In this document: positions 1 through 64,000 of the stretch, piece by piece
Numbering within the stretch: position 1 is the first letter of the stretch
How the letters are laid out: each line of letters begins with the position of its first letter
Assembly (NCBI GenBank): GCA_032871835.1
Contig: CM065296.1
Location: 1,436,001 to 1,500,000, forward strand
Length of the DNA: 64,000 nucleotides
Direction of reading: 5' to 3'
DNA from: Dipteronia dyeriana
Lineage: Eukaryota > Streptophyta > Magnoliopsida > Sapindales > Sapindaceae
Notes under the pieces: model-generated
What the model was told of the DNA's origin: nothing
Seen by the model: only the letters and a program-made list of their open reading frames with translations
Databases searched by the model: none
Translations under genes and position numbers: made by a program

Positions 1-1065
1 GCCTGAAGATTGGCAACTTGGGCTTGCAAACCTTAGTTTTCAATGCCAAGCGCCTTCATATCTTCTTTCCAAGAATCCTGCTGACTGGCTCGACGTTGAG
101 AATGGAGAGTTTGTTGATCAAAGGATCGCTTTAACCTTTCATGGTCACACCGAAGCTCGGCTAACTCTGCTTCCATCCCCATCTGGCTAGAGGCCATCTC
201 TTGTACCAAGTCTTGAGCCTGTGCCAACAATTCCATGGCCCGCTCAGCTTCAACTTCAACTTCAACTTCAACTTCAGCTTCAGCTTCAGCCCTGGTTTCT
301 CGGTCGCGGAGAGAAGCCACCTGGTGGCCCATGGCCACTTGGAATTTGAAGGCCTGTAAAAGAATTCAAGTTAGGAAATGACAAATCAAACTATTGCATG
401 AGAAAATAAAAAGCGATGACTACCTCGGCCAAGAGGGCAGAACCTTTGGTAATCAGAATATCTATGGGCATTGAAGCCATCATAAAAAGACTGCTCCCGG
501 GCCAGGAAGCGACGAATTGCCCTATGACCTCATCTTGAAAGGTATAGCCGGATTGATTTGGCGGACGAACAGGGGAAACCCCTTTAACACCAGTTTTGGG
601 ATCCTTTGAAGCTTGAGAGGCTGAGAATGTAGATCGAATAGCAGAAGCGTCTGGCAAGCTTGGAGCAGGGGCGACGGGAGCAAAAGCAGATGTAAGGGTA
701 ACTAGAGTAGGAGCTGACGTTGTTGCATCAGCGGCTTGAGAAACGAAGGCCCTTTTACCCCGCACCTTGGTAGCCCGAGATGCGAGGAGTGACAACTTGG
801 CCCTGTACTGGGAAGAGGATGGAGCAAGAGCAGACGAAACCCCATTTGGAATGGTAAACCCCCCTTTCTCTGAGGAAGCTAGGGGGATTTCCCTATTTGA
901 TTTGGTAGAATGGGGGAGGAGTGCGAGCTTGGTGGGCTTCGTGGGAAGCTGGAGCAATAATAAAAACTATTGAAAAAAAAAAGAGAAAGAAGGTAGAGCC
1001 GTCAGAACTGAACTATTCAACGACACAAAACATGATGGTTCAAAGTACTTACAAGGAGTAACATC

Positions 1066-1622
1066 TATGGGTGGGCATTAAGTTGCGATTCGAACCAAAT
1101 CGAACCGAAAAAAGGGTTTTCGATTGGAAATCGATCGAAAAAATCGAATCGAGCTTGGTGGGTTTAAAAATTGAAAATCGATTTTTTTTCCCGGTTCAAA
1201 TCAGTTTGGTTTTCTTATAACCATATTGAACTGAATAAACCGAGTATATAAGTAAAAAAAAACTAATATATTTAATATATTTAAGGGTAATATGTTTTTA
1301 ACTGATTTATTATTTTTTGATATATTTTTAAGTTGGGTTTGATTTTGTTTTTTTTGGTTATTCTAATGTCCAAAATTAGTATCCAACAATCCATTAATGT
1401 AAAAAAATAAATTAAAAAACTCATTAAACTAGCCGGTCCATTAGGCCAAAAACCAAATTGAATCGAACCGAATCGAATCAATTAAAATAGGTTCAATTCA
1501 ATTCGGTTCCCATTTCTTATTAGGTTTAAACTGGTTCAATTTTGGATGAATCGAAAAAAATTCAGGTTCAATTGGGTTTGACCTAAAATCGAATCGAATC
1601 AAATCGATTATGCCCACCCCTA
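1066..1622. mobile_element. hAT-like MITE (557 bp) inside the PF04195 ORF
   Basis: The ends are inverted: TATGGGTGGGCAT on the left and, reverse-complemented, TAGGGGTGGGCATAATCG on the right. Both continue into degenerate GATTCGAACC/AATCGAACCG repeats that fold back on each other. Flanking 8-mers gtaacatc (1058-1065) and atagcatc (1623-1630) match at 6 of 8 positions, as expected for an old hAT target duplication. There is no coding capacity. Confidence 0.8.
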
Positions 1623-1997
1623 ATAGCATCAGATATTCTTAGATAGTGGTTTAGCCAACGAGAATCAAAAGGATCAATAGCCGAGAACTTCAAGTTCAAA
1701 TAGTTCCTGGCAAGGATGCCTTTCAATATCATCTTATACTCGGCAGGCAAGGAATCTCAGCCCCACGAGGTTTTATCATTGAAAGCGGTGGGAACTGCGA
1801 ACTCATGCCCGCCTATGAAGGTCGAGCTTCCCCAATCCTTGCCAGCTAGTATCCACTCTTCCTTCCAAGCAGGATCTTTCCCCGAAGCATCAGGGATGAT
1901 GAAATTGAGTTTTTTCTTTGCCTCGGTATAGAACTGACCTCGAGGAGCCCCGGACAAGCTTTCAATCTGAAAGATGTATGCTAGCTCCTCATCTCTT

Positions 1998-2042
1998 GGC
2001 TCCCGGCTCCCGGCTCCCGGCTTCCTGCTCCCGGCTCCCGGG
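1998..2042. repeat. GC-rich heptamer tandem repeat (GGCTCCC)n
   Basis: About six consecutive 7-bp units (ggctccc, with ggcttcc and tgctccc variants). They lie inside the decayed PF04195 reading frame, where they would encode Pro-Gly-Ala-Gly-Ser-Arg repeats. Confidence 0.85.
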
Positions 2043-3025
2043 TAACCTTGCTTAGCTCGTATTATCTCCTTCAACACATGAGGAAGTCGATCAGATGCTT
2101 CCAGAAGCCGGGTGTCAACTGGAGGGGGGCTAGTTGTAGGGCGTTAAGAGCCTGTCGAAGAGTAGGATGAAGAGGGAGTCTGACCCCATTCTCGAAGGTT
2201 GCAACGTGGATGAGAAGCACGCCTTTGAGTGGATTGAAGACGTCGTAGTCTCTGTGGGAGATTGTGAGAGTGGCACTGTCAGGGATGCCATATTTGGACC
2301 TCATACGACTAATCGACTGTGGTTCAACGGTAGAGTCTGGAATGAACTTGAAGTCATAGGGAAGATGCCTCTCCAGAGAAGGACCTACAACTGTGACTTG
2401 GTTCTTTCCAGCAATATCGTCCCTGTTTTCCTCACTGGAATCCTCATCAACCAAGCTCAGTGTATTATCTGGTCGTTAGAAAACTCAGTCCCGATAGCCA
2501 CGTTCCTGTTCGATCGACGACGTTACGAGGTCAGAGGTGAGTCATCCCGGTCTAGGTCTAGTCGAGCTTGCTTTCCTTGGGCAAGACTGGAAACCTCTGT
2601 GCCATCAACGAGAGAATCAGCGGAGTCATGACTGATCTTTGACATGATAAAATAGGGTTTTGAGGAGAGAAAGAACAGAGGCGTAGCTAAAGAAGTTTGC
2701 AAAGAGAGGGATTTTTGAAAACTTGAAATTTAAAAGAAAGAGTGATGAAAGTGATGAGGAAGCCGGGTTTAAATAGAGGTGGAAGAGCCAGTGATGTCGA
2801 CGAAATCTTTGGTAGGACCGCCTCGAAACGCGGGGATGGCCGTAACATAGCCGGATTATTTTGAAAGACCTACCGGTCTGCTCACGCCACGTCACTCGTG
2901 CATTAAATGTGGGGATTTTCATCGACATACTGATAACGGTAAAAGAGGAAAAATTTCCCAATTAAAATAAGGAATCCGACTCCAACCCCAACTCAATCAC
3001 CAGTGTTCAAGTCAGAGGGGACTTT

Positions 3026-4368
3026 TGTTAATATCTAAATTTGGCTAGGGGACCAAAGAGAAATTTTTCACTTTCCTAACCCGAGTCAAAGTCCGAGCTC
3101 GCTAGTCATTGGACCCCGGGCCCAGAGGGCGAGCCATAGAACTGCCCTGTAGAAGTGATGAAGGGTCATCGGGTTCCAGAACTACCAGGAATGAAGCTCG
3201 ACACGACCAGGTTGGGCCCCTCATGTGAACACTGGAATTCAGGCAAAGCCCGATACGCCATTATCCGGGCTTCTCGAGATCACCTATCCTGGAACCCCGG
3301 TCTCTAGGGCCTGGCTTCGGTACCGCCCCGTGAAAGCAAGGAAAGGTCACCTAGCTCAGGAAGCATTTGAGGTGAAGCCCGACACAAACAAATTGAGATT
3401 CTTCCAAATCAAGGCTTCCCAAGGTCGAGATTAATTCATAACCTCTACAGAAGCCCGTTATCCTCTCCAGACACAAAAAGAGGGCCCTTAAGGGGATTAG
3501 ATTCACATTATAGTTATACTCCAATTCGCCAAGGAAAGCTTGAACCTATCTGGATAAGAAAAAAAAAAGCCCGCCTAATCAGTGTTACCCTAAATAAAGG
3601 CCCACAAGGTCGTCTCGAGCTTTAAAGGACCAGAGAGGGTTATGCCAAAGCTTCTGGGACCAAAACTAAGGTAAGGGTGTACCTCGCTCTGCGAAAAAAT
3701 GAATGCCTAATTTGACGACCTCCATGAAGAATCATGTCATGAATACACACAAGATCATAAATATACAACATTAAAATTCTGCGTAAACGTAAAACAAGAG
3801 ATTGAGTCAAAAAAAGAAACAAACTAATCTCCACCAAAGATATTCTCGAATTTGTTATTAACTCAAAGTCAATGATTTTTAAATAAAAAATCTAGCCAGA
3901 TAAGGTGGGAAGGGATTCAGAGAATCAGGGCGGGAGATCCACAAGTTTAAACCATTCGGGCAATGTATAAAGGTGCCCAAGCATGATTGACAAGGGAAGA
4001 AAAAAATTCGACAAAAGACGATCGACATAGAGAATTGAGAGTACAAGAGAGGAAGACAGAGTTAGAATTCGGTCTAAATTTTATAATCAGAACACTACCC
4101 CCATTATTATCTACTATTCAACAGGCACGAGATTTCCACCTTACTATATCCCATAGAGGTTAAGAGTGTTTAGGAGTCTATTTGTGCAATATTCATAGCT
4201 GATAATAAAGTCACTACATTTCCGTCTTCATTGCACTTAGATTCATATATCCATCTTAATTCAATCAAGTTATGTGCCTAAGGTACCAACTCTGACCATC
4301 GCCTATGTGATAGTAGTCTCGAGGGTGTTAACCAGAATTTCTCATCTCGAGTAAATTCCTCGTTAACA
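3026..4368 (+). mobile_element. LTR (1343 bp) of a Tat-like Ty3/gypsy element, probably the 3' LTR
   Basis: It starts TGTTAATATC and ends CTCGTTAACA, so it has TG...CA ends with the short inverted repeat TGTTAA/TTAACA. The first ~45 bases (AAATTTGGCTAGGGGACC) and the last ~60 (CTCGAGGGTGTTA ...) match the ends of the minus-strand LTR at 37520-39430, which is followed by a primer-binding site; that fixes the orientation as +. A TATA-like box lies near 3965. A purine tract AGAGGGGA (3014-3021) sits just upstream, as a weak polypurine tract would. The body is GC-richer than its flanks. The partner LTR would lie left of the window. Confidence 0.7.
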
Positions 4369-4448
4369 ATATATATATACACATATATTTTTAGAAGATT
4401 AAGGTTACATAATCTAAAAATTATAAAAAATATATATTTGAGATAAGT

Positions 4449-4559
<111 letters not shown>

Positions 4560-5030
4560 CATATACACAAACTAAATATAATTGTTTATTTCAAAAAATA
4601 AAATAAAATAAAAATTGATTTCCGGGGGGTGGGATATGTTATACGTATATGGTATATACACAAACTAAATATAATTGTTTATTTTAAAAATAAAATAAAA
4701 ATTGATTTTCAAAAAAACATCTAAAATAAATTAATATTATCCCCTTATTTACCAAAATACCACTCATTTGATGAAATGACTGAATGACCATTAGTGTAAT
4801 AATGTTAGCCAAAAGTGATCATTTTGAAACTAATTTCACATCTAATGGTCATTTTAATAGTGATGACCCAAATTGATAGTCACCTGGGTAATTATCTTTT
4901 TTTTTTTCATTTAACCATTTTTTTTCTGTCTTATATTTACTTAAAAATTGTATTATTTTACCATTTTATACTTATTTTTTGAATATTAATTATGAGAATC
5001 TCATTGGTTTCAAAGGATTCTATTTGAAAC
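4560..5030. other. AT-rich spacer with a local duplication
   Basis: The phrase acacaaactaaatataattg occurs at about 4564 and again at about 4657, each time followed by A-rich sequence ending in aattgattt; this is a roughly 93-bp duplication. The stretch at 4906-5030 resembles 5536-5660 (attatgagaatct...ttggtttc). No gene is visible. Confidence 0.6.
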
Positions 5031-5033
5031 CAA

Positions 5034-5341
5034 GGGCTTGTTTGGTTGGGCTTTTAAAAAACTTCTATTGGTAAAAGATCTACTTGTAGTATATATATTA
5101 GAAATAGAGTTTTTTTAAAAAATATATATATATATAATTATTTGGTTGGTTGACTTCTTTTAAAAAAAATGTCTATTTGGAGAAGTATCTCCCCATGAGC
5201 TTTTGCATACTAGACGTTTAAACTCTACTAGCTTCAATTCAATTAAAAATAGACATTCTTAAAAGGCCAACTAAACAACTCTAAAAAATAGACGTTCGTA
5301 AACATTTTGAGCCTGTGGAAAAAGCTCAACCAAACGAGCAC
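5034..5341. mobile_element. Tourist-like MITE (308 bp)
   Basis: The left end GGGCTTGTTTGGTTGGGCTT matches the reverse-complemented right end GTGCTCGTTTGGTTGAGCTT at 17 of 20 bases. Flanking triplets are CAA and TAA, which fits a PIF/Harbinger 3-bp target duplication with one change. The interior is AT-rich and non-coding. Confidence 0.7.
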
Positions 5342-5879
5342 TAAATCCGTTGAAACTGTTTTTTTTAAGGAATCGAAGCCATTTTTTCCATCTGATTGTT
5401 TTTCTTGTATATATTTCCATTGAGTTTGTTTTTTTAGTATAATTTCACTCATTAAACCCAAGTCTCACCGGTCTCTACAAATTCATTGAAACCCCAAAAA
5501 CGATATCTTTTATTATATGAAAGTTTTGTAGCTATTTTTTCATTTTACCATTTTTTTGCCTCACATTTACATTAAACTTGTATTTTTATTTTTTTTAGCT
5601 CAATTTATACTCATTTTTTAGCTTAACTATGAGAATCTAAATTTCGTTGGTTTCGATTCGAAGAAGATTCAATCGATACCACAATAATGAGTTCTTATAT
5701 TATATATGCAAGTACCATAACCATTTTTTCATTTGATTATTTTTGTTTAATATACATACATATATATATATATGTCAAACTTATTTTCTTCATCAATTTT
5801 ATATTCATTTTTTGTAGATTAAGGGGTCATCCTGTAAGCGTTTTTCAGTTGATGTTATTTAGTCAATACCTATGTACTC

Positions 5880-7475
5880 AAAGAATCCTTTTAGGCTCCC
5901 AATGTCTCTCATTTATGATATTCATCGCTTGAGTGCGAGATTCTGGTGGGGTGGGGGTGGTTTGAAAAAGGAAATTGCACTGATGTTCGTGGGAGTCTCA
6001 TTGTAAGGCTTGGTATGAGAGGGGTCTTGGTTTTCGAGATTTAGGTGCTTTCAATAAGGCACTTCTTGTCAAGCAATGTTGTAAACTCATTCAACATCCA
6101 AATTCGTTGGTTGCGCAGGTTATCGAAATTGCTATTATCCTGAAACTTTCTTGTTGGAAGCTAGGAATTGTAATCATGGCTATTTTCTTTGGAAGAGTCG
6201 GGTGTAGAGACGAGAACTTTTAGAGAAAGGTTCTAGACAGAGAGTGGGCGATGGCCGGGCTATTTATGTAGACAAAGATCACTGGATTCCAAGGTCATCT
6301 ACTTTCAAGATTATATCTCCTCAGGTTCTAGGAGAGTTGGCGATTGTTGATATGTTGCGTTTTAATAATGAGGAGTGGAATGAGGTCGTGGTACGACAGT
6401 CTTTCTTTGAGGAGGATGTTGAGGCTATTTTGAGTATACCTCTTAGTAGCTCTAGCTCAGAGGATAGTCTTTTCTGACATTTTGATAAATTCAACAACTA
6501 TTTAGTTCAGAGTGGGTATTGGATTGCTTTGAATTCTGATTCGAATCCTATTGTTTCCGGTTGAAGCCCTCCGATTTCTTGGTGAAAGTTTGTTTGGAAG
6601 CTTAATTTGCCTACTAAAATTAAAGTATTTATATGGATGGCCTGTAATAAATGGATTCATACAAGAACTACCTTTGTCTCACATGGTATGAAGCTGAATA
6701 TGTGGTGTCTCATTTGTCTTCAAAATACCGAAACTTCTATGCATGCGCTTTGGAGATGCTCTTCATTACGGAACATTCGTGCAACCTCCTGTATTAATGG
6801 TAGAGGAAAATCTAAATATTGTGTCTCTTTCTTCGAATTTGTGTTACCGTGTAGAGATGAGGTGTGTGTAATGGAGTTTGAGCTTCTTTCTGTTATCTGG
6901 GGGCACATTTGGTATAGAAGGAATTAGTTGGTTCATCCTTTTGGCTATGTTACCTGATAGTGGTATTTATGATTGCGTTGTGAATTTCATTAAGGATTAT
7001 CGGCAATCAAATATTAAAGAGGGTAGTGTGCTGATAAAACATCCTGTGAGTACTCCTTCGATGATGCCTCCTGTAGGTTTCTTTATAATTAATACGAATG
7101 CAGCTTTGAATGCTCGAGAGAAGGTTTCAGGTCTAGAAGTGGTGATCTAGGACATCATTGGTCATGTTATGGCTTCCCTATGTTAGAATGTATGGGGCTG
7201 TTATGAGCCTCAAGTTGCCGAAGCCATGGCAATTCTTCGTGGTTTATGGTTGGCTTTGGAATCTGGTATGGTTCTAGCAATTTTGGAATCAGATGCTTTA
7301 GGTGTGGTCAATATGGTTCAGTTAAATTTTGTTCCCAATTCTGAGCTTGGTGTAAATATCCATGATATGTTACTTATTTTGGATGATCCCCGTTTTTCTT
7401 CTGTTTGTTTTGTTCATAGGTTAGTTAATAAGATAGCCCATGACCTTGCTAGGCTTGCTTTAGATTAGAAGGTTG
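5880..7475 (+). pseudogene. LINE (non-LTR retrotransposon) 3' remnant: RT tail, zf-RVT, RNase H
   Basis: Successive + strand frames, broken by stops and frameshifts, encode the end of a plant LINE ORF2. RT thumb/connection motifs come first (IHRLSARFWWGG, RGLGFRDLGAFNKALLVKQC, about 5915-6110). The reverse-transcriptase zinc-binding domain follows at about 6600-6790 (LPTKIKVFIWMACN, then CLICLQNTETSMHALWRC). Last is an RNase H-like domain at about 7080-7465 (INTNAALN, then QVAEAMAILRGLWLALESG with an acidic ESDA, then VHRLVNKIAHDLAR). The order matches plant L1-type elements. The 5' part, including the endonuclease and RT core, is missing, as in a 5'-truncated insertion. The 3' tail becomes A-rich near 7600, where the next element begins. 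Not functional. Confidence 0.85.
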
Positions 7476-7616
7476 AGTTTGTGTGGATGGAAGACTATCC
7501 TTTATTCGTGGAGAGTCTGGTCTTGGGTGATACCCCGAGTTCTTTATAATCGTTGCCTCTTTTCTAAGGAAGTTCCCCCTTTTGTTTTAAAAAAATTCCA
7601 ATGGATTGAAAAAAAA

Positions 7617-7871
7617 GGGTTAATAGCACCCATATCCCCTAAATTATACATAAAATCGCATGTTGCCCCCAACACTTTTTTTCTTGACATTAAACCCCTT
7701 GAACTTTCATTTATTGACAAAAATTGACAGAAGGGTGACAGACGTTAGAGGAAAATTGTATTTACATACCTTGATTATATACATAATTACATTAAAACTG
7801 AAAAAAAATAACACTCACAGACCCTTTGACTCATTGACTAATATCTAAAATAATAATAATATATAATATTA

Positions 7872-7904
<33 letters not shown>

Positions 7905-9313
7905 CTTGATTCCTGGGAAATCGTATATATGTATTTGGTTATATATGGAATATTATGTCAGATTATTGGGAATGTTTTGTGTTTGGTTGTATAATATTTT
8001 TTTTTTTTGTATTTGAACATAAAAAATGCCAAAATTAATTTTAAATAAAAAAATTTAAACTTTTCTCAATAAATAAAAAAAAAAATAAAAAAAAAATCAT
8101 ACCATCGATTCATCATCTTCTTCAATCGATTAAGAAAATTTGGAAGAGATTTGGTTCTTTCCAAATCCATTTGGTTCTTCTCAAATTCTCAAATTCTTCA
8201 TTGTTGTGAACAACTAACTAAGAAATTGTAAAAAGACGGATTCCCATAAAAGACCAGACCGATTCAAGATCTGAAATAAAATCAGAAATTTCAATAAAGA
8301 AAATAAATAAATAATAAAAAGTAAAGATGTTGAAAATATCCTGATCAAATAACAAAAAAAATTGTAAAAAAAAAACAAAAAAAGGGAAAATTGGGAAGAG
8401 ATCTTGAATTTTCCGGATTGGGAAAATCTAATAAGAATCTCTATTTCACCATGATCAACTCTTCCATTTCTACAATTTGTAAATCCTCCAGATATCGCAT
8501 ACCATAGATCAAATCACACACAACAACATAAAAAACACAAACTCGAAGATATATTTCCAACTCATTCTCTCAATTACCCCACCACCCCTTCTCTATCATC
8601 TCCGTATTTCAAGTTGAAAAATTTACCTAGAAAAGACAATAACTTCGATTCATTTATTGATATGTTTTTTATTGATATTAAAGTCGATTTGAACTTGTTG
8701 ATTTTGTTGTTGAAGTGAAAAAGTCTGTTGTTGTGATTTTAATTGCGGACAAAGTGAAGCAACTCTTGGCGAAACAGATCCAGTTGGCCGACCAGGAAGT
8801 GAATGCGACAGAGATCTGGAAAATTGGGAAGAGATCTAGAATTTTTTCCAGATCCTTCATTTTTTTGTTGAAGCTACCTGTTTGATCGATTGGTTTTTAT
8901 TTTTTATTTTTGGAATCAGATTGAAGTTTGAATCTCATATTTTCTAGAATTGATCGAAGAAGAATATGTGAATAAATGAAATGAACTTGAGTTTGGATTT
9001 CTAGGTTTTTTTTTAGAATCGTTTGAAGAAGGTGTGAATTTTGTTTGACGAGAATTGTAGATTATTATTATTATTTTGGATATTAGTCAATGAGTCAAAG
9101 GGTTTGCGGGTGTTATTATTGTATTTTTTCAGTTTTAATACAATTATATATAAAATAAGGGTGTGTAAGTACAATTTTCCTCTATCGTCCGTCACTTTTC
9201 TATCGATTTTTATCGATAAATGAAAGTTCAAGAGTTTTAATACTAATAAAAAAAGTTTAGGGGACAACTTGAGATTTTGCTTATAATTCAAGAGCCATTG
9301 ATACTATTAACCC
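7617..9313. mobile_element. Long-TIR non-autonomous DNA transposon (1.7 kb), MULE-like
   Basis: Arms of about 240-250 bp are inverted copies of each other: 7617-7855 against 9062-9313. Both begin GGGTTAATAG from the outside and both contain the stretch reading GACTCATTGACTAATAT at the inner edge. Chance ORFs in the two arms give nearly the same peptide (LYLHTLI, KPFDSLTNI), which shows the homology. The interior holds a (TTA)n run at about 7870-7903 and no transposase. Flanks are A-rich (the LINE tail), so the target duplication cannot be read. The long arms suggest Mutator-like. Confidence 0.85.
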
Positions 9314-9328
9314 AAAAGAAAAAGTAAA

Positions 9329-10998
9329 GGATAAATCGTATTTTAATCCCTATAGTTTGTCTTAATCTGCATTTAGTCCACAGTTTTTTAGAATTGTAAC
9401 TTTTAGTCATTATGTAACAGAATCCGTAAAAAGTGTACTTTCTAACATGTCAGATGCACGAAATGACCTTAATACCCCTGATAGGTGCCGACAACAATGA
9501 AAAGACTATAATACCCTTATTTTTGTATTTTATTGTTAAACTTTATATAATAGAAATTTACAATTTTACCATAATTAAATAATAAAAACAACTAAAAAAC
9601 AAAATTAATAAAAACAAATAATAAAAATAAATATACAACCATAATCATTTGTGCCTAAATCCACCAAATTATTCAACAATCTAAACCCAGATCAAAATTC
9701 AACACAAGAAATCAAACCCAGATTAACACCAGAAGCCATACTCATCCATCTTCAAAACCAAAACCCACCACCATTTATCTCAATCACCAAACCCAAAAAC
9801 CCCATAGACCACAACAATTTTCCAGAAATCCAGGAACTTCATCACCCATTTCCCACTAGTTCCTACAGACATCAAATACCATTACCCCTACACCCAGAAA
9901 CTAAAACTCGGAAACCACCACATCACCACCCAAAAAATCGGAAACCACCACGTACCATCCAGTAACCAAAACCTAGAAACTAACTCGCCATCAAAAAATT
10001 CGAAACCAAGAAACCAACTAACTTCCCACCAGAAAACGAAATCGAAACCACTCAACTCCCCACTGAAATCCAACCAGAATCAAAGTGAAATTGAAAAAAA
10101 AAAATCAAAGTAAAATCAATCATATTCGAAATTCAAGTCCAACCACCATCAACACCAACAACCAAAAGTACCCAACCCACCAATCGATTTGTCAATCTCT
10201 TCTCAGCGAAGGAAATTGACGTTCGATCTCTTTACCGGTGGCCATCCCAAACTAAAACCCACCACCAGAATCACCACTCCCTCGTCAAGAGAGATGGGAA
10301 GAAATAGAACCGTGAAACGAGATCAGGTGCCCACCGTGAACTGGAAGAAATAAAGAGATGATGACCACCCCTCCGTTTAGGGAAAAGAGAAGGGGATCAA
10401 CGGTGAGCAGCGGGAAGAAAGAGATCGAGCGTCGATGTCCTTGGTTGTGAGAAGGTCGGCGCTTGTAGGGGTGGAGATTGGAGTGATTTCGGTGGGTTTG
10501 GTGTTTGAGAGATGATGGTGGCAGCTAGGTTTGGGTTTTGGAGAAGATGGTGATGAGAAGAAGATGAAGAAAAGAAAGGATGAATTGGGCGTTTGGGTTT
10601 AGGTTAGGTTTTCTGTTTTAATTATTAAATCCCATTTTTAAATTTTTTTCATCTGTTAAATAATATATATAATAAATTTTGGTTTATTAATTTGTTTTCA
10701 TTTATTTTGGTTTTGTATATTTTAATATTATTTAATTATTTTAAAATTTAATTTATTTTTAATTAATTGTAAATTACTATTATACCCTTTGGTTATATAT
10801 GATTTTAGAGTCTCTGATGTTATTTTACCTTTTTACCCTCGTTGACTCTCGTTGACTTGACATAACCCTAACAGAATTGGACGGTAGGGACTAAAATACG
10901 TATTGTCAGAGAAATGATGGACTAAAAATTACAATATGAAAAAACCATAGATTAAACGCGGATTAAAGAAAACTACAGAGACTACTAGAATGTAAAAG
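9329..10998. mobile_element. Second long-TIR non-autonomous element (1.67 kb)
   Basis: The left arm (TTTAATCCCTATAGTTTGTC, TAATCTGCATTTAGTC, TTGTAACTTTTAGTC) is mirrored by the right arm near 10870-10995 when reverse-complemented (TAGTCTCTGTAGTTTTC, TAATCCGCGTTTAATC, TTGTAATTTTTAGTCC). Arms are about 100 bp or more. The exact ends are uncertain by about 10 bp. The interior contains a C/A-rich, Pro/His-coding-like stretch (9651-10080) with no recognisable domain. The right end lies about 105 bp upstream of the first E2F site of RPA2. Confidence 0.75.
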
Positions 10999-11102
10999 AG
11001 AAAAACATTTGACCTCACTGGAACGGGCCGAAACGGGCCTTAGATAGGTTCTCACAAACAAGTACGAACCTGGACTAGACCGGTGGCCCGACCCAATCAG
11101 AC

Positions 11103-11130
11103 GCGGGAAAAATAAAACAATTTGGCGGGA
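11103..11130. promoter_or_regulatory. Pair of opposed E2F-type sites in the RPA2 promoter
   Basis: GCGGGAAA (11103-11110, reverse complement TTTCCCGC) and TTTGGCGG (11121-11128) both fit the E2F consensus WTTSSCSS, on opposite strands 10 bp apart. They lie just upstream of the TATA box. E2F control is well established for S-phase genes, and RPA2 is one by function. Confidence 0.8.
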
Positions 11131-11148
11131 AGCATAAAATAAATTGCA

Positions 11149-11156
11149 TATAAAAT
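11149..11156 (+). promoter_or_regulatory. TATA box of RPA2
   Basis: TATAAAAT, about 88 bp before the ATG. Transcription would start near 11180, leaving a 5' leader of about 55 nt. Confidence 0.65.
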
Positions 11157-11214
11157 GCTCATTAGTATTAGAACAACGAAATTTCAACTGTCGTTATTGT
11201 TCCATTTTTGCGAT

Positions 11215-11223
11215 TTAGGGTTT
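11215..11223 (-). promoter_or_regulatory. Telo-box in the RPA2 leader
   Basis: TTAGGGTTT, reverse complement AAACCCTAA, lies 14 bp before the ATG. This element is common in the leaders of plant genes of replication and translation and often accompanies E2F sites. Confidence 0.6.
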
Positions 11224-11236
11224 TCCAGATTCAGAG

Positions 11237-14200
11237 ATGTTCTCGAGCAGCCAATTCGATGCCAACTCAGCATTTTCCGGCGGTGGATTCATGCCGTCCC
11301 AGCCATCTCAGTTCGTCGATGCGTCTTCTTCTTCTTCGGCTAGAGTAAGTTATCGGTCTTCACTTTCGCGTTCGTTATTTTTTTTTTAAAGATAGGGCTC
11401 AATCGTTGCAGGAAAGAGAAGAAAACCGAAGAAATTAATCTGTTTTAGGGCTTTGTTACTGTAGAAGAAGAGATCTAGTTAGGGTTTTATTTTATATGTT
11501 TTAGGGTTTCTTTTGTTCTCTGTTTGATTGTTGAAAAATTGTAATTAATTAGAAAAATGTAGTGGCTCCTGTCCGCTGAAGTGAGAGAAAATAGTGAAAT
11601 AAAATGGAGAGAAGTAGATACTGTTATTTTCTTTCTAGATCCAAACCTTAAACACATGATTTCGTCTGAAATGAAACTAATTATTACTTAATCAGTGTTT
11701 TTACTATCTCTCAAAATGATTGACCGGAGTAACGGAAGACTTTAATATTCTAGATTTGTTATTAGTTCATTTATCTCTTCATTTGCTTCACTTAGTATCC
11801 GAATTAGAGATGAGCGATGGAAATTTACTTATATTCCTTCATGCTTCAAAGTTAAAACTGCTAAACATGTATTGAAAGGTTTTTTATCTGTTTTATTGGC
11901 AAGCGTATGGTTTTCTTTAGATTGTGTTTATTTATTTTATATTAAATTTTTATATGGTTTACAGAGTCGTGATTCCCAAGGGTTGGTTCCAGTGACTGTA
12001 AAGCTGATAAGTGAAGCTTCCCACTCGGGCGAAGATAAATCAAGTTTCTCGATCAACGGTCTGGAGGTTACCAATGTACTACTCAAATACTCTCTAAGTG
12101 AACATTTAATTTTATGTAAAATGTTTGAGGAAGAAATCAATCAAGTCAATGAGTCATAAATATTGGGATTGTGTTGTATTTTCTGATATTCTGTTGCTTT
12201 AGGTGACATTGGTTGGAATGGTGTTTAACAAGGACGAAAGAGCTTCCGATGTTAGTTTCACTCTAGATGATGGAACTGGCTGTATTGATTGTAAAAGATG
12301 GTAATATATGTGTTTCAACATGAATGCAATTCTTATACATGTTTAGTTAGAAATTTGAATTGCTCTCTTGATTTCTGGACATCAATTCAATTTTAACCTT
12401 GTTTACAGGAACAAAAAGCATTTTGAATTTATAAACCGAATGATGCCTCTATATTTTCTCTGAACTTGTCTTCCTCTCCTGCCCATGCAAATTAACTTTT
12501 ATGGATGTTTAATACTTTTGACAGGGCAAGTGAGGTTTTTGACACAAAGGAAATGGAGGCTGTACAGTGAGCTTTTTCCCTTCACTTTTTACCCTCTATT
12601 TAAGTTTTAACTTATTAATAAGTTTTTCAGTTCCTATTTTTTGAAAGTTTTGCTTCAATTATGTATTATAACATCTAACTTTACTTTTGTTTAACTTTGC
12701 AACAGAGATGGAATGTATGTTCGTCTCAATGGGCACTTGAAAAGCTTTCAAGGAAGAAGGCAGTTAGTTGCCTTCTCCGTGAGGTGTGGATATAACAAAA
12801 ATTGGCATTTTATATGCATTATAAACTGTTTCGTCCAACCAATCACTTATATGTATGGTTTTTTTGAACAAAAAAAATTGATTTTTTATTAGATCAGACA
12901 CACCCTTAACTTTTGTGACAGTTTCTGTTAATTCAACTCTGTAAGTTTTGAGTGAAACATGGAAATCGGTGATGATATTTACTAGTTCATATAGTTTTTA
13001 TAGCTTGTATTGAGTTGTGGATGTATGCAAGAGTGAGCAAACAATAATGAAAATATTTACTTGTTTATTCAAAAGTTCTTGCCTGAGCACATCTCGAGTT
13101 ATGGGGAAGCTTATATTAATGTTCAATAAATTGTTGGATTCCATTAATAGGGTCTGTATTATTGTTCTATTAACTGCCATCAGAAAGGCTCTCGTACCAT
13201 AACCATTATTATCAGGATATGTTTATAACAATGCTAGTTACAGAGGTTAAGAAACCTTTAATGGTTAAAACGCGGTAGCTGTGTTTTAGAATTTGGAGCT
13301 GCCATAATGAATATTCTTTCCATTGAATTAACTTGTTTCTCATGTAAGCCAGATGGCAGTTTCTGTATTTCATGGACCAACTTACAAAGACAATATGATG
13401 TAGTTTTAGGATGTATTAAATTCTGGGAAATGTTTGGCATCTAAATATTACACTCATCTTGACTTCTGTGTGGAAATTCTGCTATCAAAAACAGATAGAT
13501 AAGAGTTTGACATCGTGGATTTTGTTGTTTTGCAGGCCTGTGACAAACTTTGATGAGGTTACTTTCCACTATATCGATTGCATACATTTCCATTTGCAGA
13601 ATTCCAAATCACAGGTATTCACGAGTAGAATTGATTAAATTTGTGCTCAAACTGGCATTTAATTTTACTTTCTTGTGATGGAATAATTGATGAGTACGTA
13701 TTGCATTTTATTATGTAATAATTATGTATTTACTGTAACTGGAACAGCAAAGTGTTGCCACAACCCAGCCTCATATGGTAGATGCATCACTGAACACACC
13801 TAACCGGACCGGGCCAAATGGATATCAGCCAGCCCCATCAACTCATGTATGTGATCCAACCACAAAGTTGGTTCTGTATAATTGTCATCATCGTCTATGT
13901 CTGTCATAAATTCCTTTTCTGTTTTTTGTTGGCCAGTTAACTTCTCAGTTTGGCACGGATGGACTGAAGGACACTGATCAATTGATCCTGGACTATCTGC
14001 AGCAACCTTCAAGCAGGTTGGTCGTTCACCTAAGTCCTATCTTTTACCTTGGAGTGTATTTACTCACATTATGCTATAACAAATACTGCCATGTTATAAA
14101 AGGCTGGCCTTTCAGCCTAATTTCCTTGGGAACTTGTTTATTATATATACGATTCTTCAGTTGTGTATTTTATATATATATAATTTTTTTTAATGTATAT

Positions 14201-14580
14201 TATACTAGGCTTGTATTGGTTGCTTGAAAATGTAGTTTTCAGTCGGATGATTTTGTGAGAACTACTTCCTGTTTTTACAAGTACACTTGGTTAGATTTTT
14301 ATTAGTGTACCTAAGCTTTGGGGATTGGTCTTTGTTTGCAGTGAACGAGAAAGGGGAGTACACATAAATGAGCTTTCCCAACAGATGAAAATACCTGAAA
14401 AGAAGATCATGTACGTCTCTCCCTCCTCTCTTCTCTGCCTATCTCTAGTGCTCGAGTGGGCGATTTATTTAATTTGTTTATTTTATTGTCTGCACCAGGG
14501 ATTCAATTTCATCTCTTGAAAATGAAGGTTTGATCTACTCCACCATCGATGAATTCCATTACAAGTTTGCACGAGGTTGA
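11237..14580 (+). CDS. RPA2: Replication protein A 32-kDa subunit (RPA2/RPA32)
   Basis: Ten exons with GT-AG introns join in frame to 281 codons plus TGA: 11237-11344, 11965-12075, 12203-12300, 12525-12566, 12706-12783, 13536-13614, 13748-13846, 13937-14016, 14342-14410, 14499-14580. That is close to the usual plant RPA2 length of about 280 aa. Domains in order: a Ser/Gly/Gln-rich N-terminus (residues ~1-40, MFSSSQFDANSAFSGGG), the region phosphorylated in known RPA2 proteins; an OB fold, DBD-D (~70-165: VTLVGMVFNKDER, FTLDDGTGCIDCKRW, GMYVRLNGHL); and a C-terminal winged helix (~205-281: LILDYLQQ, GVHINELSQQM, SSLENEGLIYSTIDEFHYKF). As the middle subunit of the RPA heterotrimer it binds single-stranded DNA in replication, repair and recombination; the winged helix contacts repair partners. 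The ATG is the first in the leader, behind a TATA box and E2F-type sites. No break is seen. Confidence 0.96.
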
Positions 14581-15081
14581 TATACCTCAGGAAATGTAAC
14601 TTGGGCTGGAGTTGGATTAATATGTTGCTGCTGCCTTTTTCTTTTTCTCTTTTACTTTGTTTAGTCTATATATGTAGATATATGTTGGATTGAATTTCCT
14701 GTTTGAAATTACATTTGGTATTTAGGTAGTTCACCGGGAGTACCACTTCTCAGTAAGAGAACAGTGTTTTTGAAAATATAGTCAGGAAGCTACTTGCTGT
14801 TGAATTATGACAACCGGGACAGGCTGCATTTATTGTTAGGTAGTGTGATCTAACTTTTAGGACACAACATTACATGTGAGGTTTGCTTTGTGTTAAATCT
14901 TTCTATGCGCTCTTCATATTTTCCTATTCTGTGGTGGGAAATAACACGGCTTGAGTCATCGGCTAGCACTTGTTTCATTGTCTGTTTGATTGTTTGGCAG
15001 TTTAGGAAGGTCGAAAGCTAACCGCCTGGGTCCATGGACATTCAGGACCATGCCTTTGTTTCCTTTTCGGGGAAGCATCAC

Positions 15082-15664
15082 TAGGGATGGATGATTCCCC
15101 ATGGGCCTCATCACCCACGGGCCCCGTAGGATTTTGGGGATAAATTTTACCATTAAATAGATTTTATGGATAGGGGCAAATTTGGCTCCCATTTTATAAA
15201 TGGGGAGGTGGTGGACCCAAATATATATTATTTTTATTTTTATATATATCTAAAGTTCTAGCAATTAAAAAAAACTAGTAATATTATGATATAAATCTGG
15301 GTTGGTTGTAACTAGTTAGCACTTGGTATATGAATATTTAATTTATTTTATCTTTTATTATGTAATATTCTATTAAAAGTATTTGTATTTATTGTGGATT
15401 TATTTAAATAAATTATATATTTTAGAATGAATATTTTGATTGAATATTTTAATAAGGTTAAATTAGAGATTGAAATGTTCGGATTTTAAATTCTGAATTT
15501 CAATTTTTGAATTAGAAATGAAGAGAAATGAGGGAAAGGGGGTTTGAGGGCTGGGGAGAGGGAATCTCCTACCGAAATGCCCCCACCACCAGTTTCGGGA
15601 AAACCCATTTAGGGGAGGTGGGGGGACTCTCCCTTGCTCCATTGGACCCCTATACTCATCTCTA
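15082..15664. mobile_element. Possible hAT-like MITE downstream of RPA2
   Basis: The left end TAGGGATGGATGATTCCCC and the reverse-complemented right end TAGAGATGAGTATAGGGG are alike only over the first ~14 bases. Both ends are GC-rich around an AT-rich core, as in the similar element at 43384-43763. No matching target duplication is visible, so the call is tentative. Confidence 0.45.
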
Positions 15665-17075
15665 GATATCTTCCACTATTAATTGGTGCTGGAGTTGGAT
15701 GAGTTCACTCCGAAATTCTCGATGTCTTAGGGGTAAGGGTGGGTTTTTCCGAGGTTCAACCAGAAATAATTTGTTAAAATTTGTACATAATGTTGAATGT
15801 TATACTAGTGGAATTATTTGTTTTGTTGTGATTTTAAAAAATCAATATACGTAAAAGGTCCACTTGATATAAAGTTTATGAAAAATAAAAATATTACTCT
15901 TTGGTACGTAGATTTTTTTGTAAAAAAGGTCTATTGGAGAAACGATTTTTATAAAATTTTGTTTAGTTGAGGTTTAGTTTTAACTGAATTTAAAATAAGA
16001 TTTTTAGAATTTATTAAGATTAAAGTATTTGCGGTCTAAATATCTGTTTCTATAAAATGAGATAATGACTCTTATAATTAGGAAGAAACCTCTTCAATCA
16101 TTTTTGTGTAGTCAGATTTGACTTTATGTCGAAGGGAGATGACGTGTTCTCTTTTCCATGACCAAAAAAGTCAAAAAAAAAATCATTAAAAGTTTGGACT
16201 GACGATGGATGAGAAAAATTTGGTTGGTGATATTTATGTATCATATATCTGTATTTTGGAGAGATCCATATAATGTCTTATAGAATATTTGTTGATTTTG
16301 AAATATCTATAATTTTTTTTCGATATTCTTGAAATATTCTGATATTTTTGAAATTTTACGAATTTTATTCTGAAAGTCTGGATATTTTATATATTATTAA
16401 AATATATATTTTTTAATCTTAAACAATTAAATTATTGTGAAAATTATTTTAAAAGAAGCATTAACAAATTTATAATTTTTTTTAAAATTATTAAAGATTT
16501 GAAGTAAAATTGGATAAAGAATAAAAGAGTGAATGTATAAAATATGTAAAATTTTATGAAAACAATAAAAAAGATGTTCTTGATTCAAAAATGTAAATCT
16601 AATTCCAAATAATATTAAATGTGTACAATCAATTTATAAATATGTAGAATTGGTTTTTTTTTTATTACTTTGTGTCGACATTTCAAATAAAGGAATCTTA
16701 AAAGTGTTTGTACAAAATGTGAAAAAATCCACAATTGTTTCTATTGCAAATGAGGGAAGTTTGTAAAGGGGAGATAGTGCGATCTGGTACAACTCACCAA
16801 TAATATGTCTCTTGATAATCTTTTGAAAAAAAAGACAAATTTAAAACAATTATTTATTAGTGATGTATGAACTTCAAATCGATTGAGTCGAACAAATGGA
16901 AAAAGAATAGAACGATGTATTTTAGATTTTTGGGATAATATGACTTCTGTAGTTAAAATATATAAGCCAATGTATTATGTTCTGAGATTGGTTGATACAG
17001 AAGTTATACCCACTATACTATCGTGTATAGTTAATACGTATGATGAAAGATGTAGTAAAACATCTTAAGATGGAG
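15665..17075. other. AT-rich spacer, no gene recognised
   Basis: Low-complexity A/T sequence. Short ORFs such as 16883-17068 have no recognisable motif and no supporting context. Confidence 0.6.
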
Positions 17076-17529
17076 TAAAGATGAATAATGAAACGGAGAC
17101 ATTCTCCATTTTGATTCCAGTGGAGTTGGAACTTGGAAGAATACTATTCTCTTCGACCAGAAGCCATCGATTACGTCAATAATTAACATCGATCATTAAT
17201 GGTCGTTGCATGTCACCGGTGCGGAAAATCATCACAAACCTCCCTTTTTTCTTTTCTATTTCAATTTCTGGATTATTATATGATGATTTTTGAACTTTCC
17301 ATATATAGAAATAGAAACAGATAGACTAGAAACGACATCTCTTATATCAATTCTTATGTCAATAAAAAATGAAAGGGGATCGAATTCGAATTTGTACTGT
17401 ATCGGAGATGAATTTAGGCTATTCCCACCCTTCTCCTAGACTAGACTTTTGCTTGGGTCTTTCAACCAACCAATTTAACCCTTTCGAATATGTATGGTGT
17501 ATTAACATTCTTTTTGAACGGGCGGAGGC

Positions 17530-17790
17530 ATAGTATGAACAAATCAAAAAGAAGAGGAAAAAGAATGGGAATCAAGAAAATTCGAAGTTAGAAATATTTA
17601 AAGAAAAAGAAGAGAAATATTTATTATGGTTTGAGAAACCTCTCGCGACTCTTCTTTTCGACTATAAACAATGGAATCGCCCATTTCGATATAAAAAAAA
17701 GAAAAGAAATAATCGATTTATTAATGTTGTAAGAAATGAAATGTCACACTTTTTTTTTTATACATGTCAAAGTGATGGAAAAGAAATAAA
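17530..17790 (+). pseudogene. ycf1: Plastid ycf1 fragment
   Basis: The + frame reads [37 protein letters not shown] and YTCQSDGKE. This is the well-conserved internal region of Ycf1/Tic214, a plastid protein-import or assembly factor of the inner envelope. Only about 80 residues are present, with no start codon or plastid promoter context, so it cannot be expressed as Ycf1. Confidence 0.8.
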
Positions 17791-18664
17791 AACAGGGGCG
17801 AAACTGTAGCAGGGGCAATTCGTTCAAGAAAGTCCAAACATGTAGTGATTTTTACTGATAACCGGCCAAAGCCAAATAACTCTACATATATTAATACCAA
17901 ATATACTAAGAGTCCTAAGCAAGCAAAGAAAGTGAATTTGACCCATTATTCACAACAATCGGATTTTCGTCGAGGACGTGAGTGATATCCACATGAATAT
18001 ACACTTTAGTGAAAGAAGAAAGCAGCACGGATTATTGATTATTAGTAATCCTTTCGTTATTGCCAAATCGATTGAGAATCCATTTTTCATTGAAAAAGCG
18101 TCTTTTTGTCTTTGCTTTCTTCTTTTCATTAGACTTTATACTTAAAAATCCTGATATAAATCTAGATCACTAGCAAGATAAGAATCAGAATTTATGAGAC
18201 CAAATAAATGGAACAAATAAAAAAATAGTGGTGGGGATATATCAGAAAATTGGACTTTTTTGATTCTTTCATATCTGCCACGGAAAGATATGTTTTAAAA
18301 TCTCGCATTGAGAATCCTCCTTCTTTTTTTTTTATATTCCATATTGGAATACATTATGGTAAGAGATGTATATGTAGTTAAAGACCACTTGTATTTGTGT
18401 GTGGAAATTAATGTGTAGAAGAAGCAGTATATTGATAAAGATATTTTGTTTTCCAAAATCAAAAGAGCGGTTGGATTGCAAAAATAAAGGATTTCTAACC
18501 ACCTATTTATACTATAACAAACATAAACCAATTAAAAAATGAGAAAATTGAGAATCCGGTAATGAGTTTACCCGTTTCCAAGGTATCCATTTTTTTTTTT
18601 TACTACAATACTTTGTTTTGACGGTATCGCACTATGTATCATTTGATAACCCAATGTATCATTT

Positions 18665-18798
18665 GATAATCCAAGAGCAAGAGCTAAAGTGGCTCCTAAT
18701 AATACTGTTATTATACCTATCAAAGATATTAGATTCATTATGTAAGGTATCGCTATGAAAAGTGGAAGAAGACGAGCTACAAGAAAAATTCCCGCATG
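18665..18798 (-). pseudogene. ndhF: Plastid ndhF fragment
   Basis: The minus frame reads [20 protein letters not shown] then [20 protein letters not shown]. This is a transmembrane stretch of NdhF, subunit 5 of the plastid NDH complex. It ends inside the conserved region and butts directly against accD at about 18797, a junction that does not exist in plastid genomes. Confidence 0.85.
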
Positions 18799-19155
18799 CA
18801 AGAAGGAAGTTTGAGCTTGATGCAAATGGCTAAAATATCTTCTGCTTTATATGATTATCAATCAAATAAAAAGTTATTCTATGTATCAATTCTTACATCT
18901 CCTACTACTGGTGGAGTAACAGCTAGTTTTGGTATGTTGGGGGATATAATTATTGCCGAACCTAATGCCTATATTGCATTTGCGGGTAAAAGAGTAATTG
19001 AACAAACATTGAATAAGACAGTACCTGAAGGTTCACAAGCGGCTGAATATTTATTCCATAAGGGCTTATTCGATCCAATCGTACCACGTAACCCTTTAAA
19101 AGGCGTTCTGAGCGAGCTATTTGAGCTCCACGCCTTTTTTCCTTTCAATAAAAAT
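18796..19155 (+). pseudogene. accD: Plastid accD 3' fragment
   Basis: About 120 residues of the C-terminal carboxyltransferase beta domain: [64 protein letters not shown]. In plastids the product is the carboxyltransferase beta subunit of acetyl-CoA carboxylase. The N-terminal half with the zinc finger is absent. At about 19155 the sequence switches to ycf2 before the natural stop. Confidence 0.92.
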
Positions 19156-19157
19156 GG

Positions 19158-19418
19158 AATCGCTCCTGGATCTTCCAAAAGGAAAAAAGATCTCAGAGAG
19201 CTTTTTCCTGGATCCGAAAGAGAGTACTTGGGTTCTCCCAATAACTAAAAAGTGTATCATGCCTGAATCTAACTGGGGTTCGCGGTGGTGGAGGAACTGG
19301 CTCGGAAAAAAGAGGGATTCTGGTTGTAAGATATCTAATGAAACCGTCGCTGGAATTGAGATCTCATTCAAAGAGAAAGATATCAAATATCTGGAGTTTC
19401 CTTTTGTATATTATATGG
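19158..19418 (+). pseudogene. ycf2: Plastid ycf2 fragment
   Basis: The + frame reads [40 protein letters not shown] and [20 protein letters not shown]. This is the N-terminal third of Ycf2, a very large plastid protein of the import-motor FtsH-like complex. It is truncated at both ends. It is fused to accD upstream, although ycf2 lies in the inverted repeat and accD in the large single-copy region. Confidence 0.92.
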
Positions 19419-20107
19419 AAACATCAATATACAAATAGAAATAGACAAATACGGGATATACGACCAAGAGTCATAGAAAAAAAATGAAGATATTGGGGAA
19501 TTGTAAAAAGGGAAAGAGATCAAAAAGATATTTTTCCTAAAATTCATGTTTGGCTTTATTATATCATACTCCTGCCAATGAATATTATCATTCTATTGTT
19601 TTGTTCATTCAATTCAAATATAAGGAGTCATTATTTGAATAATAATTCTTAATATAAAAATTCTTTATAGTATCATAGTATCACAATTTACACGGTGTGT
19701 GATTAAAAAAAAAAGAAAAAGAAAGATGCTTTCTAGAATGATTCCCATTTCAGTTGATTTTATTCAATTCAACGATTGACCAAAATCAAATATTAATAAA
19801 TAATTAAAGTGAATGACCTTACCGGAATAAAATTCTTAAGAGGATGTTTATTCGTAACTGAGCTACTAGAGAGTTATAAAAGGGAGGGTCTCGCATCTTG
19901 GCTTACCTAGCCTTAGCTGCTGACTTCCCCGCTAGAGTATCCGAACTAGTTGAGCACTCCCCTATTGGAACACAATCAGGACCTTGCCTAGGGGCAGGTT
20001 TGAAGAGCAGAGCAGGTGCTCATGGAACCATGGGCCTGTATGGATCATGAACATGTAAAAGTGGTACGAAAATGTATAATAAGTATGCTAAACTTACCGG
20101 ATGCTGC

Positions 20108-20374
20108 ACCGACCTCTGGGTTTGAAATCACTGCTTATATACCTGGTATTGGCCATAATTCACAAGAACATTCTGTAGTCTTAGTAAGAGGGGGGAGGGT
20201 TAAAGATTTACCCGGTGTGAGATATCACATTGTTCGAGGAACCCTAGATGCTGTCGGAGTAAAGGATCGTCAACAAGGGCGTTCTAGTGCGTTGTAGATT
20301 CTTATCCAAGACTTGTATCATTTGATGATGCCATGTGAATCGCTAGAAACATGTGAAGTGTATGGCTAACCCAA
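20108..20374 (+). pseudogene. rps12: Plastid rps12 exon 2 plus 5' part of its group II intron
   Basis: The + frame reads [40 protein letters not shown] and [16 protein letters not shown], which is ribosomal protein S12. The exon ends at the intron 5' sequence GTGCG and is followed by group II intron sequence up to the insertion end at 20374. The retained intron shows that the source was plastid DNA or unspliced RNA. The exon start is lost. Confidence 0.92.
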
Positions 20375-21606
20375 TAGTGGCACTGGATGTCTGGATTGAA
20401 TCTCAATCGTCCATAATTCAACAAATCAAACGTCACAGGCTCTCAGCTAGGCAAGTTGTGTACGTTTCACGGACATAATCGTTACAGCTAGGCAAGTTGT
20501 TTACTTTTACACGGACATAATCCGTACAATCATGCCTGCCTCCTCACATGATCGCATCACCAAATTGTCCTGTTATGATCAATTGATCACGTTTATATAT
20601 ATATATATGTACGATTATGGTCCCTACTTGCTGCACCTTAGACAGTCGATATCTCATTGGTCTATGCATGGTATCCCCTACTGCACCCAAAATTTTAATT
20701 TAAATCATATTAACCAGTTTTACTACAAATCAAATTAAGACTTCAACAATAAGATCATATATATACGTAACTGAACAATCAACTTATGATATATAAGAGA
20801 AATTCTTAGGTTAGGAATTTTAAAAATATTAAATTTAAATATTTATTTTAAATATTTTAAAAATATATAATGGTATTTTTCTAATTAAAAAAAATATATT
20901 TATTATTGTACCAAATCTGACATATACTATATCGTGTATCAAATTTAATACATAATATAACATATACTAAATTTAACACACTATTTGGTACTGTATTAGA
21001 GAAATGATTTTACACTCTATGTTAAAATTTAATATTGACACATTAATTTAGTAATATATCGGAGATACTCTTAGACAGTTAATATCTCATTGGTCTATGC
21101 ATGGTATCCCCTGTTACACCCAAAAATTAAATTTAAATCATGTTAACTGTGTTTTTTTTAAAATAAAATATATTAACTTGTTTTAGTACTTATCAGATTA
21201 AAACTTCAACAATCAGAATATATCTACGTAACTGAACGATAAACTTACGATATATAAGAGAAATTCTTAGGTTAGGAATTTGAGTATAGACAAGATAATT
21301 TGTAGACCTTTTTTTTTTCTAAAGAATTTGTAACAGGGTCGGGTGCATTATGTCAGATCCACTTATATGACACCATGTGTATCTGATTCGTATTATATAT
21401 ATATATCACATTATATAAATGAAATTTAGATGTAGAAATTATCAGGTATGATCATAATCTCGCAAAAAAATTACGTTTATATATATATCACATTATATGA
21501 TATAGATGAAATTTAGATGTAGAAATTATCAGGTATGACCGTAATCTCGCAAAAAAATTGCGTTCAGAATCCCTTACCTAAACCTGCTATATTTATATAA
21601 ATATAT

Positions 21607-22513
21607 TAAAGTAACTTACATGTGTTTCAAGTTGACTGATGGAGTAGAATGTTAGAAGACGTTTGACTAAACAAATGGGACGCACACCAATAAAGATATG
21701 GCAATAAGTAACCTACACCACAAGAATATTTATTATAAGGATATGTTGATACCTATAAATATTATAAATATATATATATTTATAAGTATATTAATATCTA
21801 AAATTTAAAATTAAATCATTCCGCTAATCAACACCTATCTTAATACAAATAGTATCATTATTTAAATGAATGTATTCATTTTAATACAATTTATTTATAA
21901 ACCCTCTTAAGTTATTAACACGTCCAATTTCATATATAATAAATTCTTAAGTTCTTTATATTCGAAAACACAGTACAATTGTAGTAAGTTCTTTGTCATC
22001 AACATGCAACTTCATCGGATATCTTCTTAACATTTATAAATCTCAAACATCGTCCATGTTGATAATAATCATGTTGTTGATATCTATTACAACATATTTA
22101 AGATCCTTCGTTGTTTTCTTGGACACAACGATATGTACGATATGATCAGAATTCTTTGATTTTTTTCATTACTTTGTTAAATGATAATAAGAGATTTTGA
22201 TACTTGAAATAAAATTTGAGTTTAATAATGATTTAGTTTAGTTTTTTTAATAAATAGATATGAGTGTAATTGATAGGTGTACATAGCATTTGATTTATTT
22301 TTAATTAAACTAAATAAATTTCTATTGTGATATTTTTGTAATTAATTTTTTTAAATAAAATATTGGTATGCTTATCATATTTATGGTTGTCAATATTGGT
22401 ACCCTTATTATAATTAAAAACAAATAACAAAAAATGTGTGGTAAATTATATATATATTGACCCATATGGAAGGAACTGTTATATCTTATATCAGTTTGAA
22501 CCGACAATAGAAA

Positions 22514-22550
<37 letters not shown>
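21607..22550. other. AT-rich spacer, no gene recognised
   Basis: A/T-rich sequence ending in a long (AT)n run at about 22518-22551. No supported coding region. Confidence 0.6.
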
Positions 22551-22553
<3 letters not shown>

Positions 22554-22556
<3 letters not shown>

Positions 22557-22943
22557 CTCTCTCATAAGGGATTCCTTATTTTAATTTCCGTAGGAACCTT
22601 AAGAAAATCGCATCGATTTTTATGAATTTTAATTTGAATTTTTTTATGGATGATAAGTTCATAGAATTATAGAAATCTACATATGAATACAATTTAAGAT
22701 TTTTTCTAGTACTATAACTATTTTTTTTTTTGAATTTTCTATATTTTACCTATTTTTTGATGCCTACATATTTAATAAAACCGGAAAAAATAATTGTATC
22801 TGATTTCAAATTTTATTTATAGGTATATTTCATTGAACTTATAATTTACAGAAGAATTCTGATTAAAATTCATAATAAATTGTTATGATTTTCTTAATAT
22901 TCTTACCGAAATTAAAATAAGGGATCACTCGTGAGAGATTCCC
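22554..22943. mobile_element. MITE family X, copy 1
   Basis: The left arm reads CTCTCATAAGGGATTCCTTA then TTTTAATTTCCGTAGGAACC. The right arm, reverse-complemented, reads AATCTCTCACGAGTGATCCC then TTATTTTAATTTCGGTAAG. A second copy with the same arms and shared inner sequence lies at 24611-24994. Confidence 0.75.
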
Positions 22944-23689
22944 TATGTGCATATGTATCAAAATTCTCAAATGATCGATGTAAATGTAATGCATGAAAAT
23001 GGAAAACTCAGTACTCAGTACTGTAGATTAACAGTTTGATGGACTGCCTATGAAAGTTTGATGTTTGATTGTTTTTTTTTTTTCCTTCTATAATTTAGGC
23101 TTTCCAACAAAGAAAATCTCTGCAGATTGATTATTGTCTGTCCTATATGTGGATTTTTTTCAAAAATATAAAGAATTCTAATTCCTGACGTTCATGTTTA
23201 CAGTATTTATTAAAAACCATCGAGAATCAGGTTTTGTGAACCACACAAGCAAATTATAATTTAACACTCACACCTAAAGAATTTAATTCTTCTTCTAGCG
23301 GAACTTATTTCTCTTTTGAGGATTGTTTTCAACAATTTTGCCGATGAATTCCTATCGACCATTGTTCTTTCATCGGGAGTGAAATTTGATTCCGGGTTTA
23401 CTAATCGTGAAATTTGATTCCGGGTTTACTCTAATTCTTGATTTATATTTATAATATTTGTTTAAAAGCTATATAGAATAAAGTTTTTGGACTCCACACA
23501 TAAATTAGAAAAAAAAATCAGGTTCTTGACTTTTATAATGTGAGACTGTGAATTTTATATAAAATCGTGAGCAATATGTGACATGATATTTTGAGTTTAT
23601 AAAAATCGAATTGATCGAAATGTTTAAGTAATAGAGAGTTGATCGGATAAAACACGTTACTAATGTGATCAATATTGTTGGGCTCCGAG

Positions 23690-23828
23690 CTTTTTTGTAA
23701 TGGTTCTGAGCTTTTTAATAAAATCTTCGAGCTTTTTAATAAAGGTTCTGAGACTTTTACCAAAGGTTTTGAGACTTTTACCAAAGGTTTTGAGCTTTTT
23801 GTAATTATATTTCGAGACTTTTAAGTAC
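23690..23828 (-). repeat. Short array of a 21-bp tandem repeat
   Basis: About six units of exactly 21 bp read on the + strand as GGTTCTGAGCTTTTTAATAA(A), ATCTTCGAGC..., GGTTCTGAGAC..., GGTTTTGAGAC... Reverse-complemented, each unit is TTTNNTAAAAAGCTCRRARCC-like, resembling the TTTGAAAAAGTTCTCGATCC units at 55525-56280 and 62870-63870. A GC-rich stretch follows at 23850-23940. Confidence 0.75.
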
Positions 23829-24610
23829 TGACCAGAAAAAAAAAACTTTGGGGGAGCTGCCCTCTGCCTCTCGCGAGCTGGCCGGGTAGCTCGACTAATG
23901 CGAGTTCGACCCTTGAATGGGTCTACGTAGTACCATTCCGTCACCGTTTGAGTGAACGTCTGAGTTTCAACTGGACTTTCTCTCTCTACTTCACAGCTCT
24001 GTCACTGTAAAATGAATGAAAAAAATCTGATGTGGAATAATTATTGGAGATATTTTTATCCGTTCATCGTAATATGTACCTTTTAAATATAAGTTATTAA
24101 ATCAGTGACAGTATTAAAATGACACATCTACAAAATATAGTTTAATTATTGAATTTTAATATATGATATGGATACATGTTAACATTATCTTTAATTAATT
24201 TAAGATTGTAAATAATTAATGATATAAATTAAAGCAGAGGACAATTAAGCAGTATACTTGTCGAAATCAAGTTGATAATGCGGCTGCCTGAATTGACTAC
24301 AATAATGTTGATGTTTCTTTCGCAATTCGCATGTGGAAAAAAAAAATCATTTTAACGGTCTCATTCAAAATTCGAAAAAGTAATTTATGAAAGTGATCTC
24401 AGCACAATTTACGGGTTTTATGTGCGAATGTGAGACTATTTACGATATCACAGTCAGATGAAGCTCCATTTGGAGATTCAAGCCATAAAAGTATAATTTT
24501 AATTGGTGTTGGGATTTTCTTTTTTCTTTTTTCTTTTTTAAGAAAATAAAAATAAAATCATAGATTCTATATTAACTATGTGATCTGTAACAATAACAAA
24601 TCACTATGAG

Positions 24611-24994
24611 TGGTTCTTCTAAGAGATTCATTATTTTAATTTCGGTAAGAACAACTATGAAATCACTTCAATTTTTATGAATTTTGATTTGAATTTTGTG
24701 TGTGTGGAAAATATGTTTAATGAAATCTACCTATGAATAAAATTTGAGAATTTCTCAAACACCCAACTATTTTTCTTAAATTTTCCTTTATTTCACCAAT
24801 TTTCGATGCCTTTATATTTAATAAAATCGAGTTAATCAGTTGTAGTACTTGAAAAATTCTCAAATTTTATTTATAGGTAGATTTCACTGAAATATCAACA
24901 TAAAAAAATTTAGATCAAAATTTATAAAAATGGATATAATTTATAGTGATCATTTCCAAAATTAAAATAAATGATCATTTATGAGAGAAGAACC
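24611..24994. mobile_element. MITE family X, copy 2
   Basis: The left arm GTGGTTCTTCTAAGAGATTC then TTATTTTAATTTCGGTAAG pairs with the reverse-complemented right arm GGTTCTTCTCTCATAAATGA then TTATTTTAATTTTGG. The inner sequences TTTTATGAATTTTGATTTG and ATTTATAGGTAGATTTCA are shared with copy 1. Confidence 0.75.
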
Positions 24995-24996
24995 GA

Positions 24997-25178
24997 TTAT
25001 ATATAACAAATCTCTTTATGATAAAATCATGTAATTAGTTTGTGAATATTACTGGTTATCAGATGATTCTATTTTCTAATTCAAAAGTTATATATAACAA
25101 ATCTCTTTATGATAAAATCATGTAATTAGTTTGTGAATATTACTAGTTATCAGATGATTCTATTTTCTAATTCAAAAG
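24997..25178. repeat. 91-bp perfect-like tandem duplication
   Basis: TTATATATAACAAATCTC begins at 24997 and again at 25088. The two 91-bp units differ at about one base (ACTGGTTATC versus ACTAGTTATC). The duplication abuts MITE copy 2 on the left and the SINE target site on the right. Confidence 0.9.
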
Positions 25179-25180
25179 TT

Positions 25181-25301
25181 TTTTATTTTATTTTTAAGTA
25201 TTACAATTTGCAAATATTACAATAGGACTGTCGAGATTCGAACTCCTAACCATAGTGGAAGAGGAGGTGTTCGACCACTTGTGCTAGGAAGTGATGTCAT
25301 A
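25181..25301 (-). mobile_element. tRNA-derived SINE (about 120 bp) with target-site duplication
   Basis: On the minus strand it carries an RNA polymerase III A box (TAGCACAAGTGG, fitting TRGYNNARNNG) and a B box (AGTTCGAATCT, fitting RGTTCRANNCY) about 35 bp apart. It ends in an A-rich tail (25181-25200 region). It is flanked by direct repeats TTCTAATTCAAAAGTT (25165-25180) and TTCTAATTCAATAGTT (25303-25318), which differ at one base. All parts of a plant SINE are present. It is not a functional tRNA because the cloverleaf is not closed. Confidence 0.85.
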
Positions 25302-25663
25302 TTTCTAATTCAATAGTTTGAAAAAAAAAAACTAAGAGTGTGTTTGGTAGGGATAAAAAGGGAGAGGAAAGAAAATGGTTGAGGGAAAAAGGAGAAGAAA
25401 ATGGAGAAATATATGTTTGGTATGGAGAGAATAATGGAAGGAAGGGAAAAATAAGAGGAAAAAGTTTGTGTGAGACCTGCTAATTTTAATTCTCCAAAAA
25501 ACGGGAGAAAAATGGAGAGAAAGGAGGGAATGATTTTTGGTTTAATTGAAATTACAAATTTACCTTTTATGTTTAATATAAATGATTACAAATTGATTTG
25601 TTTTCAAATTTTAAACTATAATTTATTTTCTTTTTCAAATTTTAATTTATCTTTTATGGTTAA

Positions 25664-26667
25664 TATTATAGGGATTTTTTGATAACATGACAAGTCAACA
25701 TGATTTGATATGCCATGTCACGGGAGTTAGAAAAGATTAGTCCAATAGAATTAATAGATGATCTCAAGACTTAGTCAAGATTACCCAAGATGGTCAGGAA
25801 AACCATTCGATTAGGCACAAATAACTTGGTTAGGGAAACTAGCGGATCGGGTAGAGATGACTTGGTAGGGACCATCCGATCGGGACAAAAGAAGTCTGAT
25901 CGGGACTAGACAATTGATCAGTTTGACAATACGTGGGAGACATTAAAGGCAACTACGACTCAAATACGAAGAATAATAGTCTTACTTACACAATAAATCT
26001 AGAATCACACTCCAATAAGGAAATATCATTATTTCCTCTTCAGTGTCAGAGAATTCTATTCAGGAAAGAACTTAAAGCTTCCAGAAAGATAAACACCAAA
26101 CAGGAAACGAGGCCAAGTCAAGCAATAACTCTGCTCTTCTAGAAGACTGCACAACTATCAGGAAATGAGTTCTAAATGGACCATTCAACCAGAATCCTAC
26201 GAAGACTCTAGTTCAATACACAAGATATCCGAAACAGTAAAGAATGCAAAGACAACTTCAACAAGTAACCAGTTCTAATTAAAAACTATCACCTTTCCTT
26301 ATTTGTATAATAAAGATTAGAGTTCTATGCACATATAAATAGACCCATAATCTCAATATAAAAAAGACATATATAAAAAAGATAGATAGAGACATATACG
26401 AGAACACATAGAAAATATACATAGAAAGAAAGAAAGAGAGATACACCAAAGAAGGAGAGATTGAGTGTGTAATCATTATACTATCGTGAATTTCTTCTCA
26501 CCGTCATCGGCAACCGTAGATGTTTCCCCGTCTTAGGGTTTTACCATGTAAACTTATGTGTGCATGATTTTCTTATTTATCCATCTTTCTCATAACATCT
26601 TCAATAATCTATAAAAACCTGTTAGATGCGTGATCAATCCCACTTGATCCAAAAATCACCGTCAACA
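25664..26667 (+). repeat. 5' LTR of the gag-only element
   Basis: 1004 bp, starting TATTATAGGG (the partner starts TGTTATAGGG) and ending CCGTCAACA. ACTGGTGCTAGAAGGA follows at once, in the place of a primer-binding site. Confidence 0.92.
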
Positions 26668-27042
26668 ACTGGTGCTAGAAGGAGGGACGCAGAACTCAAC
26701 TTCGAGGAACCAACATAAACAGACAAAACACCGAGATACTCTAGCAAGCCCAAAAAAAAGGGTGTTAGAGGGTGAATTATCTGTTTTATCAGCATCAGAG
26801 TATACGCAAGCGATCAAATTCGTGAACATAGTTCTAAAAAAAAAAAAGAGAATTCCCAAAGCAGCAATATGACAACATTCATGAAAGCCCATGAAAGAGA
26901 AGGCAGAAGCATTAGAATGTCACCATGGGCTTAAAGATTTACTAGACGATGATTCTGAAAGTCCATTCATGAACAACATTCTCCAAACCCAGTTCTCGTA
27001 AAGATTCAGAATGTCTCAGGTCGAACAATTTAAAGCAAACAC

Positions 27043-27506
27043 AGATCCAAAAGAACACGTGAGACGTTTTTGAAGTGCGATGGCACAGTACGCTTACAAT
27101 GACCCATTGCTGTGTTTGACATTCCTGCAAACGCTTGGGGACTTAGGGTCTAGGTGGTTTGGAAGACTCCCTCAGGGAACAATCAAGAATTTTTGAGAAT
27201 TAACCTAGGCTTACCCAGACTTTCTAACGACAATTCTTGGGGAACATATAAAGGAGGAAGTCAGTAGCTCACCTCGCCACCCTCAAACAAGGAAAGAATG
27301 AGCACTAAAAGATTACCTGAAAAGGTTCTCTCAGGAAGTGTCTGGGATCTATAACCCCAATGATGAGGTTGTGGTAGCCGCCTTCACCAACAACCTACAG
27401 AAGGGTCGGTTTTCCTTCGATTTGAAGAGGAAGTGTCCAGATACGTACGTCGACCTGATGGATGTGGCAAACAGTTATGTAATGGTCAAAGAAGAGGAGA
27501 TAGCTC

Positions 27507-27537
<31 letters not shown>

Positions 27538-28000
27538 GGGTAGTTATGGACACAGGGGTCGCCCCGGGCAGAATGCAAAAATATGCGATGGCTATATAAA
27601 GAACCAGAAGGGTGATCATCAAGAGAGTGATGGGACCAATAGTAGAAACAATCGGAACGAAAGAAAATTCCATGGTCAGTACACTAACTATACTCCCCTT
27701 AACAAGAAACAAGCGGAAATCTTGACGATCGTAGAGGACCAAAAGTTAGTCAATTATCCTCATAGACAGTCAATCTATGCCCGAGGAGATACAACAAAGT
27801 ATTGAAGGTTTCAAAAAGAAAGTGGTCACGACACATCAAAGTACTACAAACTAAGAGACCATATCGAAACACTTATCAAGGAGGGTCATCTGAAAGATTT
27901 AGTTATTAAGAAGACAGACGACCAACCAATGGGAAATCAGGAAAAGAAGCAAAGCCCGAACCTAGACAACGGCGAATGGACGATCAACATTATCTTTTAA
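27043..28000 (+). pseudogene. Degenerate Ty3/gypsy gag
   Basis: The + frames read DPKEHVRRF, LPQGTIKNF, then LKDYLKRFSQEVSGIYNPND, VVVAAFTNNLQKGRFSFDL and KCPDTYVDLMDVANSY, the Retrotrans_gag domain. The downstream linker SGHDTSKYYKLRDHIETLIK is typical of plant gypsy gag before the protease. Stops (for example after RRF and after QTRKE) and frameshifts break the frame. A run of about 25 G at 27510-27534 lies where a basic Gly/Arg-rich stretch would be and is a likely slippage site. Confidence 0.88.
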
Positions 28001-28566
28001 AGACCCTACACAAGCTCGTGGATGACAGAACTTAGTCTTAAAAAAAAAAACCTTCTCTTCAAAGAGATGACTTAGTTGCTTTCAGTTTTTGTTTAAGATA
28101 TTTTTAGTTTGCTTTTCATTTTTAGCTTTTCTAATTATTTTTAGTATTGTTAATTTTCAGATCAATTAACAAAGAAGCCAAGAATGATGTTCAAATTTTT
28201 ATAATAATCATCTTTGTTATTAAAGATAAACTCGCAACGCCGATACCTCCCATGGTGGGTGAAGGTGCCCGAGAGGCTGAGAAGTAGGGGGTTAGAGATC
28301 TGATGCTCTTGTCGAATTGACTGGGTGCATATAGAGCACTATCAACAATCTGACCACCCCGAGCTGCCGGTTTTACCTGGAAAAAAAACTCGGGTATGCT
28401 ATCGGAGAAAACCTGGTGAAATGCGTTCGACTATGTTAGTATTGTACTAACGATTCGGCTAAACCCTTGTAAGCAGAAAAAACCGGAAAACGTCCTTGGT
28501 GACTTGTTTACATGGAAAAAACAGGGAAAAATAGGACAAGGTTCCTAGAACACCTTTTGTCAGAAG

Positions 28567-28775
28567 ACTCAAGACGGTCGGGAATTATCCTGAGCGAAAG
28601 GTCAGGACACCTACCCAACCAAGATAGTTAGGAATTATCCTGAGTGAAAGGTCAGGACACCGACCGAATTAAGACAATTGGGGATTATTCTGAGCTAAGA
28701 GCCGGGACACCGACTAGTACAAAAAAGAAAGGAGTTGGGAATTACCCTGAGTAGAGAGCCATGACACTGACTGGT
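28567..28775. repeat. Tandem repeat of about 50 bp, four copies, in the gag-only element
   Basis: The phrase GGAATTATCCTGAGCGAAAG, with variants, recurs four times, each time followed by GTCAGGACACCGACC-like sequence. It lies in the non-coding 3' part of the retrotransposon interior. Confidence 0.8.
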
Positions 28776-28981
28776 CTAGTTATAAGGGAGTAAAAAGCCA
28801 AGGAGTCCAAGACTGATCAGTTTAATAAGACACCTGATCAGTTAAAAAAAAACAAGCAATCAGTTTAATAAGATATTTGATCAGGCCAAAGCGATAAGTT
28901 CGGAAACGTCAAAAAATCAAAACTATTCAAATCTCTTTCGTTGAGCTGTCAAGAGCTCATCTCGCGGATTTGATAGGGTAT

Positions 28982-29985
28982 TGTTATAGGGATTTTTTAA
29001 AAGCATGACACATCAGCATGATTAGATATGCCAAGTCACGGGAGTTAGAAAAGATTAATCCAATGCAATTAATAGATGATCTCAAAACTTAGTCAAGATT
29101 ACCCAAGATGGTCGGAAAAACCATCCGATTGGGCACAAATAACTTGGTCGGGGAAACTAGCCGATCGGGTAGAGACGACTTGGTCGGGACCATCCGATCG
29201 GGATAAAAGAAGTCTGGTCGGGACTTGTCAATTGGTCAGTTGGACAATGCGTGGGAGAAATTAAAGGCAACTACGACTCAAATACGAAGTAGAATTGTTT
29301 TACTTAAACAATAAATCTAGAATCAAACTCCAATAAGGAAATATCCTTATTTCCTCTTCAATGTTAGAGAATTCTATTCAGAAAAGAACTCAAAGCTTCC
29401 AAAAGGATAAACACCTAACAAGAAACGAGTCCAAGTCAAACAATAACTCTGCTCTTCTAGAAGACCTCACCTCGATCAGGAAATAAGTTCTAAATAGACC
29501 ATTCAACGAGAATCCTACGAAGACTCTAGTTCAATACACAAGATATTCAAAACAGGAAAGAATGCAAAGACGACTTCAACAAGTAACCAGTTCTAATTAA
29601 ACACTATCACATTTCCTTATTTGTATAACAAGGATTAGGGTTCTATGCACATATAAATAGACACATAATCTCATTATAAAAAAGACATATACAAAAAAGA
29701 TAGACAGAAACATATACGAGAACACATAGAAAATATACATAGAAAGAAAGAGAGAGAGACACACCAAAGAAGGAGATATTGAGTGTGTAATCATTATACT
29801 ATAGTGAATTTCTTTTTGTCATCACCGGCAACCGTGGATGTTTCTCCACCTTGGGGTTTTACCACGTAAACTTATGTGTGCATGATTTTCTTCTTTTTCT
29901 ATCTTTCTCATAGCATCTTCAACAATCTATAAAAACCTGTTAGACGTGTGATCAATCCTACACGTTCCAAAAATCACCGTCAACA
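28982..29985 (+). repeat. 3' LTR of the gag-only element
   Basis: 1004 bp, TGTTATAGGG ... CGTCAACA, followed by the target duplication GTTAA and then the resumed Tourist-like element sequence (TATAAATGATTATAAG). Confidence 0.92.
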
Positions 29986-30116
29986 GTTAATATAAATGAT
30001 TATAAGTTCAATTGATTTGTTTGTGACATTATATGAAAATAAAACAAGTAAATTTGTTCAATTTTATATGTTGACACATATTAAAGCTCTCTAGTGAATA
30101 TATATATATATATAAT

Positions 30117-30289
30117 GGTTTTCCTATCAGTGCTTACTGATATAATTTATATCAGTACGTTGCATGTAGACCATTGATTATGAAGAAACTTTGACAAGTG
30201 CATAGACTTTGAGTCAAAGTATGTAATCTAATGGCCCACATCCAATGTACTGATGAATTTATATCAGTGCGCACTGACTTGAAAATTTA
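30117..30289. mobile_element. Small MITE, family Y copy 1
   Basis: The ends TTTTCCTATCAGTGCTTACT and, reverse-complemented, TTTTCAAGTCAGTGCGCACT pair with each other. The inner arms (GATATAATTTATATCAGTAC) also fold back. Confidence 0.75.
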
Positions 30290-30303
30290 TGTGTATATAT
30301 ATA

Positions 30304-30484
30304 TGAGTCAGACTAAACCAACTTAAATTTGTGACTTAAAAATTTGATTTTAACATCTCAACCACCCATATGCTCTTAATCTAAGAGTTATAAATGCATT
30401 CAAATCTTAACCATTGGATTAAGAACACATGAATGGTTGAGATGTTGAAATCAAAATTTTAAGTCATAAATTTAACTTGACTAT
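30304..30484. mobile_element. Foldback MITE, family Z (about 180 bp)
   Basis: The arms are almost fully complementary over some 80-90 bp. The left arm reads ACTTAAATTTGTGACTTAAA, TTTGATTTTAACATCTCAAC and TGCTCTTAATC. The reverse-complemented right arm reads AGTTAAATTTATGACTTAAA, TTTGATTTCAACATCTCAAC and TGTTCTTAATC. Transcribed, it would form a long hairpin. Confidence 0.85.
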
Positions 30485-30498
30485 ATATGTATATATAC

Positions 30499-30674
30499 GA
30501 AAATTTTCACATCAGTGCGCACTGATGAAATTATATAAGGACATTAAATGTGAACCACTCATTTTATATATTTTGACTTGACATATATGCACTTGTCAAA
30601 ACTCTTTTATAAATGTGTGACTCACATTCAATATCCTTATATAATTCCATCAGCATGCACTGATAGGAAAATGA
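30499..30674. mobile_element. Small MITE, family Y copy 2
   Basis: Ends are AAAATTTTCACATCAGTGCG and, reverse-complemented, TCATTTTCCTATCAGTGCAT. It shares the TCAGTGCGCACTGAT core with copy 1. The inner arms TTATATAAGGACATTAAATG and (reverse) TTATATAAGGATATTGAATG pair. Confidence 0.8.
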
Positions 30675-31200
30675 CTATATATATAATTTGGGATATATTA
30701 ACCCAAAGTGCGTGCAACGAAAATCATCCTATACATTTTACTAATTTATAACCAAAGTACCTTATACCCAAAAAAATCTCATCTAAAATAAAAAAACTAA
30801 ATTGAAATGTTTTTTTTTAAAAGATATAGTTAAACTAGAAAAAGTAACTAAAAATTTATTTTTTAAAATAATGTGTAAAGCATAATGTATTTATATATAC
30901 AATAGTTTACATTTTTTGAAACCATTTTGTAAAAAAAAGAAGTTGGATTCAATATTATTTAAATTATATTTATTTATTAAATATAAAAATATATTATATA
31001 AACTATAATGTAAGGGTAAAGTAATAAAATTGATAAAGAAGATTTTCTATCTTTTGTCTTTTCCTCAACAATACCAAACAAAGAAATGAATGATCTATTC
31101 TTTCCTTCCTGTTTTCATTTTTTTTCCACATATTTTTTATCTCTCTAAATCTTTTTATCCTTCATATTTTTTTTCCTCTCTACCAAACATACCGTAAGAG

Positions 31201-32342
31201 AAAATAGACCACTTTACAATTTACAATTTACATAACTACAACGATAATTATACAGATTCTATAAATATACAACACTAAATTCCAACATAAATAATCATTA
31301 TTATTAGATATATTATAAAATTAATTGCATTAATCCTCCTCATGCAATATATGGAGAAAAAAAAAATTAAAAAAGGGGAGGACCACACACAAAAAAGAGA
31401 ACAAAAGCATATGGAAATTTATATTGTACGTACTAGGATTCAAGATTCTCAAGCAGCTTGTTGTGGTGTATATATTTAGCTAACCAACTTTCAAGTTTCA
31501 ACTGTCTTTTATTATTGCATATCAAAAAGTTAGTTTGAGACTTTGAGAGACTATCAATTATTATTATTATTCTCTCTCTCACTTTTATTTGAGTTAAATA
31601 ATCTGATAGGTAACGAACTTTCAATATAGTATTCAAAGTGTAGAAGAAAAAGTTAGTTTGGCAAAGAAGAAAACAAAAAAGAAGGGTAGATGATCTCATG
31701 ATTCATGTACTTGTCTTTCCAAAATCCCAACACCAAGCAATATTTTATCATCATCCATCAGGAGTACTTGCGGAAATAAACATTCCAGTAATTTCGAATC
31801 TTTGTAGAACTGGTTCCATGAATTTATATAACTAGACGTTTAGTTTTGAAATGTAGTGGAACCAACTCCATTATGTTATATAATTAACTTCGTTCTGAAA
31901 CCGTGAAACAAGATTGACAATTAAGTAATTAATGAGTAAATGTTGTTTATAATTAAACATGTATTATATATGTAAATATTTAATTTGCATGCAAATTGAT
32001 GCGTAGAGAGAAATTGAAAAGATGGAAAACGTTTTGAAATTATTATTACATTTATTTTTAAAAAAATTGTCCTTTCATCTGTTTTTAATCAATCAAACGT
32101 ATATAAATATGAATAAAGTGGTCCCCTGAACATTTACTGGCTGAAAGGAAAAAAAAACTATTTGTTTCTATAAAACTATAAAAGTAGGGCAATTCCAACA
32201 ATAGTGATCAATTTTTAAGACCAAGTCTGGTCTGATCATCTCTCTCTCTCTCTGCAGATTGATTTCCTCTCCAGAAATAGATCGAGTTTGCTTTTAAATT
32301 TCCAGACTTTTTCTAGGGAGGAAGCGAGAGAGAGAGAGAGAT
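31201..32342 (+). promoter_or_regulatory. Upstream region of the MYB gene
   Basis: AT-rich sequence without a supported gene. A TATA box (TATATAAATA, 32100-32109) lies about 235 bp before the ATG. The putative leader contains a CT run (32240-32254) and a GA run (32328-32341) that are complementary and could pair. Confidence 0.55.
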
Positions 32343-34329
32343 ATGGGAAGAAGTCCTCGATGTTCCAAAGATGGCTTGAATAAGGGAGCTTGGGCTGCTT
32401 CTGAAGACAAAATCTTGAGAGATTATATCAAAGTTCATGGTGAAGGCAAATGGAGCAATGTTGCCAAAAAAACAGGTTTCATTTCTTTAATTTTTTCCTG
32501 TCTGTCTTTTATTCGTAATTTTTAATCTAAAATTCACTCTCTGCAACTCTAAAATACCCGGTAGCACCTGAGATTTTTTTGGTTATATATAATGGACTCG
32601 AATATACGAAACCAAAATTTTTAGTGTATATATATATATATATATATATATCGTTTCAATATAAAGTAAGTTGTTTAATTAATGGCTCAATTAATTAATT
32701 GTAGGTCTAAAGAGATGTGGGAAGAGTTGCAGGCTTCGATGGATGAATTATCTGAGACCTAATATAAAGAGAGGCAACATTTCAATCGACGAAGAGGAGC
32801 TCATCATCAGACTCCATAAACTTTTAGGCAATAGGTACGTTTTTTGGGTACATAATTCCAAATAGAAATCGGTATCTATCGAATCAGCACCACCATTTAT
32901 TCAATTAACACCGATATCTATTGAGAACCATATACGAAAAAATGTAGAGATCCCAACACATTATAATTCACACACGCATACACAAACATAATATTTTAAG
33001 GGTTTTTTATGTTTAATTTAAGAGGGACATATGGACATTTATTTTGAGATACTACGGTGAAACCTCATTAAATCAATGTTCGATAAATTAATAATCTTAT
33101 TTAAATAACAAAATCTTCCGATCCCGACTCGGACCAATTGACTAGAATAATAACCTCTTTAAATGCATAAGTAAATATTTTTAAAATAATTCATTAAGGC
33201 CCAATGAATATGAAAATTAATCATTGGTTAATTACATAAAATAAATAGCATATAAAAATTCATAGTATATTAATGAACTTTTTGTTTACAACTTATCTTT
33301 TCTTAATTAAACTCATCTCAAAAATGCATCTAAATTGCCTTTTCTCTATACTTAAACTGGACTAAACATAATCCTTAATTTTTTTTTCAATACATACACC
33401 ACATTTGACCTTTTTTTTTTTTTTTGCATTTTGTAGCAAATGGCTTGTGAGTTGCTAACAAGACAAAATTTTATTACAGTCGTATCATTTTTGATACGAT
33501 CATAATATAAAAACTCTTTTTAGATTAAGAAATATTCATTTATTGATAAATAAATAACTCCTCTAAAATATTGATTTTATAAGGATTTTATTGTAATTTG
33601 AAACTAATTGATTGCAAGTTTTGTCTCTCGTCCAGGTGGTCCCTGATAGCTGGAAGACTTCCTGGACGAACCGACAATGAAATCAAGAATTTTTGGAACA
33701 CCAATTTAGCTAAAAGAGCACCAGATGATTTGCATGAAATTAATAAGACACCACCACTAGTAGTAGTATCCACCACCACCGCAACAGGAGCTGTAAATGG
33801 GTTGGACCCGGATCCAGAATTTGGTATGCCCAAATCAGTACTACCACCAAGTAGTAATTTGGAGCCAGCAAAGAATATTATTATTAGGACTTATAATAAT
33901 AATGAGAGTGATGATGGGTCACCATCAACTTTGTCTAGAGAAAACCCTAACAATTCATCATCAGATAATGATTTGATTATGGATTTCAATGTGGATGATT
34001 TTTGCAAGATTTTCGATTCGGATTATGGAGGCTATCTTGATGTTAATTACGATCATCAGACGACAACCGACAGTTTGGTAGATCAACGGGTTGGAGATGG
34101 TGATCATCATCAGGATGATATTATTATGAATATTATGTGCTGCAAAACTGAAGAAGAAGATCAATTGCCATCAAATAATAATTTTCCCGAGAAAATTTTG
34201 AAGGAAAATTATGATCGTGAAATGGACTCTGAACTCCTGACATTGGCTTCTTCATTTCTTGAATCAGCTGTTGAAGATGAGGGATGGCCTGGATATGATC
34301 TAAATATTAGTACTCATGCAGCTGCTTAG
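32343..34329 (+). CDS. R2R3-MYB transcription factor, bHLH-interacting (TT2/subgroup-5-like)
   Basis: Three exons, 32343-32475, 32705-32834 and 33636-34329, join in frame to 318 codons plus TAG. The exon boundaries are the standard ones for plant R2R3-MYBs. R2 (residues ~14-64) has its three tryptophans (GAW, GKW, LRW). R3 has RW and NFW and the motif [20 protein letters not shown], which fits the bHLH-binding signature [DE]Lx2[RK]x3Lx6Lx3R. The N-terminus [17 protein letters not shown] resembles TT2-type regulators of proanthocyanidin/anthocyanin genes, in which CCSKEGLNRGAWTA is usual. The acidic, Asn/Asp-rich C-terminus ([21 protein letters not shown]) would activate transcription. A stretch IIIRT is a possible remnant of the subgroup-5 VIRTKA motif. 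The protein acts in the nucleus with a bHLH and a WD40 partner. The family call is firm; the pathway is inferred. Confidence 0.95.
33055..33593. mobile_element. Possible Emigrant/pogo-like MITE in MYB intron 2
   Basis: The left end CGGTGAAACCTCATTAAATC and the reverse-complemented right end CAATAAAATCCTTATAAAAT are similar and are flanked by TA on both sides (33053-33054, 33594-33595). The sequence resembles the CAGTAAAACCTCTATAAATT ends of Emigrant-type elements. It accounts for much of the 801-bp intron. Confidence 0.5.
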
Positions 34330-34689
34330 CTACCCCGATTTAACTTAATTAGTTACTTAATTAGCATGTATGTTATTATATTTAAAATATTAATTATTGT
34401 ATGTTAGTTAGAATTATTATTATTTCGTGTTATCGGCTGCTTCCTCTTCCGTGCCTTGAAAAAAAAATAACATGGATGGTTATCCAATGGATTTTATTGG
34501 TGGTTATTTCTCTTTATTGATCTCTAATTGGCGTTTGCTCCTCCATTGTTGTTGAATTAAAATCATCTATTGGTGTTGCATTTTGGCGTGGTAGATATGG
34601 ATTTTATTTTTAAGTGAACAATGTTACCAACATTGGTATGTACACTATTCACCATCATCTATATTTTATCTTAGAAATTGAAATTTGGT

Positions 34690-37519
34690 GTTGCATTAGA
34701 GTTTATTAGGTCCACTCTCACTGAAGCCGGTCCATCTCGAGCCACAAGGTGCACTGATGATGAGGAGGGCATGGTGCCCATCTTCACATTCATGCCAGAC
34801 CGTACTAGGGTAGAACCTATCTCAAAGTCCCTTGCTACAAGGTAGGGGATGCATGAGGGGCTTCAAGTCTGCCTACTTCTCTATCTGAATCTATCAAAGT
34901 AGAGGTCCAGATTGGTGTTACCAAGGTAGAAGAGGTAAGAGAGGTAGGAGAGATCTCGATTGATCCAACTGAGGAGGTGGAGGTCAAGGCTGATTGAAGT
35001 TGATCCAACCAAGGTGGTGGAAGTTGGCTCCAAAGTAGCAGCATTAATGGATGATGGCCCGTTCTTCAACCAAGCAATGAGACTAAAGAGGAAGGATCTG
35101 CTACTGTCGAGGAGACTAACCAGAGAGGTAGATCGGGACCAAGGTAGCTTGCTAGGGTGATGAATGGCCCCATACAAGTGGAGAAGAGGCACCGACCTAG
35201 TAACTGTCCAGAGACATGCTTGAGATCCTAGAAGTTTCCTGCAACTGAGGGAAGGCTTTGGACCCCTCCGGAATGAGTAGGAACCATGATGACTCACTTA
35301 AGCATTGGATGACCCAATATAAATAGAGAGAGGCGACATGTCTGGTACTGGTCCAGAGGCATACTTGGGATCCAAGGATCCCCTAGCAACCGAGAGAAGG
35401 CTCTGGACCATGCTGAAACGAAACAGAAGCTCAGTGGCTTACTAGGGTATTGACCGGGCCTGTATAAGAAGTGAAGAGCCACTAGGCCTTACAGCGGGGC
35501 TGCTACTCCAGAGGCTTAGTTAGGCATGTAGGAGGCCTTACCAAAAAATGGGAAGCCTCTGGGCTATCCTCGATTAGATCGGGCTTCAATAACTTACTAG
35601 GGCGATGAATGACCCAGTATACATTGAGCAAAGCCATCGATCTTGTAGCATTGCTACTGCTCTAGAAGCTTGCTTAGGCATGTAGGTGACCTTACCAAAT
35701 GTGGGAAGCTTCTGGAAACTCCTCGATCTGATCGGGATTCGGTGGCTTGCTAGGGCGGTGAATGACCCGATAAACATGGAGCGAAGCCACCTGTCTAGTA
35801 CTGGTCCAGAAGCATGCTTGGGATCTTTAGAGTCCTTAGCAATTGAAATGAAGCTCTGGACCATGCTGAAATGGATCGGGGGGCTCACTTTGGCGTTGAC
35901 CGGCCGGGTACAAGAAGTGAGGAGCTCCTCGATCAGATCAAGCTTCGATGGCTTACTAGGGCGATGAATGACCCGATATACATTGAGCAAAGCCACCGAT
36001 CTTGTAGGGTTGCTACTGCTCCAGAAGCTTGCTTAGGCATGTAGGTGGCCTTACAAAATATGGGAAGCATCTGGGAACTCCCCAACCAGATCGAGCATCG
36101 GTGGCTTGCTAGAGCTGTGAATGACCTGATAAATATGGAGCGAAGCCACCAGTCTGGTACTGGTCCAGAAGCATGCTTAGGATTTTTAGAGTCTCTAGCA
36201 ATTGAAATGAGGCTCTGGACCATGCTAGAATGGATCGGGGCCGTAGTGGCTCACTTGGGCGTTGACTGACCCCGGTACAAGAAGTGAGAAGCTCATTCGA
36301 TCAAATCGGGCTTCAATGGCTTGCTAGGGCGATGAATGACCTGGTATACATTGAGCAAAGCCATCGATCTTGTAGCGTTGCTACTGCTTCAGAAGCTTGC
36401 TTAGGCATGTAGATGGCCTTACAAAATGTGGGAAGCTTCTGGGAACTCCCCAACCGGATAGGTCTTCGATGACTTGCTAGGGCGATGAATGGCCCGGTAA
36501 ACATGGAGCGAAGCCACCGGTCTGGTACTGGTCTAGAAGCATGCTTAGGATCTTTGGAGTCCCCAGCAATTGAAATGAGACTCTAGACCATGCTGGAATG
36601 GATCAGGGCCGTAGTGGCTCACTTGGGCGTTTACTGGCCCTGTACAAAAAGTGAGAAGCCACTTAGCTTCTGCTAGAGATGCTGCTCTAGAGGCTACACA
36701 TCTGAGTTGGCTTATTGGATTCATGAGTTGACCTACTACATCTATCTAGGAGCTTCTGAAGGGCGGATCTGAAGGCATGAGGGGGTCCGTACGAAAAGTT
36801 ACAATTCTAGTGGATCTGCTTGATAGGTGGTACACTGGTAGTAGAACGAATCTGCTATAAGGGCGTAAGATAGGTGCAACTCTACTGTATAAGAGCTCCC
36901 CAGATATTGGAGTGGTTTAGCTGTGTAAAAGACCTCCAAGCGTGAGGCCACATAGCGGATCTTGTGTAGAGGAGATACGTCGGTACGGAGCAATCCACGA
37001 CAAAAGAACATGAGATGTCTAACTCTACTGCATAGGAGCTTTAGAGGTACTAGTGCAAGTCTGCTAGACAAGTATGGATCTGATGTACTAGAGCTCTAAC
37101 GGTATCAGAGTAGGTCTGTTGTGGAGAAGATAGATAGCTACGACTCTGCTGCACTAGAGCTCTAACGATGCCAGAGCAGGTCTGCTATGGAAGAGTCCTC
37201 CAGGCGCGGAGCTGCTGTAGAGGAGCTCTACCAATATATGAGCATCTTTTCTACCTAGAGGTAGTGTAGTAGACTGGTTCCACCAGGAATCCCACGTACC
37301 ATATTTGCTCCACAACAAACAAAACTCGTCAAATAGCAAAATAAGCACCACACGCGATGCGAAGGCGATATAGACAAGTATGGAGAAAGGACATCATAAA
37401 TAGTAAATGAAATTCCATGAATAACGAATATGTTACCTCGATAGTATAATGATACTCATATAGAGACATGGATGCTTTCAAAAGAGGTGTGGAAATATCC
37501 CACAAACGGTGCCATAAAG
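34690..37519 (-). mobile_element. 5' internal part of a second Tat-like retrotransposon
   Basis: On the minus strand, 5 bp after the end of the LTR, a primer-binding-site-like sequence TGGCACCGTTTGTGGG occupies 37499-37514. Plant Tat-type elements have TGGCGCCGTTTGTGGGG-like sites here. Leftward come about 2.8 kb of non-coding leader with a tandem array. No gag, RT or integrase is recognisable before sequence identity is lost near 34690, so the element is truncated. Many short ORFs here are by-products of the repeats. Confidence 0.65.
35150..36660. repeat. Tandem array with a ~360-bp unit built of two ~180-bp halves
   Basis: The marker CTGGTCCAGAAGCATGCTT occurs at about 35805 and 36161, with variants at about 36527 and 35349. 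CTTRCTAGGGCGATGAATGA occurs at about 35593, 35952 and 36320. Within each unit the two halves both contain a GCTAGGGCGRTGAATGACCY motif. The array is GC-richer than its surroundings and lies in the retrotransposon leader. Confidence 0.85.
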
Positions 37520-39430
37520 TGTTAACCGAAAATTCGTTCAGGGTGAGGAATTACCGCTAACACCCTCGAGACCACTACCACGGAGGTGGTGGCCGGGGTT
37601 GGTACCTTTGGTACCTTGATAAGATCTTGTATGAATATGGAGTATGGAGCGGTAGGTAGGAGATGAGTCATCCCACTCATCGGGCTTCACGTTTGGTAAG
37701 AGATGAAGAGAGCTCGAGGTTCCCTTGCTGGTATGATGGGGTTGATCTCGGTCCTGGTCCTGGTCCTGGTCCTCGGTCGGGGTCTGTGCCCATCCTGGTA
37801 CCCAGAGCCCGGTTCTGGAGCCCGATTCCTTCCTGTAGTTCCCCGACCTAAATAACAAGTAAGAAGGGGGGCTTATCTAGCTCTAGTGTCGAAGAGCTTG
37901 ATTTCTTCCATAGAGAGGATGCATGAGTGTTCATCGACTCCCTTCAAGCTGATCTGGGTGGTTTCTCCTCATCTTAATGTGCGACTTTGGCATGTAGATG
38001 AAAGGATAAGAGCGCTAGGTCCAACGAGATAGGAATCTAGCTTGCACTCATATACGCATGCATAATACAGGAGACAAATAAGAGAAAAACAAGTCTTATG
38101 GAGATGGAGGTGGTCTGACTAAGGGGGAAAAAACATCACGAATGATCACATGCTGAAAATTTCCGAGGCAGTATCCAATGGAAGGAGGAATACCCTTCCT
38201 TATGTATATATCAAAGAACGCTCCGGGAAGCTTACAACAATGGAGAAATAATACAATCATGGTGCTTCAGAGAGCTTACAACAATGATTGAGTGTTAACC
38301 GATACCGGTATAATCCTTGTAAAGGTACACATATAATGACGATGTATAGAGAACTTTAAACGAAGCATGTAGACTAGCCTAGGGTTGGTCGTTTTTGGGA
38401 TTAGAAATGATATGTCTGTTCTCATATGACCCCCCCTAATCGATGCTATTATAGGTGTATTTATACATGGTGTAACTACCTTGGCATGCAAGCCCATGAC
38501 TTTTCAATTGTTCTTCTTTCCTTATTGAACAAGATTCTTCATTTAATGTAGTTGATCGGATTGTAGCTAATATCTTAGAGAATAAGTATTTGTTTCCTCT
38601 TTAGACTCTTCCTTCCTTGATATATGGGATTTTCTGTTATAGTTGACTCCCAATAATCGGTTGTGGAGGATATCTTAGAGGCAAAGATATTTGTTTCCTC
38701 TTTGGACTCCTTTACTAATGGTGGCCATTAAAGAGTTGAATATTCTCTCATTAATGGCGTTGATCCTCTCATTAATAGGGTTGACTTCCTCCATTAATAT
38801 AGTTGACCTCATTAATAGGGTTACCTTCAATAATATAGTTGACCTCATTAATATGGTTGACTATCTCCATTAATACGGTTTGACCTCATTAATGATATCG
38901 TAAGTTTCATGAAGGTCAACCCTCTCTTTCTACGCTTTTTGGAGAAGAGCTCTGGTTTTATATGTTACTTCGGAGAGGTACTTTATAGAGGTTAGCTTAG
39001 GTGACGCTTGATATTTCTTGAGGGTGAGGTACCCCAGGTTCCAGTACACTGGCGGGGTTCCTAGGGGACCTCTCGATGGAGTTAGATCGATCTTGCTGGT
39101 CTTCCCATAGAGCTTATGCTAACCATTTTAGGGGCGAAATATCCCATAGGGTTCCAACCTTGTAGCTGGGAGCTTGGTTGAGCTACGCCGAGCTTTATCA
39201 TGAAGCTCGACCTAATTATACAGGATTCATGGCGGGGTAGAGGTCTTTAATTGGAGAGCCTGAATGCATACAAGGTGTTGATTACCTCGCCCTACTTTTG
39301 CGGGGTCGTAAGGTACCTTGACCTAGAGGACCTCGATACCTCGCTACGTAGACCCGGATTTGGACCCCTGCTTGAAGGTTGGAAGGTGGAAAATTCTTCT
39401 TTGGTCCCTAGCCAAAATTTTCTATTAACA
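37520..39430 (-). mobile_element. 5' LTR (1.9 kb) of the second Tat-like element
   Basis: Read on the minus strand it starts TGTTAATAGAAAATTTTGGC and ends TTTTCGGTTAACA, with TG...CA ends. Both ends match the LTR at 3026-4368, which is shorter by about 570 bp. A TATA box (TATAAATA) lies at 38457-38464 on the minus strand. A (GGTCCT)n-type run lies at 37757-37775, and a 24-26-bp repeat (TTGACCTCATTAATAGGGT) at about 38730-38905. Confidence 0.75.
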
Positions 39431-39839
39431 TATAGTGATAAGAAAAGGGAGGTTTCATAGTATTTGTAGAGGTTTTTCATGCTCACATGTATGTATGGAT
39501 AAAGAAATATGTGGCTTTATTTATTGTAACTGTAAAGAATTTTGATTGTGAAATCATATTTTGAGGTAGATTATGATAATTTCATTGTATTTATTTTCTC
39601 TAAATATGCTAAGTGATCTCAGAGGTTTAATCATATGGATATTATGATGATAGTAGATTTAAGAGTTGCGAGTATATAATAGCCACAAGTAAAATAACTC
39701 TTGATACACTAACCAAGATATTTGACTCCTGAGGTTTTGTAGAGTATGATATATCATGTATTGGATGATTGATATTTTGATGTGTTTGGTTAGTGAGAGT
39801 TGTCTTTAATTAGATTAACTGCATTTATTCTATGCATGT

Positions 39840-40974
39840 TTGTTTTATATTCTCGAGAATATATTGTATATGCATGTTAAGATGTTTTCCATATTTGTTA
39901 TTGTGTGTACACAGATGTTTGGTTCTGGCAAGAAATCTTAAAGCTTTTAGCTTTGAGGGGTCATAAGGTATAAAGTTTCCACCGATGAGTGAACATTACT
40001 TAAGACAGAAAGATTTACCTGTCTTAAGGGAGGTTTAACTCATGGTCAAATTGTTTGGCCAATGAGTGTAAGAATCTTAAGACATTTAGTTTCTCGTCTT
40101 AAGATACTTCGCTTGAAGCGAAGTTGGACCTATATGGACATAGGCATGATGATCACATCTGCATGTAATTTTCATACCACACATACATACCATTTTACTC
40201 GGGTAGGTAGAGCTAAGGGTATTTTGATTACATATGGTCTTATATCGATTACATATGTAATGATCTTTATAGTTGGATACGTAAGGTTTTATTGGATTAA
40301 AGGGAAGGAATGTGTTACTCTCTTAAACATTCTTTGTGGCCACATATAATTGTTTGTCAATTCGGAGATTCGTTTTTTAAAATAATTTTTCAAATCTAAA
40401 ATAATAATGTTTATATAGCTCAAGTGGGAGAATGTAAGATTTTTATAAAATTTGTGAGCAACATATGACATTATATGTTGAGTTTATAAAAAACAGAATT
40501 GATTGGAATATTTAAGTAAGTGAGAGTTAACCAGATAAAGCTCGTTATTAATGTGATCAATATTTGTTGGGCTTGGTGCACCTTAGCTACATTAAATATA
40601 TATAGGATATGGTATGGGTTATTGTATATGTATGAGCCTAATATTCCTATTAGGACTATCCACCCTATTAATGGTTTTGAGAATCCTTTATGGGTTAGAA
40701 TTCTAGGAAGTTATACTATATATAGGGGTCCCTACTTTCACTCATATAACGTTTTACAGAATTGTCTTCCCATTAGACAATCTGAGGACGGTGAGAAGAG
40801 AGTATAAGACTCTCTATTATTTTCTTTGTTTTCTTTTCAGGTTATTGCATTATTATGAATTCAGGATTAAGACTTGATGAATTGGATGTTTTCCGCTGCG
40901 CTTCTAGGTACGCGTTTATTCATACTTATGTATACAATACGATATTTAATTATTTTAAATATATAATGCTTACA
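39840..40974 (+). mobile_element. Truncated Ty1/copia copy: 3' UTR plus LTR, + orientation
   Basis: 39840-40432 matches, inverted, the 3' non-coding part of the larger copia element at 46042-46660 (ATTCTCGAGAATATATTG, CACCGATGAGTGAA, CTTTGTGGCCACATATAATT). The polypurine tract CTCAAGTGGGAGAA follows, then an LTR of 542 bp at 40433-40974 (TGTAAGATTT ... ATGCTTACA). Pol is absent. The sequence at 39431-39840 is unassigned but may belong to it. Confidence 0.85.
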
Positions 40975-41849
40975 CAAACAGCCGAAGAGAATCATATTTG
41001 ATTATTTAGGGACCAATCTCTGCTGTATTTTTGTGTAAAAAAATTCAATTATTGGATCTCCTATGCACATGGACACATGGTTTACTACGTTTTGTATGCA
41101 TCAATATTATTCAAATTTGACACCCAATTTTTCATTCTTCACATTATGTGCAATTTACATATATTTTATTTGTTGAGAAAATAGAAGGAAATAACACGAA
41201 ATGAGGTTGACTTTTTGGGGATAACACTAATGGGTCTTTTTTTTTTGTCTGAAGACTGAACAATCCTGAATTTTTCTAAAGATTGAATAAGGATTGAAAT
41301 CTGAACTTGAATGATATGCTTGTTTTTTTTTTTTCTTACGTCTGAATGTATTGTTAACACGTTTGTTTTTTAAAAGTAAAATTGTCTGAAAATAAGTAAT
41401 TTTACATTTATATCCATGTAAACAATTATATATATAATATGGAATAAAAACAATCAAAAAATAATAATTATATATGAACACATATGATAATGATCTTCTT
41501 CTTCTATTACAAATAAACTTTATTTTTACAAAGAAAAGAAAAGTTTTTTTTTTAAATGAAAGGGACAGTAGGAAAAATCACTAAAAATACTCTAATATAT
41601 ATATATAAATACATCACCCTAATATCATAATAAAGTATTGATATAAAACAATAATATGAGAAGTGATTAAGTTTTTTTTTTAATGAGCAATATATTAAAA
41701 TAAAGATTTCTATACCATATATAATTATGATGAAATTGGAAATATGTTATATATGGAGGATAGTATCGGAAGAAAAGATTTTGGATTACATTTAATGCAA
41801 TTCAGTGATTTGCTATTAAGTGAAAAATCAGAATTTTTTACTTCATCAA

Positions 41850-41881
<32 letters not shown>

Positions 41882-42443
41882 CCTCTCTCCTATGTTTTTT
41901 TTTTTCTTCAAAAACCTTTATTGATCCATTAATGATGGTCAAACAGACATCAACCGGAGGTCGAGATGACCTCAACCACCATTAAAGGTCGATGAAGAAG
42001 AAAATAAAAAAAAACTCAAAAAATTCTATAAAAATAAGTTTTGACAACAAGTCTTGGGTAGCCCTACTCGAGACTTATTTATAGAGAAAAAAAATTAACT
42101 GTTTCATCGACCTCTAATGGAGGTCATCCGGTTCGACCGCTTCGATGACCTCTATTGGAGGTTTGTTCAATTATGGAGATGGAGGTGAGGAATGGAGAGT
42201 TTTTGAAAGAAAAAAAAAAAAAAGTAAAAAAGTGAGGGTATTTTTGTCCATCACCATATTTTGATGCCATTTAATCTTGAATTATTAACTAGGTGACAAT
42301 CACAAAACCATCGGTGAAAGAATGCTACAAATTTAAACGGCCCTTTTATGTTAAATTAAAATTTTATTTATTGGTTATTATTTGTTGTTACATATTTGAT
42401 TGGCACCGGCGGTGAACGTGTATGAATTATGAAGATGTCAAGT
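40975..42443. other. AT-rich spacer, no gene recognised
   Basis: A/T-rich sequence with microsatellites, including a (CT)n run at 41851-41876. Around 41930-42190 the words GGTCGAGATGACCTC, GACCTCTAATGGAGGTC and GACCTCTATTGGAGGT form short inverted repeats. Confidence 0.55.
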
Positions 42444-43012
42444 TAGAGGTGTCCACGGTTTGGTTAAACCGTTGGTTAAAAACCAAAACCGAGTTACCGA
42501 AACCGAAATCGAAATCGGAACCGAAATCGGCAGTTTTAAAACCGGTTGAAAATCGGTTATGACCGGTTCGGTTACGGTTTAATCCTCCCAAAAACCGACC
42601 AAAACAGGTGGTTAAACCCGGTTTTAACCGTCGATTTAAGTTATTTTTTTAATATTAAAAAAACAACCAATGAAAAGACGGCACGTGTCATCACAATTGA
42701 AAATTCTGTCCGTTGTTGAATTGTTAACAAGAGAGTGAAACGTGGCAACTTGTGATTGGTGAATAATATTTTTCTAAAAATAATTTAAATGATACAACCA
42801 ATAAGAGGCTGCCACGTGGCATCCTCTTTGAAAAAACAACCGGGACAAAACCGAAACCGAAACCGAAACTGGGCCAGAACCGACTGTTTTCAAAACCGAA
42901 CCCAAACCATGTATGGCGGTTTCGTTACGTTTTTCCCTTCCCATGGAACCAGAACCAGAACCAGAATCAGAACTGGTGGTTTCAAACTAAAATCGAACCA
43001 TGGACACCTCTA
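42444..43012. mobile_element. hAT-like MITE (569 bp) rich in ACCGAAACCGAAA repeats
   Basis: The left end TAGAGGTGTCCACGGTTTGG and the reverse-complemented right end TAGAGGTGTCCATGGTTCGA match at 17 of 20 bases. The subterminal sequence is made of ACCGAAACCGAAATCG units on the left and AACCAGAACCAGAACC on the right. No clear target duplication is seen. Confidence 0.75.
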
Positions 43013-43383
43013 CGTTGATAAAATTATATGCTGTACGTTGAAATGACAAATTTGGCTCTTAATAATTATTGCATGATAGATCGAAGCTGATCCTCACATA
43101 GTCACACCCATATCAATGTGTTTGTAAGACCATCTCCAATCATTCTCCAACTTGTTCTCTATTTTAGAGACTGAAAATAGAATACTCTATCTCTATAAAT
43201 TTATTACTCCAATCATTCTTCATTTTACCATATCCAAATAATAAAATATTATTATTTTACTTAATAAATAATATTTAAAACTTTCTTTAATAAAATTGTT
43301 TTCTCTTAATTATTTTATATAATAATTTACTCACTTTTATTTCATCTAAAAATTTCTAATTTTTTTTTATAATTACTCACACC

Positions 43384-43763
43384 TAGGGATGTCACAAAAT
43401 CTTGAACCTATGAGGACCCATCCCTACCCGAACCTGCATAATATTTATTTATTAATAATATTAATATTTAATAAAAAAAATAAAATAAATTATTTTAATT
43501 AGTAATAATAAGATATATAAAAATTTATTATGAATTTTGTTTTCTAATTTAAACTTATTTTTATTTAAGTTAAAACCAAAATAAATAAATTATTATACAA
43601 ACTTGGGGAGGGCCGGGGTGGGTTTGGGCCCACCTCCCCTGCCCAGGAAATTCCACGACCTTGACCCCAATCTTCAATAACGGGTTTAGGGGTAAATAAT
43701 TTTGTTTGGGCCATAGTCAGGGTTTGTTTCCCCAGTTCCAAACCCGTCCCATTGATATTTCTA
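43384..43763. mobile_element. hAT-like MITE (380 bp) with 8-bp target duplication
   Basis: Ends are TAGGGATGTCAC and, reverse-complemented, TAGAAATATCAATGGGACGG. Flanks are ctcacacc (43376-43383) and gtcacacc (43764-43771), 7 of 8 identical. The right half is GC-rich (GGGGAGGGCCGGGGTGGG) and the left half AT-rich. Confidence 0.75.
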
Positions 43764-43940
43764 GTCACACCTAAATATTTTTTACATGTAATGATTTTGA
43801 TATAATTTTGTAATAGTTATATTTTTTTAATCTAACTTTTAAGTTTTATTGTTATTTTTATTTGTTTTAGTTTAATTTTTATTGTATCTTTTTTTTTTTA
43901 TCTTTTTTTCCATTTTAATATTTTAATTTAAAAATGTTAA

Positions 43941-44037
43941 TGTAGGAGTTGTATGTAATTAAACATGTATATTCATATTAAATACATAAACATGAATTTG
44001 TACCTGAATTTCTTGAATCTATTGAATAATCCAAGAA
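43941..44037 (-). repeat. Displaced terminal 97 bp of the copia 3' LTR
   Basis: TGTAGGAGTTGTATGTAATT to TAATCCAAGAAA repeats the last ~97 bp of the LTR. The same bases recur at 45548-45645 at the end of the main 3' LTR, with about four differences, all A or T here where the other copy has G or C. Confidence 0.9.
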
Positions 44038-45547
44038 AGCAATACTCGCAAGTGCACGAATCGTGAAGATATCATACAGTGGCAAGTAATGATCGTTCCC
44101 ACGAGGACTAGAGATTTATCGATTAAAACTAATTCTAATTAAAGCTAAATTAAAAGTAACCAAAAAGATTGTTGAGTTTGATTTAAGGCTAAAACTAAAT
44201 TAAATTAAAATTATGAAAGCAATTGATAAGATTGGGTTGTGGTCAAGAGATGGAAGAATTAGGTCATCAATGCTCCCCAACTATGTTTACTTAATGTTTC
44301 AAACTGACTTTGAAAACAAAATATTAATCAAGTTAAGGGTTCTTATCTTAAGTATGATTGTTACAGTATGATCCTGGGATGAATCAAGTGTTCTCAATTA
44401 CAATTTACCCATAGATCAATGGCGTAAACTACAACCGAGAACCCATTAAGTACAAGAACAATGAACCAAAACCTACTTGCATAGATCAATGCTAAGATCA
44501 GTTTTATTCATTCAATTGAATATTAATTAAGATTACGTATAGATCAATACTCCAACCTCAATCATTAAATTATCAAAACCCTAAATTCATGCCAACGTAT
44601 GATCATGCATTAGCAAGAATAAAGAATTAAGACATATGATGAATTGAATAAATCAAAACAATTAATGAAAATATCGTCAATTCTAATAAAGAGCATTCAT
44701 AGAGGTTCACATTGATTCCCTAATATGAGTTAGTTACACATGATGAAAATAAGAGAAGAAAAAGAAAAGATAAAACCCATCTTGGCCATCAATGAGTTCT
44801 TCAAGTCTTCAATGATGAATTCTTCTTCTTCTTCTTTGAATATTCGATGTGTAAAGATGAATGGAAGGTGTATGGCGAATGAGTGGTGGGGGACGGCCCC
44901 CTTGGAGGCTTGGGACCTCCCTTGGCTTCTCTCTCCCGAAATTAGGGTTTACATGGGGTTTAAATAGGTGTAGATGATATGTCATGTCCTTAAACAACAA
45001 GGAAATCAATTCCAATATAGAACTCTACTTTTTTGGGACTTTATTTCTTTCCTAATCCAATAAAAAGACTACTTATTGAAGGAAGATTAGGATTGGGTTT
45101 CAACTTGTTTGCAAAAGACTCCCAAACAATTCCAAGAAGGAAATATTTCTCATTCCGACAACTTGCAAAATAAATCCCGTCATTATTCACTGAATTATGA
45201 CTGATCTGACCATCGGGTACTAAAATGGGCATAACTTCTTCTAGGAATATCGGAATTGCGATCCGTAAAGTGCCCCGGAAACAAGACTTCCGGGGATTTC
45301 AATCCATAGGTAGTAGGACACAAAATTCGATCGGAGCTAATAGATATAGGCCCCGCAATATGACTGTTCTGCACTGGCCGAAAATCGACTTTTTGCTATT
45401 TTTCTCCAAAATAACATCTAATACCTCTTGAATGGAATGTGACCTACACATGCTCAACAAACACATAAAATACCTAATTTTACCTAAGAACAAAGCACAA
45501 ATAATAGGAAATGGGGACCTAAAACATGTAAAGAAATAGACCGATCA
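44038..45547 (-). mobile_element. Insertion (about 1.5 kb) in the copia 3' LTR, probably a solo LTR
   Basis: There is no coding domain. The minus-strand end reads CTCGTGGGAACGATCATTAC and GTGCACTTGCGAGTATTGC, phrases typical of the 3' end of some plant LTRs. A TATA-like CTATTTAAACC lies near 44955-44968 on the minus strand, followed by a leader-like stretch with (GAA)n. The element ends are not clear, and the flanking copia LTR is duplicated over about 97 bp rather than 5 bp. Confidence 0.55.
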
Positions 45548-46041
45548 TAGGAGTTGTATGTAATTAAACATGTATATTCGTATTAAATACATAAACATGA
45601 ATTCGTACCTGAATTTCCTGAATCCATTGAATAATCCAAGAAAACCAACCTGAAATAAAACAGAGACAATAGTTAAAACAATAGAGAGTCTTCTACTCTC
45701 TACTCACCTTTTTCAGATTGCCTAATGGGGAGACAAATCTGTAATACGTTCTTTTTTATGAGTGAGAGTAGAGACCCCCTATATATAGAAAGGATTCTCA
45801 AAACCCTAATATGATGGCTAGTCCTAATATGAATACTAGGCCCACACATATACTGTAGCCCATACCATATACTACATTTATTTAATGTAGCTAAGGTGCA
45901 CTGAGCCCAACAAATATTGATCACAATCAAACGGGCTTTTCCGGTCAACTCTCACTTACTTAAACAATCCAATCAATTCGGTTTTTCATAAACATAAAAT
46001 ATAATGGCATATGTTGCTCACAATTTTATAAGAACCTTACA
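45548..46041 (-). repeat. Copia 3' LTR (main copy)
   Basis: It matches the 5' LTR at 52322-52847 along its length but lacks about 30 bp around 45785, next to the TATA region (CTATATATAG). The polypurine tract CTCAAGTGGGAGAA adjoins it at 46042-46055 on the minus strand. Confidence 0.92.
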
Positions 46042-46689
46042 TTCTCCCACTTGAGCTACATAAACATTATTATTTTAGATTTAAAAATTCATTTTAGAAA
46101 ACGACTCTCCGAATTGACAAACAATTATATGTGGCCACAAGGAATGTTTAAGAGAGTAACACCTTCCTTCCCCTTAGTCCAATAGAACATCAAGTATCCA
46201 ACTACATAGATCATTACATCTTTAATCAACATAAGACCATATGTAATCAAAATACCCTTAGCTCTACCTACCCGGGTAAAATGGTATGTATGTGTGGTAT
46301 GGAAATTACATGCAAATGTGATCATCATGCCTATTTCCATATAGGTCCCACTTCGTATAATACGAAGTGGCTTAAGACGAGCAAACTTAATGTCTTAAGC
46401 ATTTTACACTCATTGGCCAAACACTTTGACCATGAGTTCAACCTCCCTTAAGATGGGAAAATCCTTCTGTCTTAAGTAATATTCACTCATCGGTGGAAAC
46501 TTTATACCTTATGAGTGAATTGCCCCATAAAAGCCAAAATCTTTGAGATATCCTGCCACAATAAAAACATACATGCGCATATCATGGCAAATAACATACA
46601 TATACAATGTACAAATATATTCTCGAGAATAAATAAAATTTTATTAAACAGAACACTGCAGTTAATTTAAAAACAAAACATAACTCCCA

Positions 46690-49600
46690 CTAATCAAGCA
46701 TACCATAACTATCTACCAACCCTATAAGGGTAACATGCCCTTTAAAAACCTTCGGAGATAGTCCCTTGGTTAGGGGATCAGCTATCATCTCTTCCGTGGT
46801 AATATGAATAATAGAAATTTGCAACTTTTGAACTTTCTCTCTAACCACAAGATAATTGATCTCCATATGTTTAGACCCTGAAGACCTTTTATTGTTCTTA
46901 GAGAAAGAAACTGATGCAGAATTGTCACAATAGATTGTCAATGGCTTAGAAATAGAATCGACAATCTGTAACCCTGAAATGAAATTCCGTAACCAGACTG
47001 CTTGGATTGTTGCCTCATAACATGCCACAAACTCAACTTGCATAGTAGATGAAGCTGTAAGTGTCTGCTTGACACTCTTCCACGAAATGGCTCCATCAGC
47101 CAACATAAACACAAAACCTGAAGTGGATTTTAGATCATCTGTACAACCAGCAAAATCCGCATCTGCATAGCCAACAACTTCCAATAGATCTGAACGCCTA
47201 TAAGTGACCATGAAATCCTTTGTTCACTGCAGATAACGCATAACTTTCTTTGCTGCTGTCCAATGATGAATGCCGGGATTACTTTGAAATCTGCCAAGTA
47301 CACTAATTGCAAAAGCAATATCAGGACGTGTACAAACATGTGCATACATCAAACTGCTAACCGCAGATGAATATGTGACATCTTTCATTTGTGAACGTTC
47401 TAGCTCATTCTGGGGACACTGTAGCTTCATAAGTTTATCTCTTTTCACGATAGGTACCTCACCTAGGGAACAAGCACTCATGTTAAACCTCTCTAGTACC
47501 CTATCAATGTAAGTCTTTTGAGATAATCCAAGCAAACCATGTGACCTATCACGTTGTATCTCAATACCAAGGACATAAGAGGCTTCCCCAAAATCCTTCA
47601 TTGTAAAGCTACGAGATAGAAAATTCTTGGTATCATGCAGTAACCCCAAATTATTGCTGGCGAGCAAAATATCAACAACATAAAGTATAAGAAAAATAAA
47701 ATTGCTCCCATTGACCTTGAGGTATATGCAATGATCCATCAAATTTTCAACAAAACCATATGATGTAACAACTTTATCAAATTTCAAATACCATTGCCTT
47801 GAAGCTTGTTTCAGACCATAAATGGATTTTATGAGCTTACAAACCATATGTTCCTTTCCAACCGCCTGAAAACCTTCAGGTTGCATCATGTATACATCCT
47901 CTACGAGATCTCCATTTAGGAAAGCAGTTTTCACATCCATTTGATGCAGCTCTAAATCAAAATGAGCAACTAAGGCCATAATAATCCTAAAGGCATCTTT
48001 CGAAGAGACATGCGAAAAAGTCTCGGTATAATCAATACCTTCTTTTTAACTCAACCCTTTCGCTATAAGTCTAGCTTTATGTCTCTCAATATTGCCTTTA
48101 GAGTCTCGTTTAGTCTTAAAAACCCATTTGCATCCAATGGGTTTACAACCATCAGGCAGTTCAACCAAATCCCAAACACGATTTGTATCCATGGATCTCA
48201 GTTCATCGATCATAGCATCCATCCATTTTGACGATTGATGGCTCTGAACATCTTGATCATAATTCCTCGGATCGTCATCCACTCTTGAGTCAAAATCATG
48301 CTTTTGTAAATAAACAATATAATCATCATGAATGACAGATCTTCGGACTCTCTGAGATCTCTTTAAAGGAACATCAACAACTGGTTGTGGCTCATCAATG
48401 ACTAGCTGGGGTTCATCAATAGCTGGATCGGGCTCATAAGTAACTGGTTGAGGTTCAACAACAACTGGTAAGGGCTCATCTTCTTGTTCAGATAGAAAAT
48501 CATCATGATGCTCTAAGAGAGGTGGTATGACAACATCCAATGAAGTAGAAGATGTCGGATCACCCGATTTGTCCTGTTTAAACTCAAAATCCCAAGTTTG
48601 CATATTCTTCTCAACTTCATTACCTTCCTCCAAGAATACAACAAGTTTAGACTCAACTATCCTCATAGAGTATGTAGGACAATAAAATCTATATCCTTTT
48701 GATTTATCCGCATATCCCATAAAAAATGCACTAACTGTCTTAAAATCCAGCTTTTTCAAATTAGGATCATAAGGCATCACTTCCGCAGGACATCCCCATA
48801 CTCTCATGTGATTTAATTTTGGATTTGAACCAAACCACATTTCAAACGGAGTCTTAGGCACAGATTTGCTTGGAACTCTATTAAGAATGTAAGTTGCAGT
48901 CTTTAATGCATCACCCCATAAAAATTTAGGCAAAGAACTCGTACTGATCATACTTCTTACCATGTCCATTAATGTACGATTCCGCCTTTCAGAAACTCCA
49001 TTCTGTTCAGGTTCACCAGACATAGTGTATTGAGCACCAATCCCACATTCTTGTAAAAACCTCACAAACGGACCAGGATTCTGACCAGCTTCACCGTACC
49101 TACCATAATATTCACCCCCATGATCAGATCTACCACATTTGATCTTTCTTTCTAATTTCAATTCAATATCAACCTTATATATTTTAAAGATATCTAAGGC
49201 TTCAGATTTCTCGTGAATGAGATAGATGTAACCATAACACGAGAAATCATCAATAAAAGAAATGAAATATTTATATCCACCAAGTGCAACGGGTGAAAAT
49301 GGCCCACATATATCGGTATTGATAATTTCCAACAGATTTTGACTTCTGGTAGCCCCTTTCTTTTTAGCTCTTGTCATTTTACCCTTTAAACAATTAACAC
49401 AAGATTCAAAATTTGAAAGGTCAAGTGAATCAAGAATACCATTTCTCACTAATCTTTCAATTCGATCTTTGGATATATGGCCTAAACGTTTATGCCATAG
49501 CATGTACGAACTATTTTCTCTCTGGCGTTTAGATCCAATGGTAGAATTTATCACAGCAGCGGAACGAGAACATTCACCAACCAAATCAGTATGTAAATTC

Positions 49601-49842
49601 AATTTATACAAACAATCACATAAACAACCAGAACCAATGAGAAAAGAACCCTGATAAAGAACAAATCCTTTATTAACGAATTCAAAACAATAGCCACTAA
49701 TATCCAACTTAGAAATGGAAATAAAATTATGTCTGAGAGAAGGAACAAAAACAACATCAACTAAATCTAAAAACTTTCCTGAAGCTAATGGTAATCTAAC
49801 AACTCCTATAAACTCAACTAAAGCCTTCTCTCCATTTCCCAT
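46690..49842 (-). pseudogene. Copia pol: integrase, reverse transcriptase, RNase H
   Basis: Minus-strand domains in order. GAG-pre-integrase with the zinc-binding H..H..C..C ([17 protein letters not shown]), about 49420-49330. Integrase core ([30 protein letters not shown]), with the catalytic D, D and E visible. Copia-type reverse transcriptase at about 48230-47230 ([46 protein letters not shown]). RNase H at 47180-46700 (YADADFAGCTDDLKSTSGFV). The RT motif YVDD reads YVVD near 47670, so the first catalytic aspartate is lost. In-frame stops at about 48044-48046 (after AKGLS) and about 47224 (after MRYLQ) split the frame. Fragment sizes otherwise fit a full-length pol, so decay is recent to moderate. 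Confidence 0.95.
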
Positions 49843-49879
49843 GAAAGCGACAACTTCTTTACCCCTTGGTTTCCATTTG

Positions 49880-50677
49880 CTTATGAAGCCCTTATATGTG
49901 TTTCTTAAACTTGAAGCAATCCTTTTTCATATGGCCTTTCTTGTTACACTAGAAACACTTTTCTTTCATGTTATCATCCTTAGCCTTAATGAACCCATTA
50001 GTCTTGCCAGCTTTCTTACCATGATGTTTAAACTTCTTACCCCCATTGAACTTCTTCTTACCCTTGTTGATGTGAGTAACCATATGAGCACTTTGTTTCT
50101 TACTTTTGCGAATAGTCTCTTCCTCCTGAACCACAATTTCATTCATTTGGTCTAAAGTCCATTCAGCCTCTTGAGCATTGTAAGAGGTTTTCAGAACATC
50201 AAACTCACTTGGAAGAGACTCAAGGACTTGCCATACAAGGTGAGAGTCAGAGATCTCAGTATTCAGATCCCTTAATTTCATGGCCATATTAGTCATCTTC
50301 ATAATATGCTCACGAACATCACCGGTACCATCATAAACCGTTGTCGCCAGCTGGCTCAAATACTTTCCCCTCTCAGCATTGCTTCACTTCTTGAACTTGC
50401 CACTCACAGCTTTAAGAAAATCTTTTGCATCCTTACATTTTGGAATACTCTTCTTAATGGTTTTGGCAATGGACAAACGCGTGATCATCAGACATTTCCG
50501 ATTAGACTCTTTCCACTTCTTTCGATAAGACCTCTGTTTAGCAGTACTCTCATCGGTGAGTTTAGAAGGTTTCTTCTCACGTAACGAAAGGTCTATTCCC
50601 CAAAGAGCTAGAACAGCAGTGAGAGTCTCTTTCCATTCCTCGAAATTAGTCCCATCCCAAGGTTTAATTGCAGACAA
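49880..50677 (-). pseudogene. Copia gag
   Basis: It opens MSAIKPWDGTNFEEWKETLT, the usual copia gag start, and continues through the UBN2-like core (LESLPSEFDVLKTSYNAQEA, WTLDQMNEIVVQEEE). A basic Lys/Gly-rich stretch and a zinc knuckle ([13 protein letters not shown]) follow. A TAG lies inside the knuckle, another stop follows KKHI, and a frameshift lies near 50380. The knuckle pattern CX2CX4HX4C is otherwise intact. Confidence 0.9.
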
Positions 50678-50789
50678 TTGCGAAGCAAAGTTGTTGACAT
50701 TGAAAACTGAATATCAAAACAAAGGATTTCATGCATATAAGATAACAGTCAAAACATTTATAGAAGTAAAATTCAACATGTGATTAGGC

Positions 50790-51330
50790 AAAGATCACTA
50801 CATTCTATAAATGAATTCCTCAAGATGATGAACCTTCTACGGAGAAGAACATCACCTATCACATGTGATAACCATCCTACGGAGATGATTAAAACATGTA
50901 TATAGTTTCCATTATTGAAGTTCTATAGATGAGTACCTCAAGATGATAAACCTCCTATGGAGAAGAACATCACCTATCACATGTGATAGCCCTCCTACGG
51001 AGATGATTAACACAAGCATTTTCATCTTTGCAGTTCAAATTTAATAATTGATTACCGACGAATATCTCAAAATCTTTAATGATTAGTCACTACGTAAAAC
51101 ATAATCATCCAAATTACAAGAGTATTCAATCAATTATTTAAATTATCAAATTAATAATTGTCAGCCAACTAAATTCTCAAAATCGAAATGATTAGTCACT
51201 ACGTGAAAACATAACCATCCGATTCACAAGAATATACAAAACAGATTATTAATTCAACAAAATAATCGATATGAAAACTTAATGATTAGTCTACTATGTA
51301 GAAACATAACCATCCGAAATCACAAAGATT
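50790..51330. repeat. Imperfect tandem repeats in the copia leader (~125 bp and ~100 bp)
   Basis: CATCACCTATCACATGTGAT with CTCCTACGGAGATGATTAA occurs twice (about 50848-50893 and 50968-51010), and ATTAGTCACTACGTRAAAAC three times (about 51083, 51195, 51283). They lie between the primer-binding site and gag. Confidence 0.7.
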
Positions 51331-51364
51331 ATCAACTGCACTTTTCCCAAAACCCCTTTCGAAA

Positions 51365-51690
51365 AATTACAAAAACTGCCCTTGATTTGCTAAATTACAT
51401 AAAGACCCCTTAAAATTTGGTAATTACAAATCGACCCCTGAATTTTATAAAAATTACAAACTGACACAATACGTTTTGATAATTATGAATTGGCCCGAAA
51501 ACTTTTCAAAATTACAAAGTGACCCCATAAATTTTCATTAATTATAAATCAGCCCTCAAACTATTTTGAAATTACAAACCGGTCCAGTAAGTTTTGTTAA
51601 TTGCAAATTTACCCCGCAATTATATCAAAATTACGAGAAGGCTCAAATAAATTGCAAATCAGTCCCTCAAGAATATCAAATTCTCAAAAA
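51365..51690. repeat. ~30-bp tandem repeat array in the copia leader
   Basis: About nine to ten units start with AATTACAAA and contain a C-rich GACCCC or GGCCC and a TTTT stretch. Typical units are AATTACAAATCGACCCCTGA and AATTACAAAGTGACCCCATA, each plus about 10 bases. Confidence 0.8.
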
Positions 51691-52321
51691 ATGGCCCAAG
51701 CAAAATCAGCCTTCTGGAAACCCTAGGACTGTAATTCGCTGTCGCCTGAAGCAACATACGGCAGCCCAAACCTCGATCCACGAGTCACGGATCTCAAATG
51801 AAGAAATCCCGGTGTGGATTGAGATCAATCTGCCTCCAAGCGCGAGTCTTGGGCGATCGATTCTCGTGGTCGTGGGTCTAGGACGATCGACTTGGTTCGC
51901 CGGTGAAGTGGATCGGAAAAAGGAAACGATGGGTTGGTTGTGATGTGGCCGACGACCGGGTTTGGGTATGACCCAAGAAGGAGGCAGATGGGTCTGGTAT
52001 GGTGGCGTTGACCACGATCGGCACTGGTGATCGGGGTTGAGACCCAAGAAGAAAACCCAAACACTGGTGATCTGATTATTGAAACGAAACCACACGTGAT
52101 CGAGAACATGCCCATATCTGGATTGATTAAATCTAAATCCTAAATACTTGTTCATCCTATCAGGCAATAGATTTCTATCTAGATATCGATCATCAAACAA
52201 CAATTTTATTTTTATTTTTTTACGGATTCAACATATTGAATATTGTATCTAGATCAGTAGATGAATAATAATAAGAATTCAGTATTCAGCCTATATAAAA
52301 ATACGAAGCCTCTGATACCAC

Positions 52322-52847
52322 TGTAGGAGTTATATGTAATTAAACATGTATATTCGTATTAAATACATACGCATGAATTCGTACCTGAATTTTCTAAATC
52401 CATTGAATAATCCAAGAAAACCAACCTGAAATAAAACATAGACAATAGTTAAAATAATAGAGAGTCTTCTACTCTCTACTCACCTTTCTCAGATTGCCTA
52501 ATGGGGAGACAAATTTGTAATACATTTTTTTTTATGAGTGAGAGTAGGGACCCTCTATAAATAGTATAACTTCCTAGAATCCTAACCCATAAAGGATTCT
52601 CAAAACCCTAATAGGATGACTAGTCCTAATAGGAATACTAGGCCCACACATATACTGTAGCCCATACCATATCCTACAATTATTTAATGTAGCTAAGGTG
52701 CACCGAGTCTAACAAATATTGATCACAATCAAACGGGCTTTTCAGATCAACTCTTACTTACTTACTTAAACAATCCAATCAATTCGGTTTTTCATAAACA
52801 TAAAATATAACGGCATATGTTGCTTACAATTTTATAAGAACCTTACA
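52322..52847 (-). repeat. Copia 5' LTR
   Basis: 526 bp. Read on the minus strand it starts TGTAAGGTTC and ends AACTCCTACA. A TATA box (CTATTTATAG, about 52555-52566) precedes the (GAGAGTAG)-type leader. The primer-binding site follows directly. Confidence 0.95.
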
Positions 52848-53175
52848 GTTAATGCTATTGTTTTACTTTTACTGAATTATTTAGAGTTAATTATTATGAT
52901 ATATGTTAATTAAATATATAAATTGATGATTTAAAAACATTTGTTTCGGATAAAAATACTTGTCAGTTCATTGTTTAATAAAATGTGTAATAAATAAAAT
53001 TTAATTGACTATATTCAATTAAAAGATTTCAATAAAATATTTTAAATGATATTATTTTTCTAGTAATTACATTTATGAATAAAGAATTATACTAAATTAA
53101 TTGAATTGAGTTAAAATCAATAAAATTGTAACAAAGATATGTGAGGAATTTAAAAATGAATTTGAGGGTAAAATG

Positions 53176-55084
53176 GGATTAAAAAAGATGAATACCTAAA
53201 TGGAGACATTCTCCATTTTGATTCCAATGGAGTTGGAACTTAGTGGTGTAAAACTGGGCCGGCCGGTGACAGGCCGGTCCTAGAAGTTCAAGGGTCGTTC
53301 TGGGAACGGCCCGTGAAGGAAGAGGGTCGGGCCAGGCCACGGCCTGGCCCGGGACAGCCCTCATGCCTGGCAGCTGGGAGGAGGCCCGACAAGCCGACCC
53401 GCCTGGCAAGCCTATCCGGCGTGCCAGGCCTTGCGGACCGATCAGCTGGTCCGTTCGAGTCAATTTTTTTTTTTTTTTTTTCAAAAAACCTCCAACGACT
53501 GGAATTGATTTCTAGCCGTTGGAGGAAATAAAAATTACCAAAACCACCCATACAATCTTTTAAATTATATTTTGACCCATAAATCAAATTTTTCTATAAA
53601 TACTTCCATCCATTTCATTTTCCATTAACTCTCTCTATCATTCTTTCAATCTCTCATTCTCTCAAATCTCAATCTCTAATATATTCTCCAATTCTCTAAA
53701 CTTTTTCATTCATTTTGGTTATTACTCTCTCTACAAAATTCTCTACGTTTTCCACCAACACACCAGAACTATGTTATACTTTTACATATGTATTTATTAT
53801 TTACCTGTAAGTTGTAAAACGGTTGCACTCTTTTTCCCTTACCAAGTTTTTATCCCACTGGATTTTTCTTGGTAAGATTTTTAATGAGGCAATCATGTAG
53901 ATATGTATTACTGAATTCCATAAGTGAAAAATAAATAAATAATTAAAAAATTGTTCGTTCTCTTTATTCATTTCAAATCCTAATAATTGTTCGTTCTCTT
54001 CATTCGTTTTAAATTCTAAACCGTTAAGTATAAACTACAAATCCTAAACCATATACCATAAATCCAAGAAAATGTAATTTGGAAAAAAAATTGGACAAAA
54101 AAACTAACCCGCCGGATCAGGCCAGTTAGGCCTAGCCCGCCCGGTCCACCAGAGGGGCCCGACGGACCGGCTTGGCACGGCACGCAGGCACGGCACGCCT
54201 GAGGCAGGCCAGCGTGCCGTGCCTGACCTGCTTATCGCGGGCCGGCCCGACCCGGTCTGTTTCCAGAAATGGATTGGCCAAACCGTCCTTAATGGATCGG
54301 GCCAGTCCATTTTTACACCTTGATTGGAACTTGGAAGAATAGTATTCTCTTCGACCAGTAGGCATCGATTACGTCAATAATCAACATCGATCATTAATGA
54401 TCGTTGCATGTTACCGATGCGGAGGATCCCTAGTTTAAGTCTTTAAGAGATAAGGGTCCCACAAAGGCGAGATAACTTAGATCCAGACGTTGGAGAGTGG
54501 CACTGGATGTCTGGATTGAATCTCAATCGTCCATAAGTCAACAAATCAAATGTCACAGGCTCACTGCTAGGCAAGTTGTGTAATTTCACGGACATAATCG
54601 TTACAGCTAGGCAAGTTGTTTACTTTTTCACAGACATCATCCGTACAATTAGACAGTCAGTATCTCATTGGTCTATGCATGGTATCCCCTACTGCATCCA
54701 AAATTTTAATTTAAATCATATTAACCTGTTTTACTATAAATTAAATTAAGACTTCAACAATCAGAACATATATATACATAACTGAACGATCAATTTATGA
54801 TATAGAAGAGAAATTCTTAAGTTAAGAATTTAAGTGTAGACAGATAATTTATAGACTTTTTTTTTTTGAAAGAATTTGTTGCAGATTCGGGTGTATAAGT
54901 ACATTAGATCCACTCCTATGACACAATGAATATCTATTTCGTGTTATAGAGTATATATATATATATATATATATATTATATGATATAAATGAAATTTAGA
55001 TGTAGAAATTATCAGGTATGATCATAATCTCGCAAACAATTTACGTTCAGAATCCCTTACCTAAACATGCTATATTTATATAAA
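53176..55084 (+). repeat. Duplicated segment, copy 2 (split by a hAT-like MITE)
   Basis: It matches 17078-17225 and 20375-21606. It lacks the plastid insertion and instead keeps about 73 bp (AGGATCCCTAGTTTAAGTCT ... TTGGAG, 54421-54493). Identity ends at TTTATATAAA just before 55085, where the MULE begins. Confidence 0.85.
53241..54323. mobile_element. hAT-like MITE (1083 bp) with a target duplication and a resident empty site
   Basis: Ends are TAGTGGTGTAAAACTGGGCC and, reverse-complemented, TCAAGGTGTAAAAATGGACT. An 8-bp direct repeat TTGGAACT flanks it (53233-53240 and 54324-54331). Copy 1 of the duplicated segment has a single uninterrupted TTGGAACT at 17126-17133, which is the empty site. 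Subterminal regions are very GC-rich (GGCCGGCCGGTGACAGGCCG) and the core is AT-rich. Confidence 0.93.
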
Positions 55085-55520
55085 GAGAAAATGGTGAGAT
55101 ATATCACCTTTTATAAGGTGTGTTGTGATGATGTCACCATTTTAATAACTTAAGTTTAAAAGACACTTATTATGGTGAGCTGTCAAAATTACCCCTAAAC
55201 TTAAATTTTTTAATAGCCCCTTTCTGAACTCGTTGGTATCTCCCCAGAAAAGTTGTCTGAAAAACTTGAGTCTCGACCCTCTCCAGATTCTGCAGTAGAA
55301 GGTAACAAATATTTATGATCTTCACTTAATTTTTTTTTTTTTTTTATGCATTTCAGATATTTTACATTCATTTCTGTGTGGGTTTACAATGTATCCATTC
55401 ATCGATATCAATGTATCCATTTCAGATTCTGCACTAGAATGGTTTTTTCTTGTGTGACCGAGAAAATTTAAAGATAAATCGAACTTATTTTATATTGGAA
55501 CGAGCTCTTGTTAAGTTTGA
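55085..55520. other. Left edge of the MULE, before the repeat array
   Basis: It begins GAGAAAATGGTGAGATATAT at the point where the duplicated segment stops. The sequence TATATCACCTTTTATAAGG could be part of a terminal repeat, but the right end is outside the window. A short open stretch at 55222-55300 (SELVGISPEKLSEKL) ends at a GTAACA donor-like site and may be an exon or a captured fragment. Confidence 0.5.
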
Positions 55521-55524
55521 AAAA

Positions 55525-56283
55525 AGCTCGATTATTTGAAAAAAAATGCTCGATCCCTTAGGAAAAGTTCTCGAACCGTTATAAAAGTTTTCGATAATTT
55601 GACAAATATTCTCGATCCCTTAAAAAAAGTTCTCGATCTTAGAAAAAGTTCTCGGTCCCTTAAAAAATGTTCTCGATCCCTTGAGAAAAGTTCTCAATCC
55701 CTTGATAAAAGTTCTCGAAAATTAAAAAAATATTCTCGATCCGTTTAAAAAGATCTTGAACCCTTTAAAAAGATCTCGAATCGTTACAAATGTTCTCGAT
55801 CCCTTTAAAAAGTTCTCGAACCGTTTGAAATGTTCTCGATCCCTTGTTAAAAGTTCTCGTTCCCTTGTTAAAAGTTCTCGATCCCTTGATAAAAGTTCTC
55901 GATAATTTGACAAATATTCTCGATCCCTTTAAAAAGTTCTCGAACCGTTAGAAATGTTTTCGATCCCTTAGAAAAAGTTCCTCGTTGACTTGTTGAAAGT
56001 TGTCAATCCGTTGATAAAAGTTCTCGGTCCTTTTAACAAATATTCCCGATCCCTTTAAAAAGTTCTCGAACCGTTTGAAATGTTCTCTATCCCTTACAAA
56101 AAGTTCTCGTTCCCTTGTTAAAAGTTCTCGAACCGTTATAAAAAGTTCTTGATAGTTTGACAAATATTCTTGATAAAAGTTCTCGAATCGAACCCTTGAA
56201 AAAGTTCTCGATCCTTTGTAAATTATTCTTGAACCCTTGAAAAAGTTCTCGATCCCTTATATAAAGTACTCGATCCATTTCAA
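55525..56283 (+). repeat. Array of a 20-21-bp repeat (TTCTCGATCC...), upstream of the transposase
   Basis: About 37 units of the type AAAAAGTTCTCGATCCCTTN, mostly 20-23 bp long, with variants ending CGAACCGTTT. A higher-order unit (CTCGATCCCTTTAAAAAG, then TTCTCGAACCGTTTGAAATG) recurs at about 55797, 55919 and 56046, a period of about 122-127 bp. Minus-strand frames through it give repetitive SRELLTRDRE peptides that are artefacts. Confidence 0.92.
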
Positions 56284-56363
56284 ATTTTTGTAATTGTTAG
56301 TAATTGTAAGAGTATTTTTTTTTATCTGTTAATAATTGATTGTGATGATGATTTTCACAGGGC

Positions 56364-59133
56364 AATGAATCGGGTTAGATTAGTAATAACTTACAACGGT
56401 CGATGAGAGCAATTACCTGATGGAAGTCAGAGGTTTGTTGGTTCCGATAACCAAGGAATGTATGTGTCCAGAAATATGACTTACGAAGAGCTGATGTCGA
56501 TCGTACAAACCGTTGTGAAGTTCGATGTGAATAAATACATTGCTGATCTACAATCTATATCAATCGCTCCCGGGACCACATGTCGCACATTTATAAGAAA
56601 TGACGACGATGTTTTTTTTATGCTAAGGGAATATAGGGTAATCCCTCAAGTATGTATCAGTTTAATTGGGAGGGCTGCAGGAGGTGTCATCGGTGAAGAA
56701 ATCCCTCTTCATGATAACTCCCAACAATTTCGATCTTTAGGAGGAAGCAACCAATTATTCACAGAAAGAAATGGGATTGACGGTAGGGAAAACCTATGTG
56801 GTGTCCCACCGAAAGTAGTCGACCATGATGATATAGTTGGAGCTCAATTGGACGATGATTTCGGTTGTCAAATTGAATTGAACGCTAGGCAATACAACCA
56901 CCAATACAATGAGATGTACGATGACATGAACAATGAGCGAAACAATTTACCTCATAACCTACCAATCCATGAGGTGGCTAATAAGGCAAATTTGCATCCG
57001 ATACATAATGTACCAAACAATGAGGAAGATGAAGAACGGTTCGAAACGGAAAGACGTGCAAGACGTGTCCATAGATGTAGTTTCACTACAGTAGATATAG
57101 CTGGGACATCTGAGGTCATGCCTGATGTAACTCCAGTTGATTCTGAGAATACCATAACGTGGGTTATTCTAGGAGCAGAATCGTACTCGTTTGGTATGGA
57201 TGGAAGCAGAAACTGGGTAGAAGATGAACCTACCAGCATGATATATAAAGGTCATTTTTTTCCTACTAAAAAGGATTTGAAGAGATTGGCTGGCCATTTT
57301 GCAATGCGGCACCACTTAAAGTGGAAGGTGAAAAGGTAGAATAAGACAACATTACATCTGGTTTGTTTGATAGACAACTGTACATGGAAGTTAAGAGCGG
57401 TTAGGACAGATGAAGCGACATATTTTCAAGTACGTAGTTTTATCAACGAACACACTTGTCCGTTGGAGGAGATTCACCGCCGCCATCGACAAGCTAGTGC
57501 AGTCATAATTAGAGAAGTGGTTTCACCTAGATTGCAGCAACATGATGGTCGATTAATGCGTCCGAAGGACATAATTGCTGACATGAAAACAATGTATGGC
57601 ATCCAAATAATGTACAGTAAGGCACATCAAGCCCTTGATTATGCTTTGTCACTCACCTATGGAACGCATGAGGAAAACTTCCAACTGCTGTCATCATTCG
57701 GTTACGTGTTGGAACAACAAAATCTCGGAATGACAACTGACTTACAGTGCGATGAAAATGGTAAATTCCTATACTTTTTCATATCGTTGGGTGCCTCAGT
57801 CAGAGCATTCCAGAGGTGTATGTGTCCAGTTATTACCGTTGATGGTATCCATTTAAAGGGTAGATTCGGGGGACAATGTTTGTTGCAGTTGCACAAGATG
57901 GGAATTAACATGTTTATCCAATTGCTTTTAGGTACGGTGACTCGGAAAATAACCTATCATGGGAGTGGTTTTTTGATTGCTTGAAAGGTGCCCTTGGCCA
58001 TATAGATGATTTGGTTTTCATTTATGATCGACATGCAAGCATTGAAGCATGGATTTCTAAAGTGTTCCCTTATGCCACCCATACCATATGTTGTTGGCAC
58101 TTTTATGAAAATATTAAGAAGAGATATCGTAGAAAGGATGTTGCCGCAATAATGGATAAAGCAGTCCGAGCGTACACCGAGTTGCAATATAACCGGCACA
58201 TGGAAGAGTTACATAACTTGCATCCGAATGCATATGAATATGTAATTGATGCCGGTCCACAGAAGTGGTCCCGTGTTCACTGCCCCGACAGAAGGTATAG
58301 GGTCATGACAACAAATGCTGCAGAATGCATAAATTTATGCCTTAAATTTGCACGGCAACTGCCTATGTTGACTTTGGCAGAGTTTATTAGGAATATGCTA
58401 CAGCGTTGGTTTCACGATAGTCATAGGGCTGCACAATCCATGCGTCATCAGTCGACCGACGCAACACATCTTGTGATCCTGAAACGTGTAGAAAAGTGCA
58501 ATTTTATGACCATTAATCCAGTTGACTGGAACATATTTTGGATGAAACGGGCTGGAAAACAGTGGATTGTTGACTTAGCTTGGAAGACCTGCACATGTAA
58601 CAAATTTCAAATGGACATTCTTCCATGTTCTCACGCTCTCGCTGCCGCAAGGTACATCATACATTTTTGTGTACGGTTAATATTACTTAAACATCATACA
58701 ATTTTATCATCGTTTTCAATGTTTTTACAGGGACCGAAACATGGATTTCACATCCCTTTGTGCGGACTACTACAAGCGACAAACACTTATTGAAGCGTAC
58801 TCAGTTCCTATTATACCGGTTGGACATCCTTCCAATTGGATTGTGCCATCTGACATCGCCGACAGAGTCGTTTTGAATCCAAGCTCCAGGAGACAAGCAG
58901 GCCGCCCGAGGGCTTCACACCCTATCTCGTCTTCGGAGAGAACATCCACACAGAATTGTAGGCGATGTTGACAACCAGGGCATAATTCTAGGAGATGTTC
59001 TAACCCAGCTTTTACTGATGAAGATCTGAGCAGAGTCATTCCTGAGGAATACAGACGCAAGTGTAGTATCTGTCATATTGTCGATCACAATACACAGACA
59101 TGCCCTACTAGAGACGGTGGGATCGTGGAATGA
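56364..59133 (+). pseudogene. MuDR-type MULE transposase (mudrA-like), disrupted
   Basis: The start (MNRVRLVITYNG) follows an acceptor-like TTTTCACAG. An N-terminal domain precedes the MuDR DNA-binding domain (about 57160-57450: FFPTKKDLKRLAGHFAMRHH, TWKLRAVR, FINEHTC). The MULE transposase core retains all three acidic residues: D in VITVDGIHLKG (~57840), D in VFIYDRHASI (~58030), E in TTNAAECINL (~58320), with CCWHF between. A SWIM zinc finger (CTCNKFQMDILPCSHALAAA, ~58590-58650) is followed by a short intron (58652-58730). Two CX2CX4HX4C knuckles come last (CRRC*QPGHNSRRC, CSICHIVDHNTQTC). Breaks: W-to-stop TGA after YNGR, TAG near 57337, frameshifts near 57350 and 57870, and TGA inside the first knuckle at 58968-58970. 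Length and domain order are otherwise complete, so it was an autonomous element. Confidence 0.95.
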
Positions 59134-59393
59134 ATTTAGGCCTTATCATGATGACATTGTTATAATTTGAACTCGTATGACTTGTTAAGTAACTGAAATG
59201 CAATTGTATTTAAATATTCTCGGTATATATAAAAATGTAAAAGCTTTTACTGATGAAGATCCGAGCAGAGTCATTCTTGAGGTAAATTGCCGTAAAACTG
59301 TTGGTACATATACAAAAGAATTTGTAAATATATAAAGTAATTGGAACATATAAAACAGAATTGGTACGTATACACACGAATTACTATAGAAAT
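59134..59393. other. Intergenic space between convergent MULE genes
   Basis: 260 bp of AT-rich sequence between the stop codons of the transposase and the protease gene. TTTTACTGATGAAGATC (59240s) repeats a phrase from the transposase 3' end (about 59009-59040), a local duplication. Confidence 0.6.
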
Positions 59394-60781
59394 CTATACG
59401 GGCCTGGAGTTTGCAAATATTTCAACCGTCATCTTCTCCTGAATGATCCCCATATCGTCTTCAGACCAATCGAAATCTTTTTTGTTCACCAGTATGTACT
59501 CGATCAACCTCACCGTGTGGGGACCACAGTTACCCCTGAAGTTTGACACATTAACAAGCGTTAATAAAACATTAGGTTTATACTAATACAATCTTAAAGT
59601 GACTATTATGTAATGTCTTACGATTGCTTCTGTTGGGGGATATGTTTTCCCGACACTACGGTGACATCAACGGGCTTACTTGTCTTCTCAAATTTCAACA
59701 GTCATGCCGCTCGTTTAGTATGAAACCCGTCCTGATGCAACATCGAGGGCACAAAGTAGTGCAACGGGGCTACCTACTGCTTTCGGATATGAGGTTCGAC
59801 CTCTTGTCTCCAGGGGTCGACTATGAACAGCTTCCCGCATGTGAGATCCACAGTCACCAGCAGCCAATGTTGGTGCCCAATGTTGCACGGTATCAGGACC
59901 TGGAAACGTCAACAACAGGTGTTAGGATGTACAAAGCCATTTATATATACAATTGCAAACCATGTCAAGTAACACTTACCATGTCAACCTCGTGCCACAG
60001 GCGACATCCAATCGGGGCACCCCCAAGGACCGTTGTGAGGTCGCCATCCTTCCACCAAGACCTTAACACATTCCAACGGCTCGGGGTGATCTGCCTGCGA
60101 GAATTGCTTTTCCTGTACTGGTGTTCCAGAAAGGACTGCAGAAACAATAACACAAATTAATTTTTGTTTTCCATACACACATAAAACAACGCGTTATCAT
60201 TATTAATTTCATTACTTATAAAGAATTGCGAGTCCAATGTGGTAACCATTTGACTATACACATTCAGAAATGCCCGTAAACGCTTCCGAAGAATATGGAG
60301 GTACGCGTCCATATGCTGGGAATATAAACACGTTAAGAAATGTTAGGATGTTTACACTTCTAAAACAAATACTGAAATCAGGATTTACGGTCCCACAAAC
60401 CTGACCATCAACATCCATGAAGTTGGTTTGCAACCGATGGAACCATACGGCATCAACCGGCTCCAGCAAATCAACATGAATGTCTGCATTAATGTTCCAA
60501 CATCTACACTTTCATATAATGCATTACAAGAAATTCGGCCACCTAAACAACAATGAAATTTACTTACAGTTTCCCGTTTACGTTCCTCTTGTAGGCTTGG
60601 TGCACCTTCAACTGGGTATCGTCCACCAGTTCCTGGGGATTATGTACGTGGTCAGGTCCCTCTACTATTACCCTCGTTCTCTTTGGTTGGCACGGATTTG
60701 TGTACAGGCTAACCAACTGCCAACCGCCAACCGCGCTTCAGTACACGCCTCTGCTGTCTAACTCCCCCCGACGGGGTATGC

Positions 60782-61065
60782 TGAGATGAGGATGAGAGAG
60801 GGGGAGCCTGCTGCTCGAGGGGAGGTCGATGGGGAGCCTGTTGCTTGGTCGGAGGTGGAGGTGGAGGCGGAGGTAGAGGGGGAGGGGGGGAGGGGGGAGG
60901 GGGAGCCTGCTGCTCAAACGTCGATGGAGCCTACTGCTCGAATGTCGATGGAGGGGGAGCCTGTTTCTAGCTAGGAGGTGGCGGGGGAGCCTGCTAATAG
61001 CTCTGAGCGGGAGAGAGGGGCCGACTGCTCGCTCAGAGGGGGAGAGGGAGTGGGAGGGGGAGTGG
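60782..61065. repeat. G-rich/C-rich low-complexity tract encoding the linker
   Basis: Repeated GGGGGAGCCTGCTGCTCG and GGAGGTGGAGG words on the + strand. On the coding (minus) strand they give Pro/Ser/Ala-rich sequence between DUF1985 and the protease domain. Confidence 0.8.
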
Positions 61066-61139
61066 GAGACTGAGCAAACTGGTGCTCCAGAAATGCCCCT
61101 CCGGTATGTGGATCCTCTGTATAGGTCCGAAGCCATGAA

Positions 61140-61318
61140 GGCCCCCGATCAATGCAAGCAACTCCCTATGTTGTTGCTGTCGATCCTCCTCGCTCTTTCG
61201 AAACATATCGAGCAAACCCCCGTGCTGTAGTTGTCGATCCTCTTCACTCTTCATGAAGGCTTCACCCAAATCTCGATGCTATTATTGTCGATCCTCCTCA
61301 CTCTTCCGGAGGGCTTCA
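61140..61318 (-). repeat. 60-bp tandem repeat, three copies, coding for a coiled coil
   Basis: The units encode RKSEEDRQ..HRDLGEAF, MKSEEDRQLQHGGLLDMF and RKSEEDRQQQHRELLALI. They lie in frame with each other in the MULE protease gene. The first unit has two stops in place of two Gln codons. Confidence 0.85.
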
Positions 61319-62869
61319 CACAACTCCTTCAAGTTATGTTCTAAACGAGCCTGAAATCATGCAACTTTGTTAATACGAAAAAAATCAACAACTCTTGTTA
61401 ATGAAAAGAAAGCTACCATCTGAACTTACCTCCCCATCAATTTGAACGCGAGCACAGGAATCCCCGGTAGGGGAACCAGTTCCTCGGGTGGTAAACCGAA
61501 CCTACCTTACTCACAGAGGAGACGGGTCAGATTCGCCAGTGTCCATGCCTCTGAAATCTGGGCCTGTAGGGTCTGAAGCCTCCGTCTCAGTACACCTCCC
61601 ACCCTCACCCTCCTAATCGGGACGAACTGCACTTGTAGTCAGCTCAGGGGCAGTAGAAAGGTAAACCCTATCGTCCTGCACATACGGGCTCCCCCCTCAC
61701 TTAGGCCTGTAAAGTACGGGGCCACCGCCTCAGCTGCTGTGGGCATGATTTTCGTCCTCGCCGACATCTGAAACCGTAGTTAGATGAATTTCATTGTTAC
61801 TTATCGTAAGTAATATAAATGACTTAACAAAAAAAAAACTTACCCTAGCACTAAAAATCTTCTCCAGCTTCTTCCCTCTGAGTTGTTTGGTCAACTCCTA
61901 CTTCAACAACCGAGGGGAAAGGTCTGTAACCCTCCGAGTCCCGAAAACCTCGCCCAGTTGAGGGATCAGCTCAAAAGCAAATATCTGCATCAAAGATACG
62001 TACAATTATAATCCAAAACAATTTTGGATTAAAAATTAAATGTACTTGTTGGAATAAAAATTTCTTACCGAAAGGGCGTGTGATAGACCGTAGATGTTTT
62101 ACCCCTTCACAGAATGTCCAACATTGCCCTGTGACTATTGCCGTCTCTCCTCACGACGTCGCGGTAAGGCATGCTTGAATGAAAATATAGAATACCTATA
62201 GACGTGGGCACCCCACGGGAACGTATCGAAGGCATTGAGGTCCTCTACCAACCCAAACTGCCAAACTGGAATCTTCAATCTCTAGTCCACCCCCATCAGT
62301 ATCCAGTTCAACATGTAAATGAGGCACAACTTCACAGCATCGTACGCCTTTTAAAACTCTCCATGGGTAAGAACAACCCTCAAGTCATCCAACGATACCT
62401 CATCATGTGCAGGAAAGTACCGTTGATGTATGCCATTCTCAACTGCAACATACATACTCGTGTCCGGTACGACTCCAAAACGTAATCCGGTGATGAGGCT
62501 AAATTCCACCTTAGAAAACCTTACCACATGGTTCCTTAACAAGAACCGCATCTCATCTGTCCCCCCGTCATGGTCCAACTCCCGCAACAGCAACTGATGA
62601 ATAACACCACCAAAAAACTTCAGCTCCTGGTGTATCGACATGAAATGCCCGAAACAAGAGGCCATGAACCGACGCAGATCCTGAACAGCAAACTCTTCAG
62701 AGACCCGATTCAGTGTATCGTCTATACGGGCGAGGGCTTCAAAATGGTCGTGTCGGGTCAATTTTCCCTTGAACCAATCTCCCTCTGCAGTTTTAAGCAA
62801 TTCCTTCATACTGCCCGTCATCTGCAATGTCATAGAAACAGTACATCAGTAAACTTCACAAAAATTAGA

Positions 62870-63870
62870 AAATATTCTCAATCGTTTGAAACAAATTCTC
62901 GATACTTTTAAAATATTCTCGATCCTTTGATAAAGTTCTTGATTTTTTTTGAAAGTTCTCGATCCTTTGCAAATAGGCTCGATCCTTTGTAAATAGTCTC
63001 GATCCTTTGTAAAACCTCTCGATTCATTGAAAAAACTTCACGATCATTTAAAAAAGTTATCGATTTGTTTCAAAAGTTCTCGATCCTTTGCAAATAGTCT
63101 CGATCCTTTGAAATTAGTCTCGATCTTTTGTAAAACCTCTCGATTCATTGAAAAAACTTCACGATCATTTTAAAAAGTTCTCGATTTGTTTAAAAAGTTC
63201 TCGATCCTTTGCAAATAGGCTCGATCCTTTGAAATTAGTCTCGATCCTTTGTAAAACCTCTCGATTCATTGAAAAAACTTCACGATCATTTGAAAAAGTT
63301 ATCGGTTTGTTTCGAAAGTTCTCGATCCTTTGCAAATAGGCTCGATCCTTTGAAATTAGTCTCGATCCTTTGTAAAACCTCTCGATTCATTGAAAAAACT
63401 TCACGATCATTTGAAAAAGTTCTCGACCCTTTGAAAAACATTCTCAATCGTTAGAAAATATTCTCGATCCTTTCAAAAACCTCCCGATTCTTTGAAAAAT
63501 CTTCTCGATCATTTTCTAAAAACTGGACTATTTGAAAAACATTCTCGATCGTTTCAAAACATTCTCGATCCTTTGAAAATATTCTCGATACTTTCACAAA
63601 CCTCTCGATTCCTTGAAAAATCTTCTCGATTCGATCATTTTAAAAAATCTCAATCCTTTGAAAAACAATCTCGATCGTTATCATAATATTCTCGATCGTT
63701 TTCAAAAATTCTCGATCCTTTCATAATAGTCTCAATCCTTTGAAAAAACTCTCGATTCTATGAAAAATATTCTCGATCATTTAACAAAAGGTCGATCACT
63801 TTGAAAAACCTCTCGAATCTTTCTAAAAAATTCCCTTGATCTCGCTTGAAATATTCTCGATTTATTTTTG
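62870..63870 (+). repeat. Second array of the 20-21-bp repeat, upstream of the protease gene
   Basis: About 45 units of the type TTTGAAAAAGTTCTCGATCC. A higher-order unit of 121 bp (marker CTCGATCCTTTGCAAATA) recurs at about 62958, 63079, 63200 and 63321, with the same internal order of variants (GGCTCG, AGTCTCG, CCTCTCG, CTTCACG, GTTATCG). Its orientation on the + strand is the same as in the first array. It begins about 40 bp upstream of the protease start codon. Confidence 0.93.
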
Positions 63871-64000
63871 TTCAAAAATTGCTCGATACCAGAATATTGA
63901 ACCTCATTTCAAACCCAAACCAAAACAACAACCAGTGTCAACCCTAATCTACAATTTCAATCAACAAAACAAGTCTAAAATGCAATGATAAGTTATGAAC
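63871..64000. other. Sequence after the array, window edge
   Basis: C/A-rich, non-repetitive sequence without a recognised feature. The right end of the MULE is not reached. Confidence 0.5.

Follow-up and report, generated by a model that had tools for sequence, protein, structure and literature searches.

The window analysed here is a stretch of 64,000 nucleotides from Dipteronia dyeriana, and its right-hand part holds a dead copy of a Mutator-like element (MULE) that starts at 55085 and whose right end lies beyond the window. It contains two convergent genes and two arrays of a short repeat. The features are as follows, in coordinates of the window.

55076..55084, no strand: predicted 9-bp target-site duplication TTATATAAA, left copy (the last 9 bp in common with the repeat copy ending at 21601)
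55085..55500, plus strand: left end of the element, containing a 13-bp inverted pair (55088-55100 / 55131-55143)
55525..56275, plus strand: left array, 36 units of AAA-N3-TCTCGA-N4-TT at 20-21-bp spacing (core search)
56365..59133, plus strand: MuDR-type transposase gene (VANA-like), broken (Pfam, translation)
59134..59393, no strand: gap of 260 bp between the convergent stops (from gene coordinates)
59394..62833, minus strand: VANC-like gene with DUF1985 and Ulp1 (C48) parts, about nine predicted exons, broken (Pfam, GT-AG)
59394..60315, minus strand: exons 6-9 of this gene, Ulp1 C48 protease domain (Pfam), with two in-frame stops in exon 8
61141..61351, minus strand: first part of exon 4, with three 18-aa peptide repeats (RKSEEDRQ-like; translation)
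61844..62833, minus strand: exons 1-2, DUF1985 region, by sequence a relative of VANC21 (9lnj), with five in-frame stops
62875..63888, plus strand: right array, 49 units, core and orientation as in the left array (core search)

The left boundary is set by the flanking sequence. In a comparison within the window, the left flank resembled another copy of its repeat (21478-21601), and the resemblance ceases at 55084 and 21601, respectively; therefore the element starts at 55085, where the earlier note had also placed it. We infer that TTATATAAA is the target-site duplication, of which the right copy would fall outside the window. At the right boundary, beyond the window, the end of the element is predicted to be followed by TTATATAAA and then by TATATTAAAG-like sequence. 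The flank belongs to a dispersed repeat with two related copies (20376-21601 and 54496-55084, pieces 76-94% identical), and the MULE adjoins the edge of the latter.

The transposase gene has its ATG at 56365, a single GT-AG intron (58652-58730) and a stop codon that ends at 59133. Pfam found the domains MULE (4e-18), Transposase_mut (5e-10) and SWIM (2e-5), all above cut-off, and DBD_Tnp_Mut, the MuDR DNA-binding domain, only below cut-off. The reading frame is interrupted by four in-frame stops (56404, 57337, 57906 and 58969) and one frameshift near 57871; therefore this copy would not give a transposase protein. Its partner on the minus strand matched DUF1985 (1e-18) and Peptidase_C48 (2e-17) in Pfam, and its predicted exons were placed by eye from GT-AG ends and homologous reading frames. 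Exons 3-4 contain further stops and a change of frame. In the Ulp1 part a histidine, an aspartate and a cysteine are retained at the usual Ulp1 positions, and they match three Acer proteins in an alignment made by eye. No PDB chain matched the Ulp1 part at E<=0.001. The earlier note had described a MuDR-like transposase at 56364-59133 converging with a DUF1985/Ulp1 gene at 62833-59394, with 260 bp between the stops. Pfam and the coordinates agree with its second gene and the gap, and with the identity and end of the transposase, but the ATG lies at 56365. Both genes are present as it stated, although both are broken by internal stops.

When the DUF1985 part was compared with solved structures, it matched VANC21 (9lnj/9lnk) over residues 93-298 with E=9e-7, and with E=1.4e-6 when a 46-sequence family profile was used; the remaining matches had E 0.39 or worse. 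On this sequence comparison the DUF1985 part is a remote relative of VANC21. Structure models add nothing to the link: the AlphaFold models of two relatives were poor (mean pLDDT 54 and 45), and a PDB fold search with the first gave 46 matches at E<=10, none of them at E<=0.001 and VANC21 not among them. Identity to five Acer relatives each was 70-72% for the transposase, 60-61% for DUF1985 and 44-48% for Ulp1, where the relatives were chosen from lists and came from two Acer species in the transposase set and from A. negundo in the other sets. Lower conservation of the DUF1985 and Ulp1 parts than of the transposase, together with peptide repeats, is a VANC-like feature. There are three units of the 18-aa peptide repeat here; five D. 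dyeriana proteins have two or three, counted by eye, and 19 Acer negundo proteins have a single match each to its pattern (24 of the 202 proteins fetched matched the pattern).

Relatives of both genes are numerous in Dipteronia and Acer. The DUF1985 part found 211 proteins at E<=0.001; among the 120 of these matches that were listed, the closest relatives were D. dyeriana proteins, and the best of those had at most 88% identity over 54-59% of the query, or 85% over 85%. With the joined DUF1985-Ulp1 query 69 proteins were found, 14 of which carry DUF1985 and C48 together (12 in Acer negundo). The transposase had 40 relatives of up to 903 aa, and three from Acer, 843-903 aa in length, represent 27, 45 and 94 sequences. 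Among 13 transposase genes of D. dyeriana, three stand directly next to a DUF1985/C48 gene, and four are no more than two gene numbers away from one. Uniform placement gives an expectation of 0.15, and the observed count was reached in 2 of 100,000 random placements, on the assumptions that annotation numbers reflect the order of the genes and that genes are placed uniformly; the latter understates chance if transposase or DUF1985 genes cluster. In D. sinensis one of eight transposase genes is adjacent to a DUF1985/C48 gene, two are within two gene numbers (0.03 expected under uniform placement) and three within three, the third case being a hAT-like protein. These observations suggest that transposase and DUF1985/C48 genes travel as a pair. 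In the partial listing, nine of the 13 D. dyeriana transposases and six of the eight from D. sinensis lack a listed DUF1985/C48 gene at a distance of two gene numbers or less, and some copies may carry the two genes apart. As a stand-in for the earlier note's refuting condition of separate copies, the gene numbers show both situations, adjacent pairs and transposases with no such neighbour listed.

Each gene has an array upstream. A unit was counted when it had at most three mismatches to a nine-base core, and intervals of 20 or 21 bp, about two helical turns of DNA, account for 30 of 35 in the left array (0.75 kb) and 43 of 48 in the right array (1.0 kb). The left array begins 440 bp inside the element end and its inner edge is about 90 bp from the transposase ATG, and the edge of the right array is about 40 bp from the start codon of the DUF1985-Ulp1 gene. 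Both arrays run in one orientation on the plus strand (CTCGAT occurs on the reverse strand 0 times in either), and therefore the element ends are not mirrored. Higher-order periods are 124 and 184 bp on the left and 101 and 121 bp on the right. Just before both ATGs there are CAG acceptor-like ends (56285-56364 and 62834-62875, by eye), which may mean that each array is part of a first intron, as with one of the VANC21 arrays.

The two arrays share a motif, and their spacers differ. Columns AAA (-5 to -3), TCTCGA (1 to 6) and TT (11, 12) agree across the arrays with frequency distances of 0.03-0.12, against 0.16-0.57 for the other twelve columns compared. Eleven shared positions with diverged spacers would be expected if one protein reads both arrays. 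Because units were chosen by likeness to the core, core conservation is inflated; the AAA and TT flanks took no part in the anchoring, and anchoring on TCGA alone recovers identical flanks. When only the flanks were used as anchor, the core, with one mismatch allowed, was present in 28 of 38 sites on the left and, more weakly, in 31 of 58 on the right, and some of the misses are likely to be register slips in A-rich DNA. When a profile trained on one array was run on the other, 48 of the 49 right units, or 34 of the 36 left ones, scored higher than the 99.99th percentile of a background, namely the plus strand of the first 55 kb of the window. With a joint profile at a fixed threshold there were 79 forward matches within the arrays and none on the forward strand outside them; on the reverse strand four scattered matches lay outside. 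An 18-base pattern of the array had 0 matches in viral contigs. The unit counts and the cross-array test bear out the proposal that a related 20-21-bp array stands upstream of each gene. The term kilobase-scale, which the earlier note used for both, fits the right array and exceeds the left.

Most units centre on a single CpG, which is intact in 72 of 85, while neighbouring dinucleotides are kept in 52 to 73 of 85. The observed/expected ratio of CpG is 1.83 in the left array and 2.07 in the right array, compared with 0.81 for the transposase gene, 0.73 for the DUF1985 gene and 0.68 for bases 1-54000 (0.68-0.85 across all non-array stretches measured). CHG sites number 8 and 3 in the arrays and 95 in the transposase gene. 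CpG retention could come partly from recent homogenisation or from the picking of units by core likeness. A second, shorter 21-bp array at 23682-23830 has a different core (unit GGTTCTGAGCTTTTTAATAAA) and a similar period and A/T flanks, and it may be what is left of the target of another such family.

The convergent layout is that of the two genes of maize MuDR. The earlier note compared the pair to mudrA and mudrB, and the comparison holds for the layout but not for the second gene, which by Pfam is a DUF1985-Ulp1 (C48) gene and not mudrB. Motif sequence, density and helical periodicity are reported to set specificity in work by Sasaki (2022, EMBO J), which is the key study on eudicots and may already include related cases. 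The excerpts of the literature used here describe VANC21 as the transposon-encoded anti-silencing protein of Arabidopsis VANDAL21, which binds YAGTATTAY; the motifs of VANC6 are AGTTGTCC and AGTTGTAC (PMC5735166). VANC proteins carry the DUF1985 domain and have tandem peptide motifs in their variable regions, and VANA is more conserved (PMC5735166). Tandemly repeated VANC21 motifs precede VANA21 and also occur within introns of VANB21 and VANC21 (Hosaka 2017, PMC5735166). The Dipteronia element resembles VANDAL21 (Hiun) in several ways: a MULE transposase is paired with a DUF1985 gene, as in VANA21/VANC21; motif arrays precede the transposase gene and also lie close to or within the VANC gene; variable regions hold peptide repeats; and the transposase is the better conserved protein. 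It differs in its additional C-terminal Ulp1 domain, in its plant lineage and in its CpG-bearing TCTCGA motif, which is unlike the published VANC21 and VANC6 motifs.

VANDALs have terminal inverted repeats that are degenerate or missing, and Kaonashi elements have non-TIR ends. In Kaonashi (KI/KIU) elements the Ulp1 domain is in reverse orientation to mudrA (PMC2528002), and melon, rice and grapevine MULEs with transposase and ULP1 in one element are described in the same paper (PMC2528002). Excerpts of a 2026 review equate Ulp1-carrying VANC genes of VANDALs with KIUs, acting on motifs in KIU-carrying VANDALs (PMC13317346). In Dipteronia the Ulp1 domain (Peptidase_C48, minus strand) is likewise reversed relative to the transposase, and the difference is in the host plant. 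The earlier note was thus right to see a Kaonashi-like ULP1-MULE, with Peptidase_C48 at 2e-17 opposite a MULE transposase. Its statement that it knew of no description of such arrays does not hold for the class, since the VANDAL21 tandem repeats have been published (Hosaka 2017, PMC5735166). The class of element is already known (VANDAL/Kaonashi). The excerpts of the grapevine MULE paper (PMC2528002) contain no mention of tandem arrays, and those of a paper on a three-gene barley MULE contain none of tandem, array, subterminal or ULP1. Among the papers listed in searches of openly licensed literature, one of which named Dipteronia (8 of 1,220 papers listed), none dealt with such arrays outside Arabidopsis.

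Taken from the sequence, this broken MULE carries a VANC-related DUF1985-Ulp1 gene, and its arrays are likely to be binding platforms for a methylation-stripping protein of the VANC type. We read the arrays as VANC-type targets on the basis of the kinship with VANC21, the matching placement of the arrays, the peptide repeats and the conserved transposase. In an intact copy, the DUF1985-Ulp1 protein would bind TCTCGA together with the A and T flanks and would occupy many phased sites along the array. Silencing marks might then be lost near both genes, which would allow expression of the transposase and the anti-silencer. At the array, the Ulp1 domain might strip a silencing protein of the host of its SUMO, although this is a guess. 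The dead copy described here could serve, at most, as a target in trans. It is doubtful that the array is a methylation-gated switch in which the motif brings its own methylation substrate, the protein binds dozens of phased CpG sites directly and Ulp1 strips SUMO from the host silencing machinery at that spot.

The earlier note had suggested transposase-binding platforms or promoters, and such roles have to be weighed against VANC-type targets. Transposase-binding subterminal repeats occur in some CACTA and hAT elements, and arrays of this kind, with the DUF1985-Ulp1 gene as a passenger, would agree with a common core and with the position of the arrays on the outer sides of both genes. We regard this as very unlikely, because the motif has one orientation on both sides and the ends are unmirrored, and because the left array stands well inside the element end, with its inner edge close to the ATG. 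Tandem repeats of VANC motifs at such places have, moreover, already been published (PMC5735166). Promoters or enhancers read by transcription factors of the host, such as heat-shock factors, would account for the short distance of the array edges from the two start codons, but they would leave the pairing with a VANC relative unexplained, and we consider this role distinctly unlikely, though both could act together. TTCnnGAA, part of the heat-shock element, has 8 occurrences in the left array and 0 in the right array. Heat-shock elements were rejected on this ground and for lack of the three-part element in either array.

Neutral expansion of AT-rich satellites, with a core common by descent alone, is a most improbable origin for the arrays. 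The higher-order periods hint at recent amplification, which could also hold units alike. Against this, eleven positions are constant between the arrays while the positions between them have diverged, and the ratio of CpG is more than double that of the other stretches. The core CpG has been kept, though methylated CpG should decay fastest and the picking of units favours kept sites. VANC-type targets are most likely the better reading than transposase sites or plain promoters, and it is the VANC21-related partner and the VANC21 repeats at like places that favour them over the two roles named in the earlier note.

If the arrays are VANC-type targets, VANC-type anti-silencing reaches maple-family trees, and the element would be a maple-family relative of a known transposon anti-silencing trick; the experiments described in the papers used here were all in Arabidopsis. 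The array gives a concrete candidate target motif for an Ulp1-fused VANC protein. With a motif centred on CpG, one could ask directly whether methylated DNA is bound by VANC-type proteins; the Ulp1 fusion likewise raises the question of SUMO removal as part of the mechanism.

Elsewhere in the window, positions 22560-22953 look by eye like a small element whose inverted ends measure about 35 bp, and a 368-bp tandem repeat is present at 35567-36659 in three copies with 87% matching. Pieces of a retrotransposon polyprotein (RVT_2 and gag_pre-integrs) lie on the minus strand at 47227-49842, which we take to be from a Copia-type retrotransposon.
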